This document shows positions 1 through 64,000 of a DNA stretch of 64,000 nt, one piece after another. Origin of the DNA: Spartinivicinus poritis (lineage in GTDB: Bacteria > Pseudomonadota > Gammaproteobacteria > Pseudomonadales > Zooshikellaceae). The notes beneath the pieces were generated by a model. That model was not told the DNA's origin. It was given only the letters and a program-made list of their open reading frames with translations, and ran no database searches. Where the stretch lies: NCBI RefSeq assembly GCF_028858535.1, contig NZ_JAPMOU010000002.1, positions 186,001 through 250,000 on the forward strand, given 5' to 3'. Made by a program: the position numbers and the translations under genes. Positions within the stretch are counted from its first letter, which is position 1. Each line of letters starts with the position of its first letter.

Positions 1-49
1 CTCAAGCTGCACAATAAGAGACTTCACTAAATTGGATACTGCGCTTAGG

Positions 50-1126
50 CTAGCGCAGTACCATTTCCATTTGGCGAATTAAACTCTCACGGTTAGCACC
101 AGTAAAATTGATATGACCTAGTTTGCGACCCGGTCGCACCGCTTTATTATACCAATGCAATGCAGCATTCGGTGGTAATGATGCCAGTGGCGGCTTGATC
201 GTGCCAATCAGATTCACCATACCTGTCACTCCGTGAGGATCCGTACTACCGAGTGGTAAACCCGCAATAGCGCGTAAATGATTGGTAAACTGGCAGGTCT
301 TACTACCGGACTGGGTCCAGTGGCCACTGTTATGTACCCGTGGTGCTAGCTCATTGACCAATAACTGATCTTTTACCACAAAGCACTCCATCGCCATTAC
401 ACCCACATAGTCCAACGCACGCATAATCCGGCACATGTAATCTTGTGCTGCTAAGCAAAGTTGTTCAGAAATTGCCTCAGCAGGTGCCACAGACTGTTTT
501 AGAATACCCTGCTCATGACGATTTTCGGCCAGCGGATAATGGCGCATCTCTCCATTGGCTCCACGCACTGAGACTTGTGAAATTTCTTTATCAAAAGGAA
601 TCCACTGCTCAACAATGTAGTTTTGTTCTTTGGCCTGCTGGCTGAAGGCATCAACCTCCTGTTGATGCTTTAACACCCATTGATTTTTTCCGTCATAGCC
701 TTCGCGACAGGATTTAACTACCACCGGTAATGGTATTTTGGCTGCAGAGGCTTCGGTTGGCTGACCATATAGGTAGGCTGCGCAGCCAATGCCTAGCTTA
801 TCGAGCAACTGCTTTTCCTGATAACGATGCTGACAGGTAGCAAAGGCTTGTGGGTTCGGGTGCACAGGGCAATATGCTTGCAGGGCACTCAATAGGGAAA
901 CATCAACTTGTTCTTTCTCAACCGTAATCCTGTCAGGCTGTCCCAGCCCATCATAAATGGCACTCACAGGCTCGCTGGGCTGCCAGCGGACAATAGTCCC
1001 AAGCCCCTCGACACAACGACTATCCTCCCCGGCATCGGCAATAAAGCTGAATTTAAGTCCCATCGGTATGCCAGCCAACGCCAACATCCGTGACAACTGA
1101 CCACAACCGACTATTGCAATATGCAT
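50..1126 (-). CDS. purK: N5-carboxyaminoimidazole ribonucleotide synthase PurK
   Basis: ATP-grasp enzyme of de novo purine synthesis. It carboxylates AIR with bicarbonate and ATP to give N5-CAIR, the substrate of the neighbouring PurE. The 358-residue protein begins with the nucleotide-binding loop GCGQLSRMLALAG. It carries the central ATP-grasp segment VEQWIPFDKEISQVSVRG and the family hallmark NELAPRVHNSGHWT at about residues 260-275. Length is normal for the family. The start codon overlaps the purE stop (TAATG), so the two are translationally coupled with purE first. Cytoplasmic housekeeping gene; very sure. Confidence 0.97.
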   Translation of the reverse strand: MHIAIVGCGQLSRMLALAGIPMGLKFSFIADAGEDSRCVEGLGTIVRWQPSEPVSAIYDGLGQPDRITVEKEQVDVSLLSALQAYCPVHPNPQAFATCQHRYQEKQLLDKLGIGCAAYLYGQPTEASAAKIPLPVVVKSCREGYDGKNQWVLKHQQEVDAFSQQAKEQNYIVEQWIPFDKEISQVSVRGANGEMRHYPLAENRHEQGILKQSVAPAEAISEQLCLAAQDYMCRIMRALDYVGVMAMECFVVKDQLLVNELAPRVHNSGHWTQSGSKTCQFTNHLRAIAGLPLGSTDPHGVTGMVNLIGTIKPPLASLPPNAALHWYNKAVRPGRKLGHINFTGANRESLIRQMEMVLR

Positions 1127-1605
1127 TATTCGACCTCGTTAGGTACAGTATCTGTTTGTTGTTGACGCCAGGCCTCGAGGCGTGACTGCAGCTCAGCATC
1201 ACTGGTTGCCAGAATCTGAACTGCCATTAAGCCAGCGTTATAGGCACCTGGTTCACCAATAGCCTGGGTTGACACCGCAACACCTTTTGGCATCTGGACA
1301 ATGGATAATAAGCTGTCGATACCATTTAAAGCCTTACTGGTAACAGGCACAGCGATGACTGGCAAGCAGGTCAGGGCTGCAGTCATACCGGGTAAATGTG
1401 CTGCACCACCCGCGCCAGCAATGATCACGCTATAGTGTTCGGTTGCCTGACTGGCAAACGCATAGAGGCGACTGGGGGTTCGGTGAGCTGACACCACAGC
1501 GGTGTCGTAGTTAATATCAAATGCATTCAACAGAGTTGTTGCATGTTGCATTACGGGCCAGTCCGATTGCGAGCCCATGATAATGGCGACTTTTTTCTGT
1601 TTCAT
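1126..1605 (-). CDS. purE: N5-CAIR mutase PurE
   Basis: Class I PurE, which converts N5-CAIR to CAIR in purine synthesis. The 159-residue protein shows the family motifs in order: [10 protein letters not shown] near the N-terminus, SAHRTPSR at about residue 41, and [11 protein letters not shown] at about residue 64 in the active-site loop. It is the first gene of the purE-purK pair and starts 5 bases after the stop of the SbtA-like gene, so all may be read from one transcript running from the transporter. Very sure of the function. Confidence 0.97.
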
Positions 1606-1610
1606 TCAGC

Positions 1611-2570
1611 TTATCCTGTGATCCATTGGGTAATGACCATAAAAGTGGGAATGCCGATTAGCACATTGAATGGAAAGGTAATCCCAAGCGACGCACTGAT
1701 CGATAAACTCTGGTTTGCCTGTGGCAGCGCCACGTGCATCGCAGCAGGTACGGCAATGTATGAGGCACTAGCACCTAACACCGCTAACAAAACCGTACCA
1801 CCGGTCGACAAGCCAATAGCTAACCCCAGTAGACAGCCAAGCACCCCGCCAACCAGTGGCATTGCCACACCGAAGGCCAACATAAAATTGCCAAGGCGCT
1901 TAATTTCGCCGAGTCGGCTAGCAGCGGTCATCCCCATTTGCAATAGAAACAGGGCTAGCACACCGTTAAACAGCTCAAAGAAGAAAGGGGTTACTCGCTC
2001 AACTCGCTCTCCGGCCATAAAGCCAATCAGTAAACCACCCACCATTAGTAGCATGCCTTGGTTAAACAGCATCTCGTGCAACAGCACCCGAGTGCTTGGT
2101 GATTCGCTGTCATTGGCACCGCCAGCTGCTGATTTTTTGTGTCTTGCGAGGACAATCCCCACCGCGATCGCGGGCATTTCCAGCAGCACTACAAACAAGG
2201 GTAAGTAGGGTTCATAAGCAACGTTCTGTGCTTCCAAAAAGGCGACAGCCACGGCGTAAGTACCAACACTGACTGAACCATAGTGGGCAGCAATCGAGGC
2301 GGCGTCATAACGCTTGAGTTCACCAATGTAATAGAGTATCGGGAAGGCAATCAGGGGTAGTAATAAGCCAAAGAGAATCACACTAATCGACTGACTGACC
2401 AATTGCCATGATGCATGCTCTGCCAAGGCAACACCGCCTTTCAGGCCAATTGCAATCATCAGAAACAGAATCAGTGATTGATATAGCCCTTTAGGGAACT
2501 GGATATTTGACCGAACCAGTGTGGCAAATACACCGAGGATAAAAAATGCGATGCCGACATCAAGTTGCAT
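1611..2570 (-). CDS. SbtA-like sodium-dependent bicarbonate transporter
   Basis: Integral membrane protein of 319 residues with about ten hydrophobic segments, starting MQLDVGIAFFILGVFA. The pattern (QFPKGLYQSLILFLMIAIGLKGG near residue 30, and a second half-repeat from about residue 170) matches the SbtA/DUF897 family, whose cyanobacterial members import bicarbonate with sodium. It is shorter than cyanobacterial SbtA, as usual for proteobacterial homologues. It lies between purE and a small membrane gene and faces a CbbR-like regulator. PurK uses bicarbonate directly, so the pairing makes metabolic sense; that link is inference. No PII-like SbtB partner was seen nearby. Confidence 0.85.
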   Translation of the reverse strand: MQLDVGIAFFILGVFATLVRSNIQFPKGLYQSLILFLMIAIGLKGGVALAEHASWQLVSQSISVILFGLLLPLIAFPILYYIGELKRYDAASIAAHYGSVSVGTYAVAVAFLEAQNVAYEPYLPLFVVLLEMPAIAVGIVLARHKKSAAGGANDSESPSTRVLLHEMLFNQGMLLMVGGLLIGFMAGERVERVTPFFFELFNGVLALFLLQMGMTAASRLGEIKRLGNFMLAFGVAMPLVGGVLGCLLGLAIGLSTGGTVLLAVLGASASYIAVPAAMHVALPQANQSLSISASLGITFPFNVLIGIPTFMVITQWITG

Positions 2571-2573
2571 GGT

Positions 2574-2819
2574 TTATCTCACCTGTTGAGCTGCGGTTGG
2601 AATACTTGATTGTCGTGCGCTTGTAGCAGCAATGGGTAGCAGTACAGACTGATGACTCCTATGTCTGCGATGCTTAGTCAGAAAACTCAGCGTGACAATC
2701 GTCAGGCCCAGTCCGATCAGGCTGATACCAGTAGCCGCTTGGCCTGTAATAGCCACACCAAGTACTAACAGTGCGATGCCTACAACCAAACTAAAACGGT
2801 ATTGCTTACTTGTCATCAC
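2574..2819 (-). CDS. small two-TM membrane protein
   Basis: 81-residue protein not recognised as a named family. Two hydrophobic segments (about residues 8-28 and 31-47) are followed by a basic stretch (KHRRHRSH) and a polar tail, giving a likely hairpin in the inner membrane. It ends 3 bases before the SbtA-like start, so it is probably cotranscribed as the first gene of that unit. It is not the GlnB-like SbtB regulator, which is soluble and larger. It is probably real because of its position and composition; its role is unknown. Confidence 0.6.
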   Translation of the reverse strand: MMTSKQYRFSLVVGIALLVLGVAITGQAATGISLIGLGLTIVTLSFLTKHRRHRSHQSVLLPIAATSARQSSIPTAAQQVR

Positions 2820-2904
2820 TATACCCCCACAGATAGTTGATTAAATTCACTCAGTTGTGTTGATGATTGGGCTAATTATGACGCAGTTGATTTATAGGTA
2901 AAAA

Positions 2905-2944
2905 TAGATATTATCTAATTTAAATATAGATTTTTATCTATATA
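2905..2944. promoter_or_regulatory. paired AT-rich palindromes between divergent SbtA unit and LysR gene
   Basis: The 187-bp divergent gap holds a perfect palindrome TAGATA-T-TATCTA at 2905-2917 and a second one, ATATAGA-N6-TCTATAT, ending at 2944. They share the core AGAT/ATCT and sit about one helical turn or two apart. This is typical of LysR-type operators that control a divergent target and the regulator itself. The symmetry is read directly; the operator role is inference. Confidence 0.45.
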
Positions 2945-3006
2945 ATTCAGCCTAACATACCATTCTGCTGCCATCATTATGCGCACAACGCTATTGGGGA
3001 AGTGCT

Positions 3007-3942
3007 ATGAAATCGCGCCTTCACGTCCACGTGGGCACTTTACGACAATTAGAAATTCTGTTGGCTGTGCACGATCATGGCGGCATTAGTGATGCAGCTA
3101 AGGCACTTTATCTGACTCAGCCGACGGTTTCGATGCAGATGAAAAAGCTGTCGGAGGCCATTGGAGTGCCGCTCTATAATATTTCGCATCGGAAAGTGGT
3201 GTTCACTGATGAAGGACTCGCCCTGGTTAAGACGGCTGTTGAAGTACTGGATAGTTTTGCACGGTTAGATATGTCGTTGAGCAATATGCGCGAGCTTAAA
3301 TCTGGCACGTTGCGCCTATCAGTTGTTAATACTTCCCAGTATTTTATTCCCCACTTACTAGGTCCTTTTTGCGAGCATTACCCAGGGGTAGAAATACAAC
3401 TCAAAGTGGGTAATCGAGAGCAAACGATGGAGCGTCTCAAGCGGGGGGTTGACGATTTCTACGTGTTTAGTCACCCACCTCAGGATACTGATACTGAAAG
3501 CATCGAGTTTTTAGATAATCCGTTGGTTGCGATTGCTTATGAGGGCCACCCTTTAGCGAACAAGAAGCATTTAACCCTAAAAGATTTCCGCGACGAGGCA
3601 TTTTTAATTCGCGAACAGGGGTCGGGGACTCGTCATGCCGTCGAAGCATTTTTACGAAAGCATAATATGCAGCTGAACATTAAAATGACGATTGAAAGTA
3701 ATGAAGCAATAAAACACTTGGTTATGTCGAAACTAGGTATTTCGATACTTTCTGCTCATACACTAACCTACGGTGGGCAATCAGGTTTAATAAAGCTACC
3801 AGTGCATGAATTACCCATTGACTCTCACTGGTTTTTTGTTTGGTCTAAATCGAAACGTCAAACGCTGATTGCCCAAAAGTTTCTTCAGTATGTAGAAAAA
3901 GAAGGTAGGAATATATTACACACTGAACTTTCTAGAAACTAA
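3007..3942 (+). CDS. LysR-family regulator, CbbR-like
   Basis: 311-residue LysR-type transcription factor. The winged helix-turn-helix covers residues ~8-65 (LRQLEILLAVHDHGGISDAA, then LTQPTVSMQMKKL), followed by a periplasmic-binding-like effector domain from about residue 92. The LTQPTVSMQ-K-L recognition helix is close to CbbR/CysB-type regulators of carbon fixation genes. It is divergent from the SbtA-like transporter, so sensing of inorganic carbon or a metabolite is plausible but inferred. No RuBisCO genes are in the window. Family call is sure; the CbbR name is not. Confidence 0.9.
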   Translation: MKSRLHVHVGTLRQLEILLAVHDHGGISDAAKALYLTQPTVSMQMKKLSEAIGVPLYNISHRKVVFTDEGLALVKTAVEVLDSFARLDMSLSNMRELKSGTLRLSVVNTSQYFIPHLLGPFCEHYPGVEIQLKVGNREQTMERLKRGVDDFYVFSHPPQDTDTESIEFLDNPLVAIAYEGHPLANKKHLTLKDFRDEAFLIREQGSGTRHAVEAFLRKHNMQLNIKMTIESNEAIKHLVMSKLGISILSAHTLTYGGQSGLIKLPVHELPIDSHWFFVWSKSKRQTLIAQKFLQYVEKEGRNILHTELSRN

Positions 3943-4148
3943 CTAATAGTCAATCTTTTCCTCCAATGGGCTAACATTAATTAGTTAGCAGCATATTATT
4001 AGTAGTAGTACCTTGCTATTTTTTAGCGTTAGTGAAATTGAAAAATATTTATTGCAGCCATTAACGTTAGTAAGACCTTAGTCATTTTTTATCTGGGAAT
4101 TGGCGGTTTTGTCGTCAGTTTGAATCACAAACACGTTGTGCCCCGTCA

Positions 4149-5051
4149 ATGCCAAACACGCTTAACTATAAACATTTGTATTATTTTTGGGTGATTGCTC
4201 GTGAGGGTTCCCTGGCTAGCGCTAGCAAGACGCTTAATCTCGCTCCCCAAACCTTGAGTGGTCAATTGGCAACCTTGGAAGAGTCACTAGGAGGGTTACT
4301 GTTTAATCGACAAGGCCGGCAACTAACGCTGACCTATTTGGGTAAAGCAGTCTTACGTTATGCCGACCAAATGTTTCAGGTAGCAGAAGAGCTTAAACAA
4401 GTCGCTGCAATGGTTACCAGTCGGCGCTCAATTCAGCTTTCGGTAGGGATATGCACCTCTATTCATAAGCTGGTGGCTTATCAACTACTGAAGCCTGCCC
4501 TATCGCTTGACCAAGAAGTAGCCCTGACGTGTAAGAGTGGCTCGCTGGACTATTTGATGCAACAACTTGAAAGTCATCATCTTGATGTTGTGCTAGGAGA
4601 TCAATTACCGCCAGCTAAATCAGACAGGTTAATGCACTGGTATGAGCTAGGTCAGTCAACCATCAGTATCTTTGCTGCGTCAGTACTGGCTGAAACGTTA
4701 CGCGATAACTTCCCTTTTAGCCTGGATAAACAACCCATTTTAGCGGCAACCTTTAACTCCCCTTATTTTCAACAGTTGATGCAATGGCTCGGACAGCAAG
4801 GGGTTACCCCCATCATTCGAGCCGAGGTGGATGATAGTGCGTTAATTAAAGTATTTGGTGCCCACGGCTTGGGCGCTTTTGCTGCCCCAACGGTGATTAC
4901 TGATGAAGTTTGTCGGCAATACCAAGTTGAACTGGTGGCTAATATCGACGCAATCCAAGAAAAATTATTCGCCATTACCCGCAACCGATTTTCCAGCCAC
5001 CCAGCAGTAGAAGCCATTTGCAAGCAATACATCGAAAAAACCGAACAATAA
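4149..5051 (+). CDS. LysR-family regulator, NhaR-like
   Basis: 300-residue LysR regulator starting MPNTLNYKHLYYFWVIAREG. The N-terminal HTH (LASASKTLNLAPQTLSGQLATLEESLG) has the NhaR signature: the NYKHLYYFW opening and LAPQTLSGQ in the recognition helix. NhaR proteins activate sodium/proton antiporter genes in response to sodium. A Ca/Na antiporter lies 2 kb downstream but on the other strand with other genes between, so a regulatory link is only a guess. Preceded by a 200-bp gap. Confidence 0.85.
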   Translation: MPNTLNYKHLYYFWVIAREGSLASASKTLNLAPQTLSGQLATLEESLGGLLFNRQGRQLTLTYLGKAVLRYADQMFQVAEELKQVAAMVTSRRSIQLSVGICTSIHKLVAYQLLKPALSLDQEVALTCKSGSLDYLMQQLESHHLDVVLGDQLPPAKSDRLMHWYELGQSTISIFAASVLAETLRDNFPFSLDKQPILAATFNSPYFQQLMQWLGQQGVTPIIRAEVDDSALIKVFGAHGLGAFAAPTVITDEVCRQYQVELVANIDAIQEKLFAITRNRFSSHPAVEAICKQYIEKTEQ

Positions 5052-5129
5052 AGACGACTTAATCTGCTTTTCTCGATCCTAATACTGAACCAAACTCAAC
5101 TTAAGCATCATCAATAGGAGGATCGAGTA

Positions 5130-5486
5130 ATGAAAACGATACATAAATATCCATTGCAAGAAGGTATTAACACCCTAAGCCTGAAGCAAGGTTTTCGCAT
5201 TGTCCGATCAGAATACCTGTTAATTGAAAAAGCCGTTTATTTATGGATTGAAGAGCCGTTAGCTGTTGCGACGCCTGAATGTAGCTGCCAGTTTAAAGTC
5301 GTCAAAACTGGGGAGCCTATCCCTGAACTTTATGAATACCTTGATACGGCATTAGATACCTTAGGGCCAGAAGCGTATCATGTTTACAAACTCCCGGCTC
5401 AAGAAAAACAATATCAACTAAGTGAAGTGTTTCAACCACCTCGAAAAATCAATCAGGCTGCATTAGCCTTGTTACGGCAGTATTAA
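5130..5486 (+). CDS. small conserved protein, DUF7352-like
   Basis: 118-residue soluble protein beginning MKTIHKYPLQEGINTL. The layout (MKTIxKYPL start, an xLWIEEP strand, FKVVKTGEPIP, then EAYHVYKL) resembles the DUF7352 family of small beta-rich proteins of unknown function, often found in phages and plasmids. This is pattern memory and not a search result. A strong ribosome site (AGGAGG, 13 bases before ATG) supports expression. It follows the NhaR-like gene by 78 bp and may share its transcript. Confidence 0.7.
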   Translation: MKTIHKYPLQEGINTLSLKQGFRIVRSEYLLIEKAVYLWIEEPLAVATPECSCQFKVVKTGEPIPELYEYLDTALDTLGPEAYHVYKLPAQEKQYQLSEVFQPPRKINQAALALLRQY

Positions 5487-5565
5487 TTGCTTTTTACTTA
5501 ATAAATAGGTCATCAGGCAGTTAACGAATAGTGTACTTTTTAGACGAGGTCACCAAGCGATGAAG

Positions 5566-5598
5566 CCCCAGGCGTTTAGGTCAACTAAATGACTGGGG
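5566..5598. repeat. CCCCAG/CTGGGG hairpin, possible IS605-type right-end remnant
   Basis: CCCCAG (5566-5571) pairs with CTGGGG (5593-5598), with an inner TTTAG/CTAAA stem. The GAAGCCCCAGGCGTTTAG lead-in resembles the conserved subterminal hairpin at the right end of IS200/IS605-type elements, where TnpB guide RNAs arise. No tnpB or tnpA remains next to it, so this may be a relic or a coincidence. Confidence 0.25.
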
Positions 5599-5674
5599 TG
5601 AAAGCAGTTGAATGTTCCCTCATAAGCTGCATTCACACCATCGATGGTATTCAACGGTGGTAACAAGGCCGGGG

Positions 5675-5700
5675 CATAAAAATCATTCGCAAAGAGTATA
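5675..5700 (-). repeat. solo end of TATACCC repeat family
   Basis: Read on the minus strand, this matches the repeat ends found at 26345-26690 and 60841-60867 (consensus TATACCCTTCGCGAATGATT and a following TTTA). Only one end is present here, so it is a solo copy or a decayed element. Confidence 0.55.
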
Positions 5701-5886
5701 CAACGGTTGTCTTGGTCTTATTACTCAGCACCATTATTTTTGTTTGTCATTCAAGGTTTTTTTAAACAAAAAATAGTTTAGGTCGTTTTGCAGGATGCTT
5801 TTTAGTGGTGGGTTACGGTAGCTGTTTACTATGGTTATACCAAGCACATCAATCAGTATGAAAAAGCAAATTAAGAGGTCTTAGCT

Positions 5887-6840
5887 ATGAAGATCAGTAA
5901 AATATTAATACCGTTAGCGCCTAGTCAAGTGCTAAATGAGCAGTTTCACCAAATATTACTAGTAGCGAACCAAAATAGTGCTTCTGTGACTTTATTTTCA
6001 GTTGTGGAAGATATAACCGCTACCCGAATGGCTAAATATGTACCGTTAGAGCTAGCCAAAGAATTAATGGATGGTATTTTAGAAAAACAAGAGCAACAAC
6101 TATTATCCTATGTGGCTAACTTAGAAACGCGTTATCCCAAAATTAACTTCGATGCTAAAGTAAAATCAGGTACTGCCTTTCTAGAAATTATCCTCTTCTC
6201 GGTTAAGTATCAGTATGACTTAATTGCCATTGATGCTAATCGTGGACATAAACAATATGCTGCCCAGTCTGGCAGCACAACCAGACATTTAATGCGTAAA
6301 TCACCAGTACCGGTTTGGACAACTGCACGAAATGCTGAGCCACAAGCAAGGCATATAGTAGCTGCGGTTGATTTAGCTGCCCCAACCCCTGAAGGCACTG
6401 AATTGAATAGCCTAGTGCTAAGTTTTGCTGCCTTTCTTGCGCGTTCACTCGATGCAAAGCTGCATATTTTTCATGCTTGGCAACTGCCCGGTGAATCTTA
6501 TTTTCGCAGTTGGGGGCGGTTTCAAGAAAATGACATCCACAAATATGCGGATATTGAGTTAAAAGACAGAGAAGCAGCAATGCAAACACTGATCAATCGA
6601 CTGGCCGTTCAAGATTTATCACCAGAAATAGCATTAGTTGAAGGTGAACCTGAAACCCAACTGCCTGCTTATATAACAAATAATGCAATTGATTTATTAG
6701 TCATGGGTACGCTATGCCGTACGGGTATAGCCGGCTTTATAATCGGCAATAGAGCTGAAAGTATTCTGGATTCACTCACCTGTCCCGTCATTACTTTGAA
6801 ACCAAAAACATTCAACTCTCCTGTTATGCAGACAAAGTAA
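5887..6840 (+). CDS. tandem-domain universal stress protein (UspE-like)
   Basis: 317-residue cytoplasmic protein with two Usp folds, residues ~1-145 and ~155-310. The second domain ends with the ATP-binding signature: GTLCRTGIAGFIIGN matches G-x2-G-x9-G in the UspE form. The first domain's motif is degenerate, as usual in tandem proteins. Tandem Usp proteins buffer stress and redox change in proteobacteria. It is followed 40 bp later by a PsiE-like gene with its own ribosome site, probably cotranscribed. Another Usp lies at 21594-22022 in the hydrogenase locus. Confidence 0.9.
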   Translation: MKISKILIPLAPSQVLNEQFHQILLVANQNSASVTLFSVVEDITATRMAKYVPLELAKELMDGILEKQEQQLLSYVANLETRYPKINFDAKVKSGTAFLEIILFSVKYQYDLIAIDANRGHKQYAAQSGSTTRHLMRKSPVPVWTTARNAEPQARHIVAAVDLAAPTPEGTELNSLVLSFAAFLARSLDAKLHIFHAWQLPGESYFRSWGRFQENDIHKYADIELKDREAAMQTLINRLAVQDLSPEIALVEGEPETQLPAYITNNAIDLLVMGTLCRTGIAGFIIGNRAESILDSLTCPVITLKPKTFNSPVMQTK

Positions 6841-6880
6841 AGAGACCATTGTAGAGTATTGTATTATTTGGAGGCAGGTA

Positions 6881-7381
6881 GTGAAGAATGAGGCTAACGA
6901 AAAGCTGATTGAGAAACTGTACTTTGTTATTCATTGGTCTGTTAGGTTACTAGCCATATTAATGGTGTTCGTCATTGTGATGGGTGTTATTGATGTAGGC
7001 TGGACGCTATATCAGAAGTTAGTAACACCACCGCTTTATATACTGACGATATCAGATATGCTGGCGACATTTGGCGCATTTCTCGCCGTTCTGATTGCGA
7101 TCGAAATATTTATTAATATTACTATTTACCTAAGGGAAGATGTTATTCATGTTAAAATCGTCATGGCAACTGCACTAATGGCGATTGCTCGAAAAGTGAT
7201 TATTATGGATCATGAATCATCCGACCCCTATTATATTTTGGCAGTGGGCGTGGTTGTTTTGGCAATGAGCATAGGGTACTGGTTAATCCATACACTACCG
7301 AGAAAAAATCACCTGGAGGAAAATGCTTTACACTCGGGCGGTGAAGTCGAATCCCCAGCGCATCAAACCGAAAAACACTAG
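6881..7381 (+). CDS. PsiE-like four-TM membrane protein
   Basis: 166-residue integral membrane protein with four hydrophobic segments (about 17-37, 59-83, 90-110 and 121-142). The motif EIFINITIYLREDVIHVKIVMATALMAIARK (given here only as a family marker in pieces: EIFINITIYLRED, ATALMAIARKVI) fits the phosphate-starvation-inducible PsiE family, whose biochemical role is unknown. Start is GTG at 6881, supported by GGAGG seven bases upstream. Its last 54 bases overlap, tail to tail, the 3' end of the antiporter gene on the opposite strand. Confidence 0.85.
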   Translation: MKNEANEKLIEKLYFVIHWSVRLLAILMVFVIVMGVIDVGWTLYQKLVTPPLYILTISDMLATFGAFLAVLIAIEIFINITIYLREDVIHVKIVMATALMAIARKVIIMDHESSDPYYILAVGVVVLAMSIGYWLIHTLPRKNHLEENALHSGGEVESPAHQTEKH

Positions 7382-8296
7382 TAAAGCACCTTCTAAACGG
7401 GATATGCGCCAGCCAGTGCGCATAAAGAATACAGTCACAAGCACCATGGCTGTAACGGCTAATAGTGAAATACGTGCCATTGGATCGGTTGTGACGGGTT
7501 GTAACATCCCCGCTAAACCCAGCACGCCAAGCAGATTGAACAGGTCACTGCCAATAATGTTGCCTGCACTGAGTGAATAATGCCCTTTGATAACCCCAGT
7601 CAGGCTAGTAGCAATTTCCGGTGCAGAGGTGCCGGCTGCTACAATGGTGACAGCAATGACCCATTCGCTAACACCAAAATCAGCCGCAATGGAAGCAGCT
7701 GCATCCACCATTAAATGAGAGCTAGCCAGAATCAATATCAACCCTCCTCCCAGCATCAAGCATTGTTTAAAAAGAGGATGATTAGCAACTGACAACACCG
7801 CCTCTGATGATAAGGAGTCATCACGCTGATACAACAAATAAATGATATAGAGAACCAACCCGGTAAACATTATAGCCCCTTCAAGGCGCCCCAAGTGTAG
7901 ATCAAGCCCCACGACAATGGTCAGAAATACCGTTGCGGCGAATAACACCATGCCATCCCGCCACACCAGTTTGCTACTGGTAGGAATGGCTTTAACCAGT
8001 GCACAACCGCCCAAAATAAAACCCAAATTAAAAATATTGGAGCCAACAATATTGCCCACGGAAATATTGCCATGGCCTTTCAGACCAGCAATCAGGGTCA
8101 CAGCAAATTCTGGTGCAGAAGTGCCCATAGCCACTACAGTTAAACCAATCACCAGCTCTGATAGACCCAGTAACTTTGCTAATTGTGAGGCAGAAACCAC
8201 CACCCATTGTGCACCTTTGGCAATCAACAACATGGTTACCAACACAATTAACGCATTGAGCCAGATAGGAGTATTACTAAGGAGATTACCAGTCAT
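7328..8296 (-). CDS. K+/Na+-type calcium/sodium antiporter (YrbG family)
   Basis: 322-residue inner-membrane exchanger of the CaCA superfamily with about ten TM segments in two inverted halves. Each half carries the alpha-repeat ion site: MGTSAPEFAVTL at about residue 57 and AGTSAPEIATSL at about residue 220, followed by GNIVGSNIFNLG and GNIIGSDLFNLLG. These residues bind cations in the family. It overlaps the 3' end of the PsiE-like gene by 54 bases on the opposite strand, so transcripts are convergent and could interfere. A 234-bp gap separates it from the divergent heme oxygenase. Confidence 0.93.
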   Translation of the reverse strand: MTGNLLSNTPIWLNALIVLVTMLLIAKGAQWVVVSASQLAKLLGLSELVIGLTVVAMGTSAPEFAVTLIAGLKGHGNISVGNIVGSNIFNLGFILGGCALVKAIPTSSKLVWRDGMVLFAATVFLTIVVGLDLHLGRLEGAIMFTGLVLYIIYLLYQRDDSLSSEAVLSVANHPLFKQCLMLGGGLILILASSHLMVDAAASIAADFGVSEWVIAVTIVAAGTSAPEIATSLTGVIKGHYSLSAGNIIGSDLFNLLGVLGLAGMLQPVTTDPMARISLLAVTAMVLVTVFFMRTGWRISRLEGALLVFFGLMRWGFDFTARV

Positions 8297-8530
8297 AAGG
8301 TTATTTTCTTATCAATGAAACGACATAGGTTGTTTACTATTAGTTATTTGTAATTACCATTCTTGTGTGTGGTACGCTCCAGAAAATCATTGTGCTAAAC
8401 AAAGCCAGCTTTGAACATAGTCCACTAAACAACATGAAACGTTATAAATAATTAATAAAACGGACACTAAACGGCACTGCAAACAGGATAGCTTCTATAT
8501 GAAGTAGAAGGATAAGGGAGATTAAGTTAA

Positions 8531-9136
8531 ATGAGTGCTAAGTCTGAATTGATTAAAAACGCGTATGTAGAACCAACCATACTGATACTGCTCCGGCAAG
8601 CCACTCATGATATACATCAACGATTACATAAACACCCTTTACTTCAACCATTAGTACAGCAATCATTAACAAAGCAGCACTATATCTTATTACTACAAGC
8701 ATTTGAAAGGTTCTATCAGTCAGTCGAAAAGCGTACATCAAGTAACACTTTATATGACGACTTTCAACCTAATAGTAATACTATAACCCATGACCTTATT
8801 ACTTTAGGTGCGCAAATTAACCCCATTAACGAACAACCAGTCATTGTTATTGAAAAGTCAGAAAGTGCAATATTAGGTATGCTTTATGTGTTAGAAGGTT
8901 CGAAACTGGGGGGGCAACTCATCGCTCAGAATATTAAAAACACCTTAGGCTATACAGAAAAAAATGGTACTGCTTTTTTTTATGGAAATGGTAAACAAAC
9001 AGGTGAGCAATGGCATCGGTTTCTCCTGTTGTTGGATTCACGTTGTACACATCACAGCGACTGTATAAACAGTGCCTGTCAAATATTTGAAATACTTGAA
9101 CAGTGGTTATGGCTTGTTTACAAACGATACATTTAA
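8531..9136 (+). CDS. bphO: biliverdin-producing heme oxygenase (BphO type)
   Basis: 201-residue soluble heme oxygenase. It opens heme to biliverdin, releasing iron and CO. The proximal heme ligand is most likely the His in RQATHDIHQRLHKH (residues ~18-31). The distal helix has the glycine-rich segment MLYVLEGSKLGGQLIAQNI at about residues 117-135, typical of the family. It lies 114 bp before the bacteriophytochrome gene on the same strand, the common bphO-bphP arrangement in which this enzyme supplies the photoreceptor's chromophore. Start ATG preceded by AAGGGAG-like sequence. Confidence 0.93.
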   Translation: MSAKSELIKNAYVEPTILILLRQATHDIHQRLHKHPLLQPLVQQSLTKQHYILLLQAFERFYQSVEKRTSSNTLYDDFQPNSNTITHDLITLGAQINPINEQPVIVIEKSESAILGMLYVLEGSKLGGQLIAQNIKNTLGYTEKNGTAFFYGNGKQTGEQWHRFLLLLDSRCTHHSDCINSACQIFEILEQWLWLVYKRYI

Positions 9137-9250
9137 TTTAATACTGTTAACAAAGAGTATATTGATATTAGTTTCTATTTAAAATTGTCCCTCGTGAGCT
9201 ATTATTTATAGGTTATAAACTGATTAAGTGTGATGGAGTAACACTTTTAT

Positions 9251-11878
9251 ATGAATAGACGAGGAGTTTCCAGAAAATCATTAAATGATGATGAATTAAA
9301 AAAGGCTATTGATGGTTGTGATAGTGAGCAGATTCATATACCCGGCTCAATTCAACCTCACGGCTATATGTTAGTGCTTAGTCAAGAGTTTGAAATAGTT
9401 AAAGTAAGTCGTAATTTTTGCAGTTTAATTGATCAGCCGTTACAAGCTATTATTGGCCAAGATTTAAAAGTCTATTTTGGTGAAGACATCATTAAAGCGC
9501 TGAAAGACATGCTATCTGTTGGTGCGCTTTGTCATACTCGTTATACGACACTTTCATTCATAGAGAAAGAAGACTTACCGCAATTTGATGCGGTGCTTCA
9601 CCAGTCTAAAGACTATCTAATATTAGAGTTGGAAATCCATAAGTCAGGAAAAATAGAATTTCAAGAGCATGATTTTTATCAAAAAGTTATGCAATTTTCC
9701 ATTCAGTTACAGCAAGTACCAACACAAACAGCACTCTATGACTATGTTGTGTATGAGATGCGTCAGTTAACGGGCTTTGGGCGAGTTAAGTTGTATCGCT
9801 TTGATCAGAACTGGAATGGTGAGGTAGTAGCCGAAAGTCGAGATATGCAGATACCTATGCCCTCTTATCTTGGGCTGCATTTTCCTGCGTCAGATATCCC
9901 AAAGCAGGCTAGAAAGCTATATTCTCAGAACTTCATACGACTCATTGCTGATACCTCTTATGAGTCAGTTCAGATTGTACCCGACGACCTTTGTGAGAAG
10001 GGTCTGCCCATCGATTTAAGTTATGCATGCCTAAGAAGTGTTTCACCTGTCCATATGGAGTACTTAAATAATATGGGGGTTGGCGCATCCATGTCGATTT
10101 CAGTGATGCAGAATGAACGGCTATGGGGGCTTATTGCCTGTCATCATAATAGTCCTTTACATCCCCCCATTTCGGTACGAATGGCAGCAGAGTTAATGAC
10201 TCATACCTTTTCTGCTTTCTTATCAAACTTTATGCAAGCAGACCAGGAAAGTGAAATACAAAAAAAGCAAAGTTATATTCGCGAACTCAATATTTCACTT
10301 AGGCCAGATAAAAGCATGCTGGAAACGTTGAAAAGAAAACATGCTTTATTATTACAAGCCGTCGATGCCGATGGTGTGATAGTGCATGTGAATGATAAAA
10401 ACTTTGCTTTTGGTCTAATACCTGAAATGTCGTTTGCCAACGATCTTATAGATTGGTTAGAGATGAACGGCGATGGTAAAGTATTTGCGAGCAACTCAAT
10501 TGCGAGGGATACAAATCTGTTGGTTCGAGGTCAATCAATGGCAAGTGGGGTTTTAGCCATTCCAGTGAGTTCATCGATGACAGACTATGTCATGTGGTTT
10601 CGGCAAGAGTTAGTAGAAGAAATAGACTGGGCTGGACGGCCTGAAAAGAGAGTAACTAAAGATAAAGTTGGTTATCATCTAACACCGAGGGCATCATTCG
10701 CACGCTGGAAAGAAGGCCTTCGTGGTTATGCCAAAGCCTGGGAAGCTGATAATATCGAGGCAGCTGAGCATATTACTAAACTATTGCTGAATAAAAAATA
10801 TGAAGATAAATTGAGACAGGCCAACTATGACCTGCAATCCATCCTTGATAATTCCAGCGCTTTTATTTATATCACTGATACTTCAGGTAACATTATTAGA
10901 ATTAATGAAAGTGCAATCGAAGCTTTTGGCCTAAATAGCGAAAATATTGTCGGCTACCATTATCGGGAAGTGTTTTCTGGCGAATTTGTCGAGCTTGAGG
11001 ATAAACAACAGGAAACACTAATTTCCTCACAAAAATCAGCAACATTTAACGCTGACTTCTTCTTAAATGAAAAGGAGTTTCATTTAATTACCGTTAAGTT
11101 TCCTTTATACGACACTAATGATGATATTTATGCACTATGTAGTATTTCAACTGATGTATCTATGTTACACAATACTCAAGAAGAGTTACGTCGTTCAAAT
11201 AAAGAGCTTGAAAGGCTAGCCTTTATAGCGTCGCATGATTTACAAGAGCCTATCCGTATTATATCTAATTTTACCGGGCTACTGGGGCAGGAATACAAAG
11301 ATATTCTGGATGATAATGCTAAAGTCTATATAGACTTTACTTTAAATGCTGCTGAGCGAATGCGCTTTTTAATTAATGATTTATTAGAATTTTCTCGAAT
11401 GGGGCATGAAGAATATGAACCAGAAATTATTGATGCTCGAGGAGAGATTGTTAGACTGATAGAACAGTTTAAGATTCTCGATACAAATCAGGATGCGTCC
11501 ATTACTATTGAAGGTAATATCCCTGATATATACATGAAGTTAGAACATTTCTCTTGTGTAATGCAAAATTTAATCAGCAATGCTTTAAAGTTCAAGGATA
11601 AACAGAATCGACCTGTAATTAACATCAGCTGTCAAGAGAGCAAAACTGATTGGCTGTTTGCTGTTTCAGATAATGGAATTGGTATCGAAAAGGAGTATTT
11701 TGATAAAATATTTTTGCTCTTTCAGCGCCTCTATAATAAGAGTGAATATGATGGTACCGGTATAGGGTTAGCATTAGTTTCTCGTATTCTTGAGCGTTAT
11801 AATGGGAAAATATGGGTCGAGTCAGAGTACGGAAAAGGAAGTTGTTTTTACTTTACGATCCCTAAAAAAGAAATGTGA
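9251..11878 (+). CDS. bphP: bacteriophytochrome histidine kinase
   Basis: 875-residue red/far-red photoreceptor kinase. Domains in order: PAS (~25-130) with Cys23 in DGCDSEQIHIPGSIQPHG, the usual biliverdin attachment position; GAF (~150-325) with the PASDIP chromophore signature; PHY (~340-510) with the PRASFARWKE tongue; an extra PAS (~525-640); then HisKA with the phospho-His in ASHDLQEPIR and a HATPase domain with DNGIG and GTGIGLAL. The extra PAS between PHY and kinase suggests a second input. No response regulator lies next to it; the next gene is convergent hydrogenase, 19 bp away. Cytoplasmic, with no TM segment. Confidence 0.95.
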   Translation: MNRRGVSRKSLNDDELKKAIDGCDSEQIHIPGSIQPHGYMLVLSQEFEIVKVSRNFCSLIDQPLQAIIGQDLKVYFGEDIIKALKDMLSVGALCHTRYTTLSFIEKEDLPQFDAVLHQSKDYLILELEIHKSGKIEFQEHDFYQKVMQFSIQLQQVPTQTALYDYVVYEMRQLTGFGRVKLYRFDQNWNGEVVAESRDMQIPMPSYLGLHFPASDIPKQARKLYSQNFIRLIADTSYESVQIVPDDLCEKGLPIDLSYACLRSVSPVHMEYLNNMGVGASMSISVMQNERLWGLIACHHNSPLHPPISVRMAAELMTHTFSAFLSNFMQADQESEIQKKQSYIRELNISLRPDKSMLETLKRKHALLLQAVDADGVIVHVNDKNFAFGLIPEMSFANDLIDWLEMNGDGKVFASNSIARDTNLLVRGQSMASGVLAIPVSSSMTDYVMWFRQELVEEIDWAGRPEKRVTKDKVGYHLTPRASFARWKEGLRGYAKAWEADNIEAAEHITKLLLNKKYEDKLRQANYDLQSILDNSSAFIYITDTSGNIIRINESAIEAFGLNSENIVGYHYREVFSGEFVELEDKQQETLISSQKSATFNADFFLNEKEFHLITVKFPLYDTNDDIYALCSISTDVSMLHNTQEELRRSNKELERLAFIASHDLQEPIRIISNFTGLLGQEYKDILDDNAKVYIDFTLNAAERMRFLINDLLEFSRMGHEEYEPEIIDARGEIVRLIEQFKILDTNQDASITIEGNIPDIYMKLEHFSCVMQNLISNALKFKDKQNRPVINISCQESKTDWLFAVSDNGIGIEKEYFDKIFLLFQRLYNKSEYDGTGIGLALVSRILERYNGKIWVESEYGKGSCFYFTIPKKEM

Positions 11879-11897
11879 AATTTATAGCCTGCATCGA

Positions 11898-13196
11898 TTA
11901 TTTTCTAACTATTTTAAATTCCAAAAAATGGGTCGAGCAGGAAATACAGGGATCATAATTGCGGATGACTCTTTCACAGAAAAACTTCAGCGCGTCATCA
12001 CTGTTATTTAAACCAAATTTTTTGACAGAATATTTTAAATCCTGCTCTATCCGGGCTTGGTTCTGACTGGTGGGCGGGATAATTGTACAATTAATTACTC
12101 GCCCCTCGTCGTCTAGCTGGTAGTGATGGTAGATCATCCCTCTTGGGGCTTCTGTACAGTAGCAGCACTCCCCTGCTTGTGGTGTCACTGGCAGATGGGC
12201 ATCTCCTGTTGGGCAAGGCTCAGCCAGCAGTTGTTGTGCTTCAGTTAACGCTAAAATAATCTCTACTGCCCGGGCCTGAATGCTGGTAAACATATTTTGG
12301 TTGGGAAACACCAGACCATTATCATTAACTAGCTGTTTGATGGAATCAGGCAAAATAGCAACATTATTATTTAATCGGGCTAATGGGCCAACTAAATAAT
12401 CCTTACCGTCCAGCAATGAATAAAAAGCGGTCGAATGCCGCACCTGATGTTCTTTAAAATGATCAGGATATTGCCAGTAATGTAACGTTAAACCATTACT
12501 GGTAGTAATATCTCCACCATTAATGGGATAAATCTCTGAGTGTTTCAGGCTGACCCAAATAAAATCATGGCTGTAGTCCGGTAATTGCAAACTGGCTGTC
12601 CAACGTAATAGCTCTACTGCAGCTGGTAAGGCTTGATCCACTTGTTGTCTGGCTGCATCCCAGTTTGCCAGCTCAGGCAACCGACCAAAGCCCCCCACTT
12701 GTAAACCTACTGGGTGTACTGAACGGCCCCCTAACAAAGTCATCAAGGCATTACCGGTTTCCTGGATTTGCATACCCCGTTGCAAGACCTGCGGATGCTG
12801 CTTAGCCATGCTTAAGGCGCTCTCAAACCCTAAAAAATCAGGAATAGCTAAAAAGTGAATATGCAAAGAGTGGCTTTGAATCCATTCTCCCAGATTCATT
12901 AGTCGTCTGAGCTGGATTAAATGATCAGGCAATTGAATACTAAATAAGTCTTCAATGGCTTGAACTGAAGTGAGCTGATAAGCCATAGGGCAAATCCCAC
13001 AGATGCGAGCATTCAGGTCAGGCACATCCTGATAGGACTTACCTTCCAGAAACTTTTCAAATAACCGGGGGGGCTCAAAAATTTTCAAGTATAGCTTATC
13101 AATTGTGTCACCCTTGGCGGATAACTCTAATGCCCCCTCCCCCTCCAGGCGGGTGACAAAAGGGACTTTTAAAGCAATCTTACGCTGCTTAGCCAT
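11898..13196 (-). CDS. hydA: group 3b [NiFe]-hydrogenase large (alpha) subunit
   Basis: 432-residue catalytic subunit of a cytoplasmic NAD(P)-linked bidirectional hydrogenase (sulfhydrogenase type). Nickel-iron ligands: RICGICPMAY (Cys66, Cys69) and DPCISCSTH near the C-terminus. The maturation protease should cut after that His, releasing FLEFKIVRK. The early RLEGEGALEL holds the conserved Glu. In the first motif Tyr73 occupies the position where many other hydrogenases have His (RxCGxCxxxH). It is the last gene of the hydB-G-D-A order that defines group 3b; its start overlaps the hydD stop (TAATG). Confidence 0.93.
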   Translation of the reverse strand: MAKQRKIALKVPFVTRLEGEGALELSAKGDTIDKLYLKIFEPPRLFEKFLEGKSYQDVPDLNARICGICPMAYQLTSVQAIEDLFSIQLPDHLIQLRRLMNLGEWIQSHSLHIHFLAIPDFLGFESALSMAKQHPQVLQRGMQIQETGNALMTLLGGRSVHPVGLQVGGFGRLPELANWDAARQQVDQALPAAVELLRWTASLQLPDYSHDFIWVSLKHSEIYPINGGDITTSNGLTLHYWQYPDHFKEHQVRHSTAFYSLLDGKDYLVGPLARLNNNVAILPDSIKQLVNDNGLVFPNQNMFTSIQARAVEIILALTEAQQLLAEPCPTGDAHLPVTPQAGECCYCTEAPRGMIYHHYQLDDEGRVINCTIIPPTSQNQARIEQDLKYSVKKFGLNNSDDALKFFCERVIRNYDPCISCSTHFLEFKIVRK

Positions 13197-14005
13197 TATT
13201 CGATTTCCTTAACCTCAATCGCCTGCCAATGGTGGCTTTCTTTCCGAAAGGGTTTGCTATGGCTGTGGATTGAGGCAAAGCGCTGGGCAATTTCCCGTGG
13301 GACTAGGCCTAGCCCAGCAAATCGATTGGCCAGGCTATGGCAATTGGGCTGCTCTGAAGGACCAAAACAACCATAACAGGCTCGCCCAAAAGCCGGACAT
13401 AACGCCCCACACCCTGTGCGCACCACCGGCCCTAAACAAGGCGCCTGCTGGGTGACCATGACACAAACCAGCTGGCGACGCTTACATTCCATACAGAGCT
13501 TTTCAGCCTCCGGCCGGGGTCTTGCGCCAAATAACAGCTGACGAATAAAGTGATTGACCTGCCTGACAGTAATGGGGCAACCCCACAGTTCAAAATCCAC
13601 TTTAATATGCTCAGCCACCCCAGTTGAGGTCGCTAAGGTGGCGATAAAATCAGGGCGAGTATACACCGCTTGCATCCAGGCATTGCCATCAGCCATATTC
13701 CGTAATGCCTGCACCCCGCCACTGGTAGCACAGGCACCAATACTGACCACTAGTTTGCTGTTTTGGCGAATCTGTTGGGCACGCTTTAAATCTTCGGGAG
13801 TAGAGACACTGCCTTCCACAAATGCCAGGTCTACTTTTTCATCAGGGTGGTTCAGGCCTGCTTCAATAAAGTGCTTAAAATCAACCAGCTCCACTAGTTC
13901 CAGCAAAGTGGCCCCTTGGTTCAGAAAAGCCAGCTGACAGCCTGAACAAGATGTCAGTTTATGAAGGGCCACGGTCAGTTTGGTTGGGTTCACTTGCTGG
14001 CTCAC
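13196..14005 (-). CDS. hydD: group 3b [NiFe]-hydrogenase small (delta) subunit
   Basis: 269-residue electron-transfer subunit carrying three Fe-S clusters. The proximal cluster begins at SCSGCQLAFLN (residues ~18-28). Further ligands lie in GACATSGG, in WGCPI, and in a Cys-rich C-terminus (MECKRR, APCLGPVVRTGCGALCPAFGRACYGCFG). No Tat signal is present, so the enzyme stays in the cytoplasm. It sits between the flavin subunit (3 bases upstream) and hydA (1-base overlap). Clear assignment. Confidence 0.93.
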   Translation of the reverse strand: MSQQVNPTKLTVALHKLTSCSGCQLAFLNQGATLLELVELVDFKHFIEAGLNHPDEKVDLAFVEGSVSTPEDLKRAQQIRQNSKLVVSIGACATSGGVQALRNMADGNAWMQAVYTRPDFIATLATSTGVAEHIKVDFELWGCPITVRQVNHFIRQLLFGARPRPEAEKLCMECKRRQLVCVMVTQQAPCLGPVVRTGCGALCPAFGRACYGCFGPSEQPNCHSLANRFAGLGLVPREIAQRFASIHSHSKPFRKESHHWQAIEVKEIE

Positions 14006-14008
14006 TCC

Positions 14009-14860
14009 CTAAACTCCTGCCAGGCCAAACCAAGACTTAATTTGCGGATAGTGAAACACGGGGCCATCTTTGCAGACAAAATAAGGCCCTAACTGACAGT
14101 GGCCACAGGAACCATGACCACACTGAAAATTCCGCTCTAGGCTTAAATAGACAGATTTATCGGAGACTTGATGTTTAGCTAATTGCTTCAAGGCCGCTAG
14201 CATCATAATCTCCGGGCCGCACATCAGCACTGCACAATGACTAGAGTCAAACTGAGCCAATGCCAATAATTCAGTCACCATGCCCAGCCGCCAGTGATAT
14301 TTGCGTTTTTTCTCTTCACTGGCTGCCAGTAATACCTGGCAATCACCTAAGTCACGCCAGCGTTCATACTGGGGCTGCCACAACAAATCGTTATGGTGCT
14401 TCACCCCTTGCAGTATCACGATCCGGCCATACTTGCTGCGGTTTTCTACCGCATAATGAATTGCTGCAACCACTGGCGCACAACCTAGTCCAGCGGTAAT
14501 GAACACCAAATCCAGGCCTTCCAGCTGGCGTAATGGCCAGCCTTGACCAAATGGTCCCCGCAAGCCTAGTTGGGCACCAATATCCAAAGCCACCAGTGGC
14601 TGAGTAACCCGACCAACAGCTCGGATAGTGTGCAGCAATAAATCGTGCTGCCAGCCCATAATGGAGATAGGCACTTCCCCTAACCCAAACAAATACAGCA
14701 TATTGAACTGGCCAAAGGCAAAATCAAACGATGAGTTCGTCTCCAGTGCCAGGTGCAAGGTGTAAATACCCGGTGACTCCTGCTGTTTTTCTGCCAGCGT
14801 TGCCACTATTGGTGTTTGTAATTTAGTCGGTGTTTGTAACTTAGAGAGTAGATCAGTCAT
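14009..14860 (-). CDS. hydG: hydrogenase gamma subunit, FAD/NAD(P)-binding reductase
   Basis: 283-residue ferredoxin-NADP reductase-like subunit that exchanges electrons with NAD(P)H. The N-terminal FAD domain runs to about residue 120, and the nucleotide domain begins FITAGLGCAPVVAAIHYA. A C-terminal 2Fe-2S site reads CGHGSCGHCQLGP followed by a fourth Cys in FVCKDGP. A longer reading frame starts at 14899, but ATG at 14860 is preferred: GAGG lies six bases upstream and the extension is basic and non-conserved in look. It overlaps the hydB stop by 8 bases. Confidence 0.92.
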   Translation of the reverse strand: MTDLLSKLQTPTKLQTPIVATLAEKQQESPGIYTLHLALETNSSFDFAFGQFNMLYLFGLGEVPISIMGWQHDLLLHTIRAVGRVTQPLVALDIGAQLGLRGPFGQGWPLRQLEGLDLVFITAGLGCAPVVAAIHYAVENRSKYGRIVILQGVKHHNDLLWQPQYERWRDLGDCQVLLAASEEKKRKYHWRLGMVTELLALAQFDSSHCAVLMCGPEIMMLAALKQLAKHQVSDKSVYLSLERNFQCGHGSCGHCQLGPYFVCKDGPVFHYPQIKSWFGLAGV

Positions 14861-15956
14861 CATCAGCCTCGCCCTGTAACAAAGCCTGAGCTTCCTCAAT
14901 CAGATCAATTCCCACTGGGCACCAGCTAATACAGCGACCACACCCCACGCAGCCACTGCGTTCAAACTGCTGTTGCCAGGTAGCCAGCTTGTGGGTTAAC
15001 CACTGGCGGTAACGCTGGCTGATTTCTGGGCGAAAAACTTTCCCTACAATATAACTATGCTGCTCACTGAAACAGGAGTCCCATAGCCGCACTTGCTCAG
15101 CCTGCTGCCCTTTAACATCACTGTGTGACTCCTGCTTGGAGCAAAAACAAGTGGGACAGACCAATGTGCAATTGCCACAAGCCAGGCAGCGTTCAGCCAC
15201 ATCCTGCCATTGAGGGTGATCCAGCCTGTCCACCAGTTTCAGTAATTGCTGTTCGTCTGGCATGACTCGTTGCTGGTAGGTGGCCGCTTGAAGCTGTTGT
15301 TTTGCCTCGGATAGCTGCTTTGTTTGGGCTTTGGCCAGCGGTAACTGCTGAATGATGACCTCGCCTTGATCACTGCCACTCGCCACCAAAAAGCCAGTTT
15401 CCAGCTCATCCAGCAAAATATCAAAACCAACGGTAGCAGCAGGGCCATCACTGGTGGAGACACAAAAACAGGTATCGGCACTGCGGGCGCAATTGACAGC
15501 AACGATGAATAGTTGCTGTCGCTGTGCTTGATAATATGGGTCAGGTAATACCCCGTTGAGAAAATGCTGATCATGAATGTTCAGCGCTGCCAGATCACAA
15601 CCTCGTAGGCCAATAAATGCCCTTGGCTGAGCTTGCTCGGGCGTTTGGCGAAAGCATAAACCAGCTGCTGTTTGTTCTGCTTGCCATAGGTGCTGCTCTG
15701 GCTTAAACAGCCAGGGTTTGAGTGCTTGAGGGCCTGTGTTCCAGTAAAAACAACGCTGGCCAGCGGTCTGTTCCAGTTGATAGTGCCCTGGCGATACTTG
15801 CTCCTGCCAGCCCGTTGGAAGCTGCTCAAAACCCGCTAATGGCACAAACACAATGGCACCGTCCTTTACCGTTGGCCCAATTACTTCATAGCCCGCTTTG
15901 CTAAGTACCTGATACAGTGCTGGAAATTGCTGCCTTGATAAAAAGCCTTTATCCAT
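14853..15956 (-). CDS. hydB: hydrogenase beta subunit, di-[4Fe-4S] protein
   Basis: 367-residue iron-sulfur subunit, the first structural gene of the hydrogenase. It has two C-terminal ferredoxin-type motifs, CLACGNCTLVCPTCFCS (about residue 255) and CVGCGRCISWCPVGIDL (about residue 335). Upstream is a family-specific region with RAFIGLRGCDLAALNIHD and FCVSTSDGP. In sulfhydrogenases it relays electrons between the flavin and the catalytic dimer. Its start overlaps the hypB stop by 8 bases, which ties the accessory and structural genes into one translational chain. Confidence 0.92.
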   Translation of the reverse strand: MDKGFLSRQQFPALYQVLSKAGYEVIGPTVKDGAIVFVPLAGFEQLPTGWQEQVSPGHYQLEQTAGQRCFYWNTGPQALKPWLFKPEQHLWQAEQTAAGLCFRQTPEQAQPRAFIGLRGCDLAALNIHDQHFLNGVLPDPYYQAQRQQLFIVAVNCARSADTCFCVSTSDGPAATVGFDILLDELETGFLVASGSDQGEVIIQQLPLAKAQTKQLSEAKQQLQAATYQQRVMPDEQQLLKLVDRLDHPQWQDVAERCLACGNCTLVCPTCFCSKQESHSDVKGQQAEQVRLWDSCFSEQHSYIVGKVFRPEISQRYRQWLTHKLATWQQQFERSGCVGCGRCISWCPVGIDLIEEAQALLQGEADDD

Positions 15957-16728
15957 GGGGCTGGTGGGTATGCAGCGATAAGGTTTTGATAATCGGTTTA
16001 CTGGTGGTTAACCAGTGTTGCCAGTCAACGAATCCCTCTCCAGTTTTCGCTGATAGTAAAAAGATTTCTGCCTGGGGATTTAACTGGCTAATTGCTTGTT
16101 TGACTTTGGTCAGGTCAAACTCCAGGTAAGGCAGTAAATCCGCTTTATTGATAATGACCAACTCACAACTGCTAAACAGATGAGGGTATTTTTCCGGCTT
16201 ATCATCACCATCAGTGACAGCCATCATCGCTACTCGGCGCTGCTCACCCAGGTCAAACAACGCTGGACAGACCAAGTTACCGACATTCTCAATAAACACC
16301 AGACTGCCTGCTACTGGTGACAGGGCTGCTAACCCCACTTTGATCATTTCCGCATCTAGGTGGCAGCCAGTACCCGTGTTAATTTGCAGAGCCTTGCCTC
16401 CCATCGCTTGGATACGTCTGGCATCATTGAGGGTTTGCTGATCCCCTTCCAACACCGCAACTTCAGGTAATCCCTCAGCCAAGTCAGCTAAGGTGGCTTC
16501 TAGTAATTGAGTTTTGCCAGCGCCTGGTGTCCCCATCAGATTAATACAGGTGATATTTTGGTTAGCTAACCACTGCCGGTTTTGCTCAGCAATTGCTTCG
16601 TTTCCTGCCAACAAGGATTGCTGTAATTGAAGGCTATGAGCATCAAAATGCAGGTGATGGTGTTGGCTATCCATGCCCGGCTCTGTTAACAGGGCTTTTT
16701 CGCTTGAGCATCCACAGTGATTACACAT
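15949..16728 (-). CDS. hypB: hydrogenase nickel incorporation GTPase HypB
   Basis: 259-residue SIMIBI GTPase that loads nickel into the large subunit together with HypA. The N-terminus MCNHCGCSS is the high-affinity nickel site. A short His-rich stretch (HHHLHFDAH) may store nickel. P-loop GTPGAGKT at about residue 67, switch segment with ENVGNLVCP, and NKAD at about residue 198 give guanine specificity. The start is adjacent to the hypA stop (TAATG-type overlap). Clear assignment. Confidence 0.96.
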   Translation of the reverse strand: MCNHCGCSSEKALLTEPGMDSQHHHLHFDAHSLQLQQSLLAGNEAIAEQNRQWLANQNITCINLMGTPGAGKTQLLEATLADLAEGLPEVAVLEGDQQTLNDARRIQAMGGKALQINTGTGCHLDAEMIKVGLAALSPVAGSLVFIENVGNLVCPALFDLGEQRRVAMMAVTDGDDKPEKYPHLFSSCELVIINKADLLPYLEFDLTKVKQAISQLNPQAEIFLLSAKTGEGFVDWQHWLTTSKPIIKTLSLHTHQPHG

Positions 16729-17054
16729 TAGGTGAACTCGATTTCAGTGAGAGTTAATTGCTGTCCTGAGATCAAAGTATAGTTATAACTACCACAGGGG
16801 CACGGTAAGCCCAGCCTGACTAGTTCAAACAATTTCTGGCAATTATTACACCTGGCCTGACCACAAGGGTTGTCGATGACCAATTCAGCCTTGGACAAAG
16901 CGGCTTCTTCTTTCACCATCTCAAAACAGAACTGCAACCGATCAGGGTCCACGCAACTAAGCCCACCTACCTCAATACAGATTCTGCGGATGTTTTTATC
17001 GGTATAGGGTCTGACTTGCTGGAGTAGTGCTTGGATAATGGAGAGTTCGTGCAT
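16728..17054 (-). CDS. hypA: hydrogenase maturation nickel chaperone HypA
   Basis: 108-residue metallochaperone. MHELSI at the N-terminus holds the nickel-binding His2. The zinc site has CNNC at about residue 69 and CPCG at about residue 86. The second pair is spaced Cys-x-Cys where CxxC is usual, so one ligand may be shifted. It lies 24 bp after hypE and overlaps hypB by one base. Function with HypB in nickel delivery is well established for the family. Confidence 0.95.
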   Translation of the reverse strand: MHELSIIQALLQQVRPYTDKNIRRICIEVGGLSCVDPDRLQFCFEMVKEEAALSKAELVIDNPCGQARCNNCQKLFELVRLGLPCPCGSYNYTLISGQQLTLTEIEFT

Positions 17055-17077
17055 AGTTCCTTATGCTTCTCGAATGA

Positions 17078-18118
17078 TTAACAAATTCGTGGTAGCTGCA
17101 CGCCATGGGGTGTTTCCAACATTCGTTTTCCGCCATAGGCTGTCGATAAATAAACCATCCCTTGAGATGCCTCGGTAACTTGGCCAACCACTTTGGCTTG
17201 TTGTCCTAGGGAATGGGACTGCATGAGCTGGAGGGCTTGCTCCGCCTGCTGAGCTGGCACTATAAAGGCAGCCATCCCCTCATTGGCAAGAAACAAAGGC
17301 TCTAAACCAAGGATTTCACAGATAGCTTGGGTTTGGGGGCGAATGGGTAGTTCAGGCTCAGACAGCTCAATGGTCACTTGGGAGGCTTTGGCAATTTCAT
17401 TCAGTACCACGCCCAAGCCACCACGGGTGGCATCACGGATACAGCGAATTTGTGGACATTGGGCTAATAGGGGCTGAATCAATAAAGATAACAGGGCGCA
17501 ATCGCTGCGAAGGTCACTGTACAGCCCCAGGTTTTCTCTGGCTAACATCACCGCGGCACCATGGTCGCCTATAAAGCCATTGACCAGGATTTTGTCCCCC
17601 GGTTGTGCTGCACTAACCTTTACCTGAATTTCACTGGGTATAACCCCCACCCCAGAGGTATTAATAAACAGCTGATCAGCCATCCCTCGTTGTACCACCT
17701 TGGTATCCCCAGTGACTATCCTCACCCCAGCTTGTTGAGCGGTTTTGGCCATAGAGCTGGCAATGGATTCCAGCAGTTTGAACTCAACCCCTTCTTCAAT
17801 AATAAACCCAGCACTGAGATACAAAGGCTTAGCGCCCCCAACAGCGAGGTCATTAACAGTGCCACAGACCGCTAGTTTGCCAATGTCACCGCCGGGGAAA
17901 ATCAATGGTGTCACCACAAAGCTATCGGTGGTAAACGCCAGTCGATCCCCATGGGTTGTGAAGTCAGCTAACGGCAGTTGCGCTTGATCTTCTTTAGGCA
18001 GGCCTTGCAAGGGAATGTCATCAAAGACACTGAGGAAAATCTCATCAATCAACTGCTGCATAGCTCTGCCACCCGCACCGTGAGCCAGAGTAATAATGGG
18101 GGACTCTGCTTTAACCAA
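17078..18118 (-). CDS. hypE: hydrogenase maturation protein HypE
   Basis: 346-residue enzyme that dehydrates the carbamoyl group on its C-terminal Cys to a thiocyanate, the source of the iron cyanide ligands. The C-terminus PRIC carries the essential final Cys. The N-terminus LAHGAGGRAMQQLI and DATRGGLGVVLNE at about residue 204 are PurM-like ATP-binding motifs. The start is TTG at 18118 with AAGGAG ten bases upstream; no in-frame ATG fits. It is cut off from hypD by a 619-bp repeat-filled gap, so it may need its own promoter or read-through. Confidence 0.95.
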   Translation of the reverse strand: MVKAESPIITLAHGAGGRAMQQLIDEIFLSVFDDIPLQGLPKEDQAQLPLADFTTHGDRLAFTTDSFVVTPLIFPGGDIGKLAVCGTVNDLAVGGAKPLYLSAGFIIEEGVEFKLLESIASSMAKTAQQAGVRIVTGDTKVVQRGMADQLFINTSGVGVIPSEIQVKVSAAQPGDKILVNGFIGDHGAAVMLARENLGLYSDLRSDCALLSLLIQPLLAQCPQIRCIRDATRGGLGVVLNEIAKASQVTIELSEPELPIRPQTQAICEILGLEPLFLANEGMAAFIVPAQQAEQALQLMQSHSLGQQAKVVGQVTEASQGMVYLSTAYGGKRMLETPHGVQLPRIC

Positions 18119-18549
18119 AATCCAAGTTCTCCTTATCAGACACCCAATTTAGCTCCTTCTCCCTTTGAAGACTGTCTCGAAAGGGGGTGAAAATAAGTCT
18201 AGTGTCCAATATGGAATAACAGACTATTCTTCTGCCACTCTTGAAGGGCCATCCTTGGCCCATCAAGAGTTAAAGCGACATCCATGTCGCAGCGATAGAA
18301 TACTCTGTTACCCCATATCTGCTAGCTTTTGCGAGAACCCTCCTGGATGGGATAGGCTACTGCAAATGCTGAGAAATATGGAGTGATAGGGTGTTTTGGA
18401 GCAGCTGTCGGGAACAGCTAAAGCTCTAAAGGCCATGGATGGCCTTGTAGAGCGGTGGAAAAATACCCTGTTGCTCCATATTTATTCTCCAACAGCCTGC
18501 TATCCCATATCAGACACAAAACTCAGTATTCCTCTGATACTTGAGGTGC
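18119..18549. repeat. cluster of hairpins flanked by CCCATATC-type repeats
   Basis: No gene. Four strong hairpins stand in a row: 18237-18270 (ACTCTTGA...TCAAGAGT with inner GGGCCA/TGGCCC), 18275-18290 (GCGACATccATGTCGC), 18403-18419 (AGCTGT/ACAGCT) and 18423-18453 (GCTCTA/TAGAGC with inner GGCCAT/ATGGCC). Between them are copies of ACYCTGTTACCCCATATC (18302-18320) and CCCATATCAGA (about 18503-18513), also found at 46709-46757. It looks like a nested set of small non-autonomous repeats. Confidence 0.7.
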
Positions 18550-18740
18550 TTACAAAACGTTATGAGCGAAGCAAAGACAAGGCAAAAATCGACGACTTGA
18601 AGCAAAGCGAAAAGAACAGCTGAAAGCTGGCCCGTAGGGCGAGGAGTTTGCTCCGAGTAAAAGGCGGAGTTTATATTTGAATAAATGAGCACTTTGAGTC
18701 GATTTTTAACGCAGTATTTGCAAGCGCAATAGTTTTGTTA
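18550..18740. mobile_element. 191-bp MITE-like element with ~50-bp terminal inverted repeats
   Basis: The left end (18550-18600) and the reverse complement of the right end (18690-18740) align over about 50 bases with a few mismatches: both begin TWACAAAAC, continue through GCGnnnGCAAA and share AAAAATCGAC. The interior (about 90 bp) has no coding sequence. This is the layout of a miniature inverted-repeat element. Its right end overlaps the hypD stop codon (TTA at 18738-18740 on the plus strand). Mobility is inferred. Confidence 0.7.
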
Positions 18741-19859
18741 TGTACCTTTGTAGTAATAATAGGCTGCACATGCTCCCTCTCCCGACACCATCAGTGCTCC
18801 CCGAGGATTCTCTGGTGTACATTGTTTGCGAAATAAGGGGCACTGGTCAGGCTTAAGCTTTCCCATTAACACTGCATTACAGTAATCAGGGTCTTTTATT
18901 TCAGCAGAAGATTGAGGCAAGACTGTGCTGTTCAGCAGCTGCCTAGCGTCAAACGCCTGATAACACTCTTTAATTTTGACGCCAGAACCGAGGACCATTT
19001 CTAGTCCTCGCCACTGACTATCTACACCATCATCAAACACAGTTGAAATAGCCCGTTGCGCTGATAAATTTCCCTCAGCGGTGACCACTCGTGCATAAGC
19101 ATTTTCGATTTCGCAACGATCCTGCGCTAATTGCAAAATGAGTTGATAGAGCGCCTGGAGAAAATCTACTGGCTCAAATCCGGCAATCACCAGTGGCTTT
19201 CGGTAACGTTCCGTAATAGGCTGGTAGGCATTGGCCCCAATAACCATGCTGACATGGCCAGGCCCAACGAAGCCATCTAACTGCACTTTTTCCCCTGCTA
19301 ATAATGCTATTAGGGTTGGCATCAGCCGGATGTGATGACACAAAAAACGTAAATTATTAATGCCTTGCTGAGCGGCTGTAAGCAAAGAAAAAGCGATGCC
19401 AGGCATAGTGGTGTCAAAGCCAATGGCGAAAAAAACCACCTGTTTTTCTGGATTATTTTTCGCTAAGGCAATGGCATCTAACGGAGAATACAACACTCGT
19501 ATATCCGCACCTTGCGCTTTGGCCTGCAACAAACTTTTTTTCGAACCCGGTACCCGCAATGGGTCGCCAAAACTAGTAAAAATCACTTCTGGTTGTTCAG
19601 CAATAATCACTGCTTGATCAATGGCTTCAATGGGTAAAACACAAACAGGGCAGCCGGGGCCATGGATAAATTCAACAGATTTGGGAATTAACTGATCTAA
19701 GCCAAATTTAAAAATAGCATGGGTATGCCCACCGCAAACCTCCATAATCTGTAATGGGCGCCCCCATTTATCAGCCAGTGGGTCCGCGACAGTCTGAATC
19801 AGCGTAATCAGTTTGGTTACCTGGCTACTGTCACGGAAGGCACTCGTCAGCATCATCAT
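18738..19859 (-). CDS. hypD: hydrogenase maturation scaffold HypD
   Basis: 373-residue Fe-S protein that, with HypC, holds the iron while cyanide and CO ligands are added. Key motifs: EVCGGHTHAIF at about residue 41, GPGCPVCVLP at about residue 69, and a Cys-rich C-terminus (CPLFRKQCTPENPRGALMVSGEGACAAYY). Length equals the E. coli protein. The start overlaps the hypC stop (ATGA). The stop codon lies inside the terminal repeat of the MITE-like element, so insertion appears to have landed at the very end of the gene without shortening it noticeably. Confidence 0.96.
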   Translation of the reverse strand: MMMLTSAFRDSSQVTKLITLIQTVADPLADKWGRPLQIMEVCGGHTHAIFKFGLDQLIPKSVEFIHGPGCPVCVLPIEAIDQAVIIAEQPEVIFTSFGDPLRVPGSKKSLLQAKAQGADIRVLYSPLDAIALAKNNPEKQVVFFAIGFDTTMPGIAFSLLTAAQQGINNLRFLCHHIRLMPTLIALLAGEKVQLDGFVGPGHVSMVIGANAYQPITERYRKPLVIAGFEPVDFLQALYQLILQLAQDRCEIENAYARVVTAEGNLSAQRAISTVFDDGVDSQWRGLEMVLGSGVKIKECYQAFDARQLLNSTVLPQSSAEIKDPDYCNAVLMGKLKPDQCPLFRKQCTPENPRGALMVSGEGACAAYYYYKGT

Positions 19860-20104
19860 TGGCTATCTGGGTCCATTTGCGCCAATAAACCCAAAGCTCG
19901 ATCTGCTTCTTCCTGGTCAATTAATGCCATGGCAAAACCGACATGAAGTAATACCCACTCTCCCACTAACGACTCAATCGTTTTTCCCTGTAAAGTCAAC
20001 ATCGCCACACTCACCTGTCGCTGCACTCCAGCTGTTTCTGCCAGAGCCAAGCTGTTTGCCAAGTCCGTAATAGCAACAATTTTTGCCGGTATGCCTAAAC
20101 ACAT
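19856..20104 (-). CDS. hypC: hydrogenase maturation chaperone HypC
   Basis: 82-residue partner of HypD. The N-terminus MCLGIPAKIV carries the essential Cys2 after Met removal. The middle has the OB-like segment GEWVLLHVGFAMALID. It overlaps hypD by four bases. A 125-bp gap separates it from the upstream nuclease gene, with no clear ribosome site in the usual place, so expression may depend on read-through. Only one hypC paralogue is present in the locus. Confidence 0.96.
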   Translation of the reverse strand: MCLGIPAKIVAITDLANSLALAETAGVQRQVSVAMLTLQGKTIESLVGEWVLLHVGFAMALIDQEEADRALGLLAQMDPDSQ

Positions 20105-20229
20105 GGTGAGTAAAATAGATCACTCAGGAAATTGGGAATAATCAAACTGCACTCCTTGCACTTTGATTTTGATTGGGAATTTTTTAGTCACAGCAGCAAG
20201 CTTCAGGTACATGCCTGAAAGCCCCTTCT

Positions 20230-21591
20230 TTATTTTAAGCTGACACATTCTAAATAATCAGGTACTCGAACAGGCCACCCAAGGTCATCTTGAATATGTA
20301 ATCGCATAGCATCTGCTGCAACCGGCTCACCATGGGTGACAAAGGTCATTTTGGGCGGTTGGGTAAGCTGATTTAACCAATGAAGAATTTCGTAATAGTC
20401 TCCATGGGCTGATAAACTATCGAGATGATAAACAGAAGCTTTTATCGGGTAGTATTGCCCATGAATTTTAATCTGGGTTGCCCCGTGGGTCATAGCATCA
20501 CCTCGGGTGCCTGGTGCTTGAAAACCAACAAATACAACACTGTTTTTATGATGAGAAACTAACGTTTTTAAGTGGTGTAATACTCTGCCACCGCTTGCCA
20601 TCCCACTTGCGGAAATAATGATGGCAGGAAACTTCTTTTCATTTAAGGCAATAGACTCTTCTGCGGTACGAATAAAATGAGTACCTTTATCAATAAGGTG
20701 GCACTCTTCTTTGGATAATTTATGCTCTTTATAATGCTGGCAGAATACTTCGGTAGCACTGATTGCCATTGGGCTGTTTAAATAAACAGGAATATCTGGA
20801 ATCGCTTTTTTGGCTTTTAGCTGTTGAATAATATACAACACTGTTTGAGTACGCCCTACAGCAAAAGCTGGTATAAGAACAATACCACCACGTTTGATCG
20901 TTTTATTAATCACAGCCTCTAACAACTGATAAGGATCAGAATTTTCATGGCGGCGATCACCATAAGTGGATTCTACTACTACATAATCCGGCTGTTCTTT
21001 GATTGGCTCTGGTGCTTGCATAATAATATCATTACTTCTGCCAACATCCCCACTAAATAGAATTTTGCAATTTTTTGTTTTGATTAACAGTGCCGAAGAA
21101 CCCAAAATGTGTCCAACGGGATTAAAACTAACCTGCAAGCCTGTTACTAACTCGAAAGTTGTATGGTAGTGTTTTGTAACGAATGACTTGAGAGAATCTC
21201 TAGCCTCTGCTTCTGTATATAAAGGTAAAGCAGGATGATGTTTTGAAAACTTAAATTTATTGGCGTAACGAGCATCTTCTTCTTGGAGAAAGCCTGAATC
21301 TGGTAGCAAAATATTACACAACGCAAGTGTTGCTTTAGTACAATATATTGGGCCACTAAAGCCATGCTTAATTAAGGCGGGAATATAGCCACTATGGTCT
21401 AAGTGGGCATGGGTTAATATAATGGCTGTTATAGCAGCAGGATTAACAGGGAACTGCTGCCAGTTACGTAATCTGACATTTTTAACCCCCTGATAAAGCC
21501 CACAATCAACAAGTATCTTTTTATCTTGATAAGTAATTAGATACTTTGAGCCTGTTACTGTTCCTGTGCCTCCTAAAAATTGTAATTTCAT
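20230..21591 (-). CDS. metallo-beta-lactamase/beta-CASP RNA-processing nuclease
   Basis: 453-residue cytoplasmic metallohydrolase. The zinc motif is LTHAHLDHSGYIPAL (about residue 55), with FSGDVGR further on. The beta-CASP domain follows (YGDRRHE, then SASGMASGGRVLHHL and FVTHGEP at the C-terminus). Such proteins are RNA exo/endonucleases related to CPSF73/YSH1. ATG at 21591 is chosen over an upstream frame start at 21621 because MKLQFLGGTGTVTGSKYL is the normal family N-terminus. It overlaps nothing but follows the Usp stop by two bases. Its presence between hypF and hypC is unusual; the role there is unknown. Confidence 0.88.
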   Translation of the reverse strand: MKLQFLGGTGTVTGSKYLITYQDKKILVDCGLYQGVKNVRLRNWQQFPVNPAAITAIILTHAHLDHSGYIPALIKHGFSGPIYCTKATLALCNILLPDSGFLQEEDARYANKFKFSKHHPALPLYTEAEARDSLKSFVTKHYHTTFELVTGLQVSFNPVGHILGSSALLIKTKNCKILFSGDVGRSNDIIMQAPEPIKEQPDYVVVESTYGDRRHENSDPYQLLEAVINKTIKRGGIVLIPAFAVGRTQTVLYIIQQLKAKKAIPDIPVYLNSPMAISATEVFCQHYKEHKLSKEECHLIDKGTHFIRTAEESIALNEKKFPAIIISASGMASGGRVLHHLKTLVSHHKNSVVFVGFQAPGTRGDAMTHGATQIKIHGQYYPIKASVYHLDSLSAHGDYYEILHWLNQLTQPPKMTFVTHGEPVAADAMRLHIQDDLGWPVRVPDYLECVSLK

Positions 21592-21593
21592 TG

Positions 21594-22022
21594 TTATCGT
21601 TTCAATACTAAAGTAGGGCAAGTAGTAAATCTAATAACCCGTTCAGCCACTGAGCCTAGCATAAATCTTTTAAAACCATGGTAACCATGAGAAGAGATAA
21701 CAACTAAACTGGCATTGACGTTTCTTGCATATTCAGCAATTTCACTACCAGGGTCTCCCGATAAGACAACGCTGTTAATTCCCTGCCAGTTATGCTTTTG
21801 AATATATTGTTGCAAATAAGCTTCTACTTCTTTTTGGTGTCTTTCTTCATCCATTTGCACAAAAGCTGTACCAGCCGTAACATAGTTTACAGGGTATTTT
21901 ACATGTACTACTGTCACTTTCTGTGGAGACTCTGCCAGTTCTAACGCTGACTTAACGGCATCTGTGCACTCTTCAGAGAAATCAACAGGCACAATAATTG
22001 TGTTGATTTGTAGTAAGTTCAT
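21594..22022 (-). CDS. universal stress protein (UspA family)
   Basis: 142-residue single-domain Usp. It opens IIVPVDFSEECTDAVK and ends with the ATP-binding motif SSHGYHGFKRFMLGSVAERVI (G-x2-G-x9-G-S; read as SSHGYHG then LGSVAE). It lies 46 bp after hypF and runs directly into the beta-CASP nuclease gene, forming a two-gene insert within the hydrogenase accessory operon. Usp genes often accompany anaerobic or redox regulons; a link to hydrogenase expression is inference. Confidence 0.9.
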   Translation of the reverse strand: MNLLQINTIIVPVDFSEECTDAVKSALELAESPQKVTVVHVKYPVNYVTAGTAFVQMDEERHQKEVEAYLQQYIQKHNWQGINSVVLSGDPGSEIAEYARNVNASLVVISSHGYHGFKRFMLGSVAERVIRFTTCPTLVLKR

Positions 22023-22068
22023 ACAGAGTACCTCTGCTGATTAACCTTCAAAATCATTAAATAGTCCT

Positions 22069-24504
22069 TTATTTATTGAAGTCGCTTTTATAGGGTTTTT
22101 CCCTAATTTTTGCTAACGCGATAGCCGCTTGTCCTAAAGCAATACCACCATCATTACTGGGTACCTGGCTATGGGAATAAACCATTAGTCCTAAAGCGCT
22201 AAGCTCTGCTATTAGCTCACTCAGGATCAGTTGGTTTTGGAATACTCCGCCACTTAGCGCCACTTCTGTAAATCTTAACTGATCCTGTTCTAATAGCTTG
22301 ATCACCAGTGCCTTTAGCCCTTTCACCAAGCTTAGCTGAAACTTAGCCGCTAACTCAGGCTTACTGATACCCTGGCTTAATTCTGTCATCATTTTTGGCC
22401 AGATAGTGGTGGTATCCAGTAACCAGTATTCCTGATTACGATAGACAGTAAACGGGTAGTAATCATTAATACGGGAATGATGTGACAAGGCCATGGCTTC
22501 CAGCTTCATAGCCGCCTCTCCCTCATAACTCAATTGCCCAGGGGCGATTGCTAATAATGCAGCGACTGCATCCAGTAACCGGCCCACAGAACTGGTTTGG
22601 GGGAATATATCTGTCATTTGTAATAACAATTGAGTTTCAGCGGTATTCAGTTGTTTTAATACATAAAGTGCTGAATCGCTTTTAGATAACGTTCGCCAAC
22701 AGCCTGCTTGGGCCAACAGCGCAATCAAGTTGCGCCAGGGCTGGCTGTTAGCTTTATCGCCGCCTAATAATGGAAAAGGTTTTAAGTGGGCGACTCGCTG
22801 ATATTGATGATAATCCCCTAATAACAGCTCCCCACCCCAAAATGAGCCATCATCACCATAGCCAAGCCCATCTAAAATAATGCCTAATATGGGTTGCTTT
22901 GGTATCACTTTATTTTCAGCCAGACATGCTGCTAAATGCCCATGATGGTGTTGTATTTTAATCAACGGCAGTTGTGTTGTTTTGGCTATTTGTATGCCTA
23001 ACCGGCTGGAAAAATAATCTGGATGTAAGTCAACAGCAACTGCCTTGGGTTTTACCCCTAGCAATGTTTGCAAATTGGCAATATCTGCATGTAATGCGTG
23101 AAAACAATCAGGATGAGATAAGTCGCCATTATGGGTAGACAGTACTGCTTTGCCTGCTGTGGTCAGGCAAAAAGTATTTTTTAAATCAGCACCTAACGCT
23201 AACACTACATCATTATGAGTACCCAAAGTGCTGGGTAGTTTAATCATGTTAGGCACATAACCCCTGGCCCGGCGGATTAACCGAGGCTTACCTACAATGA
23301 TCTTCACCACGGAGTCATCGCAACGATGCACAATAGCCCGATTATGCAATAACCAGCCATCAACTAAATTGGATAATACGTTCTCAGCCTGATCATTATC
23401 AGTGCAAATAGGCGCCCCGCTTACATTACCGGATGTCATGACTAAAGGCTGACCAAACTGCTTTAATAACAGCCAGTGTAAAGGAGAATAAGCTAACATT
23501 ACCCCAATAAACGCTTGATCAGGTGCTAACTCATCAGCTAATAGTGGTTGTTTAGAAACTAACTGTTTTTTTGCTAATAATACAATAGGTGCAGAAGAGC
23601 CGGATAAATGCTGCTGTTCCACTAAAGTCAGGTTAAAGAACTGTGTAGCTTGATTAAGGTCGCGCATCATAATTGCCAGGGGTTTAACTGGCCGGTGTTT
23701 ACGTTGTCTTAACCGATTAATAGCGTTGCTATTGGTGGCATCACAGGTTAGTTGAAAGCCCCCGATTCCCTTGACTGCCAGTATTTTTCCTGCGGCTAAC
23801 CACTTACAACACTGGTTGATTAACGCCTTTGTTTGGCCAGTTATTACATTATTTTTATTATCTTTTAGCCAAATACTAGGGCCACATTTCGCACAAGCAA
23901 TGGGTTCTGCATGAAAACGCCGGTTAGTTGGGTTTTTATATTCTGCTTGGCATTGCTGACACAAAAGAAAGTTGGTCATAGTGGTACGGCTTCTGCCGTA
24001 AGGCATCGCCATAATAATTGAAAAGCGCGGGCCACACTGGGTACAGTTGATAAAAGGATAACCGCCACGCCGGTTGTTAGAATCAGTTAATTCGGCTAAG
24101 CAAGCTTGACAAAGCGCTAAATCAGCAGGAATAGCAATAGCCTGTCTTATTTGCCATTGTGCGCTTGTCACTCTATTGATTGCTTTTTCATCGTTATCAC
24201 TGACCAGTATTTGAAAACGGCCAGTTTTTTCTTGGAAAGTACAAGATTGCCACTGAATTTGATCGATATACGCTAACGCAGGACATTCTGTTTTCAACCG
24301 GTGACAAAAGTGCTCAGCGATTTCAATGGTGGTAAAAAGTTTGATTTCAACACCACAGCAGGTGTTTTTAACACTGCCTGATAGCCCCATATTCTGGGCT
24401 AATTGGTATACAAAAGGACGAAACCCAATGCCCTGAACACAGCCGCTAACCAATAAAAGAATACCCAACCGTAATGAAGCACGCTTTTGAATTTTCCAGC
24501 TCAC
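22069..24504 (-). CDS. hypF: carbamoyltransferase HypF
   Basis: 811-residue enzyme that makes the carbamoyl precursor of the hydrogenase cyanide ligands from carbamoyl phosphate and passes it to HypE. Domains in order: acylphosphatase (VQGIGFRPFVYQLA, ~25-38); two zinc fingers (CQACLAEL...CTQCGPRF, then CQQCQAEY...CAKCGPS); YrdC-like (VKGIGGFQLTCDA, MTSGNVSGAPI); and a Kae1-like carbamoyltransferase with HHHGHLAACLAE and LSGGVFQNQ. The start is GTG, overlapping the protease stop (GTGA). Full length. Confidence 0.95.
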   Translation of the reverse strand: MSWKIQKRASLRLGILLLVSGCVQGIGFRPFVYQLAQNMGLSGSVKNTCCGVEIKLFTTIEIAEHFCHRLKTECPALAYIDQIQWQSCTFQEKTGRFQILVSDNDEKAINRVTSAQWQIRQAIAIPADLALCQACLAELTDSNNRRGGYPFINCTQCGPRFSIIMAMPYGRSRTTMTNFLLCQQCQAEYKNPTNRRFHAEPIACAKCGPSIWLKDNKNNVITGQTKALINQCCKWLAAGKILAVKGIGGFQLTCDATNSNAINRLRQRKHRPVKPLAIMMRDLNQATQFFNLTLVEQQHLSGSSAPIVLLAKKQLVSKQPLLADELAPDQAFIGVMLAYSPLHWLLLKQFGQPLVMTSGNVSGAPICTDNDQAENVLSNLVDGWLLHNRAIVHRCDDSVVKIIVGKPRLIRRARGYVPNMIKLPSTLGTHNDVVLALGADLKNTFCLTTAGKAVLSTHNGDLSHPDCFHALHADIANLQTLLGVKPKAVAVDLHPDYFSSRLGIQIAKTTQLPLIKIQHHHGHLAACLAENKVIPKQPILGIILDGLGYGDDGSFWGGELLLGDYHQYQRVAHLKPFPLLGGDKANSQPWRNLIALLAQAGCWRTLSKSDSALYVLKQLNTAETQLLLQMTDIFPQTSSVGRLLDAVAALLAIAPGQLSYEGEAAMKLEAMALSHHSRINDYYPFTVYRNQEYWLLDTTTIWPKMMTELSQGISKPELAAKFQLSLVKGLKALVIKLLEQDQLRFTEVALSGGVFQNQLILSELIAELSALGLMVYSHSQVPSNDGGIALGQAAIALAKIREKPYKSDFNK

Positions 24505-24995
24505 CCCTGCGATAACTCTTTTATTATTTTTTGATGTAACCGATAACAGACATCAGATAACGTTTGCTCAACTTGCTCACTTAATTTGCCACTAAAAGGA
24601 GTAAAATTAGCACCACCTATAGCCACTATATCAATGACAGGTAATGGATGAATTAATAAAGGTACTAACGACAATAACTCTTTAATCCCCCCGCCATGTT
24701 CAATACTTTGGGCTTCTTGTAAAAAATCAGCCCCTTGATCAGCCTTTAGTTCAACACTAGAAAAATAAGTATCTTGTCCAACCTGACTTGGACTGTTAAA
24801 ACAGTCAATTAAGATAACTTTTTTGCAATGACGAAATTTCGGTATGAGTGTTAAGCCACCAGTGTTGCCATCAACTAACTCGACACTGTCTGGCCAACGA
24901 AACTGTTTCAGCATTGTGACTGCATGGTAACCAATCGCATCATCACCATGCAATGGATTACCTGCTCCAATGATACGTATGCTAATCAAGATCAC
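24501..24995 (-). CDS. hydrogenase maturation endopeptidase (HyaD/HycI family)
   Basis: 164-residue nickel-dependent protease that clips the C-terminal tail of the large subunit after nickel loading. The N-terminus IIGAGNPLHGDDAIGYHAV contains the first metal-binding acid (GDD), and VELVDGNTGGLTLI follows with the second. A His in EHGGG may be the third ligand. The target is most likely HydA (…DPCISCSTH before the tail). The start appears to be GTG at 24995. It is the first gene of the hydrogenase locus, with about 200 bp of non-coding DNA before the divergent LysM gene. Confidence 0.9.
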   Translation of the reverse strand: MILISIRIIGAGNPLHGDDAIGYHAVTMLKQFRWPDSVELVDGNTGGLTLIPKFRHCKKVILIDCFNSPSQVGQDTYFSSVELKADQGADFLQEAQSIEHGGGIKELLSLVPLLIHPLPVIDIVAIGGANFTPFSGKLSEQVEQTLSDVCYRLHQKIIKELSQG

Positions 24996-25194
24996 TATCG
25001 TTGTTGTATTTTATTATCAATATTATAGGGCACCTCTAATAAATACCCCGCTTTAGAAATAAACAATGATTAGCTGAGACAAGGTCCTGCATATCATCTA
25101 TCTTTAATGGGTTATATTTTAGCCAACCCAAGCAGCATATTAATCAGTTGTTGCAAAATCATGAGCTGGATTGAATATCCAAAGGAGATGGAAA

Positions 25195-26235
25195 ATGAAT
25201 ATTGCATTGAAATATACCATTTTACCCAATAACACTTACAACCGCTTAGCAAAAAGTTTCAATGAGTGTGCAGGTGTATCCTGGCAAAAAATAGAGCAAG
25301 CGAACCCTGGCATTTCACCTAAGTATTTAACACCAGGGCAAGTCATTAGCATACCAGCAACAACAAGTGACAAAATCGTTTTGCACTATACCATTTTAAG
25401 TGGTGACACTTATTACAATATTGCGCAAAGGCTGGCTGAAACAGCCAACATAACAGTCAAAGATCTTGAACAAGCCAATCCAGGAGTTACAGCTACCGAT
25501 CTTCGAGTCGGTCAAGTCATTAATATTCCTGCGACAAACACAGATGCTTCTACGATTTCAAGTACACAACAATCAACCAGCACCACAACAAAGGCATCAA
25601 CGATTGGTTATTATGACTGGACCTGGTCACCTACCTCAGCTACTGCTGATGCTAATTTGGGTATAGCATTCAGTGGTTGGGTTGATCCACAGCAAGCGCT
25701 TAGTGACAGCAACAATGTTTATAGTGATCTTGCTGGCAAAAAATACATCAGTTTAGGCGGGGGAAATGATAATGGTAGCTGGACAAGTTCATCACTGAGT
25801 GAAGTAACCAGCGCAATCAATCATTCAGACTTCAGCCAGTATGATGGTATTGTTTACGATATTGAAGTTGGCGATTCAGGGTTGGCAACATCATTTGAGC
25901 AGTCGTTTCAAGCAGCTAAAAAGAAAAACCTCTCAGTGCTAGTCACTGTCAGTCACTCCGCACCCTATGGCATTTCAGATGCATCTACACTGATGCAGCG
26001 TTTTTTTAATAGTAATAATATTGATATACTTTCCCCACAGCTGTATACCACAGGTAATGAAACAGAGAATGATTATGCTATTAGTCAAGGTGTACAGTGG
26101 AGCCAATACGCCGAGGCAAAACCTGAAATTGTTGTCAGTATTGTGAAAGCTGATATGTACCAAAGTGCTGTAGAGTACTTCTCAAAAGTTAACGTCAATT
26201 TAAAAGGCTATCTTGTTTGGGCTAAAAGCAGCTAA
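25195..26235 (+). CDS. two LysM domains plus GH18-like hydrolase domain, no signal peptide
   Basis: 346-residue protein. Two LysM repeats (residues ~4-55 and ~62-116) each end QVIxIPAT and should bind peptidoglycan or chitin. After a Thr/Ser-rich linker comes a ~210-residue barrel-like domain starting TIGYYDWTW. It has YDGIVYDIEVGD at about residue 230, which fits the GH18 catalytic pattern DGxxxDxE. ATG at 25195 is chosen because AAAGGAG lies nine bases upstream; an earlier TTG is unlikely. There is no hydrophobic leader, so export by the general pathway is not supported. Possible roles are cell-wall or chitin hydrolysis, or a cargo/effector of another secretion route. Function inferred. Confidence 0.75.
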   Translation: MNIALKYTILPNNTYNRLAKSFNECAGVSWQKIEQANPGISPKYLTPGQVISIPATTSDKIVLHYTILSGDTYYNIAQRLAETANITVKDLEQANPGVTATDLRVGQVINIPATNTDASTISSTQQSTSTTTKASTIGYYDWTWSPTSATADANLGIAFSGWVDPQQALSDSNNVYSDLAGKKYISLGGGNDNGSWTSSSLSEVTSAINHSDFSQYDGIVYDIEVGDSGLATSFEQSFQAAKKKNLSVLVTVSHSAPYGISDASTLMQRFFNSNNIDILSPQLYTTGNETENDYAISQGVQWSQYAEAKPEIVVSIVKADMYQSAVEYFSKVNVNLKGYLVWAKSS

Positions 26236-26344
26236 AGTTCATTCGTTTTGACTATATAAAAATATTACAATAACGTTGATATAAAGTGGCTGCTGTTTGA
26301 AGTGCCACTTTACAGAGTATTCATAAATATTTTCCATCTTAAAG

Positions 26345-26503
26345 TATACCCGTCGCGAATCATTTTTAGTTTTTGTTATACCCTTCACGAATGATTTCTA
26401 GGTTTTGTTATCTTCATTCCTCGCCCCAATCACCTATTATTTATAGGCTCATGGGGTCTCGTCATTTGATGGCCGCACCTAAAAACCATTCGTATTGGGT
26501 ATA
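26345..26503. mobile_element. MITE-like element with TATACCC/GGGTATA inverted ends
   Basis: Two direct copies of the left end lie at 26345-26369 and 26377-26402 (TATACCCKTCRCGAAT then TWTYTAG), and an inverted copy at 26478-26503 reads CCTAAAAACCATTC then GTATTGGGTATA. The segment 26377-26503 (127 bp) is thus a small inverted-repeat element, with a second left end nested or duplicated next to it. No coding capacity. Confidence 0.65.
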
Positions 26504-26612
26504 TCATCGTTCCTAATCACCAAGGATGGTGTGAACGCAGTGAATGCATTATGACATGGATGTCATATTAGGGCAATGCAGGAGCAATGGCCGAGGAGCA
26601 TTTAACTGTCAC

Positions 26613-26690
26613 CTCAATCACCTATTTCAATAGACTCGTGAGGCTTCGTCACTTGATGGCCTCACCTAAAAAACCTTCGCATTGGGTATA
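26613..26690. repeat. second partial copy of the same element
   Basis: This copies 26426-26503 with about 80% identity by eye: TCACCTATT...AGRCTCRTGRGGYYTCGTCA, then TTGATGGCC and the closing CCTAAAAAA...ATTGGGTATA at 26665-26690. Only the right half of the element is present. Confidence 0.65.
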
Positions 26691-27076
26691 CGTCATTGAT
26701 GAATGATATAATCTGTCAATTTTTTTAGCAATGCAGCCTGAATAATAATTAAACACTCCAAATAAAAACTAAAAGCACGAGACCTCCCTGAAAAATTTAA
26801 TTCACTTAAAACCGGTAAAAACATCAAAAAGTCGTCATATAGTTGATAAACTGCTAATAAAATAGCATCAGATGTAACCTATCTGACTCTATTTATCATT
26901 ACAGTCAGATGAGATAAAAAATCCTATATATAAGCAATGTCTAACTATTTTACAAATAGCAAATACAAAATAAAACAAGATCTTTAGCTTATTAATTTAT
27001 ATTATTTTTTTATAGTTAAGGTATAAACCTTGCGTATCTTCTCGTGAAAATAACATCAAATCAGGGAAGATATTGA

Positions 27077-27763
27077 ATGAATCTAATTAAAGCGTCTGCT
27101 TGTGTAGCGTTTTGTAGTATCACTAGCCTTTCTCATGCATCTCTTATTGATTTTACAGGTGGCACTGTGCATCTTTTTAATGGGGGAGCGGCTGTCACAG
27201 ATAAATCAACCAACTATCAAGAAGTTGATTATTATGTAGAGGATGGTGTTAAGTTTGACTTTATTGGTCCTTCAGGAACAGCCTCTAGCTACAATATAGG
27301 CAACTATTATGGTGTTGAAAATGATGTCATTCATGGGCATTGGAGTGCAGGACCTTATGGTGATATGGAATCCATTGTTGTCAATATGCTTGATGGAAGT
27401 GCTTTTGATTTAAACTATTTTAAAATTACCACTAATACCAGCAATGGTGGAGGGCCTGCCAGTGGTAATGAGAAAGTTTACTTAAATGCGCTTGCAGATG
27501 GGGTCAATATTTCTTTTTCTATGTTGCTTCCTTCAGATGATTGGGGCTTTAATGGACCTAATGCAGAAATCTACCTGGGTACAGAGTTTGACAATATTTC
27601 TGCATTTTCTATTACCTATGAGGCCAGTGCAGTAGGGTTTGGGATGGATGAGTTTTTCATCGATGAGGAGCCCACACCTATACCAGCGCCCATTTCTATT
27701 TTATCGCTTGCATTAGGTCTTGCAGGACTTACTCTCAATCGTAAAAAAACCAATAGAAAATGA
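27077..27763 (+). CDS. PEP-CTERM-like exported protein
   Basis: 228-residue secreted protein. A Sec signal (MNLIKASACVAFCSITSLSHA) is followed by a beta-rich, Gly/Asp/Asn-rich body. The C-terminus is a sorting tail: PTPIPAPISILSLALGLAGL, then a basic end NRKKTNRK. This is the three-part layout of PEP-CTERM proteins, with PAP in place of the Pro-Glu-Pro. Such proteins are handled by an exosortase at the cell envelope and often belong to exopolysaccharide or floc systems. No exosortase is in this window. A hairpin terminator follows. Body function unknown. Confidence 0.75.
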   Translation: MNLIKASACVAFCSITSLSHASLIDFTGGTVHLFNGGAAVTDKSTNYQEVDYYVEDGVKFDFIGPSGTASSYNIGNYYGVENDVIHGHWSAGPYGDMESIVVNMLDGSAFDLNYFKITTNTSNGGGPASGNEKVYLNALADGVNISFSMLLPSDDWGFNGPNAEIYLGTEFDNISAFSITYEASAVGFGMDEFFIDEEPTPIPAPISILSLALGLAGLTLNRKKTNRK

Positions 27764-27779
27764 CTTATCTCTGATATGC

Positions 27780-27817
27780 TGGTAGTGGGTTGTTAGTATG
27801 ATCTACTACCATTTTTT
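27780..27817 (+). terminator. probable rho-independent terminator
   Basis: TGGTAGT (27780-27786) pairs with ACTACCA (27805-27811), followed at once by a run of T. It lies 17 bp after the PEP-CTERM-like gene and before the convergent diguanylate cyclase. Confidence 0.6.
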
Positions 27818-27843
27818 GAGGATAATCAGGCTACTGACATAAC

Positions 27844-28599
27844 TTATATATTACTCATATTATCTTGTTCACCTTGTTCATCTAATACGATTTTACCCTG
27901 TCCTTGTTGTTTAGCCGCTAATAATGCCCTTTCAGCTCGCAGATAAAGCAAATCGCTGGTCTCCAGCTTATTATATACTGCAACACCCTGTGATATGGTT
28001 CTACTAATAAAAGTATGCTCATCTACAGGTAGCTTTATCAAGCTAACCGCTTGCCGTAGCCGCTCGGCGATTTCTTTTGCTCCTTCTATAGAGCAATAAG
28101 GTAATATTATTGCAAACTCTTCCCCTCCTACCCTGGCAATCACTTCATTACTTCGTAATGTCTTGGTAACTGTTTCAGCAATAGCTACTAGAAACTCATC
28201 ACCTATCGTATGGCCATACTGTTGGTTTATGAGTTTAAAACTATCAACATCCAACATAATTAAGGCAAATGAGATTTCATGACGTTTTGCCGTTGAAACC
28301 TCTTCAACTAAGCGGCTACGAAAGTAACGTATATTAAACAGTCCTGTGGTCGAGTCTTTTACAGATAGTTGCCCAACAACCGTTTCGTTATATCCAATAT
28401 ACCAGCCAATACAACCAAATACGACCATTGAGCCAATTAACATATAAAGGTACAAACCAAGGTTCTGGTAAACCTCAAACCATACATTTTGCCCTTGCAG
28501 CCATCGAATCAATAGCCAACCAGCGGGTGGTGCTAACGCAAGAAACAAACCTTGTACTGATCTTATAATCTGTTTGTAGCTTATTAACTTGACATCCAC
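27844..28599 (-). CDS. membrane-anchored GGDEF diguanylate cyclase
   Basis: 251-residue protein with two TM segments (about 14-31 and 46-68) and a C-terminal GGDEF domain (~85-240). The active site reads RVGGEEFAIILPY, an active-type GGEEF, and DVDSFKLINQQYGHTIGDEFL supplies the metal and GTP contacts. The product-inhibition site upstream reads RSNE where RxxD is usual, so feedback by c-di-GMP may be weakened. The two-helix anchor has only a short periplasmic loop, so no sensor is obvious. Convergent with the PEP-CTERM-like gene. Confidence 0.92.
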   Translation of the reverse strand: MDVKLISYKQIIRSVQGLFLALAPPAGWLLIRWLQGQNVWFEVYQNLGLYLYMLIGSMVVFGCIGWYIGYNETVVGQLSVKDSTTGLFNIRYFRSRLVEEVSTAKRHEISFALIMLDVDSFKLINQQYGHTIGDEFLVAIAETVTKTLRSNEVIARVGGEEFAIILPYCSIEGAKEIAERLRQAVSLIKLPVDEHTFISRTISQGVAVYNKLETSDLLYLRAERALLAAKQQGQGKIVLDEQGEQDNMSNI

Positions 28600-28938
28600 C
28601 TTACCCTACTCATAGCTTTAACCATATTGATATACCAAAGTATAAGATATAGCTGTCATTCTGTAATGGTTAGAACAACAGCAAGAGCCCTCCCCAACCA
28701 GCAACTAAAATATTGGCATACCCTTAATAACGTTGCCTTTTTATACAGTAAAAAAGTAAGGCGTAATTTAGTGTAATTGAGCATGTAGCAAACAAAAATT
28801 ATAATAAAAAGGCAAGTTAACAAACCAAAATCAAGGCTTATATTGATCATCTCAACTACGTTTTTTATTTACCAATATTCATGTTTAGGTAAAAAGAAGT
28901 TAAAAAACACCTATGGTTAACAGTATAAGGTGATTATT
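28600..28938. other. 339-bp gap, no convincing gene
   Basis: Divergent promoter region between the GGDEF gene and the chorismate-mutase-like gene. A minus-strand frame of 64 codons (28656-28850) has one hydrophobic stretch but no ribosome site and an odd composition, so it is not called. AT-rich from 28860 to 28925, where the promoter of the downstream cluster is likely. Confidence 0.5.
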
Positions 28939-29277
28939 ATGGAATATAATAGATGGAAAATAGCAGAACTACGGGACCTAGTAGATGAGTTAGACTCTAT
29001 TCTGCTATACGTTATTGAACAAAGAAGAAAAATCACTTATCAGATTGGTAAAATAAAAAAGAAAGTTGATATGCCAATCTTTACTGCCAACCGTGAAACT
29101 GAATTATTCAAGCGTTTATATCAACAAAGTGATCAAAAAAGAATCCCTAGAGACCTAGTAGAAAGTATTTTTAGAAACATTATCAATGACTCCTATAATA
29201 CACAGCAGGATTGTCATAAAGACAATGTTTTGATATTCAAAAGAAAAAATCCGATTAATATTGACATTACTTTTTAA
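28939..29277 (+). CDS. chorismate mutase type II (AroQ)-like small protein
   Basis: 112-residue all-helical protein. The pattern IAELRDLVDELDSILLYVIEQRRKITYQIGKIKKK, then a RE pair in ANRETELFKRL (quoted in parts), matches AroQ-fold chorismate mutases: an early Arg, the ID-D helix, ERR, GxxK and the RE. These enzymes turn chorismate to prephenate or act on isochorismate. A GTG lies at 28930, but ATG at 28939 is preferred, with AAGG at 28927-28930, eight bases before the ATG. A ~30-residue polar tail is extra to the family. It lies 117 bp before the zinc-ribbon gene at the head of the TOMM-like cluster; whether it belongs to that pathway is unknown. Confidence 0.75.
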   Translation: MEYNRWKIAELRDLVDELDSILLYVIEQRRKITYQIGKIKKKVDMPIFTANRETELFKRLYQQSDQKRIPRDLVESIFRNIINDSYNTQQDCHKDNVLIFKRKNPINIDITF

Positions 29278-29393
29278 CAACTCTCGTTAAATAATTGGAA
29301 CATTGAGAATAATGTTGTAATAAGGTGTAGTAACAAACCAAGCGAAGAAGGTTAAGCTGACAAGTAGTACTATCAACACCTAAGGACAGGGCC

Positions 29394-29612
29394 ATGAATA
29401 CTGAGCTGATCGATCAATATCTAGAAGCTGTTTGTCCAAAATGTCAGTCAGTGATTAAGAAGAAAATTTACGCAGTGATTGGTTGCCAAACCTGTGGACA
29501 CACAGAAAAAGTAGCACCTGCTACGTTAGCTAACAAGGCCAACAGCTACCGATATGCCAATAGTGCTCCCTGTACTAGCAAGCTACCAGTATATGAACAA
29601 TCAATGGCCTAA
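29394..29612 (+). CDS. small zinc-ribbon protein
   Basis: 72-residue protein with CPKC at about residue 14 and CQTC at about residue 31, a compact zinc ribbon. A Ser/Thr/Asn-rich tail follows (NKANSYRYANSAPCTSKLPV). A good ribosome site (AGGACAGGG) precedes ATG. It is not a recognised family. Its tail has the Cys/Ser/Thr residues a cyclodehydratase would modify, but the ribbon is not a known TOMM leader, so I do not call it a precursor. It may regulate or scaffold the cluster. Confidence 0.65.
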   Translation: MNTELIDQYLEAVCPKCQSVIKKKIYAVIGCQTCGHTEKVAPATLANKANSYRYANSAPCTSKLPVYEQSMA

Positions 29613-29719
29613 TTGTTTTTCACAATCAAAACCATGAATAACAGAGACTGACTGTATAGCTATCAACACAACACTAGCAGTACTAGTATTTCATACATCA
29701 AGTTTAGCTGGAGCGAGTC

Positions 29720-30673
29720 ATGGCAAGGATATTAGATCAACATTCAGGAAAGATCGTTAACCTTCAATCCCAACATATTTTTGGACGCCATCCCACTTCA
29801 ACTCATACCGTTTTGCCTAATCCTGATGCCTCACGCATTCATGCGGTGATTACATGGGATGGTGAGTTTTGGTGGCTACAGGACTCCAGTTCAAATGGCA
29901 CAATTATTAACAATACTCAAATGCAGCCTGGCGGGAAAGTCTGTTTAAAAACTAGCGATCAAATCGTTTTTGGTAAAAATACGACACATCAATGGCAACT
30001 ACTGGATACTGTATCTCCACAAAGTATGCTAAAAGCAATAAGTCCAGGCCTTTTAGATGTTATTTTAGAAGATATAGTCGCCCTGCCCTCAGAACAAAAC
30101 CCTGATGTTGTCATTTATATGACTGCTCAAGGCGCTTGGGTATGTGAAAGCCAATCAGGTACGACACTGCTTAAATCAGGTGACCGTGTAGGGGTAGTCG
30201 ATAAAGTCTGGCAGTTTATTGAGGCAGCACTTTGTGTTCAAACCCAAATGGTCGTAGAAAATCAGCCGACTTCACCAAGATTTTACTTTAATGTCAGTCA
30301 AAATGAAGAGCATGTTTTCTTGAAAATTCAGCTTGCACACGAGGAAATCGACCTAGGGCAAAGAACCCACCATTATTTATTACTCTTGTTGGCTCGCAAA
30401 CGACAGGAAGATAAAGCAGCGGGACTACAAACCAAAGAACAAGGCTGGATCGATAAAGAGCTGCTTAGTGATATGCTTAAACTCAGTGAAAACCATATCA
30501 ATATCCAAATTTACCGCTTTCGAAAGCAACTCCTCAGTGCTATATCATCGAAACCAACCTCTTTTCCTCAAGTGATAGAACGAAGAAGACGAGAAATTCG
30601 CTTTGGCTATGAAGATATTGATATCCAAGGTGGTACGATGGCATCCACTGACAATCTCACCGTTGTCGGTTAG
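29720..30673 (+). CDS. FHA-domain protein with C-terminal winged-helix-like region
   Basis: 317-residue soluble protein. Residues ~1-95 are an FHA domain: FGRHPTSTHTVLPNPDASRIHAVI, split here as FGRHP, SRIHAVI and DSSSNGTIINN, which are the phosphothreonine-binding loops. Residues ~200-300 (HHYLLLLLARKRQED, then WIDKELLSDMLKLSENHINIQIYRFRKQL) look like an OmpR-type DNA-binding fold. FHA domains read Thr phosphorylation, and the next gene is a Ser/Thr kinase, so this is a likely partner or a phospho-controlled transcription factor. Domain call is sure for FHA and moderate for the winged helix. Confidence 0.85.
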   Translation: MARILDQHSGKIVNLQSQHIFGRHPTSTHTVLPNPDASRIHAVITWDGEFWWLQDSSSNGTIINNTQMQPGGKVCLKTSDQIVFGKNTTHQWQLLDTVSPQSMLKAISPGLLDVILEDIVALPSEQNPDVVIYMTAQGAWVCESQSGTTLLKSGDRVGVVDKVWQFIEAALCVQTQMVVENQPTSPRFYFNVSQNEEHVFLKIQLAHEEIDLGQRTHHYLLLLLARKRQEDKAAGLQTKEQGWIDKELLSDMLKLSENHINIQIYRFRKQLLSAISSKPTSFPQVIERRRREIRFGYEDIDIQGGTMASTDNLTVVG

Positions 30674-30788
30674 TCGTTCAATCCAGGTTATTATGCATAC
30701 AACTATACAATTATGATCTAACCTTACATTCCATAACGTCACCTGTTGTATAGCTATCCTTAGGGAAAACTGTTAGGAAAAGCAGGCA

Positions 30789-33700
30789 ATGGAATCGCCC
30801 GAACTACTGCTAATAAATAAAGATGTCCTCTTACATTCAGATAAATACAGCTTAATTGAAAAAATAGGTGAAGGAGGTTTTGGCCAGGTATACAAAGCCA
30901 AGCAGACCAACACTGGGCAACTGGTTGCCATCAAGTTTTTAACTCTCAATCCAGCATTTGATGCTGACAAAAAAAGACGCTATATCGAACGATTTGAGCG
31001 TGAAACCCTCTTATGCAGCCGTTTACATCACCCTCATATTGTCCGGCTTTTAGATAAAGGGCGTGAAAAGAACAATCTGTTGTATGCTGTATTTGAATAT
31101 GTGGAAGGTCTATCCCTCAAAGAGCGCTTAGCCCAATCAGGCCCATTATTGCCTGCGGAAACAGGACAAATTATGGCACAGGTGTTGGATTCGCTAGCAC
31201 ACGCTCACAAACAAGGCGTTATTCACCGAGATATCAAACCAGCCAATATTATGCTCAGTCAGGTTGGAGCAACCACCCATGTTAAAATTTTAGATTTTGG
31301 TATTGGCTCTTTGGTGAATGAAGCACGGCAACTCGATTATAAAACCATTACCTTAACCCAGGAAACCCTGGGCACCCCATCCTACAGTGCACCAGAACAA
31401 TTACGCGGCGAGCCCCCTACCCCACAAACGGATATTTATGTATGGGGATTAGTTTTTTTAGAGTGCTTAACAGGTAAACCAGCAGTATCAGGCTCAAACC
31501 TGGCGTCTATTTTTCACAAGCAATTAAGTCATTCCAATATTCCAATACCACCAGCCATTGCAGGCCATCCTGTTACGGTTTTGCTGAGGCGGGTGTTGAA
31601 TAAAAAAGTGAATGAACGGGCTGCCAATGCCGCTGAACTGTATCATGAATTTAGCCAAATTAACTTAGCAACCATTGTAGGCGACTTAAGTGAACAGAAC
31701 AGCTTATCTACTCCGCCAACAACTACCCAAGCTGTCACTGCTTCATACGACAAAACATTAGTAGATGATACCCAGTTCTTTTACACAAGCCTGACGGAAG
31801 TTAAACAGCTGACGGTTTTATGTCTGACTTTACACATTAAAGCTGTTGTTGAAGTAACACCGAATATTGAAATCCTGGATACGCTGCACCGTGATCAGAA
31901 AGCACAATGTATTGATACTGCCATACGCTTTGGTGCTTATCATGTGGGTACACTTGGTGACACCCTACTGTTTTATTTTGGTTATCCTAAAGTCAGTGAA
32001 AATGATTGCCGATTATCTGCCCGTACGGCCTTAGAAATTTTCAGTAACTTAACCAAAACCAATGCCTTGTTAAAGAAAACCCAAGGGGTTGAAATACACC
32101 CTAAAATAGGTATTCATACGGGTGCTGTCACTATCTATTCAGATGCTACACCAGAAGGTGAAACCCCCAATCTCGCCATGGAGCTAGCCCGCCTTGCTAT
32201 GCCAATGCAAGTACTTTGCTCTGAGTTCACTAAAAATCAATTAGAACGTTACATTGAATTTGAACCAACCAGTGCTAAGGTGACTAGTTATCAGCAACGT
32301 AAGTTGCTTTTATACAGCTTAAAGGCTGAGCGTGCCGTTGAAGCCTTTGGCTTTTTACGAGCCAATCACTCCAATCAAAGCTTTATTGCCCGTCAGCATG
32401 AGCTAAATCAACTTATTAAGTTGTTAAATAACAATCAAATAAAAAACTCCACTGATCAGAATCATACCCAATTTGCACATGTGTGGGGTGAAGCAGGAAT
32501 TGGCAAATCCCGACTTATCTTTGAATTTCGAAGGAAAGCTACAAGCTTTAACCACTATATTGCCCAATGTTTACCAGAGCATAAAAATAATGCACTATAT
32601 CCAGTACTTAACCTATTAAAATATCAGTATGCTTTGGATTCAATATCACCTGAAAAAGCAATTCAAGTACTAAAAAGTCAAGTTAATAAGTCTGGTCAAT
32701 TAGACGAAAAACAATCTATTCCAATACTTTGTTCTTGGTTAGGCTTACCATTACCAGATTATTTATCGGATGTTGCTTTTTCACCAGATTCCCAGAAACA
32801 AATCTTATTTATCACGTTAAGCTGCCTACTTAATCAGCAAAGTAATTTAACTTCCAACCAACATAACTTGTATATTTTCGAAGATATTCACTGGGCAGAC
32901 CCAACTACCTTAGAGTTTATTGCTTATTGGCTAGCTAGTGAAGCGTTTGCTAAAAATCAGGCAATTTTTGTCAGCACCTCACGTGAAATAATACCCCAGC
33001 ACCTATCAGCACATCCCTTTACTATCGTTGAGTTATCAAAGCTAGATTATAATAATACTGCCGAGTTTATTATTAGCCGCTTTGAACATCAAAATGTTTC
33101 TGATCAAGTGTTGGATATTGTTGCCACTCGAACTGATGGGATCCCCTTATTTATCGAAGAAATGGTCAATATGCTTAAGCAAAAGCAATTAGTCCAGTAT
33201 TTAAATGGCATTATTGACTTTAGTAGTCCTGATAAAATCAATGAAGTCCCTTCCAGCTTAAGGGAGTCTCTCCAACAAAAACTGGATAGTTTAGTTTATG
33301 GCAAGGAAACCGCTCAATTAGCTGCGACCATTGGCCGTGAGTTTAATTATAAGTTGTTAGTATCAGCTTCTAGCCGCAGTGAAGAGCAAGTTCAAATAGA
33401 CCTGAATGAGTTAATAGAAGCAGACCTGGTATATTTACAACGCAAAATTGGTGATGATACTTATATCTTTAAGCATGCTTTGGTTAGGGATGCAGCTTAT
33501 GAAAGCATCCCCTCTGACAAGCTTGAAGGTTTTCATAAGTATGTAGCAGATACACTGGTTAGTCATTTCGAGGGTTTTATCAAAAACAACCCTGGTGTAG
33601 TTGCTGATCACTATCATAAAGCCAATGATTTCATTCTTGCAAGTCAATATGGCATTAAAGATGTCAGTAACTTGTCACAAAGATCTTTAGATCAAGAAGC

Positions 33701-34997
33701 TGAACAACGTAGTAAACAAGTCAATCAATGGATTGCCTTAATTAATTCTAATCAATCTGTAGAAAAAAGAATAACAAATGAGTTGCAACTCCAATTAAAC
33801 TCAGCACTTTTACCTGTTAGAACAAAGATTCAAGGTTGGGGGGCAAAAGGTATCAAACAGCTTGCTGAAGAGAATATTCAGCTAATTAATCATATCAAAG
33901 ATTCAAATAAAAGTAATTTGTCTAATAAGGAATTAAGTCAGCTAAAATATAAAGCAGAGTGGGTACTGCTGATATATCATCACTATCAAGGTAATAGAAA
34001 AATAGCCAGAAAACTAGGTGAAGAGCTTCTGAAGAAAGCTCGTCAAAAAAAAGACAGAATACAAGAGCTGATTGTTAGGACGACTTTAGGCCAGGCTTAT
34101 TTTTTTGATTGCGACTTTTCATTAGCTAAAGAAACTCTAGCATGGGTAATAGAAAACTATGATCATGAAAAAGACATCAACTTAAATATTGAATATGGAT
34201 TTGATCCCTATCACTTTTCTTCTGGAAATATCATGGCCATTGAGGCTCTTACTGGTAATATAACAAAAGCCCTACAGTATCGAGACAACTGTTTGGCACA
34301 GGCGATTAAAACCAATAATATATCAACGATCGCCACTGGTTACACCTGGGGCACTATTTATTATTTTATTATGTATGATCGAGAAGGTATGAGACAGTGG
34401 TGTGAAGAAGGTATAAAAAGTTACGGTAAAAAATTTCAAAACAACTGGATTCTTGATCACTTTTATATGAACTATGATTGGACTCAAAATCAATATGAGC
34501 GGGCAGCAAAGACAGTTAAAGATTGTATTGAATCCGGTCAAGTTGGCTTTTTACATTGGTACGATCCATTATTGGCAAGAACTTATATAGAGCATAGAAT
34601 GTTTAATGAAGCAGTTAATATACTTGAAAGTTCATTAAAAAGATCACAAGGTTTTGGCGATATTTGCATTTTATCTATTCTTTATCGCCACCTTGCAATT
34701 GCTTATTATTGTCAAGCAGGCTACCTTAATAAAAAAAGTGAGGACTGTTTTCAAAAAGCTATTAGTGAAGCACAGCAGCGCCATAGTATATGGCAAGAGT
34801 TTATGGCAGTTTATGAATATTTAAAATACTCTGAGGTAACAAGCGATAGAAGAGGTTTATATCTACGACTAAAAGAAATCATTCTATTGCTTAAAGAGAC
34901 GAATGATGAGAAACACCTAAATAACAATGCCCACTTTATTCAAGCAAACAGTTTAGTTTTAAGGAGATTTAAAGATGAAAGAGGTGCTATCCAGTGA
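30789..34997 (+). CDS. TOMM-type Ser/Thr kinase / cyclase-homology / AAA / TPR fusion
   Basis: 1402-residue cytoplasmic protein. Residues ~19-290 are a protein kinase with GEGGFGQVYKA, VAIK49, HRDIKPAN (Asp148) and DFG (Asp169), all intact. Residues ~340-510 are a class III cyclase homology domain. Its first metal Asp is missing (LTVLCLTLHI where C-D-L is usual), though GDTLLFYFGYP keeps the second, so cyclase activity is doubtful. Residues ~550-900 are an AAA/STAND ATPase with WGEAGIGKS and LYIFEDIHWADP. The rest is helical TPR-like. This order and size match the known TOMM system kinase/cyclase fusion family seen beside YcaO genes. It likely senses and regulates. Its end overlaps the next gene by 23 bases. 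Confidence 0.9.
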   Translation: MESPELLLINKDVLLHSDKYSLIEKIGEGGFGQVYKAKQTNTGQLVAIKFLTLNPAFDADKKRRYIERFERETLLCSRLHHPHIVRLLDKGREKNNLLYAVFEYVEGLSLKERLAQSGPLLPAETGQIMAQVLDSLAHAHKQGVIHRDIKPANIMLSQVGATTHVKILDFGIGSLVNEARQLDYKTITLTQETLGTPSYSAPEQLRGEPPTPQTDIYVWGLVFLECLTGKPAVSGSNLASIFHKQLSHSNIPIPPAIAGHPVTVLLRRVLNKKVNERAANAAELYHEFSQINLATIVGDLSEQNSLSTPPTTTQAVTASYDKTLVDDTQFFYTSLTEVKQLTVLCLTLHIKAVVEVTPNIEILDTLHRDQKAQCIDTAIRFGAYHVGTLGDTLLFYFGYPKVSENDCRLSARTALEIFSNLTKTNALLKKTQGVEIHPKIGIHTGAVTIYSDATPEGETPNLAMELARLAMPMQVLCSEFTKNQLERYIEFEPTSAKVTSYQQRKLLLYSLKAERAVEAFGFLRANHSNQSFIARQHELNQLIKLLNNNQIKNSTDQNHTQFAHVWGEAGIGKSRLIFEFRRKATSFNHYIAQCLPEHKNNALYPVLNLLKYQYALDSISPEKAIQVLKSQVNKSGQLDEKQSIPILCSWLGLPLPDYLSDVAFSPDSQKQILFITLSCLLNQQSNLTSNQHNLYIFEDIHWADPTTLEFIAYWLASEAFAKNQAIFVSTSREIIPQHLSAHPFTIVELSKLDYNNTAEFIISRFEHQNVSDQVLDIVATRTDGIPLFIEEMVNMLKQKQLVQYLNGIIDFSSPDKINEVPSSLRESLQQKLDSLVYGKETAQLAATIGREFNYKLLVSASSRSEEQVQIDLNELIEADLVYLQRKIGDDTYIFKHALVRDAAYESIPSDKLEGFHKYVADTLVSHFEGFIKNNPGVVADHYHKANDFILASQYGIKDVSNLSQRSLDQEAEQRSKQVNQWIALINSNQSVEKRITNELQLQLNSALLPVRTKIQGWGAKGIKQLAEENIQLINHIKDSNKSNLSNKELSQLKYKAEWVLLIYHHYQGNRKIARKLGEELLKKARQKKDRIQELIVRTTLGQAYFFDCDFSLAKETLAWVIENYDHEKDINLNIEYGFDPYHFSSGNIMAIEALTGNITKALQYRDNCLAQAIKTNNISTIATGYTWGTIYYFIMYDREGMRQWCEEGIKSYGKKFQNNWILDHFYMNYDWTQNQYERAAKTVKDCIESGQVGFLHWYDPLLARTYIEHRMFNEAVNILESSLKRSQGFGDICILSILYRHLAIAYYCQAGYLNKKSEDCFQKAISEAQQRHSIWQEFMAVYEYLKYSEVTSDRRGLYLRLKEIILLLKETNDEKHLNNNAHFIQANSLVLRRFKDERGAIQ

Positions 34998-35832
34998 TTT
35001 TTTTACACATAAAAAAACATTCTCATACAATGGCTTTATAGATATTTCTAAAATCTCTCGACAATGGTTTTCATTAATGGTAAAGCTGAATGAGTCTCGC
35101 AGATTAGCAAACTTTTTCTCAGAAGACAGCTTAATTGATGATCCAAATGACGCAAAAAATAAAGTTTGGCAGATAAAATCAACCGAATATACAAGGTATT
35201 TTTTAACAACAGGGATTGCTATTTTTGATATATATAACCAGAAACCAAATATACTAGATAAGTATAAATACCAAGAAACTATGCCAGTAGATCGGGTAAT
35301 TCTAGTAAAAGATAAGGATTTAGAATCTAAATTAGATAAACTAAAACAGTACCAGTTTAAAGATGGGCTTTATATTGAAAATGTAGAAAAGTGGCCTGGG
35401 TGTGGAATGGCTCTACCTGAAAAAGTACGTATTAGACTTAATCCAGATATTGTGTGGCCAATTTTTGAAGCTCAAATTAAGCAAAAATCATCTGACAAGC
35501 TTTATAAAATAAAAATTGGCAACTCAACAAATCAAATTAACTGGAGCTATGAAGAAATTGATATAGTTACAAAATTAACCCAAAAAGATGAGATTTTTAT
35601 TTCAGGGCAAACAAAAGATTGTATAGACAATAATTGTTTGGAAAGATTTGATGAAGTTTCTTATCAACTTCAACAAGGAGCAACAAAAGTAAAGGTAAAA
35701 TTCAAAGCAAATGAATACGAGTTTCAAAAAGATACTGCTTTATTGGTATTACCCTATACATGCCCTGCATTTGATATTCTAACAGAAATTAATTTCGATG
35801 GGACTAATGATATAGTTTTAACAACTACCTAG
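34975..35832 (+). CDS. unrecognised 285-residue protein in TOMM-like operon
   Basis: Not a family I recognise. It is soluble, Lys/Asp-rich and AT-rich in codon use, with no TM segment or signal. The first half is mixed alpha/beta, with WPGCGMALPEKVRIRLNPD near residue 140. The second half is strand-rich and ends LLVLPYTCPAFDILTEINF and a Thr tail. A strong AAGGAG inside the end of the kinase gene and the 23-base overlap show real, coupled translation. A G/C hairpin follows before the YcaO gene. By position it could be a modification partner, an immunity factor or an unusual substrate; none is shown by sequence. Confidence 0.75.
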   Translation: MKEVLSSDFFTHKKTFSYNGFIDISKISRQWFSLMVKLNESRRLANFFSEDSLIDDPNDAKNKVWQIKSTEYTRYFLTTGIAIFDIYNQKPNILDKYKYQETMPVDRVILVKDKDLESKLDKLKQYQFKDGLYIENVEKWPGCGMALPEKVRIRLNPDIVWPIFEAQIKQKSSDKLYKIKIGNSTNQINWSYEEIDIVTKLTQKDEIFISGQTKDCIDNNCLERFDEVSYQLQQGATKVKVKFKANEYEFQKDTALLVLPYTCPAFDILTEINFDGTNDIVLTTT

Positions 35833-35842
35833 GGAACAAGTG

Positions 35843-35856
35843 GGGGCTGCTGCCCC
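35843..35856 (+). promoter_or_regulatory. intercistronic hairpin before the YcaO gene
   Basis: GGGGC-TGCT-GCCCC stands out in AT-rich surroundings, 10 bp after the previous stop and 4 bp before the AGAGGA ribosome site. There is no T-run, so it may be a processing or stability hairpin setting the YcaO dose rather than a terminator. Role inferred. Confidence 0.4.
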
Positions 35857-35868
35857 TTAAAGAGGATT

Positions 35869-38073
35869 ATGCCAAATTTATATAAAATCAACACTAGCTA
35901 CCTCTATGCTAAACTAACATCAAACAAGTTAATTGCTTTATCAGAGTCAGATAGTTTTCTACTAGAGAGAGAAATTTTCTGTGACATACTTACTGAATTT
36001 GCTAACGTAAGCTTTAATATCGAAGAAATTGTAAGTCGATTGTCAAATATACACCCACCCGCTCTCATACTACGTGCATTTAATAAACTTGTATCTTCAA
36101 GCCTAGTTATATCCTTAAATAGGGAGCATAATATTCCTATTCATACTGATATAACTTTTTTAGTGAATCATACACCAACCAGCCTCAAAGATAAGGTGAA
36201 ACTAATTGAGCTTGAGAAAAACTGCACTATCCACCCTTTACTGATACAACATGGTTTTAAGCTTTCTAATAATACTGATTTTTCGATTGTAGTAGTTAAT
36301 GATTACCTTGACCCAAAGCTGGTTCAAATCAACCAAACCCAATTGAAAAATCAATCGCCTTGGTTGTTATTTAAACCCTTTGGAAACCAGGTCAGGATAG
36401 GTCCATTATTTGTACCAGGTAATAATACCCTATGCTGGCAATGCCTTGCTTATCGACTAAAAATGCACCAACCTTTTGCTTACTTAGTTGATAATGCAAG
36501 TAAGGTTATAAAACGAGCTAAACCTTTAGCAACAGAAGAGTCATTAACTATAGCTGTCAGACAACTTAAAAAAGTACTAGCAGAAATAGACTTAAAAGAT
36601 GGTAGTCATTTATCATCAATATTGTGCCTTAACCTGGTAGAAGGAAAACTAGAGAGTCATAATGCTTATAAACGTCCTCAATGCCCAGAATGTGGAATGC
36701 CTTATAAGATTGACTATAGCAATCTACAAATAAATAATGAAAGCACAATTAGCGACTGTTCCGGAGGTTATCGCAGCACTTCTCCAGAGTTGACATACAA
36801 CAAGTATCAATATTTAATTGACCCAATCACAGGTATTATTCCAGCCCTTAGAAATTATAGCAATGCAAATACTGCTCCTCTTTTTAACTATTCATCAGGA
36901 CGCAACTTAGCCTTACAAAGTAAAAACTTATTTTGGTTAAATAATCATCTTCGATCCTGTAGTGGTGGAAAAGGAAAAAGTGCTCAACAAGCCAAAGCTG
37001 GTGCATTATGCGAAGCTATAGAGCGTTATTCAATGATGTACCATGGACAACAGCCTTGTAAGGTTGCCAGTTTGGTTGAACTAGGCAATAGCGCTATACA
37101 TCCCAATAGCTGTATGAATTTTAGTGAACAGCAGTTTGCAAACAGAGAATCGATTAACCAACAGTCCTCATCATTTTACTCATTAGTTCCTATAAAATTT
37201 GATTCTCATCAGCAGCTTGATTGGGCTTCAGTTTACTCTCTAATCAACAAAGAAATAAAATACTTACCCTCTGCCTACTGTTATGCTCAATATCCACATG
37301 AAGATGAATCAGCATTGATCGCCTATCCAGATTCTAACGGCTGTGCTGCCGGAAATACCTATGCTGAGGCTATCTTACAAGGCTCACTAGAACTCATCGA
37401 ACGTGATGCTGCTGCAATCTGGTGGTATAATAAAATACTCAGACCAGAAGTTGACTTACATAATATAGGCAATGATTACATTGCAACTCTTCTTGATTTT
37501 TATCGCTCAAAAGAGCGGAGCTTATTTGTTCTCGATATTACCACTGACTTAGGTATACCAGCTTTTGTTGCTGTTTCATACAACCTATCCAATAACAAAG
37601 AAATCATATATGGCTTTGGTTGTCATTTAAACACTTTAATTGCAGTCGAGCGCAGTATTATTGAGCTAAACCAACTACTTCCTATACTGCTGGATCAAAA
37701 GCTTGATCAATTGGACCACCAACTAAAAGACTGGTTAACCTTACAAAGTATTGATGATCACCCTTATTTACTCCCTAGTAATTCTAATAAAATAAATCCT
37801 CTCAACCACTACCCTGATGATCACCCTACAACTATTTCATCAGCTGTTAACAAAATAACTGACCACTTTGCAAAAGCTGAGATTGATTTATTCATGTTAG
37901 ATTTAACTCAACCTGATATTGGTATGCCGGTTGTGAAAACGATTGCACCAGGCTTAAGGCATTTTTGGCGAAGAACTGGACCAGGCAGGTTATATACTGT
38001 CCCAGTTAAAATGGGGTGGCTTGATAGTGCTTACAATGAAGATGAGCTAAACCCATATAGTATTGTCATTTAG
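35869..38073 (+). CDS. E1-like/YcaO cyclodehydratase fusion (TOMM biosynthesis)
   Basis: 734-residue enzyme. Residues ~1-270 are the ThiF/E1-like docking part (VVVNDYLDPKLVQIN, WLLFKPFGNQVRIGPLF, CWQCLAYRLKM), with a zinc-type CPECGM at about 274. Residues ~330-734 are YcaO: SGGKGKSAQQAKAGALCEAI plus ERYS, and the second helix NTYAEAILQGSLELIERDA, which hold ATP and magnesium. The family uses ATP to cyclise Cys/Ser/Thr of a precursor peptide to azolines. The C-terminus ends NPYSIVI without the PxPxP tail common in this class. No SagB-like oxidase is adjacent. Strong ribosome site at 35861. It follows the kinase and the unknown gene in one operon. Confidence 0.92.
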   Translation: MPNLYKINTSYLYAKLTSNKLIALSESDSFLLEREIFCDILTEFANVSFNIEEIVSRLSNIHPPALILRAFNKLVSSSLVISLNREHNIPIHTDITFLVNHTPTSLKDKVKLIELEKNCTIHPLLIQHGFKLSNNTDFSIVVVNDYLDPKLVQINQTQLKNQSPWLLFKPFGNQVRIGPLFVPGNNTLCWQCLAYRLKMHQPFAYLVDNASKVIKRAKPLATEESLTIAVRQLKKVLAEIDLKDGSHLSSILCLNLVEGKLESHNAYKRPQCPECGMPYKIDYSNLQINNESTISDCSGGYRSTSPELTYNKYQYLIDPITGIIPALRNYSNANTAPLFNYSSGRNLALQSKNLFWLNNHLRSCSGGKGKSAQQAKAGALCEAIERYSMMYHGQQPCKVASLVELGNSAIHPNSCMNFSEQQFANRESINQQSSSFYSLVPIKFDSHQQLDWASVYSLINKEIKYLPSAYCYAQYPHEDESALIAYPDSNGCAAGNTYAEAILQGSLELIERDAAAIWWYNKILRPEVDLHNIGNDYIATLLDFYRSKERSLFVLDITTDLGIPAFVAVSYNLSNNKEIIYGFGCHLNTLIAVERSIIELNQLLPILLDQKLDQLDHQLKDWLTLQSIDDHPYLLPSNSNKINPLNHYPDDHPTTISSAVNKITDHFAKAEIDLFMLDLTQPDIGMPVVKTIAPGLRHFWRRTGPGRLYTVPVKMGWLDSAYNEDELNPYSIVI

Positions 38074-38221
38074 CTTTATTTTATTAAGGAAAATATTTGG
38101 TCATGCCCCACTTCACTTTCTTCTGGGGCTATAATGAACTGTCCCTAGCTATTCCTATACAACATGGCATACTAGCTCACCTAAACAACCGTTGATTCTA
38201 GCAAAAGACACTATAAGCATA

Positions 38222-39118
38222 ATGATGGAAGTGACACACCACCCTTTGAAAGGTGCCACCTGGATGCTCAGTGCTGGGTTGGCCTTTGCGTTAATTAATA
38301 CCTTAACTCAAGTGTTGAGTATTCATATGGGAATGAACTCAACCTCAGTGGCATTCATTCAATACGCCATTGCATTAATTGTGTTTATCCCTTGGGTATA
38401 TAAAACAGGCATTAAAGCCACTTTAAGTACATCCTATCCTTCTCTTCATGTATTGCGGGTAGTACTGGCTGTTGTTGGTATACAGCTTTGGATTTGGGCG
38501 TTAGCTTACCCTATTCCCATTTGGCAAGGCATCGCGTTATTAATGACTTCCCCTTTAATGGCAACGTTAGGTGCAGGCCTGTTTCTGAAAGAACAAGTGG
38601 GTTTATACCGCTGGTTGGCGACACTCGTTGGCTTTTGTGGAGCAATGTTAATTTTAGAGCCTTGGTCAGAATCCTTTAATTGGGCCGCATTGCTACCACT
38701 GGGTGCCGCGTTTTTTTGGGCAAGCTACTCCTTAATGGTTAAGCGTTTAAGTCGAGACGACACATCCAGTACAATGGTGATGTACTTATTGCTTCTCATG
38801 ACCCCTTTTAATGCCCTACTGACTTTTTCAGACTTTACTCAACCAGCAAGCCTTAACACTTGGCTGTTTTTAGTGTGTATTGGATTACTCACTGCCTTTG
38901 CTCAGTGGGCGATTGCAAGGGCTTATGCTGTTGCTGATGCGGCATTTGTGCAACCGTGGGATCACCTTAAACTACCCGTGAATGTCTTAGCGGGTTATTT
39001 GGTTTTCGGCTGGATGCCACCAGGGCGCTTATGGCTGGGTGCTGCCATGATCATTTTAGCCGTGGCATTTATTACCCACTGGGAAAACCGCGAGCAGCAA
39101 GTGGCAGTAAAAGTATAA
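38222..39118 (+). CDS. EamA/DMT-family transporter
   Basis: 298-residue inner-membrane protein with ten predicted TM helices in two EamA repeats (WMLSAGLAFALINTLTQ at the start; LPLGAAFFWASYSLMVKRL opening the second half). The substrate is unknown; the family exports amino acids, metabolites or drugs. A longer frame begins with TTG at 38192, but ATG at 38222 or 38225 is more likely. It lies 150 bp after the YcaO gene and could be its last cotranscribed member, although EamA proteins are not usual TOMM exporters. It converges on the LodB-like gene. Confidence 0.88.
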   Translation: MMEVTHHPLKGATWMLSAGLAFALINTLTQVLSIHMGMNSTSVAFIQYAIALIVFIPWVYKTGIKATLSTSYPSLHVLRVVLAVVGIQLWIWALAYPIPIWQGIALLMTSPLMATLGAGLFLKEQVGLYRWLATLVGFCGAMLILEPWSESFNWAALLPLGAAFFWASYSLMVKRLSRDDTSSTMVMYLLLLMTPFNALLTFSDFTQPASLNTWLFLVCIGLLTAFAQWAIARAYAVADAAFVQPWDHLKLPVNVLAGYLVFGWMPPGRLWLGAAMIILAVAFITHWENREQQVAVKV

Positions 39119-39214
39119 AATGCTTTCTAAGTCTGAATAGACTGGTAAAAACCTATTTTAATAGACTCAATTGTTTAATGGCATGTGTCAGTGGCGCTAC
39201 CTACTAGCCATCCT

Positions 39215-40348
39215 TTAATCGCTATTCTGTCGTCTCAACCAGAAATCTGATTGAAATTGAGTCACTTTTTTATACTCCGCCTGGTGTATATCAATAAAAC
39301 ACAGAAAATTTTCCTGCATTAATTGCTGATAAGCCGCTAGCTGACCTGTTTTTCCCTTGCTTTCAGCACTGATTGCACAGGCACCATAATAGCCACTGCC
39401 AATGCCTGATAGAATACCAAACGATGATAATGGGTCATAACTACAAGCGGCATCTCCGACTGCAAGCCAGCCTTCACCTGCACATTGATCAAGTGCCGAC
39501 GAATACGCTGCTGTCCGCTGCAGGGTATGATTGCTATCTATTACACAATGGCTTAAACGCTGACATAATTCTGGGTTTTGCTTAGCCAGTGCCAGCATTT
39601 TCTCTGTGCTTTTTGGTAAGGGTAAATCTCCATCAGTGAAATAACACAGTACTGAACATTTATCTGAAACAGGTGCCGTATACCACCAGCCCTGCGAGGT
39701 ATTTTCTATTAATACAGTATGGGGTGGTAAAGTGGATTTATTCGTATGCTTTATTCGCATAATACTGGCGACTAATCCATCCAGTCTTCGCGTTTTCCTA
39801 TCTAAACGTTTTGCAATAGCACGTGAGCGTCCACTGGCATCAACCAATATTTTAGGTAATATTTCCTGTTCACAACCATTTATTTCACAATATGCCTTCC
39901 AGTAGCCCAGCCTTTGATATTCATCACTGGTTGTACATAAAGCAGTTAATTTTGTATTCCAATAAAACTGAACACCCTGCTGCTCAGCAGCCGACACCAA
40001 CATATGATCAAATCGTGCTCGATTAACTATCCAGCCTCCACCAGAGGGGTTAGCTAAAAAATCTCGATCATAACCACCTTTCGCATCCCATGAGACACGA
40101 TAGCCAACCATTTTAAGATGGTCATCACTATGAAAACGTTGGGCCAAACCCAGCTTTTTTAAGCATGCCAAACCTCTAGGTGGTAAACACTCGCCTATTT
40201 TTGCTTTGACGCTTTCATCCTTAGCTCGATCAATCACAATGACTTGATAGCCTTGTAAAGAAAGCACCAAGGCCGTACAGCAACCCGCAGGACCTGCACC
40301 CACCACTAATACATCGGGTGCAGTATGACTAAACCGGTTAAATCTCAT
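39215..40348 (-). CDS. LodB-like FAD-dependent monooxygenase-type flavoprotein
   Basis: 377-residue flavoprotein. The Rossmann motif VLVVGAGPAGCCTALVLSLQG lies at the N-terminus (read VGAGPAG), a middle motif in VDASGRSRAI, and a second FAD motif in AVGDAACSYDPLSSFGI. Tryptophan halogenase/hydroxylase-like family. Beside a LodA gene such proteins (LodB, GoxB) are required to form the cysteine tryptophylquinone cofactor. ATG at 40348 is preferred; a GTG at 40363 is possible. It overlaps the end of the LodA-like gene, so the two are coupled. The partner role rests on context. Confidence 0.88.
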   Translation of the reverse strand: MRFNRFSHTAPDVLVVGAGPAGCCTALVLSLQGYQVIVIDRAKDESVKAKIGECLPPRGLACLKKLGLAQRFHSDDHLKMVGYRVSWDAKGGYDRDFLANPSGGGWIVNRARFDHMLVSAAEQQGVQFYWNTKLTALCTTSDEYQRLGYWKAYCEINGCEQEILPKILVDASGRSRAIAKRLDRKTRRLDGLVASIMRIKHTNKSTLPPHTVLIENTSQGWWYTAPVSDKCSVLCYFTDGDLPLPKSTEKMLALAKQNPELCQRLSHCVIDSNHTLQRTAAYSSALDQCAGEGWLAVGDAACSYDPLSSFGILSGIGSGYYGACAISAESKGKTGQLAAYQQLMQENFLCFIDIHQAEYKKVTQFQSDFWLRRQNSD

Positions 40349-42290
40349 CACGACGGTAAACACGACGCCTGGGAGGATTTTGATCGGATTTATCTGCTAA
40401 CTGTTTATCAATACCGCATTGTTCGTTAATAATATCTTCCGCTTTGGGCTCAACCCCTGCCAAGTTCTCTATCATTAATAACTGCTTATAGCTAGGATCA
40501 TCTTCAGTAAATCGCTTAGCCACTTCAGACTCTACCCACAACACATTGGGTATACCTGCATCCTGGTCAGTATTTTCTACTTGGCGACGACGAATGATGC
40601 CTATTTCACTCCAATGTTGCACCATCGCATTAATTTGAGGCTGATAGCCTCCCTGGAAAAAACGCAGCCAATCTTGACGGTGATCCATATGCTTAATTCG
40701 CTGCCCGATAGGTAATTGCTTATCTTCTATACGCTCAAGTGACCTGGTACTCAGTACCTGGTTAGGCACACGAGCTGACCAGAAACTGGGTGTGGGTAAA
40801 TAGGTCGCCGTATCATAACCTGATCGACAACTGGCTTCATCTGTTTGCCAGGGAATGCCCATAAAGCGCGTTAAGGTACCTGGCCCGCTTTCATTAAACA
40901 TGTCTTTTAAAGCATGTTTCGGTCGTAAAATAGGTCCATAATCATCTCTGACTGTTTCACCTTCTTTCATGATATTCAGGCGAAATGGGTCATGTTTATT
41001 TGATAGATCCCACATTGAAAGACGTCGTAAAAACCAGGTTAATTCAATTCCGGGATGAAATGGTCCACCTAGACACTCTAGTAAATTAGTGGCTGTTAAT
41101 GCAGCGCCTTGTTTTTCTATTGGAATATCCTGTAGTTTTTCTGGATCATCCTGTTTATTACCGACCTTAAAATTACCTTTAGCCCATTCCTTTAATTGCT
41201 GATACTGAGTTTTTGTTACAGAAAGATTTACATCAGGCGCACTATCAAAGTCACCAAAGGCGTCACCATAAAATGGCGGTTGCTTGGCATCTTGTCGTTT
41301 ATCTTTATTTGGGTCACGGAATTGTTTAAAAATATACTCCCGCAATGGACCTTGTTCCCGATCAGGGCTAATTAACTTGTCTAACAATTGAGGGTTATTA
41401 AAATCACCCGGTGAATTCTGGCCAAACATAAAGTAAATACCCTCATTAACCGCTTGATTTTCTACCAGGCGCTGAAATATCGGATAAATATCCCGCCAAA
41501 ATTCGACCTGTTTCGGTAGTTCCAATACATTTTCACGATAAAATAAATCAGCTACCACATCGTACATGGTTACTACGCCCCGTAGCCCAGGGCCAAAATT
41601 CGGCGGTGTCACTGCGACCATAGCGGGTTTTGCTTCAAATTCTTTACCCTTGATTGTAACAGTAGCCCGCACTGGTCCATCACTCACATCATCGTGCCAA
41701 CCATCATTATTAGCAAAAGTCGTTGCTTCAGCTCCATCATAGCTGGCTGACTCCCCTCGCCCTCCCAACACTAATAAACGACCTTTCTTGTCAGTACGTA
41801 GCTCACCTAAATAGACTTTCTTACCAAAGAACTTACCATTATCAAAACGGTATTCAGCTTGATTACCTTTGTTACAACCTTTTATATGCCGTTGCCCAGG
41901 TGCAATTAACAAATCCTGCCTTCTTTCATCCCAATTAGTAATAGAAGCATTACGCAACTGACTTTCTAAGGCAATATCACCCAGGTCCATGGCATTGTTA
42001 AACTGATAACCAATTGCTTTACGGTTGGCCAACTCCACTCGCCAGGCAATTTGGGTATCCCCCTCATTTACAATCTCACGAACCACTTTTCCTTTAGCAT
42101 TTAAACCATAAACCCGAAACCGAGCCACTTGTCGCTTAACTCGCCCTTTGTCGTCTTTAAATGATTTATTTTTATTGATAGTTTCGCCTGGCGCTTCAGG
42201 ACCGATGAAGTATTCATCCGGTGAATTCCCTACCCGCGCAATGCCAATAGCGGGATAAACTGCATACGAACAAACTTCCTTGTCTGACAT
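40338..42290 (-). CDS. LodA-like CTQ-dependent amino-acid oxidase
   Basis: 650-residue quinoprotein oxidase. The N-terminus YAVYPAIGIARVGNSPDEYF is the LodA/GoxA family signature. Candidate cofactor residues are Cys406 in ECLGGPFHPG and Trp481 in GIPWQTDEASC; SFWSARVPNQVL follows and is also conserved in the family. Known members are L-lysine 6-oxidase (LodA, antibacterial through hydrogen peroxide) and glycine oxidase (GoxA). The substrate cannot be told from sequence. No signal peptide; known members are exported without one. First gene of the pair, with a 250-bp promoter gap upstream. Confidence 0.9.
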   Translation of the reverse strand: MSDKEVCSYAVYPAIGIARVGNSPDEYFIGPEAPGETINKNKSFKDDKGRVKRQVARFRVYGLNAKGKVVREIVNEGDTQIAWRVELANRKAIGYQFNNAMDLGDIALESQLRNASITNWDERRQDLLIAPGQRHIKGCNKGNQAEYRFDNGKFFGKKVYLGELRTDKKGRLLVLGGRGESASYDGAEATTFANNDGWHDDVSDGPVRATVTIKGKEFEAKPAMVAVTPPNFGPGLRGVVTMYDVVADLFYRENVLELPKQVEFWRDIYPIFQRLVENQAVNEGIYFMFGQNSPGDFNNPQLLDKLISPDREQGPLREYIFKQFRDPNKDKRQDAKQPPFYGDAFGDFDSAPDVNLSVTKTQYQQLKEWAKGNFKVGNKQDDPEKLQDIPIEKQGAALTATNLLECLGGPFHPGIELTWFLRRLSMWDLSNKHDPFRLNIMKEGETVRDDYGPILRPKHALKDMFNESGPGTLTRFMGIPWQTDEASCRSGYDTATYLPTPSFWSARVPNQVLSTRSLERIEDKQLPIGQRIKHMDHRQDWLRFFQGGYQPQINAMVQHWSEIGIIRRRQVENTDQDAGIPNVLWVESEVAKRFTEDDPSYKQLLMIENLAGVEPKAEDIINEQCGIDKQLADKSDQNPPRRRVYRRDEI

Positions 42291-42541
42291 AGTAAGTTCC
42301 TTTTATTGACTGAATGTATTGCTTGCTCGCTACTGGCTTTGTAGCGCTACTCTAATAACGACCACTGCAAAAGGTAGGCATCTATAAATCCATAGCCACA
42401 AATACACAGAATAGACGGAAATACCCTTGCGTATAAAATAGAATAAGACCTACAACAGTTGATGGTCACTTGAAAGCCACTAAAAGAGTTAGATTTATAG
42501 GTCTGTAGGATAGCCCTGAGAGTTAAATTTAGCAGTGAGTA

Positions 42542-43921
42542 TCAAACAAGCTTGTCATATAATTGGTTTATCTTGAGCGAGTCACTTGATTCTGTTTGTT
42601 GAATAAGCCGCTGCAAATGCTCAATTACCCCTTTTCGATCTGCTTTGTAGCCTAAAAACATTTCACCAGCATTGCCTTGACTATCGTGTAATAAATGGTC
42701 GACGCTTTGAGGGTTAGCCGTTTCCTGCATCGTTCGAAGGTCATCACTTAACTTAATTAGGTTAGTACGCATCACCTGTTGAATATGGGCGACAGCTTCT
42801 GTGTTATTGCTTGATATATCATTAGGGGTGGTAAGAATATTAAAAATTAAACGTAATCTAAGGTATTTACTGGCTAAAAAATCTTCCCCAAATCGGCCAC
42901 TCTCTGACTTCTTCATCTCTCCTAGTGCGACATCTTTATCCAAAAAATAAGATAATGTGTGGATTTTAGGCCGCTGTGTTTCCCCTTGAGGATAGTAAAT
43001 TCTACCACTGGCCGCTTCCATCAACTCTTGGGCACTGATTAGATGTTTGGATTCTGGCGGCACTTCATCATCTTCTCGGGCACCTACTTTATCGTGTAAT
43101 ACTTTTAGGAAGTCTGTCAGTATCGGGACTAGCGCATTTCGATACACTTTATACGTTTGGTTATCACATGAGAACATCACATCAATATCGGAACCTTTTT
43201 TTTGGCTTCCTGTTGCATATGACCCATATAAACATGAAATAAATGTCCCCCCTAAATGGGTCGATAGTGCTTCACGAAATTCTTGTATTAATCCTTTAAC
43301 ATCAGGGGTTTCACCCGTATCTCGTGCTTTGATCTCAGCTATAGTATTTTTTATTGTTTGCAATGCTTCTGGTGCATGCTCTAAATGGGCTAGCGTACAA
43401 GGGTAATCATATGTCTCCTGCTTCATTCCACGAAGTCGATAATCATCACTTTTTTTAACCGAAGGACTATCGACTATTTCTTGGTCTTGGGTTAAAAATG
43501 TATGTTCTCGAACAAATAACTCTTTTGATGCAACCTCATCTTTGTTTAATGTTAATACTTTAAACCATAAGTAATCAGGCTGGCTTTTTTTGTCAACTTG
43601 GTCATATAGTTCATGATTAGGGCCTCGTCTTGAGTGTAAGGCAACTGCCGTATCAATTATCAGCTCATCCCCCTGTTTCACTTCAACTTCCTTCGTTGAG
43701 CCCATCAACGAATTGCCCTGCTTTTCAACCAAATGACTTAACCCAGTCATCATTACTCCCAGTTGTTTTTCTAACGGGTTGTTAGGTTTTACTAATTGAT
43801 TGATATTTTCAGTACTAATTTGCCGTTGTGGATGAATTTGTTTGGTTTTATTCGTTATCTGTATCTCTGTTTGCTGAGGCAACGAAGAAAAACTGGCCTG
43901 TCGGTTAATACCTAGTGGCAT
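42542..43921 (-). CDS. nucleotidyltransferase-fold protein of unknown function
   Basis: 459-residue soluble protein. The centre carries a Pol-beta/MNT-type active site, YGSYATGSQKKGSDIDVMF, with the GS and DxD residues that bind nucleotide and metal. The N-terminal ~190 residues are polar and unrecognised. The C-terminal ~200 are helical. ATG at 43921 is chosen because AAAGGAAA lies eight bases before it; a longer frame to 43969 lacks one. It lies 52 bp downstream of the PLP decarboxylase gene and is probably cotranscribed. It could nucleotidylate a small molecule, RNA or protein. Function unknown. Confidence 0.8.
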   Translation of the reverse strand: MPLGINRQASFSSLPQQTEIQITNKTKQIHPQRQISTENINQLVKPNNPLEKQLGVMMTGLSHLVEKQGNSLMGSTKEVEVKQGDELIIDTAVALHSRRGPNHELYDQVDKKSQPDYLWFKVLTLNKDEVASKELFVREHTFLTQDQEIVDSPSVKKSDDYRLRGMKQETYDYPCTLAHLEHAPEALQTIKNTIAEIKARDTGETPDVKGLIQEFREALSTHLGGTFISCLYGSYATGSQKKGSDIDVMFSCDNQTYKVYRNALVPILTDFLKVLHDKVGAREDDEVPPESKHLISAQELMEAASGRIYYPQGETQRPKIHTLSYFLDKDVALGEMKKSESGRFGEDFLASKYLRLRLIFNILTTPNDISSNNTEAVAHIQQVMRTNLIKLSDDLRTMQETANPQSVDHLLHDSQGNAGEMFLGYKADRKGVIEHLQRLIQQTESSDSLKINQLYDKLV

Positions 43922-43973
43922 AATATTTTCCTTTCTAATTATTTTGCGAGTGACTATATAGACGATCACTATA

Positions 43974-45662
43974 TTAACGAATAGGGGCTATTAACTCTTG
44001 ACCAGAAATACAACGAACACCTGTCTCAACTGCCTGTTCATATTGTGCAAAAGCAGTCATTATTTTTCCCGTTAATTTCTCTGCTTGTAACGCTGTTAAA
44101 CCAGGTCTCATATTATAGCAAATAAAACCATGACCTAAATTTTCACCATAATTCATTCGAAAGTCTTTAATAATACTAATGCTTGGTACATCATCACCCG
44201 CGTTAGTTCGCTCAGTGATATAGCGGTAAAAATCTTCGTGAAGCTGGTGTGGCTCATACTGTTGAACAAGTGTAGTTGAGGGCTTAAGGCTAAAAATCAC
44301 TTCCCAGCCTAAAGAATTGTCGTTTAATACTTTAGCATGTTGATAACGCCGTATACTCGCTTTAATTTGTTCTGCTGACGCCAATAACTGTGCCAAATAA
44401 GCTCTAAGCCCTTGTTTTCCTAACCGCTGTAAAGCAGTCCAAGCACTTGCTATTCCTGATGCAGGCCGAGAATTTTCAAGTGTATTATCAAATGCTCTGA
44501 GTTCACCATACTGTCGTTCTGTTACAGAACCATCATTTTCTGTACGGGTCGTTATAGCCAATGCTTTACTAATAAAAAAACTTGAAGCATAAGGACAAAG
44601 CGCATTTTTATGAAAGTCGACTCCAAACGAGTCAAACCTATGCATGCCTTGTAATTTATCTAATACCGACTGAATTTTTAACTGAATGTCTAGATGAATA
44701 TTCATCTCCTGATAGATACTCGTCGGTGCTTGCATAAAACTGAACCACAACCAGCCAATGACACTATCCAGATGCAAATAAGGAAAATAATCCAGTTGAT
44801 GGCTATCAACGACTTCCGTTACTGTATTATGGATCACTTGTGTGTTATCACAAAGAAAATCCAATGTAGTACCTCCACAAGCTATTATCGCAGCCACTCG
44901 TTTCCCTTGAGCAATTTGTGACTCAAATGCCGCTTTCAATTCATTTGCCTGCATGCCATCAGATGAATGAATGGGAACCCGAATACATTGTTGGCTTCCC
45001 AGCCCTACTAGACTGCACGTGTGTTCTAATGAATAGTGTGCCCCATCTGCAGTTAAAATGACTAAGTCATTTGGTATACCCTTTTGGTCAGCGTCAGGCG
45101 CTATTCGAGTGATAGCAGACTTAATAGCATAGAACAAGGTAATTTTCCCCCCATTACAAGATATGCCCGTAGCCTGATCCCACCCTACCAATTTCCCAAT
45201 ACTGCGTGCTACTTGTTGCTCGTAAAGTAATGCTTTGCCACCGTAAGTGTCCATAATGGCATTCACATTATAAAGTTGCATCAGGGATGCAGCGACAATG
45301 CTATCTAACATGGGGTTAGGTACCATATTAAATACTGCATGGGGGGATTGTGGTCTGATACTACCATCAACAATATTTGCTAAATTTTCCAGCACCTGTG
45401 CACTATTTTTACCTGTCTCACTAATCAAGTTTTTTTCTATTTTCTCTTCATAACAAAATGCTTTAACTGGAAATTTCGGTCCTTGAGCTTCCTTTGCTTG
45501 AATACACTGGTAGCCGTATTTTAATTTTTCAAAAAAATTATCAACATAACGGCCGCTATTGTGGAAAAACTCAGATTTAGGAAGCAGTTGGTCTGAGCTC
45601 TGTAAACTATTGGGCAGGTTTTTATTACTATCAAGTGTTACTTCTTCTAAATTAACATTCAT
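43974..45662 (-). CDS. PLP-dependent group II decarboxylase-like enzyme
   Basis: 562-residue fold-type I PLP enzyme related to glutamate, DOPA and cysteine-sulfinate decarboxylases. The pyridoxal Lys is most likely Lys352 in SFGVDFHKNALCPYASS, fitting the D-x-H-K motif. The upstream segment GISCNGGKITLFYAIK takes the place of the usual S-G-G-T/S-x-A-N phosphate loop. An N-terminal extension of ~90 residues is unusual. Substrate unknown. It starts the two-gene unit with the nucleotidyltransferase-fold gene. Family call is sure; the reaction may differ from simple decarboxylation because GG-K replaces GGT/S. Confidence 0.85.
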   Translation of the reverse strand: MNVNLEEVTLDSNKNLPNSLQSSDQLLPKSEFFHNSGRYVDNFFEKLKYGYQCIQAKEAQGPKFPVKAFCYEEKIEKNLISETGKNSAQVLENLANIVDGSIRPQSPHAVFNMVPNPMLDSIVAASLMQLYNVNAIMDTYGGKALLYEQQVARSIGKLVGWDQATGISCNGGKITLFYAIKSAITRIAPDADQKGIPNDLVILTADGAHYSLEHTCSLVGLGSQQCIRVPIHSSDGMQANELKAAFESQIAQGKRVAAIIACGGTTLDFLCDNTQVIHNTVTEVVDSHQLDYFPYLHLDSVIGWLWFSFMQAPTSIYQEMNIHLDIQLKIQSVLDKLQGMHRFDSFGVDFHKNALCPYASSFFISKALAITTRTENDGSVTERQYGELRAFDNTLENSRPASGIASAWTALQRLGKQGLRAYLAQLLASAEQIKASIRRYQHAKVLNDNSLGWEVIFSLKPSTTLVQQYEPHQLHEDFYRYITERTNAGDDVPSISIIKDFRMNYGENLGHGFICYNMRPGLTALQAEKLTGKIMTAFAQYEQAVETGVRCISGQELIAPIR

Positions 45663-46267
45663 GATTTACCTAATACTCACTCGCAAGGGTATACCAGTTT
45701 AGTCATGACATTTCATCAGCAAAATAGTTATGTGTAAATTTTTAGTAAATAAGCTGAACGACTGGTCAATGACACTAATGAAACAGTTGCTTTTTAAGCA
45801 TATGAACGCTGATTTACCTTGCTTCAGGCTAATAGATGATTTTCATTTATTCTACAATTAGGAGTACTTAAGAATTAACTTAAGCATCTCTTAGTAATGT
45901 CTTACACACTTGATGCTATCAGAAAAGTTATTCCAGTATTTGTTGTATACGGGCTATTTTTTTTAACTTTATCATTGGTCTTACAATGGGTTTGCACGGT
46001 TACTTTGTGCAAACTATGACTTATACACTTTGTGATTTATAGTACATCAAAATCAAATGTGTATTTAAATTTTCGAGAGAGAAGAACAGTTTTCCAAAAA
46101 TTATGCCTAACTATGAGTATGTAATTTTTCTGGTATTAACTTGCAAGAACTGATTTCAAATGTAATTCATAGCATCAATAAGACATAAATTATAAAAGGT
46201 ACATACTCACAGCAAAGGCTATACGAAACTCAAAGTCATGATAATAAAAAAATAATATCTGCTGCGG
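45663..46267. other. 605-bp AT-rich gap
   Basis: Promoter side of the decarboxylase gene. A 40-codon plus-strand frame (45897-46019) codes for a hydrophobic peptide with one TM span, but its ribosome site is poor, so it is not called. TTTGCAC/GTGCAAA at about 45991-46013 forms a hairpin. A short stretch near 45688-45695 (GGGTATAC) recalls the TATACCC repeat end, too short to claim. Confidence 0.45.
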
Positions 46268-46642
46268 TTAATGCCTCTTGCGGCCAACGTTTTGCTGCTG
46301 CATGTTCAAGATAGTTTCATTTTTAATGCGCTCCAACTCTGGGTTAGCCGGTTTGCTATCATCTCGAATGAGATACACTTTCTTAGGCAACCCTAACGTA
46401 GGGTCCCAGTTTTTACTTCCCTGTTTATGTAGTGGCTTTAATTTTTCTTCCTCAACCAAACAGGCTAAAACATTAAAAAGTTGCTTGGCTAATTTTATAT
46501 CATCACCAAATACACCTAGATTTTGTCGGGACTGTTTAATAGGCTGGTAGAGTGCTTTTTCAACGTAAATAGTTTTATTTTTCGATTCAGCGAAAATGGC
46601 CAGTATTTGTTGTTTAATGGCCTGCTCGACGGATTGATCCAT
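46268..46642 (-). CDS. 124-residue hypothetical protein
   Basis: Soluble, Lys/Gln-rich protein, not recognised. Helical N-terminal half (VEQAIKQQILAIFAESKNKT), then a possible winged-helix-like segment (KLAKQLFNVLACLVEEEKLKPL) and a basic C-terminus ending GRKRH. The start ATG at 46642 is preceded by AAAAAGGAATGCGG, an adequate ribosome site. It is 386 bp downstream of the condensin ATPase gene on the same strand, so it could be a distal operon member, but a repeat-filled gap separates them. It has no nuclease or Toprim motif. Confidence 0.6.
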   Translation of the reverse strand: MDQSVEQAIKQQILAIFAESKNKTIYVEKALYQPIKQSRQNLGVFGDDIKLAKQLFNVLACLVEEEKLKPLHKQGSKNWDPTLGLPKKVYLIRDDSKPANPELERIKNETILNMQQQNVGRKRH

Positions 46643-47028
46643 TGGTTACCGCATTCCTTTTTAAAAATTATCTTTTAATTCGCTCTCAGGTTGTCGTAAA
46701 AGTTCGTGGATATGGGGTAACAGGGTGATCTATCTTCTGTTTCCCATATCAGATACTGGGTTTATTTACACAACCCTTTCAAGGGGAGATATTAACTTTG
46801 AGTAGGTTTCCAAAAATCCCCCTCAATCCCCCTTTTTCAAAGGGGGAAGTTGGATTCCTCTCCACCTACGCTGTTCAGCTGGGGTTGGATGAACGATCCA
46901 GAACCTTATGAGGCATGGATGCCGATTAGAGCAGTGACCATCAAGGATGATGGGAATGCAGTTTATGCAAGGAGCATTCAACTGCCTGCGTGTTCTGTAT
47001 CGTTTATGCAGCTCCTTTTTCCTTATAT
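46643..47028. repeat. gap with CCCATATC repeats and C-rich hairpin
   Basis: GATATGGGGTAACAGGGT (46709-46726) and TTCCCATATCAGATAC (46741-46756) repeat sequences in the hypD-hypE gap. At about 46828-46854 TCCCCCTCAATCCCCC is followed by a CCCCC...GGGGG hairpin, a common type of intergenic repeat. A 60-codon frame here is a chance frame. This region may end the condensin transcript. Confidence 0.6.
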
Positions 47029-50000
47029 TTAAGCTGTTTCCACATGTTGCTCTATCACTTCCAACAACACATAAGGCGTGTTATCAACCTGCAACTGCCG
47101 GGCAGTTTTTCTAATTGCAACCCGGTGTTCGAAAATACTTAACGACTCCCGGTCATTAATTCCCGTTAAATACACACATTGAATCCCCATTGAGCGTGCT
47201 ACTTTCAACTGAGCATCCAAAAAATCTGAGCGGTTACATACCCCTAGCGGATTATCAGCGATTAAGAAAGCAGGGATTCGTTCATCAGCACGATGACGCC
47301 GCTTTTGCCGCATTGCTGTTAATAAAGAATACAACAGTACCGCTGTAGTTAAAGCCTCACCACCTGACCCTAAGTCTTTACCTACCGGCTCATAATGGCG
47401 CCCAGTATCATCACATTTCAATAGATGGATACCGAATTTATCTTTAGCCATAGAAGCACGCAATAATCGATAAAGTAACTCAGCGCCTAATACATTACCC
47501 GCCGTAGGATTGACTTCAGGTAGGCGGCCATGTTCAATTAACTCTTCAAACCACCGCTCAATACTACTATGGAATACATCATAATTTTTGTTGAAATCTA
47601 ATCGTGAACCTGCTTTCAATATGGGTTTACCCCCATAAATATACACATCTTCAGGAATAATCACCTTGGCCGCAGCCTGTAACTTTTGGTGATATTCCTT
47701 AGTATGTTGTAGCAAGGTGCCCACTAACGCTTTAACAAATTGTTCTGAGCGAGATAAATCCCCTTCAATATTCAAGGCAATTTGCTCAGCTTTATCTAAC
47801 AGCTCTTCGCATTGATTGCCTAGAGAATTGGCGTCATGACGGGCTAACTCATCAACAATGGCCGGCAACTGTTGTTTGAGCTTTTCATCCTGTAATTTTG
47901 TCTGTAATTGCTCAAATGCATTACCCAGCTTATCACGACAATGCTTGACATAGTCTTCACGATTTTTTTGATTTTTAGCCAATTGTTTAACCAGCTCAGC
48001 CATGGTTTCTGCATTAGCTGCAGCTGATTCTGCATAAATCAAATCTGGCCATTCCGCTCTAGGAGACTCTTCATCCCATAACGGCTCATAGGCACTCACC
48101 GTCGCTTTAGCGACAGATAAGGTATTGGATAACTGTTGTATTTCAGCCAAACGTTTTTCAAACGGTGGTATTTGTTCACCTAAAATGTCGTAATTTTCTC
48201 GATTACTTTCTTCTTCATGGCGGAACCGATGTAACAATACATCCAGATCTTCGGCCAAAATTTCTTCTGAAGTAATACTCGGGGTTATTTTATTTTTTGC
48301 CTTAGCTCTTAACTGTTTTTGGCAACGTTTCAGGTCTTCCTCTTTTTTCTCTTTATTCGCTTTTTGTTCTGCTGCCTGTTCAATCAATGTTTCTAATTGT
48401 TTTGCCAACTGCTCTAACTGGTCATGACGATTGAGTTTACTTTGTGCCGCCCATTGCTCTGCTAATTGCTGATCAAACTGATGCTTATCTTGATAGTTTG
48501 CGAAGTCTGTTTTCGCTTCCTGTTTCGCCTTAGTTAATTCATTTAATTCGTTATTTAACGCCGTAATACCTAGCTCAGTAACTAACTGTCGTTGAGTTTC
48601 CTGAGCTTGATCATGCAATTGGCGTAATACACTGATGTCATGTTGTAATGCTTCTTGCTGATCTGGCTTGGATAAAGCGAGTTCTTCACTGATAGGTACA
48701 TCATTTGCTAGTTGATCCAGGCGCTTTAACTCTGTTTGCTTAACCGACTGCTGCCCGGTTAATTCAACCACTTGCTGTTGCATGGTTTCAATGGTTTCAC
48801 CCAGCTTATCCCACTCTTTATTTAAAACAATTTGCTGTTCTTGATGTTGCTGTAAAGCCTGTTGCCATTGAGCTAAATTTTTGTATTGAGTTAACCACTG
48901 AGTAATGGTGGTCAAATACTGTTGGTATTTATGTAACTGTTGTTGATACTGTTGTGCTTGCTGGGCAGTTGATTCTTGATCAGTAATCGTTTTTTCTCGT
49001 TGTTCCTTCAACACTTCTAACTGTTGCTGTAAGTGCTCAACGGTTTGGGTTTGACTTATCACTCGCTCATGCGCTGCCGCTACTGCTACTGTATCTGGAA
49101 ATAGACTACGATAGTGGTTGAGTTGTTGCAGGGCGGCTTGCCAATGGACTAATTGCTGATTAATTGTGGCTGCTTCCGATATATTGGTTTGCAGTTGCTC
49201 ATTTAGTCGGCTTTTTAACTGATTAATGTATTGTTCGCTGTAAATATTCGGGTCATTAGGGGTAACCACATAGTGTTCTGTCGCCTTAACCTCTGACAAC
49301 CCTGTACAAGGTAGTGAAATAATAATGGGGCGGTTTAACCAATCGGGAATTTCCAACTGTTTTATTTTATCGATAATGTCCTGGTTAGCTGCAAAAATAC
49401 CCGTAAACCGGCCAGGATCTCGCTGTAAAAACGCCGCTACCTGGTCTGGATCATCCTTGTAATAACTGGTTAAATAGTCTGGATATGCTTTTAACTGAAC
49501 AGGCGTAAATCCATGTTCATCATAAAAATACTGCAAAAGCTGTTGCGTTTGTGAATCAACCGCTAACGACTTTAACTGTTCCCATTGTTTGAGCTCACTT
49601 TCCAATCGCCAGCGCGCTTCCTTTAATTCATCTATAGACTGGTGACGTCGATTAATCACCTCTTCCACTTTGCCCGTCAGTTCAGCACTAGTCGGTTCAA
49701 AGTGATGGTTACCCGTTAACGTAATAAGCTGCTCATTAGCTAACAATTGTTCTCGCAATTGTTCTGCTTGCTGCTGTTGCTGCTCTAATTGAGCAAGCAA
49801 TTGCTCGGCTGCGGCCAGTTTTTGTTGTAACGGCAGCTGCTCGTTATCCTGCTTGCGTCGGGTTTGCTCTAGCTGATCTATTTTTAAACGATAATTTTCT
49901 AATTGTTCTTCTGTTTGTGCGACCAGTTCTGCCAGGCGATCTTGCGCCTGTGCAGGTGTTTCATTATTTTCAAGTGGTAAGGTTTGCTGGCTATTTTGAG

Positions 50001-51414
50001 CACTTTCCAGTTGAGTTATCAACCGAGTAATGGCTGCATTGTTTTGATCCTGCTGTTGGCGAGTGCTGTGTTGCTGTTGTTTTTGCTTATCAAGCTGCTG
50101 ACTATACTGCTGCTGTCGGCTATTCAGGTTTTGTAAATCGGTTTGCAGCTGCTCCCGCTCATGGGTTATGCGCAAATGATATTGACAAGCCCGTCGGTTG
50201 ATTTCCTCCCTCACCGGTGAAAGCTGATTATCCGCTTGCCGCAATGCTTGGAGTTTGGTTTGCTCTTTACTGGTTAATGCCTGAATTGAGGCAATATAAT
50301 CCGCTGCATTAATTGCTTCCCTTTCTCCAATCACTGTTGCTTTTTGCTGTTCTTTAGCCTTCAACTGTTGGGTAATCGCATCATATTTCTGCTGCAACTG
50401 CGCCTCTTGAACAACCAGCTTATTTACGCTTGCTACTTCAGATTTATGCAATGCCTGTTGTTGTTCTTGCTTGAGCGTATTCAGCTGCTCAGAGGCTTGT
50501 TGACATTTTTCATCATTTTTTGCATAGGCTTTATTCAGTAAAAAGGCCGCCTCCGCTAATTGTGCCTGATTAGTATCAGCTTCATTTTTAGCCTGACGCC
50601 ACTCAGCCGCTTTTTGATCAAAATCCTGCAACTGTTGCTGAATTTTTCTAACCGCAGTTAATTGCCGTTGTTTAACCGGGCGATCTTGCATTTTGGTAAT
50701 GGATTGCTCTGTATTGGCTCGCAACTCTTGTGCTGCTTCCATATCTGCCACACAACCCAAGAAAAAGCTGATAAATTCCGCTTCAGTTTTAAACTTAAAG
50801 GCATCCTTTATGCCCCCTTCACTACGGGCAAAATCCACCTGACGGTTCATTAACCAAGGGTCTAGCCCCAGGTTTTCTAATTTTTCTTCCCACTCTTTTT
50901 GTGACTGGGTTTGTTGCACCCGTGGGCTTAAAAATTCCCGTACGGCTGTATAAGGCTGATCTTGCGCCAGCAGTTCATCCCATTGTTGCTTAAGTTGATC
51001 AAATAAATCTGGCTGATTGGCAATAAAAAAATAACGATCGACACGATCTGTCGCACTTTTATGGCGAAATAACAATTGCCCTAATACAATGTGTTCTTCA
51101 GGCTCTGCTTCAAATAAATTACTTTCACCTGTTGTCACCAAATCAACTGCCACCACCGCAGGGCGACCAGGAATTAAATACTGCTCCATGGTTTTATCAC
51201 CACTGGATTGCAGATACTGAACAAAGCGACGTTTTTCCGGGCAAAAAACCCCTAATAAAAAGGATAATAACGTCGTTTTACAGGTACCATTGGCGGCAAA
51301 TAACACACCGTGGTCAGGCCGCTCACCTTCCTTAAAAATAGGGAAATAACCATTTTTTAAAATATTACTGCCTGCCACAATATCACTGACAAAGAATTTA
51401 CACAGCCGATACAC
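47029..51414 (-). CDS. MukB/MksB/JetC-like SMC ATPase
   Basis: 1461-residue SMC-like ATPase, close to MukB in length (about 1486). The head begins YRLCKFFVSDIVAG, with a P-loop at residues 40-48 reading AANGTCKTT. Cys45 and Ala40 replace glycines of the usual GxNGxGK(S/T). Two very long Gln-rich coiled coils (~250-600 and ~770-1150) flank a hinge-like region with HFEPTSAELTGKVEEV and DPGRFTGIFAANQDI. The C-terminal head has the signature GSGGEALTTAVLLY and Walker B FLIADNPLG, with Asn after the Asp. Start is GTG, one base after the MukE-like stop. Condensin role or plasmid defence is likely; which one is unclear. Confidence 0.88.
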   Translation of the reverse strand: MYRLCKFFVSDIVAGSNILKNGYFPIFKEGERPDHGVLFAANGTCKTTLLSFLLGVFCPEKRRFVQYLQSSGDKTMEQYLIPGRPAVVAVDLVTTGESNLFEAEPEEHIVLGQLLFRHKSATDRVDRYFFIANQPDLFDQLKQQWDELLAQDQPYTAVREFLSPRVQQTQSQKEWEEKLENLGLDPWLMNRQVDFARSEGGIKDAFKFKTEAEFISFFLGCVADMEAAQELRANTEQSITKMQDRPVKQRQLTAVRKIQQQLQDFDQKAAEWRQAKNEADTNQAQLAEAAFLLNKAYAKNDEKCQQASEQLNTLKQEQQQALHKSEVASVNKLVVQEAQLQQKYDAITQQLKAKEQQKATVIGEREAINAADYIASIQALTSKEQTKLQALRQADNQLSPVREEINRRACQYHLRITHEREQLQTDLQNLNSRQQQYSQQLDKQKQQQHSTRQQQDQNNAAITRLITQLESAQNSQQTLPLENNETPAQAQDRLAELVAQTEEQLENYRLKIDQLEQTRRKQDNEQLPLQQKLAAAEQLLAQLEQQQQQAEQLREQLLANEQLITLTGNHHFEPTSAELTGKVEEVINRRHQSIDELKEARWRLESELKQWEQLKSLAVDSQTQQLLQYFYDEHGFTPVQLKAYPDYLTSYYKDDPDQVAAFLQRDPGRFTGIFAANQDIIDKIKQLEIPDWLNRPIIISLPCTGLSEVKATEHYVVTPNDPNIYSEQYINQLKSRLNEQLQTNISEAATINQQLVHWQAALQQLNHYRSLFPDTVAVAAAHERVISQTQTVEHLQQQLEVLKEQREKTITDQESTAQQAQQYQQQLHKYQQYLTTITQWLTQYKNLAQWQQALQQHQEQQIVLNKEWDKLGETIETMQQQVVELTGQQSVKQTELKRLDQLANDVPISEELALSKPDQQEALQHDISVLRQLHDQAQETQRQLVTELGITALNNELNELTKAKQEAKTDFANYQDKHQFDQQLAEQWAAQSKLNRHDQLEQLAKQLETLIEQAAEQKANKEKKEEDLKRCQKQLRAKAKNKITPSITSEEILAEDLDVLLHRFRHEEESNRENYDILGEQIPPFEKRLAEIQQLSNTLSVAKATVSAYEPLWDEESPRAEWPDLIYAESAAANAETMAELVKQLAKNQKNREDYVKHCRDKLGNAFEQLQTKLQDEKLKQQLPAIVDELARHDANSLGNQCEELLDKAEQIALNIEGDLSRSEQFVKALVGTLLQHTKEYHQKLQAAAKVIIPEDVYIYGGKPILKAGSRLDFNKNYDVFHSSIERWFEELIEHGRLPEVNPTAGNVLGAELLYRLLRASMAKDKFGIHLLKCDDTGRHYEPVGKDLGSGGEALTTAVLLYSLLTAMRQKRRHRADERIPAFLIADNPLGVCNRSDFLDAQLKVARSMGIQCVYLTGINDRESLSIFEHRVAIRKTARQLQVDNTPYVLLEVIEQHVETA

Positions 51415-51415
51415 C

Positions 51416-52246
51416 TTAGTTCACCTCTGTCTCTGGTTGTTCAGTTAATTGTGGAGATTCAGGCTCTTCGTCGGGCGCTGTTGCTGATGTTTTCAGCTGT
51501 GGGTCTTGCCCAGTTGCTACATTTCGAAAACTATGAAATGCATAAACAGCCGCTTGGCGTAATGCCGCTTGATAAGCTGGGGTGGGCCGATATTCAATGG
51601 CTTCTTCCTGATGATCCTCAAATGCCAGCAAATAATCGGTACTGACCAAATGTTCTAACACACGATTAATCAAAGCCAGCCAGCTGGCCCCTGCCCCTGC
51701 ACGCTTACTGTCGGGGTTTTCTTCAGGTAATTCACGTATCCGCTGGGCAGCGGTCCGCACTTGCGGATCGAGAATATCATCTTCAGCAGGTAGCTTTTGT
51801 TCCTGGTCAGCAAACCGGCGGAGCACTTGAATAATGTCGTCCACCATCACGACCCCTAAATCTTCAACAGGGGCATCCAGGTCGGTTTCGTTAGGAAATA
51901 GCGCGGTGGCAATGGCGCAGTGCACACATAATAAATCAGCGGCTTTATTATCACTACGAGCTAGCATTTTGCCGTAGTCGGTTAATGTCGTAGCAAAAAA
52001 ACTATTGGCATGGCGGGCTGACAAGCGTAAACCATCATTGGTAATGGTTAAAATTTGCAATTCCATCGCTTTTAAGCCAGCTTCCACCAACTGTTGAAAA
52101 GGTTCACTGGAGCGAAATTTCTGCAGCAATTCAGTCATTTCTTCCATATATTGACTCAATGCTCGTCTATTGCCATTGCTGTAAATCAGGCTTAAATAAA
52201 TCAGTCGGTTGGCTTGATGAAAGCTTTCTTCGTCAAAGTATGTCAT
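51416..52246 (-). CDS. MukE/MksE/JetB-like condensin subunit
   Basis: 276-residue soluble protein with winged-helix-like segments (FHQANRLIYLSLIYSNGNRR at the start; SWLALINRVLEHLVSTDYLLAFED near 190) and an acidic Pro/Glu-rich tail. In size and position it is the KITE subunit that sits on the kleisin between the MukF-like and SMC genes. Identity rests on gene order (F-E-B) more than on motifs. It lies 17 bp after the MukF-like stop and one base before the ATPase start, so all three are coupled. Confidence 0.8.
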   Translation of the reverse strand: MTYFDEESFHQANRLIYLSLIYSNGNRRALSQYMEEMTELLQKFRSSEPFQQLVEAGLKAMELQILTITNDGLRLSARHANSFFATTLTDYGKMLARSDNKAADLLCVHCAIATALFPNETDLDAPVEDLGVVMVDDIIQVLRRFADQEQKLPAEDDILDPQVRTAAQRIRELPEENPDSKRAGAGASWLALINRVLEHLVSTDYLLAFEDHQEEAIEYRPTPAYQAALRQAAVYAFHSFRNVATGQDPQLKTSATAPDEEPESPQLTEQPETEVN

Positions 52247-52263
52247 GGAACTGTCCTAAAAAC

Positions 52264-53814
52264 TTAAGCCTGGTCAGTAGCGATTGCAAGAGAGCTAGGA
52301 TGGGTGCTGCTCAACAACAGCTCATGACCACGATATAAACGACCATCAGGCAACAGCAGCCTTACATGCTGATCAGCTTGAGGCTCTATTTGCAGGTGGT
52401 ATTTTTCTGCCAGCCGGTGATCGACGACACATTGAAAAACCTGCATAGCCATAGCAATTGGCAGTAATGACTGGAGTTCATCTGTTAAAGGAGTAGGTGG
52501 TGCCGCGGCTTGGGTGAGTAGTTGGCTTAATAACACTGGCTCACCGGCCACAGTATTAAATAATAGCTTGAGTGCTTCGCCCATTAGCGCATCGTTCAGC
52601 TCTGGCTGGAAATACTCAATTAGCTCAGCTGCTGCTTCTTCCACTTGCTGATAGATGTCACCTGATGCATTTTGCCGCTCCAGCGCCCGATCAATAGCAT
52701 CAATCATTGACCCAGGATCAAATAAAGGTTGACGTAGAGGAGGATCAAATCGGGCAATAAACTCGACCCCAACAGCTGCTGCCTGTGCTTCCGGAGTAGC
52801 AAACAGCCGTCGGGTAATAGTATCCATAGCAGGCATGATTCCGATGGAACGGCGCCGGAACAGTTTATGGCTATGATCACTAAAGTCATCTGGCAATTTT
52901 TGTAGTTGATTGACCAGCTTCATTTGCTGGATATTTAATTGCTCCAGATTTTCTGCCAGTTGTTGAAGCTTATAACGAAGCTCCTCCTCATCGCTGTTTT
53001 TATCCAGGTTATCCAACACTAAGTGATGTAACCGGCCACTTTCCTGCTGAATCTGAGTAGCTTGATCAGCGCCTTCATCAGCGAGCTGATGAATATGCCG
53101 AAAATCCACGGCTTGAATATTGCGCTCAATACTCCGACGAACATCACGTACTTCATTCGCCTTACGTAAACACTGCTTACGGTTTTGCTCCGTCGCTGTA
53201 AGGGCATCATCCACCTTACCCCGTTCAATAAGTAGCTTAATACGTAAGTTGCCGATGGCTGCAGCATCTAAAGCACTGCTTTCATGAAGCCCAAAGTAAG
53301 CTACATAGCCTTCATCAGTGAGGGCAAAAAACGACTCCTTGCCCTGCCCCGTATAAACCGCTTTAATCAGCCAGAATTTGCGGGTATGGAACTGATGTTG
53401 TGCACCATCATAAAAGCGATAAGAAAACGGCAGATAGCGATTATCTCGATTAACTAAGTGGTCAAACACTTTTCCTAGCAGGTGTTCCAGTGCATGGGGT
53501 TGCGCCTGAATCTGTTGTGCCTGGAGTTGAGCTTCAGCTAAAGGAAACAAGTGCTGTAAAATTTCAGTGCGGCTGGCCCCCACCTGATACTCGGTTAACT
53601 CTGCAATGATGTCTAGGGTGGCAAAAGCAAGCCACATTAAATCGACATGCTCCAGTAAGTTGGGCTCATTATCCAGCCCTACTTGCCGATAAATACGGGC
53701 GGGTAGCTCATAGATCGGTCGCATTATCAGGCTGGAACGAACCGCTTTGGTCACATCCGTTGCCAAGGTACGGCTGCTTGTGCCTTCCTCAAGAATTGTT
53801 TCAAATGCTGTCAC
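52264..53814 (-). CDS. MukF/MksF/JetA-like kleisin subunit
   Basis: 516-residue soluble protein. The N-terminal ~150 residues look like a winged-helix dimer domain (PIYELPARIYRQVG, LLEHVDLMWLAFATLDII). The middle (~215-330) is a long helical region (DDALTATEQNRKQCLRKANEV, then EELRYKLQQLAENLEQL), as in kleisins. The C-terminal domain ends near HVRLLLPDGRLYRGHELLL. First gene of the condensin operon, with a 100-bp upstream gap. Longer than E. coli MukF (440), nearer to MksF/JetA sizes. Family call by context and shape. Confidence 0.8.
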   Translation of the reverse strand: MTAFETILEEGTSSRTLATDVTKAVRSSLIMRPIYELPARIYRQVGLDNEPNLLEHVDLMWLAFATLDIIAELTEYQVGASRTEILQHLFPLAEAQLQAQQIQAQPHALEHLLGKVFDHLVNRDNRYLPFSYRFYDGAQHQFHTRKFWLIKAVYTGQGKESFFALTDEGYVAYFGLHESSALDAAAIGNLRIKLLIERGKVDDALTATEQNRKQCLRKANEVRDVRRSIERNIQAVDFRHIHQLADEGADQATQIQQESGRLHHLVLDNLDKNSDEEELRYKLQQLAENLEQLNIQQMKLVNQLQKLPDDFSDHSHKLFRRRSIGIMPAMDTITRRLFATPEAQAAAVGVEFIARFDPPLRQPLFDPGSMIDAIDRALERQNASGDIYQQVEEAAAELIEYFQPELNDALMGEALKLLFNTVAGEPVLLSQLLTQAAAPPTPLTDELQSLLPIAMAMQVFQCVVDHRLAEKYHLQIEPQADQHVRLLLPDGRLYRGHELLLSSTHPSSLAIATDQA

Positions 53815-53916
53815 ACTACGACGCCCTTAACCTTTCAATCAACCAGGGTCGTCTATTCTAGTGTGCTGCTGGCTAATGGCAACTTTTTTATAGGCAGGTA
53901 GTTAATAAGAGGTGCT

Positions 53917-54258
53917 TTATGAGCACTGTTGGTGGGTAATATATGACTCAATATCATCATAGATTTGTAATAAGTGATTGGCATGAAGCACTGACAATAA
54001 CCTTAAAAAATCACCAGTTACATTAACCAACGCCATATCTTTTCCTTTCTGCCGCTGTTTTTCTTGTAGATTCATTAGCCAGCGGAAACCTGTTACATCA
54101 ATATAGTCCGTTAAATGACAATCTAATACTACATCAGCTGCGCTGTCTGCTATATCTTGGCCTAAAAGACGAATCGTACTATTGTCAATACTGGAGGGCG
54201 CTTTAAAAATCCGTGCATTTAAATGGTTATAAGTCAGTAAGGGCATGATAGTGACCAT
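53917..54258 (-). CDS. STAS-domain anti-sigma-factor antagonist-like protein
   Basis: 113-residue single STAS domain: LLTYNHLNARIFKAPSSIDN at the start and DCHLTDYIDVTGFRWLMNLQEKQ around residue 55. In antagonists the phospho-acceptor is Ser in DSSG; here the position reads DVTG, so Thr may be used or the switch lost. No anti-sigma kinase is adjacent. It lies 100 bp upstream of the condensin operon on the same strand but with its own start region. Likely partner-switch signalling. Confidence 0.8.
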   Translation of the reverse strand: MVTIMPLLTYNHLNARIFKAPSSIDNSTIRLLGQDIADSAADVVLDCHLTDYIDVTGFRWLMNLQEKQRQKGKDMALVNVTGDFLRLLSVLHANHLLQIYDDIESYITHQQCS

Positions 54259-54339
54259 CCTTTTGCCATAACTTTCCTCTTGTATTAAATTATAGAAGAA
54301 TGTACAGCGGCTGATGTTAATTAAGTATGTTAATACTAT

Positions 54340-55596
54340 TTAGTATTGCTGTAATGCTTTTTCAACATCAATACCAAACGTAATGGCTCCACTCACCCGG
54401 CCAGTCTTAGGGTCTGCAACCGACAAACTCACTTGAGATTGAAAATGCTGACTAGACTCATCAAATTGGATTTCATCAATAAAAATAGCATCTTTACCAA
54501 TCAATACCGTATTTTTATATTTATTTTCATCGCCTTGCCAATAGTCTGAGGTAATATCACTTTGCCCTACGTTAAGACCTTTAATATCCATTACAAAAAT
54601 TTCAGCAAATAAGCCATTGGATGTTTTTTTTACCTCTTGTAAATAAAGCGATAATTTATTAGCCAGCACAGAGTTTATAAGCGGCTGCTCTTTCTGTTTC
54701 AGCTCATCAAGCCACTGCTGGTCTAAAGTAAGTTCCTGCTGCAACGTTAACATTCGATGCTTAGCATTTTGCTCTGCTAAAGCCGTTAATACGACTGATT
54801 GGTTAGCAATAGCCCTTAAGCGGCTATTGGCTAGCTGCAATAATAATAAGCGATCTTGGTTGGTTAATTTAATTTGTTGAAGTGTACACGGCCCTACAGC
54901 TTGATTAAATCGTTTGAGAAAACCGGGGGTTCTCTTAATGAATGCATTGGAAAAATACATGCCTAAAGGCGTAAATTTGGTAAAAATTGATTGGTAGTTA
55001 CTTTCTATGCCTGATTTAATCAATTCTCGATGAAAAATTTGACTATTCGCTAGCACGACCTCTACTCTCCCCCGCTCTAGCTGACTAATAAGCAGGTCTA
55101 ATGAGCGTGCTTTTGAAGCAATTTTATAACCGCGCCTCTCCAGCCAAATAGCCTCATTGGAATCACTTAGCACACCAATTAAAGCATGTCGAAAACTATT
55201 TCGTTGTTGTTTAGGGTGTAATTTCCGGTGAAAAAACCACGACCATTTTTCTAGAATTAATGGCGCTGATAAGGTCGCAAATAAATTAATATTACTGTCT
55301 TCAGCAACCGCAAAATAGCCATGAGCTTGCTCTGTTTCAACCTCTTTAATCGCACGATTCCAAGGCATAAGCTTAATATTGTAACGTTTATCGAGTGAAT
55401 TAAAGACACACTTAACAGATTCAACTGCCTCACCAGTTAATACCTTATCTACTTTAACCTGATAAGGAGGAGCAATATGGGTGCGCAGTTCCACTTGAAC
55501 CCTATCACGAGCACTATTGCTACTACTGACCATTAATCCAAGTGCAACTAATATCAGTCTTTTCCTCCATCTTACTTCCAACATAACATCAACCAT
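54340..55596 (-). CDS. periplasmic solute-binding-like plus PDC/Cache-like protein
   Basis: 418-residue exported protein with a short hydrophobic leader (LILVALGLMVSS). Residues ~35-240 resemble the extracellular solute-binding family 3 (HIAPPYQVKVDKVLTGEAVE, PWNRAIKEVE). The C-terminal ~130 residues have the marine-type sensor pattern VMDIKGLNVGQSDITSDYWQ then GDENKYKN, ending VSGAITFGIDVEKAL, a PDC/Cache-like fold. No output domain follows, so it is a periplasmic sensor or binding protein. Start uncertain (ATG at 55596 or 55584). A mid helical linker joins the parts. Confidence 0.75.
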   Translation of the reverse strand: MVDVMLEVRWRKRLILVALGLMVSSSNSARDRVQVELRTHIAPPYQVKVDKVLTGEAVESVKCVFNSLDKRYNIKLMPWNRAIKEVETEQAHGYFAVAEDSNINLFATLSAPLILEKWSWFFHRKLHPKQQRNSFRHALIGVLSDSNEAIWLERRGYKIASKARSLDLLISQLERGRVEVVLANSQIFHRELIKSGIESNYQSIFTKFTPLGMYFSNAFIKRTPGFLKRFNQAVGPCTLQQIKLTNQDRLLLLQLANSRLRAIANQSVVLTALAEQNAKHRMLTLQQELTLDQQWLDELKQKEQPLINSVLANKLSLYLQEVKKTSNGLFAEIFVMDIKGLNVGQSDITSDYWQGDENKYKNTVLIGKDAIFIDEIQFDESSQHFQSQVSLSVADPKTGRVSGAITFGIDVEKALQQY

Positions 55597-55951
55597 TTAT
55601 TCACAGAGATGCATCATATTAAGCATAGCTGGTGTTTTCAGCTCTGTGAGCGTTTACTTAAAAGTGCGCTGTTATATAGCCAAGATGGATGATTTTTATG
55701 GACGTTCGTCAAATAATGACATCCACGCTAATAATTCAGTTGGATAGGGTTTGTAATAGGTTTTGCCGACCTTATCAATTTCCTGTTATTGTAGTCCCCA
55801 TTTTTATTCATCTATTTATCCAGCGAGATTGCTGTAGGACAATTAGTAGTAGCGGTGTCTTTACCTCATTTGCAGAAAGGCTCTTTCAATATACTACTTG
55901 GATTTGAATCAAGTCATTTCAGCCAGCAATTTCAACTAGGAGTATTTTGTT
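55597..55951. other. 355-bp divergent gap
   Basis: Promoter region between the binding protein (minus) and the efflux operon (plus). No palindrome of note and no credible gene; two open frames on the plus strand are shadows without ribosome sites. AGGAG at about 55936-55940 serves the adaptor gene. Confidence 0.5.
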
Positions 55952-57277
55952 ATGAATTGGCTGAAGGTCCTCACCCCAATTGGCATATTAACTGGTGCCC
56001 TGATTCTCAACTGGCAACTCAGCAACACTGAGCAAGCACCTAAGAGCGCGGCTAAACCCACTGCTAAGCTCCCAGTAGAAACCCAGTCGGTTAACCCGAC
56101 CCAAATCCAATTTACCATTACCAGTCAAGGAGCGGTTCAACCTCGTACAGAAACCACTTTAGTTTCCCAGGTCTCAGGTAAAGTGATTGCTATTGCCCCT
56201 GCATTTGTCAGTGGTGGTACTTTCAAGGCTGGTGACACCTTGTTAAAAATTGATCCTCTTGACTACCAGGTTGCTGTTGAACAGGCCAAAGCTCAATTAG
56301 CCCAAGCCAAAGCTAAATTAATAGAAGAACAAGGCAAAGCTACCACCGCTAAAAAAGATTGGTTAAGAGAAGGAAGGCACTTAAAGCAAGCCAGTGATTT
56401 AGTACTGCGTAAGCCTTATATAATAGAAGCACAGGCTGCGGTTAAAGCAGCCCAAGCAGACTTAACAAAAGCGAAGCATTATCTGACACAAACCACTATT
56501 CATGCCCCCTATGATGGCATGGTGAAAACCAAGCAAGTCGATGTTGGACAGTTTGTCAGCGCCAGCAATCCTTTAGGGGTTATTTTTGCCACTGATTATG
56601 CTGAAGTTCGCTTACCCATTAAGCGCAGTGATTTAGCTTTTTTGCAATTGCCAGCGTTTGGTCACTCTCAAGATACTGGCCCAGCCGTGACTTTAAGTGT
56701 CTGGAATGCCCCCTCACCCGCAACCTGGCAAGCCCGAATCACCCGCCAGGAAGGCGTGATCGATGAAAAAACCCGGATGCATTACTTAGTTGCTCGCATT
56801 GCAGACCCCTATGGACTACAGAAAAATAGTGAAACCAGTAAACAAACACCGTTGCATTTAGGTACCTTTGTTAAAGCCGCAATTACTGGAGTGACGATGA
56901 ATAATCTAACTCCAATACCACGACACTTGCTACGTAAAAACCAGCAGCTACTAGTTGTTGATAAGGACAATACACTACAACTTCGTAAGGTAACCGTAGT
57001 AAGAGAAGGTGAGACATTAGCGTACTTGCAAACTGGTTTAAAAACCGGTGATCAACTTTGTCTAACAGCAATCCCCTCACCTATAAACGGCGCAGCAGTT
57101 GTTGTACAAAATAATGTTGAGTCGTCAGCCGCTAAAAAACAAGCCGTTGCCCAATACAATGAAAAAAACAATATCCAAGCCAGTGCTAAACAACCCTCTC
57201 ATGAACAACCCTCTCGTGCGGATAAATCACCCGACTCTCAAACACCACCTGCTAATGATACGCCAAGTGAGGGGTGA
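55952..57277 (+). CDS. RND efflux periplasmic adaptor (membrane fusion protein)
   Basis: 441-residue adaptor linking an RND pump to the outer membrane channel. One N-terminal TM anchor (LTPIGILTGALILNW) and no lipobox. Lipoyl half-motifs FTITSQGAVQPRTETTLVSQ and TTIHAPYDGMVKTKQVDVGQ flank a helical hairpin (KAQLAQAKAKLIEEQGKATT). A beta-barrel and membrane-proximal domain follow, and the C-terminus is an odd polar tail rich in Gln, Lys and Pro (~395-441). It runs into the pump gene, whose ATG is three bases after this stop. No outer-membrane factor gene is adjacent. Confidence 0.92.
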   Translation: MNWLKVLTPIGILTGALILNWQLSNTEQAPKSAAKPTAKLPVETQSVNPTQIQFTITSQGAVQPRTETTLVSQVSGKVIAIAPAFVSGGTFKAGDTLLKIDPLDYQVAVEQAKAQLAQAKAKLIEEQGKATTAKKDWLREGRHLKQASDLVLRKPYIIEAQAAVKAAQADLTKAKHYLTQTTIHAPYDGMVKTKQVDVGQFVSASNPLGVIFATDYAEVRLPIKRSDLAFLQLPAFGHSQDTGPAVTLSVWNAPSPATWQARITRQEGVIDEKTRMHYLVARIADPYGLQKNSETSKQTPLHLGTFVKAAITGVTMNNLTPIPRHLLRKNQQLLVVDKDNTLQLRKVTVVREGETLAYLQTGLKTGDQLCLTAIPSPINGAAVVVQNNVESSAAKKQAVAQYNEKNNIQASAKQPSHEQPSRADKSPDSQTPPANDTPSEG

Positions 57278-57279
57278 TT

Positions 57280-60200
57280 ATGCTGTCAAATACACCCCAT
57301 AAGAAAGGCATCATCGGTTGGTTTGCTGCGAATTCGGTAGCAGCTAATTTGTTAATGTTATTTCTCATTGCATTGGGAATTGGCTCAGCCTTTACTATCA
57401 AAAAGCAGATGTTTCCTGACATCAAGCTGGACACTGTTGTGGTGTCGATTAATTACCCTGGTGCATCTCCAAGCGAGGTTGCCCAGAGTGTTACCCTGAG
57501 AGTGGAGTCTGCTGTTCGAACCATTGCAGGTATCAAAAAAATGGACGCTCGGGTCGAACAAGGTTATACCGTTGTTACTTTGGATATTGAAAAAGGCTTT
57601 GATATTAATGAAAAACTTGATGAGGTACGGACAGCAGTAGACAGTATTACCAGTTTTCCCAAAGCCGTTGAAAAACCGGCTATTCGTAAAGTTACCCCAA
57701 AAAATAGGGTAATTTGGGTGGCCCTCTATGGTGATGTTAGCTATTCCACTTTGCATCAAATCAGCCTCGATGTCAGAGACGAAATTCAAGCGTTACCGGA
57801 AGTGAGCAAAGCGAATATTTTTGGAGCTCGCAGTGCTGAAATTGCGATTGAAATCACTGAAACCCAGTTGCAAACCTATGGTTTAACCTTTGCTGAAGTA
57901 GCGGATGCCATTCGCAATAGTTCAGTGGATATTGCTGGCGGTGCGATCAAAACCAAAAATGGCAAAATTCAGTTACGTGCTGAAGGCCAGGCACAAACTG
58001 AAGTGGAATTTCGAAACATTATCATTCGTGCTAACCAAGATGGCTCACTACTTCGTTTAGGGGATATTGCGACTGTCACTGATGACTATGAAGATACTGG
58101 GATTTTTTCTCGGTTTAACCAAAAGATGTCGATTGGACTATCTGTAGAAGCGGCTGGCGACAATGAAATCGCCTCTTCTGCTGCGGTAAAAGAATACATA
58201 ACCCAAAAACAAGCATCTTTACCCGACACCTTGCGTATTGATTACTGGGGAGATACTTCATTCTATCTACAAGGGCGCCTCAATATGATGCTGGAAAATA
58301 TGGGCGTTGGTGCACTGCTGGTCTTTCTCGTGCTCACCCTGTTTTTACGTATTCGTGTTGCCTTTTGGGTCGTGCTGGGTATTCCTATCAGCTTTTTAGG
58401 TGCAATCTGGCTGATGCCCATTGGTCCATTTCCCGTTTTTATTAATATTGTTAGCTTGTTTGCATTTATCCTAGTGCTAGGAGTGGTAGTTGATGATGCG
58501 ATTATTATTGGCGAAAGTGCTTATAGCGAAATAGTCAACAGTGGTCATAGCCATCAAAGTGTGGTGGCAGGTGTTCACCGGGTAGTGGTACCAGCCACAT
58601 TTGGAGTACTGACTACCATGGCAGCCTTTGCCCCCATTTTAACCGTAGGTGGTACAGCTGCGCCTTTTTTTGAGTCCATTGCCGTCGTTGTAATGCTTTG
58701 TTTATTTTTCTCGCTAGTTGAATCTAAGCTGATTTTGCCTGCCCATTTAGTGCATATGAAATATGCGCCTAGTCATCAAACGTGGCTGACTCGCTTACAA
58801 GACTGGTTTGATGGCAAACTACAAGGGTTTATCCAGCGTTATTATCAGCCCTGGTTAACTAAAGCCTTAGCGCATCGATATACAACAATTGCCATTTTTA
58901 TCGGCATGCTCATTATTACTGTGGGTATGCTGCAAGGGGGGATTGTTCGCTTTATATTTTTCCCCAATGTTCCTTCCGATTTTATTGAAGTAGCCTTAAC
59001 CATGAACGAAGGCACCTCCAATGAAGCGCGCAATAAAACACTACAACAGATTGAGCAGGCTCTAGCTACCATTGATCAAGACTATGCTCAAGCGAATTCA
59101 AGCCAGCACCTGGTCAAACACATGCTCACCTATACTGACGATGAGCAGCAAGGCGATGTCGTTGTAGAGCTGACTAAATCAGAAACACGACAGTTAGATG
59201 CAAATGCCATCACTGAACAGTGGCGACAAGCGGTTGGCACATTACCTGGCGTCAAACAGCTGAATTTTGATTCCAGCACTAATGCCGGTGGTGGTGCGCC
59301 TGTTTTTTATCAACTCGCCAGCCGAAATGAGACTGAATTAACCAGTGCGGTCAATGAATTTAAAGCGCATTTAACCAATTATGATGGTGTATTTGATATT
59401 GAAAGCAGCTATAGCTCTCCGCAGCCTGATTATGTGTTAAATCTGCTACCAGAGGCCAGAGCCTATCAGTTGAAATTAGCGGATATTGGTGGCCAGCTTC
59501 GACAGGGGGTGCATGGGGAAGAAGTGCAAAAATTCCAGCGTGGTACATCAGAAGTCACTGTGGTATTACGTTATCCTAAAGCAGAGCGTTCTCATTTAGG
59601 TGATTTGGCTAACTTTAAGGCCCGGGTTGATGGCAGCAACAGCATGCCACTTAATCAGGCGGTTAACTGGACGGAGCAAGCAGCTCCTGCATCTATTCGG
59701 CGCTTAAATGGTAAAAATGTGGTGACAATTAGTGCTGATATTGACCCTGGCAAAATTGAACCGCAAACGGTCATTAAGACGCTGGAAGAAAGTTATATTC
59801 CCCAACTAAAAACCCGTTACCCTTCGCTATCAACTGAGCTAGAGGGAGCCAGTCTGGAAGAACAGCAAACCAAGCAAAAGATGGTTACAGCAGCTTTATT
59901 TGCTTTGCTGTTAATTTATGCCTTAATTGCCATACCGCTTAAGTCGTATAGCCAGCCGCTGTTAATAATGGCCATAATTCCATTTGGTCTAATTGGCGCA
60001 GTCGCTGGCCACTGGTTATTTGATTTATCCCTAAGCATGATGTCAATTTATGGGTTAATTGCGTTAGCAGGTGTATTGGTTAACGACAGTTTAATTTTGG
60101 TGGACTTTATTAACCAGTCGCTCAAGCAGGGAGAAACCGTATCCGAGGCCATTTTAAAATCAGGTAAATCTCGCTTCAGGGCGATTATGTTGACTTCAGT

Positions 60201-60426
60201 TACAACCTTTTTAGGGTTAGCGCCTATTATCTTAGAGCAAAGTTTACAAGCCCAAATTGTGATACCCATGGCAGTGGCCCTGGGCTTTGGAATTTTGTTT
60301 GCAACGGTAATCACCTTATTTTTAATTCCTGCTTTATATGGCATTTTTATTGATATTCAACAACTGCTGAGCAAATTCAGCAAAAAAAGTAACGACTTAC
60401 TTAACCAAAAACCCTCAATAACTTAA
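57280..60426 (+). CDS. RND-family inner-membrane efflux transporter
   Basis: 1048-residue proton-driven pump with twelve TM helices in two halves and two large periplasmic loops. The N-terminus GWFAANSVAANLLMLFLIALG is typical of the adaptor-paired HAE1/CusA-like clade. TM4 reads LGVVVDDAIIIGE, with the two Asp of the proton relay. The second half repeats as YGLIALAGVLVNDSLILVDFI. ATG at 57280 is chosen (GAGGGG five bases upstream) over a GTG at 57274. Substrate unknown. A strong hairpin follows the stop. Confidence 0.94.
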   Translation: MLSNTPHKKGIIGWFAANSVAANLLMLFLIALGIGSAFTIKKQMFPDIKLDTVVVSINYPGASPSEVAQSVTLRVESAVRTIAGIKKMDARVEQGYTVVTLDIEKGFDINEKLDEVRTAVDSITSFPKAVEKPAIRKVTPKNRVIWVALYGDVSYSTLHQISLDVRDEIQALPEVSKANIFGARSAEIAIEITETQLQTYGLTFAEVADAIRNSSVDIAGGAIKTKNGKIQLRAEGQAQTEVEFRNIIIRANQDGSLLRLGDIATVTDDYEDTGIFSRFNQKMSIGLSVEAAGDNEIASSAAVKEYITQKQASLPDTLRIDYWGDTSFYLQGRLNMMLENMGVGALLVFLVLTLFLRIRVAFWVVLGIPISFLGAIWLMPIGPFPVFINIVSLFAFILVLGVVVDDAIIIGESAYSEIVNSGHSHQSVVAGVHRVVVPATFGVLTTMAAFAPILTVGGTAAPFFESIAVVVMLCLFFSLVESKLILPAHLVHMKYAPSHQTWLTRLQDWFDGKLQGFIQRYYQPWLTKALAHRYTTIAIFIGMLIITVGMLQGGIVRFIFFPNVPSDFIEVALTMNEGTSNEARNKTLQQIEQALATIDQDYAQANSSQHLVKHMLTYTDDEQQGDVVVELTKSETRQLDANAITEQWRQAVGTLPGVKQLNFDSSTNAGGGAPVFYQLASRNETELTSAVNEFKAHLTNYDGVFDIESSYSSPQPDYVLNLLPEARAYQLKLADIGGQLRQGVHGEEVQKFQRGTSEVTVVLRYPKAERSHLGDLANFKARVDGSNSMPLNQAVNWTEQAAPASIRRLNGKNVVTISADIDPGKIEPQTVIKTLEESYIPQLKTRYPSLSTELEGASLEEQQTKQKMVTAALFALLLIYALIAIPLKSYSQPLLIMAIIPFGLIGAVAGHWLFDLSLSMMSIYGLIALAGVLVNDSLILVDFINQSLKQGETVSEAILKSGKSRFRAIMLTSVTTFLGLAPIILEQSLQAQIVIPMAVALGFGILFATVITLFLIPALYGIFIDIQQLLSKFSKKSNDLLNQKPSIT

Positions 60427-60442
60427 CGACGCCCAAAAAAAT

Positions 60443-60480
60443 GCTCCTCATCAGTTAAATCATATTTAATGACGAGGAGC
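60443..60480 (-). terminator. strong hairpin with T-run on the minus strand
   Basis: GCTCCTC (60443-60449) pairs with GAGGAGC (60474-60480), extended by an inner ATTTAA-type stem. The seven-base A-run before it (60435-60441) becomes a T-run on the minus strand, so the canonical direction is minus. It may still stop plus-strand transcripts of the efflux operon. No minus gene is upstream of it. Confidence 0.6.
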
Positions 60481-60840
60481 AGTAGTTTATCATCGAATTT
60501 ATAAAAATTATGATAGCCAAGATAAAGTGTACTTTACCCTTTCAATTACCAAATCTATAATGACTGCAACTGTCGGTGAAACAGGAATTTAATTTTTACT
60601 GACTATGATTGTGCTTTTCATTGCTATTCTATAGAGTGACATCCTGTCAGGCAGTACCGCAGAATAGGTTAGTCCAATCAATAATATAGCCAAAGCGTAG
60701 GGTTTTTAGGGGATGCCGTCGAGTGATAAGATCCAGCCAGCATTCTTTTGTTAATTAAGGATGCTGTCGTAAGTCTTGCAGTAGCAGACTTACCCCTATG
60801 AGTTTATGTACTTATAAATGATTAGGGTGAAGACAACAAA

Positions 60841-60867
60841 CCATAAAAATAATTCGCGAAGGGTATA
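60841..60867 (-). repeat. solo end of TATACCC repeat family
   Basis: On the minus strand it reads TATACCCTTCGCGAATTATT and then TTTATGG, continuing TTTGTTGTCTTC, which also matches 26403-26416. A solo end lying 33 bp before the porin start codon, so it may sit inside the 5' leader. Confidence 0.6.
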
Positions 60868-60899
60868 AATAAAGGGAATTAGACCATCAGGAGGGATCG

Positions 60900-61895
60900 A
60901 TGAAATCCACCAAGCTAGTATCGCTTGTATCTTTTGCCGTTGTCGCAAGCGTTGCTTCCAACTCAATTTTTGCAGCCAGCCATGGTAAAGATGACGATAT
61001 CGAGCTTTATGGCGAGATAGAAATTCGTTCACTCGACCGTGAAACCACAGACCTTGACACTATTGTCGATAAAGCCCGGATAGGCTTTAAAGGTGCTCAT
61101 AAACTTAATATGAGCGGGGTAAAAGGCCGGTGGCAAATAGAATTCAATTTACCATCTGATAATGATCCAGCGAATGACTCTACTGATGACGGTGACGTTG
61201 GGTTACGGAAAGCAAATGTGGGGCTACAAGGAGACTTTGGTGAAGTTATTTTTGGCCGACAAAATAATATTCTTGCCGATACAAAAGTTATAGATACCTT
61301 TAAAAATGATTCAGGTGTATTTTTATTTGCCCCTGATCGGCTAGGGAATGCTATGACTTATGTAACTCCTAATATGGGAGGGTTTCATGGTTATGTACAA
61401 GTTGCTACTGATGCTGACCCAGAAGAAAATGATGTAGATGCGACTGTATGGGGGGCCAACTACTCTGATGATACCTTCTATTTTGGTATTTCCCGTTATG
61501 ATGAAGATGATGACTATATAGGTGCAGAAAGAGACGTTACTTCGTTAGGGGCTAAAGCTTCATTTGGTGATTTTAGTGTATTTGGCACGCTGCAAGATGA
61601 AGACCATACCAATACACTGGTCTATGGGGTAGGTATTGGCTTGACTATGAACGATTGGACCTTTAAAACCGCCCTCTATGGCTTCGACTCTGACGATGAT
61701 GGTCGTTTTGGCGCAGCGGATGGCAGCGATGATGAAGGCAGAGCATTATTCTTCCTTGCCGACTATGCACTAGGTCATGGCATTTCTACTTTTGCTCAGT
61801 ATGTCTATTATGATGAAGATGCTGAAGATGAAGGCTTTGGTGGAAGTGTTTTCTCTGTGGGGATTGCAGCAGAGATTAGTAGAACCTTAATGTAA
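60900..61895 (+). CDS. outer-membrane porin
   Basis: 331-residue beta-barrel porin of the gram-negative general type. A Sec signal (MKSTKLVSLVSFAVVASVAS then NSIFAAS) is followed by DDDIELYGEIEIRSLDRE. The body alternates strands with acidic loops (unusually Asp/Glu-rich, e.g. DEDDDY, DEDAEDEG), suiting cation passage. The eyelet-loop segment FGRQNNILADTKVIDTF is typical. Length normal. It starts after a strong AGGAGG. The last strand ends GIAAEISRTLM, lacking the usual terminal Phe; Met is last. Confidence 0.92.
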   Translation: MKSTKLVSLVSFAVVASVASNSIFAASHGKDDDIELYGEIEIRSLDRETTDLDTIVDKARIGFKGAHKLNMSGVKGRWQIEFNLPSDNDPANDSTDDGDVGLRKANVGLQGDFGEVIFGRQNNILADTKVIDTFKNDSGVFLFAPDRLGNAMTYVTPNMGGFHGYVQVATDADPEENDVDATVWGANYSDDTFYFGISRYDEDDDYIGAERDVTSLGAKASFGDFSVFGTLQDEDHTNTLVYGVGIGLTMNDWTFKTALYGFDSDDDGRFGAADGSDDEGRALFFLADYALGHGISTFAQYVYYDEDAEDEGFGGSVFSVGIAAEISRTLM

Positions 61896-61919
61896 GGTAT
61901 TGACAACCCTTACTTAAAC

Positions 61920-61961
61920 ATTGGCAGCACTCATAATGTATGTTGATTAAGTGCTGCCAAT
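61920..61961. terminator. bidirectional hairpin terminator
   Basis: ATTGGCAGCACT (61920-61931) pairs perfectly with AGTGCTGCCAAT (61950-61961). It sits between the convergent porin and binding-protein genes and probably serves both. Confidence 0.7.
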
Positions 61962-61983
61962 AAAGCGTTTTATATTGTCATAT

Positions 61984-62853
61984 TTATTTAGCTTTCATCC
62001 AGTATTTGTCATCTATAGCACGAGTTTCATCACTTAAATGGGGGTTATCAATAGTAAACACCGTGCGCTGATCCATTTTTACTTTTTCAAAGGTACTTTT
62101 AACAAGTGGGTCACTCTCAAAGTATTTAATAAATGAACCGTCATCATACGCTTTTTTAAAGCCATTATTTAAAGCATCAACTAATGGTTTATGCTTATCT
62201 GTAGGAGACACAAAGAAAAACATAGGGAACTTATAAACCACCATTAATTTATCGTCTACCATCAACTCAGGTAATTTATTTACTCGACTGGCTACTTCGC
62301 TATATGGCTCAATAACCGCACGGGGAAATAATGGGGCACGACCACCATTAACTTGCTTAAAAATACTTTCAAAGCTGGAGATCTCTTTTACTTTAAAACC
62401 ACCTGACCTGAGCACGTCCACATCAGCCCAACCTTGACCCTGAACCATCGTCAGTTTATCTAAATCTGCCTTGGTTTTGATATCACCCAGTGTAGCTGCA
62501 GTCGTTTTATTCGTAATAAATATACGGTGACCGAGTAAACCACGAAAGACTGGAAAGCGAATGGGAACCAGTTTATCTTCTATTTCTTTACTGGCACCTA
62601 ACCAGTCGACACTCAACTCACCTTTTTTAAGTAAATCAACTTTTCGGTCCTGGGCATTCACTACTGACCGATAGGGTTTCATATTGGCAGTTTCACCAGA
62701 CTTTTCTACTAAAAAGACGATTAACCGGCTGGCATAGGCATCTAAGTCAGAGCCTTTTCGTAATATCGGGTGGACAATATCAATTGCAGCAAATACGCTG
62801 GAAGAGCCTACCAGATACGCCAGAGCAAGGATAAAAATAGACTTGAGTTTCAT
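61984..62853 (-). CDS. periplasmic solute-binding-like protein
   Basis: 289-residue exported protein. The signal peptide LKSIFILALAYLVGSSSVFA is followed by IDIVHPILRKGSDLDAYASR. The layout resembles family 3 amino-acid-binding-like proteins common in marine gammaproteobacteria (PYRSVVNAQDRKVDLLKKGE, SFESIFKQVNGGRAPLFPRA). ATG at 62853 is chosen, with GAGAAG upstream and a proper signal; a frame start at 62892 only adds polar residues. No permease or ATPase gene is adjacent, so it may be an orphan sensor-type binding protein. Confidence 0.82.
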   Translation of the reverse strand: MKLKSIFILALAYLVGSSSVFAAIDIVHPILRKGSDLDAYASRLIVFLVEKSGETANMKPYRSVVNAQDRKVDLLKKGELSVDWLGASKEIEDKLVPIRFPVFRGLLGHRIFITNKTTAATLGDIKTKADLDKLTMVQGQGWADVDVLRSGGFKVKEISSFESIFKQVNGGRAPLFPRAVIEPYSEVASRVNKLPELMVDDKLMVVYKFPMFFFVSPTDKHKPLVDALNNGFKKAYDDGSFIKYFESDPLVKSTFEKVKMDQRTVFTIDNPHLSDETRAIDDKYWMKAK

Positions 62854-63058
62854 TTTTACTTCTCTTCTTGTTACTGCTTGATGAAAGGTCACTAAAATTT
62901 CATACTAAGCCTAGTGCAAGACGACAAAAAATTCCAAATTCCAGACTAAATTGCCAAATAGTGTGAGAGGAAATAACTAACCCTTTAACCTGCTATACTT
63001 ATTTTATTCATCCTGCATTCAAACATTTAACATTAAAAGACTAAAGGCCTGCCTGCTC

Positions 63059-63751
63059 TTGCGTTATGTCGCTGGTTTATTTTTATTACTCATTTTAAAA
63101 AGCCACCCAGCCTACTCAAATCAAACATTAGTATTTGTTGCATTAGGTGAAGGCCCTAAGTATGTGCTTCAGGAAGCCTATCGCCGGCTTAATTTGAGTA
63201 TCACAATAGAACTCATGCCCGCTGGTGAACGAGCATTGTGGATAGCCAATCAAGGCATAGTGGATGGCGATTTAATAAGAATCGCTAATATTCAAGCACG
63301 GTATCCTAACTTACTGATGGTACCTACGCCTGTTTACTATATTGAGCAAATGGTTTTTAGTAAGCAACAAGACTTTCCTGTTCAAGGCTGGAATAGCCTA
63401 CGTCCTTACAATATTGGCATTCTAATCGGGATGAAAATAGTAGAGGATGGAACCAAAGGCATGACTACTATTGGAGCCACTTCTTATGAGCAGCTAATGC
63501 AGTTAGTTAACTTAAACCGAGTAGACATTGGCATATTACCACGCATTAATATCTTAATGGAAATGAAGCGGATGCAGCGAAGCAAGCTGAAAATACTGGA
63601 GCCTCCTGTTGCTGTTACGCCGTTATATCACTATCTACATAAAAAGCATCATACACTCGTGCCAAAACTGAATCAGGTGTTACAAGCAATGGAACAGGAA
63701 GGGATAATCAAAAAATTGATTAATCAGTTTTTTGTAGAAGCAACCCAGTAA
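63059..63751 (+). CDS. periplasmic solute-binding-like protein (short)
   Basis: 230-residue exported protein with a Sec signal (YVAGLFLLLILKSHPAYS). The body begins TLVFVALGEGPKYVLQEAYR and contains LMPAGERALWIANQGIVDGD, the marine SBP family 3-like pattern. The start is TTG at 63059; I see no in-frame ATG upstream before poor sequence. It faces away from the binding protein at 61984. Shorter than typical because the second lobe is compact. No transporter partner nearby. Confidence 0.78.
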   Translation: MRYVAGLFLLLILKSHPAYSNQTLVFVALGEGPKYVLQEAYRRLNLSITIELMPAGERALWIANQGIVDGDLIRIANIQARYPNLLMVPTPVYYIEQMVFSKQQDFPVQGWNSLRPYNIGILIGMKIVEDGTKGMTTIGATSYEQLMQLVNLNRVDIGILPRINILMEMKRMQRSKLKILEPPVAVTPLYHYLHKKHHTLVPKLNQVLQAMEQEGIIKKLINQFFVEATQ

Positions 63752-63911
63752 GTACACTCAAAACTAAAGTAGTCATTTTTACCACCAGACCGGGATTAAC
63801 AATGGGATGGTAAGCAGGAATGACCAGCTGCCCTCCCTTCTCCTGATGAATCAAAGCCCATCAGACTAACCATAATCTACCGTATAGCCTGACAAGCCAC
63901 ACTTTCTACGA

Positions 63912-64000
63912 CTACTGTCCTTGCCTGGACTGATCCACATAATACAGCGCTTTATTAGCATGCTTGATACATGACTGAAACTTTTCAACTGCCTGAGCCG
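63912..64000 (-). CDS. C-terminal end of a gene running out of the window
   Basis: A minus-strand frame enters from the right edge and stops at TAG (63912-63914). Its 28 visible residues (AQAVEKFQSCIKHANKALYY and then VDQSRQGQ) look like a soluble helical C-terminus. Too short to name; it could be a chance frame. Confidence 0.35.
   Translation of the reverse strand, partial: AQAVEKFQSCIKHANKALYYVDQSRQGQ

Follow-up and report, generated by a model that had tools for sequence, protein, structure and literature searches.

A 285-residue orphan protein as the probable YcaO substrate at a TOMM kinase/cyclase locus of Spartinivicinus poritis

The heterocyclases LynD and TruD form azolines without an oxidase; the SagB dehydrogenase is required for azoles only, an azoline needing no such enzyme. 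The cores of RiPP precursors are usually hypervariable. Among the described TOMM systems the closest to the locus presented here are those with NHLP-Burk precursors (TIGR03795), in which a large Ser/Thr kinase adjoins the precursor gene (PMC2887384). The first-pass annotation had put forward as a novelty a YcaO enzyme wired to phospho-signalling with an unusual substrate; the wiring in itself is an already published arrangement for this class. Our literature search returned no paper on TIGR03903 and none pairing YcaO with the term forkhead-associated, and the papers found give neither products nor a purpose for TOMM loci of the kinase/cyclase type.

The window, by which we mean the whole 64,000-nucleotide stretch of Spartinivicinus poritis DNA that was analyzed, contains such a locus as a block of genes on the plus strand. 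These specify a chorismate-mutase-like protein (PF01817, 28930-29277), a 72-residue zinc-ribbon protein (29394-29612), a 317-residue FHA-domain protein (29720-30673; Pfam FHA 6e-15), a TOMM kinase/cyclase fusion of 1402 residues (30789-34997), an orphan protein of 285 residues which we call X285 (34975-35832), and a fused E1-like/YcaO cyclodehydratase of 734 residues (35869-38073). The start of the X285 gene overlaps the end of the kinase/cyclase gene by 23 nt. The first-pass annotation had placed the zinc-ribbon, FHA, kinase/cyclase, 285-residue and YcaO genes correctly, all on this strand, and its description of the locus as one of the TOMM kinase/cyclase type in which no precursor can be recognised is borne out: TIGR03903, TIGR03604 and TIGR03882 all score above their cut-offs, and a genome-wide profile search with TIGR03795, which it had proposed, found nothing at E<=10 in the 160 contigs of an assembly that the tool rates as 100% complete.

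The kinase/cyclase protein matches TIGR03903 [TOMM_kin_cyc] with 906 bits (NCBIfam cut-off 705.75) and is composed of a Ser/Thr kinase, a cyclase-homology domain, a STAND-type ATPase and a TPR-like tail. Pkinase, AAA_16 and Guanylate_cyc exceed the Pfam cut-off in the block, TPR_12 falls below it, and the HRD, DFG and Walker A motifs are all present. Tblastn matches to the FHA protein occur in eight of 20 other loci, or nine if L074 and L075 are both counted (the remainder being L038, L040 and L042-L046), and its C-terminal part is conserved among other kinase/cyclase loci. When the alignment of this part was compared with the PDB only weak matches were returned, the best being interleukin-1 beta (E 0.11) followed by three SaeR entries (0.30-0.58), and the matches had no Pfam family in common; it is possibly a DNA-binding domain. 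Since locus L043 has kinase/cyclase and FHA genes and no YcaO gene within 20 kb, a kinase/cyclase gene is not by itself proof of a TOMM system.

The YcaO protein scores 258.1 bits against TIGR03604 (cut-off 219.25) and 91.9 bits against TIGR03882 (cut-off 36.9), and Pfam YcaO is likewise above its cut-off. Within its gene the E1-like TIGR03882 region lies at 36358-36840 and the YcaO domain at 36967-37959. Residues E382, E385, R386, E508, E511 and R512, among others, are invariant in the 12 YcaO proteins aligned, ATP-binding residues among them. With its ExxE and ExxER motifs and other invariant residues kept, the enzyme is predicted to be catalytically intact. Its nearest solved relatives are LynD (489 bits, PDB 4v1t), TruD (455 bits, 4bs9) and MusD (428 bits, 7u58); the matches span both the N-terminal and the YcaO parts, and the LynD alignment is full-length.

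X285 belongs to a rare family which comprises nine genes in eight loci of seven genomes, counting the near-copies in L042 and L075. Its members are 257-563 residues long with a conserved C-terminal region. Three further candidates were not accepted: those in G411 (E 0.005, one internal stop), G876 (E 0.047, four internal stops) and G1219 (E 0.002), the last lying in a region, L076, whose ORFs include neither kinase/cyclase nor YcaO. A plasmid search with X285 gave no match, nor did X285 match any Pfam or NCBIfam model, TIGR03795 included, at E<=0.1, and its profile found nothing in the PDB at E<=10. An AlphaFold2 model built with the L033 protein as sole alignment partner (mean pLDDT 33, pTM 0.23) was discarded.

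A kinase/cyclase gene is present at all eight X loci, adjoining X in the window, L042, L073 and L062 and lying one or two genes away in L033, L056, L074 and L075. A YcaO gene stands beside X in six of the eight: the window, L042, L033 and L073, and, together with radical SAM enzymes, L074 and L075. The order in L073, from another Pseudoalteromonas genome, is exactly kinase-X-YcaO. L056 and L062 lack YcaO and pair X with RiPP radical SAM enzymes only (TIGR03975 above cut-off for those of L056 and for the one tested in L062), so that X stays while the modifying enzymes change; L056 also encodes a 127-residue protein with a sub-cut-off TIGR03882 match. In being encoded next to modifying enzymes of varying type, X resembles a RiPP precursor. 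It does not fit the usual definition of one, a short peptide made up of a leader that is conserved and a core that varies.

This gene context might also be read to mean that X285 is never modified and serves the kinase/cyclase as a sensor, anchor or effector, the YcaO enzyme acting on some unrecognised peptide elsewhere. X keeps company with the kinase more faithfully than with YcaO; it has no recognised leader, and its sequence, with a conserved C-terminus, is constrained, unlike a typical RiPP core (dN/dS 0.047 for X278 between L074 and L075, where the enzymes give 0.053-0.080). The closeness of this ratio to those of the enzymes was, on the other side, also counted in favour of X as the substrate. 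The phylogenies speak against an unmodified accessory. In the YcaO tree, from which the OsmC/YcaO protein of L073 was excluded beforehand, a 100/100 branch parts six X-linked YcaOs (four lineages if the near-copies L042 and L075 are left aside) from 12 YcaOs of TIGR03795-type loci. The kinase tree requires four changes for the same X/precursor labels, and ten of its 18 kinases are without X; L033, which has both kinds of cassette, was labelled X, the L062 kinase, split by N runs, is represented by its longer piece, and that of L035 stops at a contig end. As the YcaO tree splits by substrate and the kinase tree mixes, it is YcaO and not the kinase that goes with the substrate, and substrate and YcaO behave as a swappable cassette. 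Furthermore, locus L039 (Pseudoalteromonas) retains 76 nt that match the beginning of the X gene with 78% identity. Behind them come two pieces of 23 nt each, collinear with the final 77 nt of the X-linked YcaO gene and 87% identical to it. X and YcaO seem to have been lost together, by a deletion joining the start of the one to the end of the other. We regard an unmodified X285 as doubtful.

The C-terminal region of X285 contains the motif P260-Y261-T262-C263 (35752..35763). The pattern P[FYW]T[CST], which was chosen after inspection of the X and precursor sequences, occurs within the last 40 residues of eight of 11 TIGR03795-type precursors, of all three X proteins first examined (window, L042, L033), and of none of 183 other ORFs of at least 150 residues. 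The X genes of L073, L074 and L075 miss this stricter form because they have Ile at 262. Column 263 itself (codon 35761-35763 in X285, where C263 is the proposed thiazoline site) holds Cys in four and Ser in two of the X genes adjacent to YcaO, and Pro in all three without YcaO alongside. All three Pro-263 genes come from the one genome G560, for which reason the split between Cys/Ser and Pro may represent a single event. A separate contig of G560 also encodes a YcaO that groups with the X-linked ones (L035, 9992-12241), and this enzyme could act in trans on an X that has neither Cys nor Ser at 263. A second candidate site is C143 (35401..35403) in a GCGM block, its column being Cys in the window, L042, L033 and L073, whereas the remaining five genes have Val or Ile there.

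A particular form of the substrate reading is that YcaO would install just one azoline, with a structural role, in a protein that is conserved, constrained and full-size, under Ser/Thr kinase and FHA control, a regulated modification and not a peptide natural product; the ring at 263 would be proline-like, and relatives outside the reach of YcaO would have a real proline there. We think this version rather unlikely.

Alternatively, YcaO might act on a standard short peptide of the TOMM or NHLP/Nif11 kind whose gene lies elsewhere on the genome; other TOMMs do have precursors encoded at a distance (PMC2887384, PMC4603692). The assembly consists of 160 contigs, and the precursor search covered two models, TIGR03795 and TIGR03793, the second standing for the nitrile-hydratase-like leader. 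Against this, the former found nothing and the latter gave just two matches at noise level (16.4 and 11.4 bits, cut-off 50.9), X285 not being among those returned, and the other YcaO of the genome, on contig C44, has SagC- and SagB-like partners of its own. We consider a remote short precursor very improbable. No homology was detected between X and the TIGR03795-type precursors: hhalign probabilities between X and five precursor groups were at most 0.3%, the level of three control groups. The precursor groups themselves were linked in two pairings only, a-e (96.6%) and d-e (62.7%), groups b and c finding none; since most of them miss each other too, the failure is weak evidence of unrelatedness. 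SagB is indeed absent from the window (tblastn, two SagB queries, E<=1e-3), as the first-pass annotation had said for 28.6-39.2 kb. Its absence is not the oddity it was taken for: the 11 loci that do have a TIGR03795-type precursor all lack it too, over the stretch covered at each.

The 72-residue zinc-ribbon protein, lying in the same block with an N-terminal part of 51 residues (75% identical in the sister species G034) and a varying Cys/Ser/Thr tail that recalls a leader and core, is a most improbable substrate, for its gene occurs in two of 21 sources only (the window and L042, both of this genus), its sister tail is eight residues shorter, differs in sequence and has lost its sole Cys, its four Cys make a plain zinc ribbon, and L073 and L033 carry the same YcaO type without it. 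It has only sub-cut-off matches to zinc-ribbon models of Pfam and NCBIfam, and a plasmid search with it gave no match. The chorismate-mutase-like gene, too, was seen only in the two same-genus loci.

Of the two genes which the first-pass annotation had proposed as substrates this leaves X285, and on gene context, co-inheritance with YcaO, the deletion scar and the shared C-terminal motif it is probably the one. Its 98.6% identity to the G034 counterpart was rejected as a sign of selection. A tract at 32000..38200, covering the 3' half of the kinase gene, X285 and YcaO, shows ~97-100% sliding identity to G034 in a background of ~87-93%, and dS is 0.018 for X285 and 0.026 for YcaO as against 0.43-0.45 for the flanking PEP-CTERM, GGDEF and FHA genes; with this tract and these low values the identity reflects recombination.

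The explanation we favour, and hold to be likely, is that the YcaO next to X285 acts on it as its substrate and forms azolines, on a kinase/FHA chassis. As to the modification of X, its site, its chemistry and the regulatory role of the kinase and FHA proteins, we infer the following from the sequences. The YcaO protein, a LynD/TruD-type E1-like/YcaO fusion, would bind X285 and, with ATP, cyclise one or a few of its residues to azolines with a loss of 18 Da per ring; the main site would most likely be Cys263 in the conserved L-P-Y-T-C motif, with Cys143 as second candidate, and no oxidase would be required. The kinase/cyclase and FHA proteins would form a shared regulatory chassis into which substrate-plus-enzyme cassettes plug: a TIGR03795-type precursor with its own YcaO, usually accompanied by an amidohydrolase, X with its own YcaO, or X with radical SAM enzymes. 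If X285 is the substrate, a known enzyme-kinase system gains a new kind of substrate, and the kinase/FHA part becomes a general chassis that accepts unrelated cassettes. The partner of the YcaO enzyme would then be a large conserved protein that offers a single site to test, in place of a variable peptide core, and what loci of the kinase/cyclase type modify would become testable with two genes.

The locus may finally be set beside the known systems. It shares with the TOMM kinase/cyclase systems having NHLP-Burk precursors (PMC2887384) the TIGR03903 fusion, the fused TIGR03882/YcaO enzyme, in several relatives an FHA protein, a candidate substrate encoded between kinase and YcaO, the length of that substrate with P-aromatic-T-[CST] near its C-terminus, and, in the loci compared here, the lack of SagB. 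It differs from them in that the block has neither a TIGR03795 protein nor an amidohydrolase, its YcaO is of another clade, and X285 shows no relation in sequence to their precursors, its motif lying 22 residues before the C-terminus whereas theirs is at the C-terminus. The cyanobactin heterocyclases LynD, TruD and MusD resemble its YcaO most closely among solved structures, N-terminal part included, but no cyanobactin precursor, PatA/PatG protease or prenyltransferase was noted in the block. Clusters with RiPP radical SAM C-methyltransferases (TIGR03975) are approached through the X relatives that lie beside such enzymes in L056, L062, L074 and L075, whereas the block in the window is without a radical SAM gene and has X285 next to YcaO.

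The block at 28.9–38.1 kb (plus strand) comprises six genes, encoding a small chorismate-mutase-like protein (first gene, 28930–29277; found only in two same-genus loci), a 72-residue zinc ribbon, an FHA protein, a 1402-residue kinase/cyclase/ATPase/TPR fusion, the 285-residue orphan X285 (34975–35832) and a 734-residue E1-like/YcaO protein. The kinase and X285 genes share 23 nt, and a gap of 36 nt separates X285 from the YcaO start. The fusion matched TIGR03903 [906 bits, cut-off 705.75], and the last protein TIGR03882 [91.9, cut-off 36.9] and TIGR03604 [258.1, cut-off 219.25], which upholds the kinase/cyclase TOMM assignment of the first-pass annotation. HRD, DFG and Walker A motifs were all found in the fusion; its cyclase domain is probably inactive, to judge from the sequence, because the stretch KQLTVLCLTLHIKAVV lacks what we take to be the Asp that binds metal in class III cyclases. 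The closest solved relatives of the YcaO are LynD (488.8 bits), TruD (455.0) and MusD (427.7), and the ExxE/ExxER residues are invariant in all 12 compared YcaOs.

The reported absence of a standard TOMM precursor extends to the whole genome for the two models searched: a TIGR03795 (NHLP-Burk precursor) profile search gave no match at E≤10, and TIGR03793 gave two, both far under cut-off. One further YcaO, on contig C44, belongs to an ordinary separate cluster. This TOMM-like cluster (L047, 8023–14460) encodes SagC-like, YcaO [TIGR03604, 298 bits] and SagB proteins, together with a 1013-residue protein without NCBIfam match.

TIGR03903 was above cut-off in six of 194 genomes of the order, the window's own included; nine more loci were added via YcaO similarity, and gene content was compared by tblastn. 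Within the order, the highest TIGR03903 score (919 bits) came from L043 (8222–13254, minus strand), where the kinase/cyclase gene is accompanied by an FHA gene and no YcaO was found within the 20 kb examined. In eleven loci (L033, L035–L041, L044–L046) the precursor slot is occupied by a long protein. That of L046 alone passed the TIGR03795 cut-off (101.5 bits); those of L036 (31.9), L040 (17.2) and L035 (17.0) matched below it and those of L033, L044 and L045 not at all, while L037 and L038 resemble L036, and L039 and L041 resemble L033. Because several fall under or outside TIGR03795, the precursor label is based for some loci on position and C-terminus. By tblastn an amidohydrolase is present in 10 of the 11 and SagB in none, so that the lack of SagB, rightly observed in the window, is not unusual. 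Neither gene was found in the seven precursor-free loci with X285 or one of its relatives, the X proteins (window, L042 of the sister species G034, L056, L062, L073–L075). One precursor locus, L035 (3829–12241) of the Cytophagales MAG G560, encodes three YcaOs and an asparagine-synthetase-like protein.

X proteins belong to no family in Pfam, where a few noise matches lie under cut-off, or in NCBIfam, and they match no PDB sequence. A relative with 36% identity occurs in Pseudoalteromonas caenipelagi (L033), and profile searches added three genes in G560 (two in L056, one in L062) and one each in L073 (another Pseudoalteromonas genome), L074 (G1101) and L075 (G1151). With the window and G034 this makes nine genes at eight loci in seven genomes, from 1802 genome slots among which genomes may recur. 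Features shared by all members are W/L-x-G-x-G/E (140–144), P148, P162 and P-Y...D-x-L (260–269). Between L074 and L075 the X278 gene has a dN/dS of 0.047 (11 non-synonymous, 49 synonymous) and therefore specifies a real, constrained protein.

All eight X loci have a kinase/cyclase gene. YcaO adjoins X in six; in L056 and L062 TIGR03975 radical SAM enzymes take its place, and L074 and L075 have enzymes of both kinds, their radical SAM enzymes being assigned by 43% identity to an L056 enzyme since the TIGR03975 scan covered L056 and L062. L056 also encodes a 127-residue protein with a TIGR03882 match under cut-off. The L056 and L062 clusters, with kinase/cyclase, very long X proteins (456–563 residues), several TIGR03975 C-methyltransferases and a KamA-like radical SAM protein, look like an undescribed RiPP-like class.

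The first-pass annotation had placed the substrate either elsewhere or among the unrecognised genes here, naming the zinc ribbon and the 285-residue protein. The zinc ribbon is an unlikely candidate, its gene being present in two of 21 sources (window and L042; tblastn); between window and G034 it is 75% identical over the first 51 residues, with a non-conserved tail, a dN/dS of 0.37 and a dS of 0.78. X285 is probably the substrate of the adjacent YcaO, given the YcaO tree, the cassette and scar pattern, the C-terminal motif and the dN/dS constraint. In the YcaO tree six X-linked enzymes split from twelve of precursor loci (branch support 100/100); the same labels on the kinase tree require four changes, every one forced by well-supported branches. 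A YcaO of L035 (9992–12241) without adjacent X groups with the X-linked clade (97/98), and its genome, G560, has three X genes elsewhere.

Among four related Pseudoalteromonas kinases, L033 has both cassettes, L039 and L041 the precursor cassette and L073 the X cassette. At 6760–6960 of L039 (Pseudoalteromonas amylolytica) the first 25 X codons are joined to the final codons of its YcaO: 76 nt show 78% identity to the X gene start (E 3e-12), and 39 nt further on lie two collinear 23-nt pieces (E 0.06 and 0.004), which match the final 77 nt of the X-linked YcaO gene at 87% identity. A single deletion apparently took out both X and YcaO here.

The motif P[FYW]T[CST], defined only after the sequences had been viewed, occurs within the last 40 residues of 8 of 11 precursor-slot proteins, of 3 of 3 X proteins (window, L042, L033; two independent) and of none of the 183 remaining ORFs (150 residues or longer) in the compared loci. 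The stricter PFT[CST] matches no X; the looser P[FY][TI][CST], needed for L073–L075, matches one of the 183. The motif sits no more than a few residues from the end in precursors and 22 residues before it in X285. Alignment column 263 holds Cys (four) or Ser (two) in the YcaO-adjoining X genes and Pro in the three of L056 and L062, a split which may be one event because all Pro genes come from G560. Two of 131 filled columns (41 and 263) divide the seven X lineages as YcaO presence does, compared with four such columns in total over all 35 possible four-versus-three splits; column 263 alone is stable across three alignments. A thiazoline at residue 263 would resemble proline. Residue 143 is Cys in no X other than those of window, L042, L033 and L073.

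Identity to G034 rises from a background of about 0.87–0.92 to 0.97–1.00 between about 32.0 and 38.2 kb, a recombination tract (32000–38200) that takes in X285 and YcaO as well as the 3' half of the kinase gene. The dS values are 0.018 for X285 and 0.026 for YcaO, against 0.43–0.45 for the PEP-CTERM, GGDEF and FHA genes. This jump and the low dS show that the candidate substrate-enzyme part of the block was swapped recently between the two species of the genus. Downstream, at 39215–42290 (minus strand), the window encodes a GoxA-like CTQ quinoprotein (469 bits; the cut-off of 750 is not reached) and a GoxB/LodB-like flavoprotein partner; in G034 (L042) the EamA gene is followed by other genes at this position.

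Going beyond gene content, we infer that a signal would arrive at the STAND/TPR part of the kinase, which would then phosphorylate a partner read by the FHA protein; X285 would be produced and the YcaO would form a ring at Cys263. The block counts as a kinase/cyclase TOMM variant and, because the TIGR03795 feature is absent, is not classed as an NHLP-Burk TOMM. It has the same chassis as the kinase-linked NHLP-Burk TOMMs published in PMC2887384, but its candidate substrate is different and its YcaO comes from another clade.
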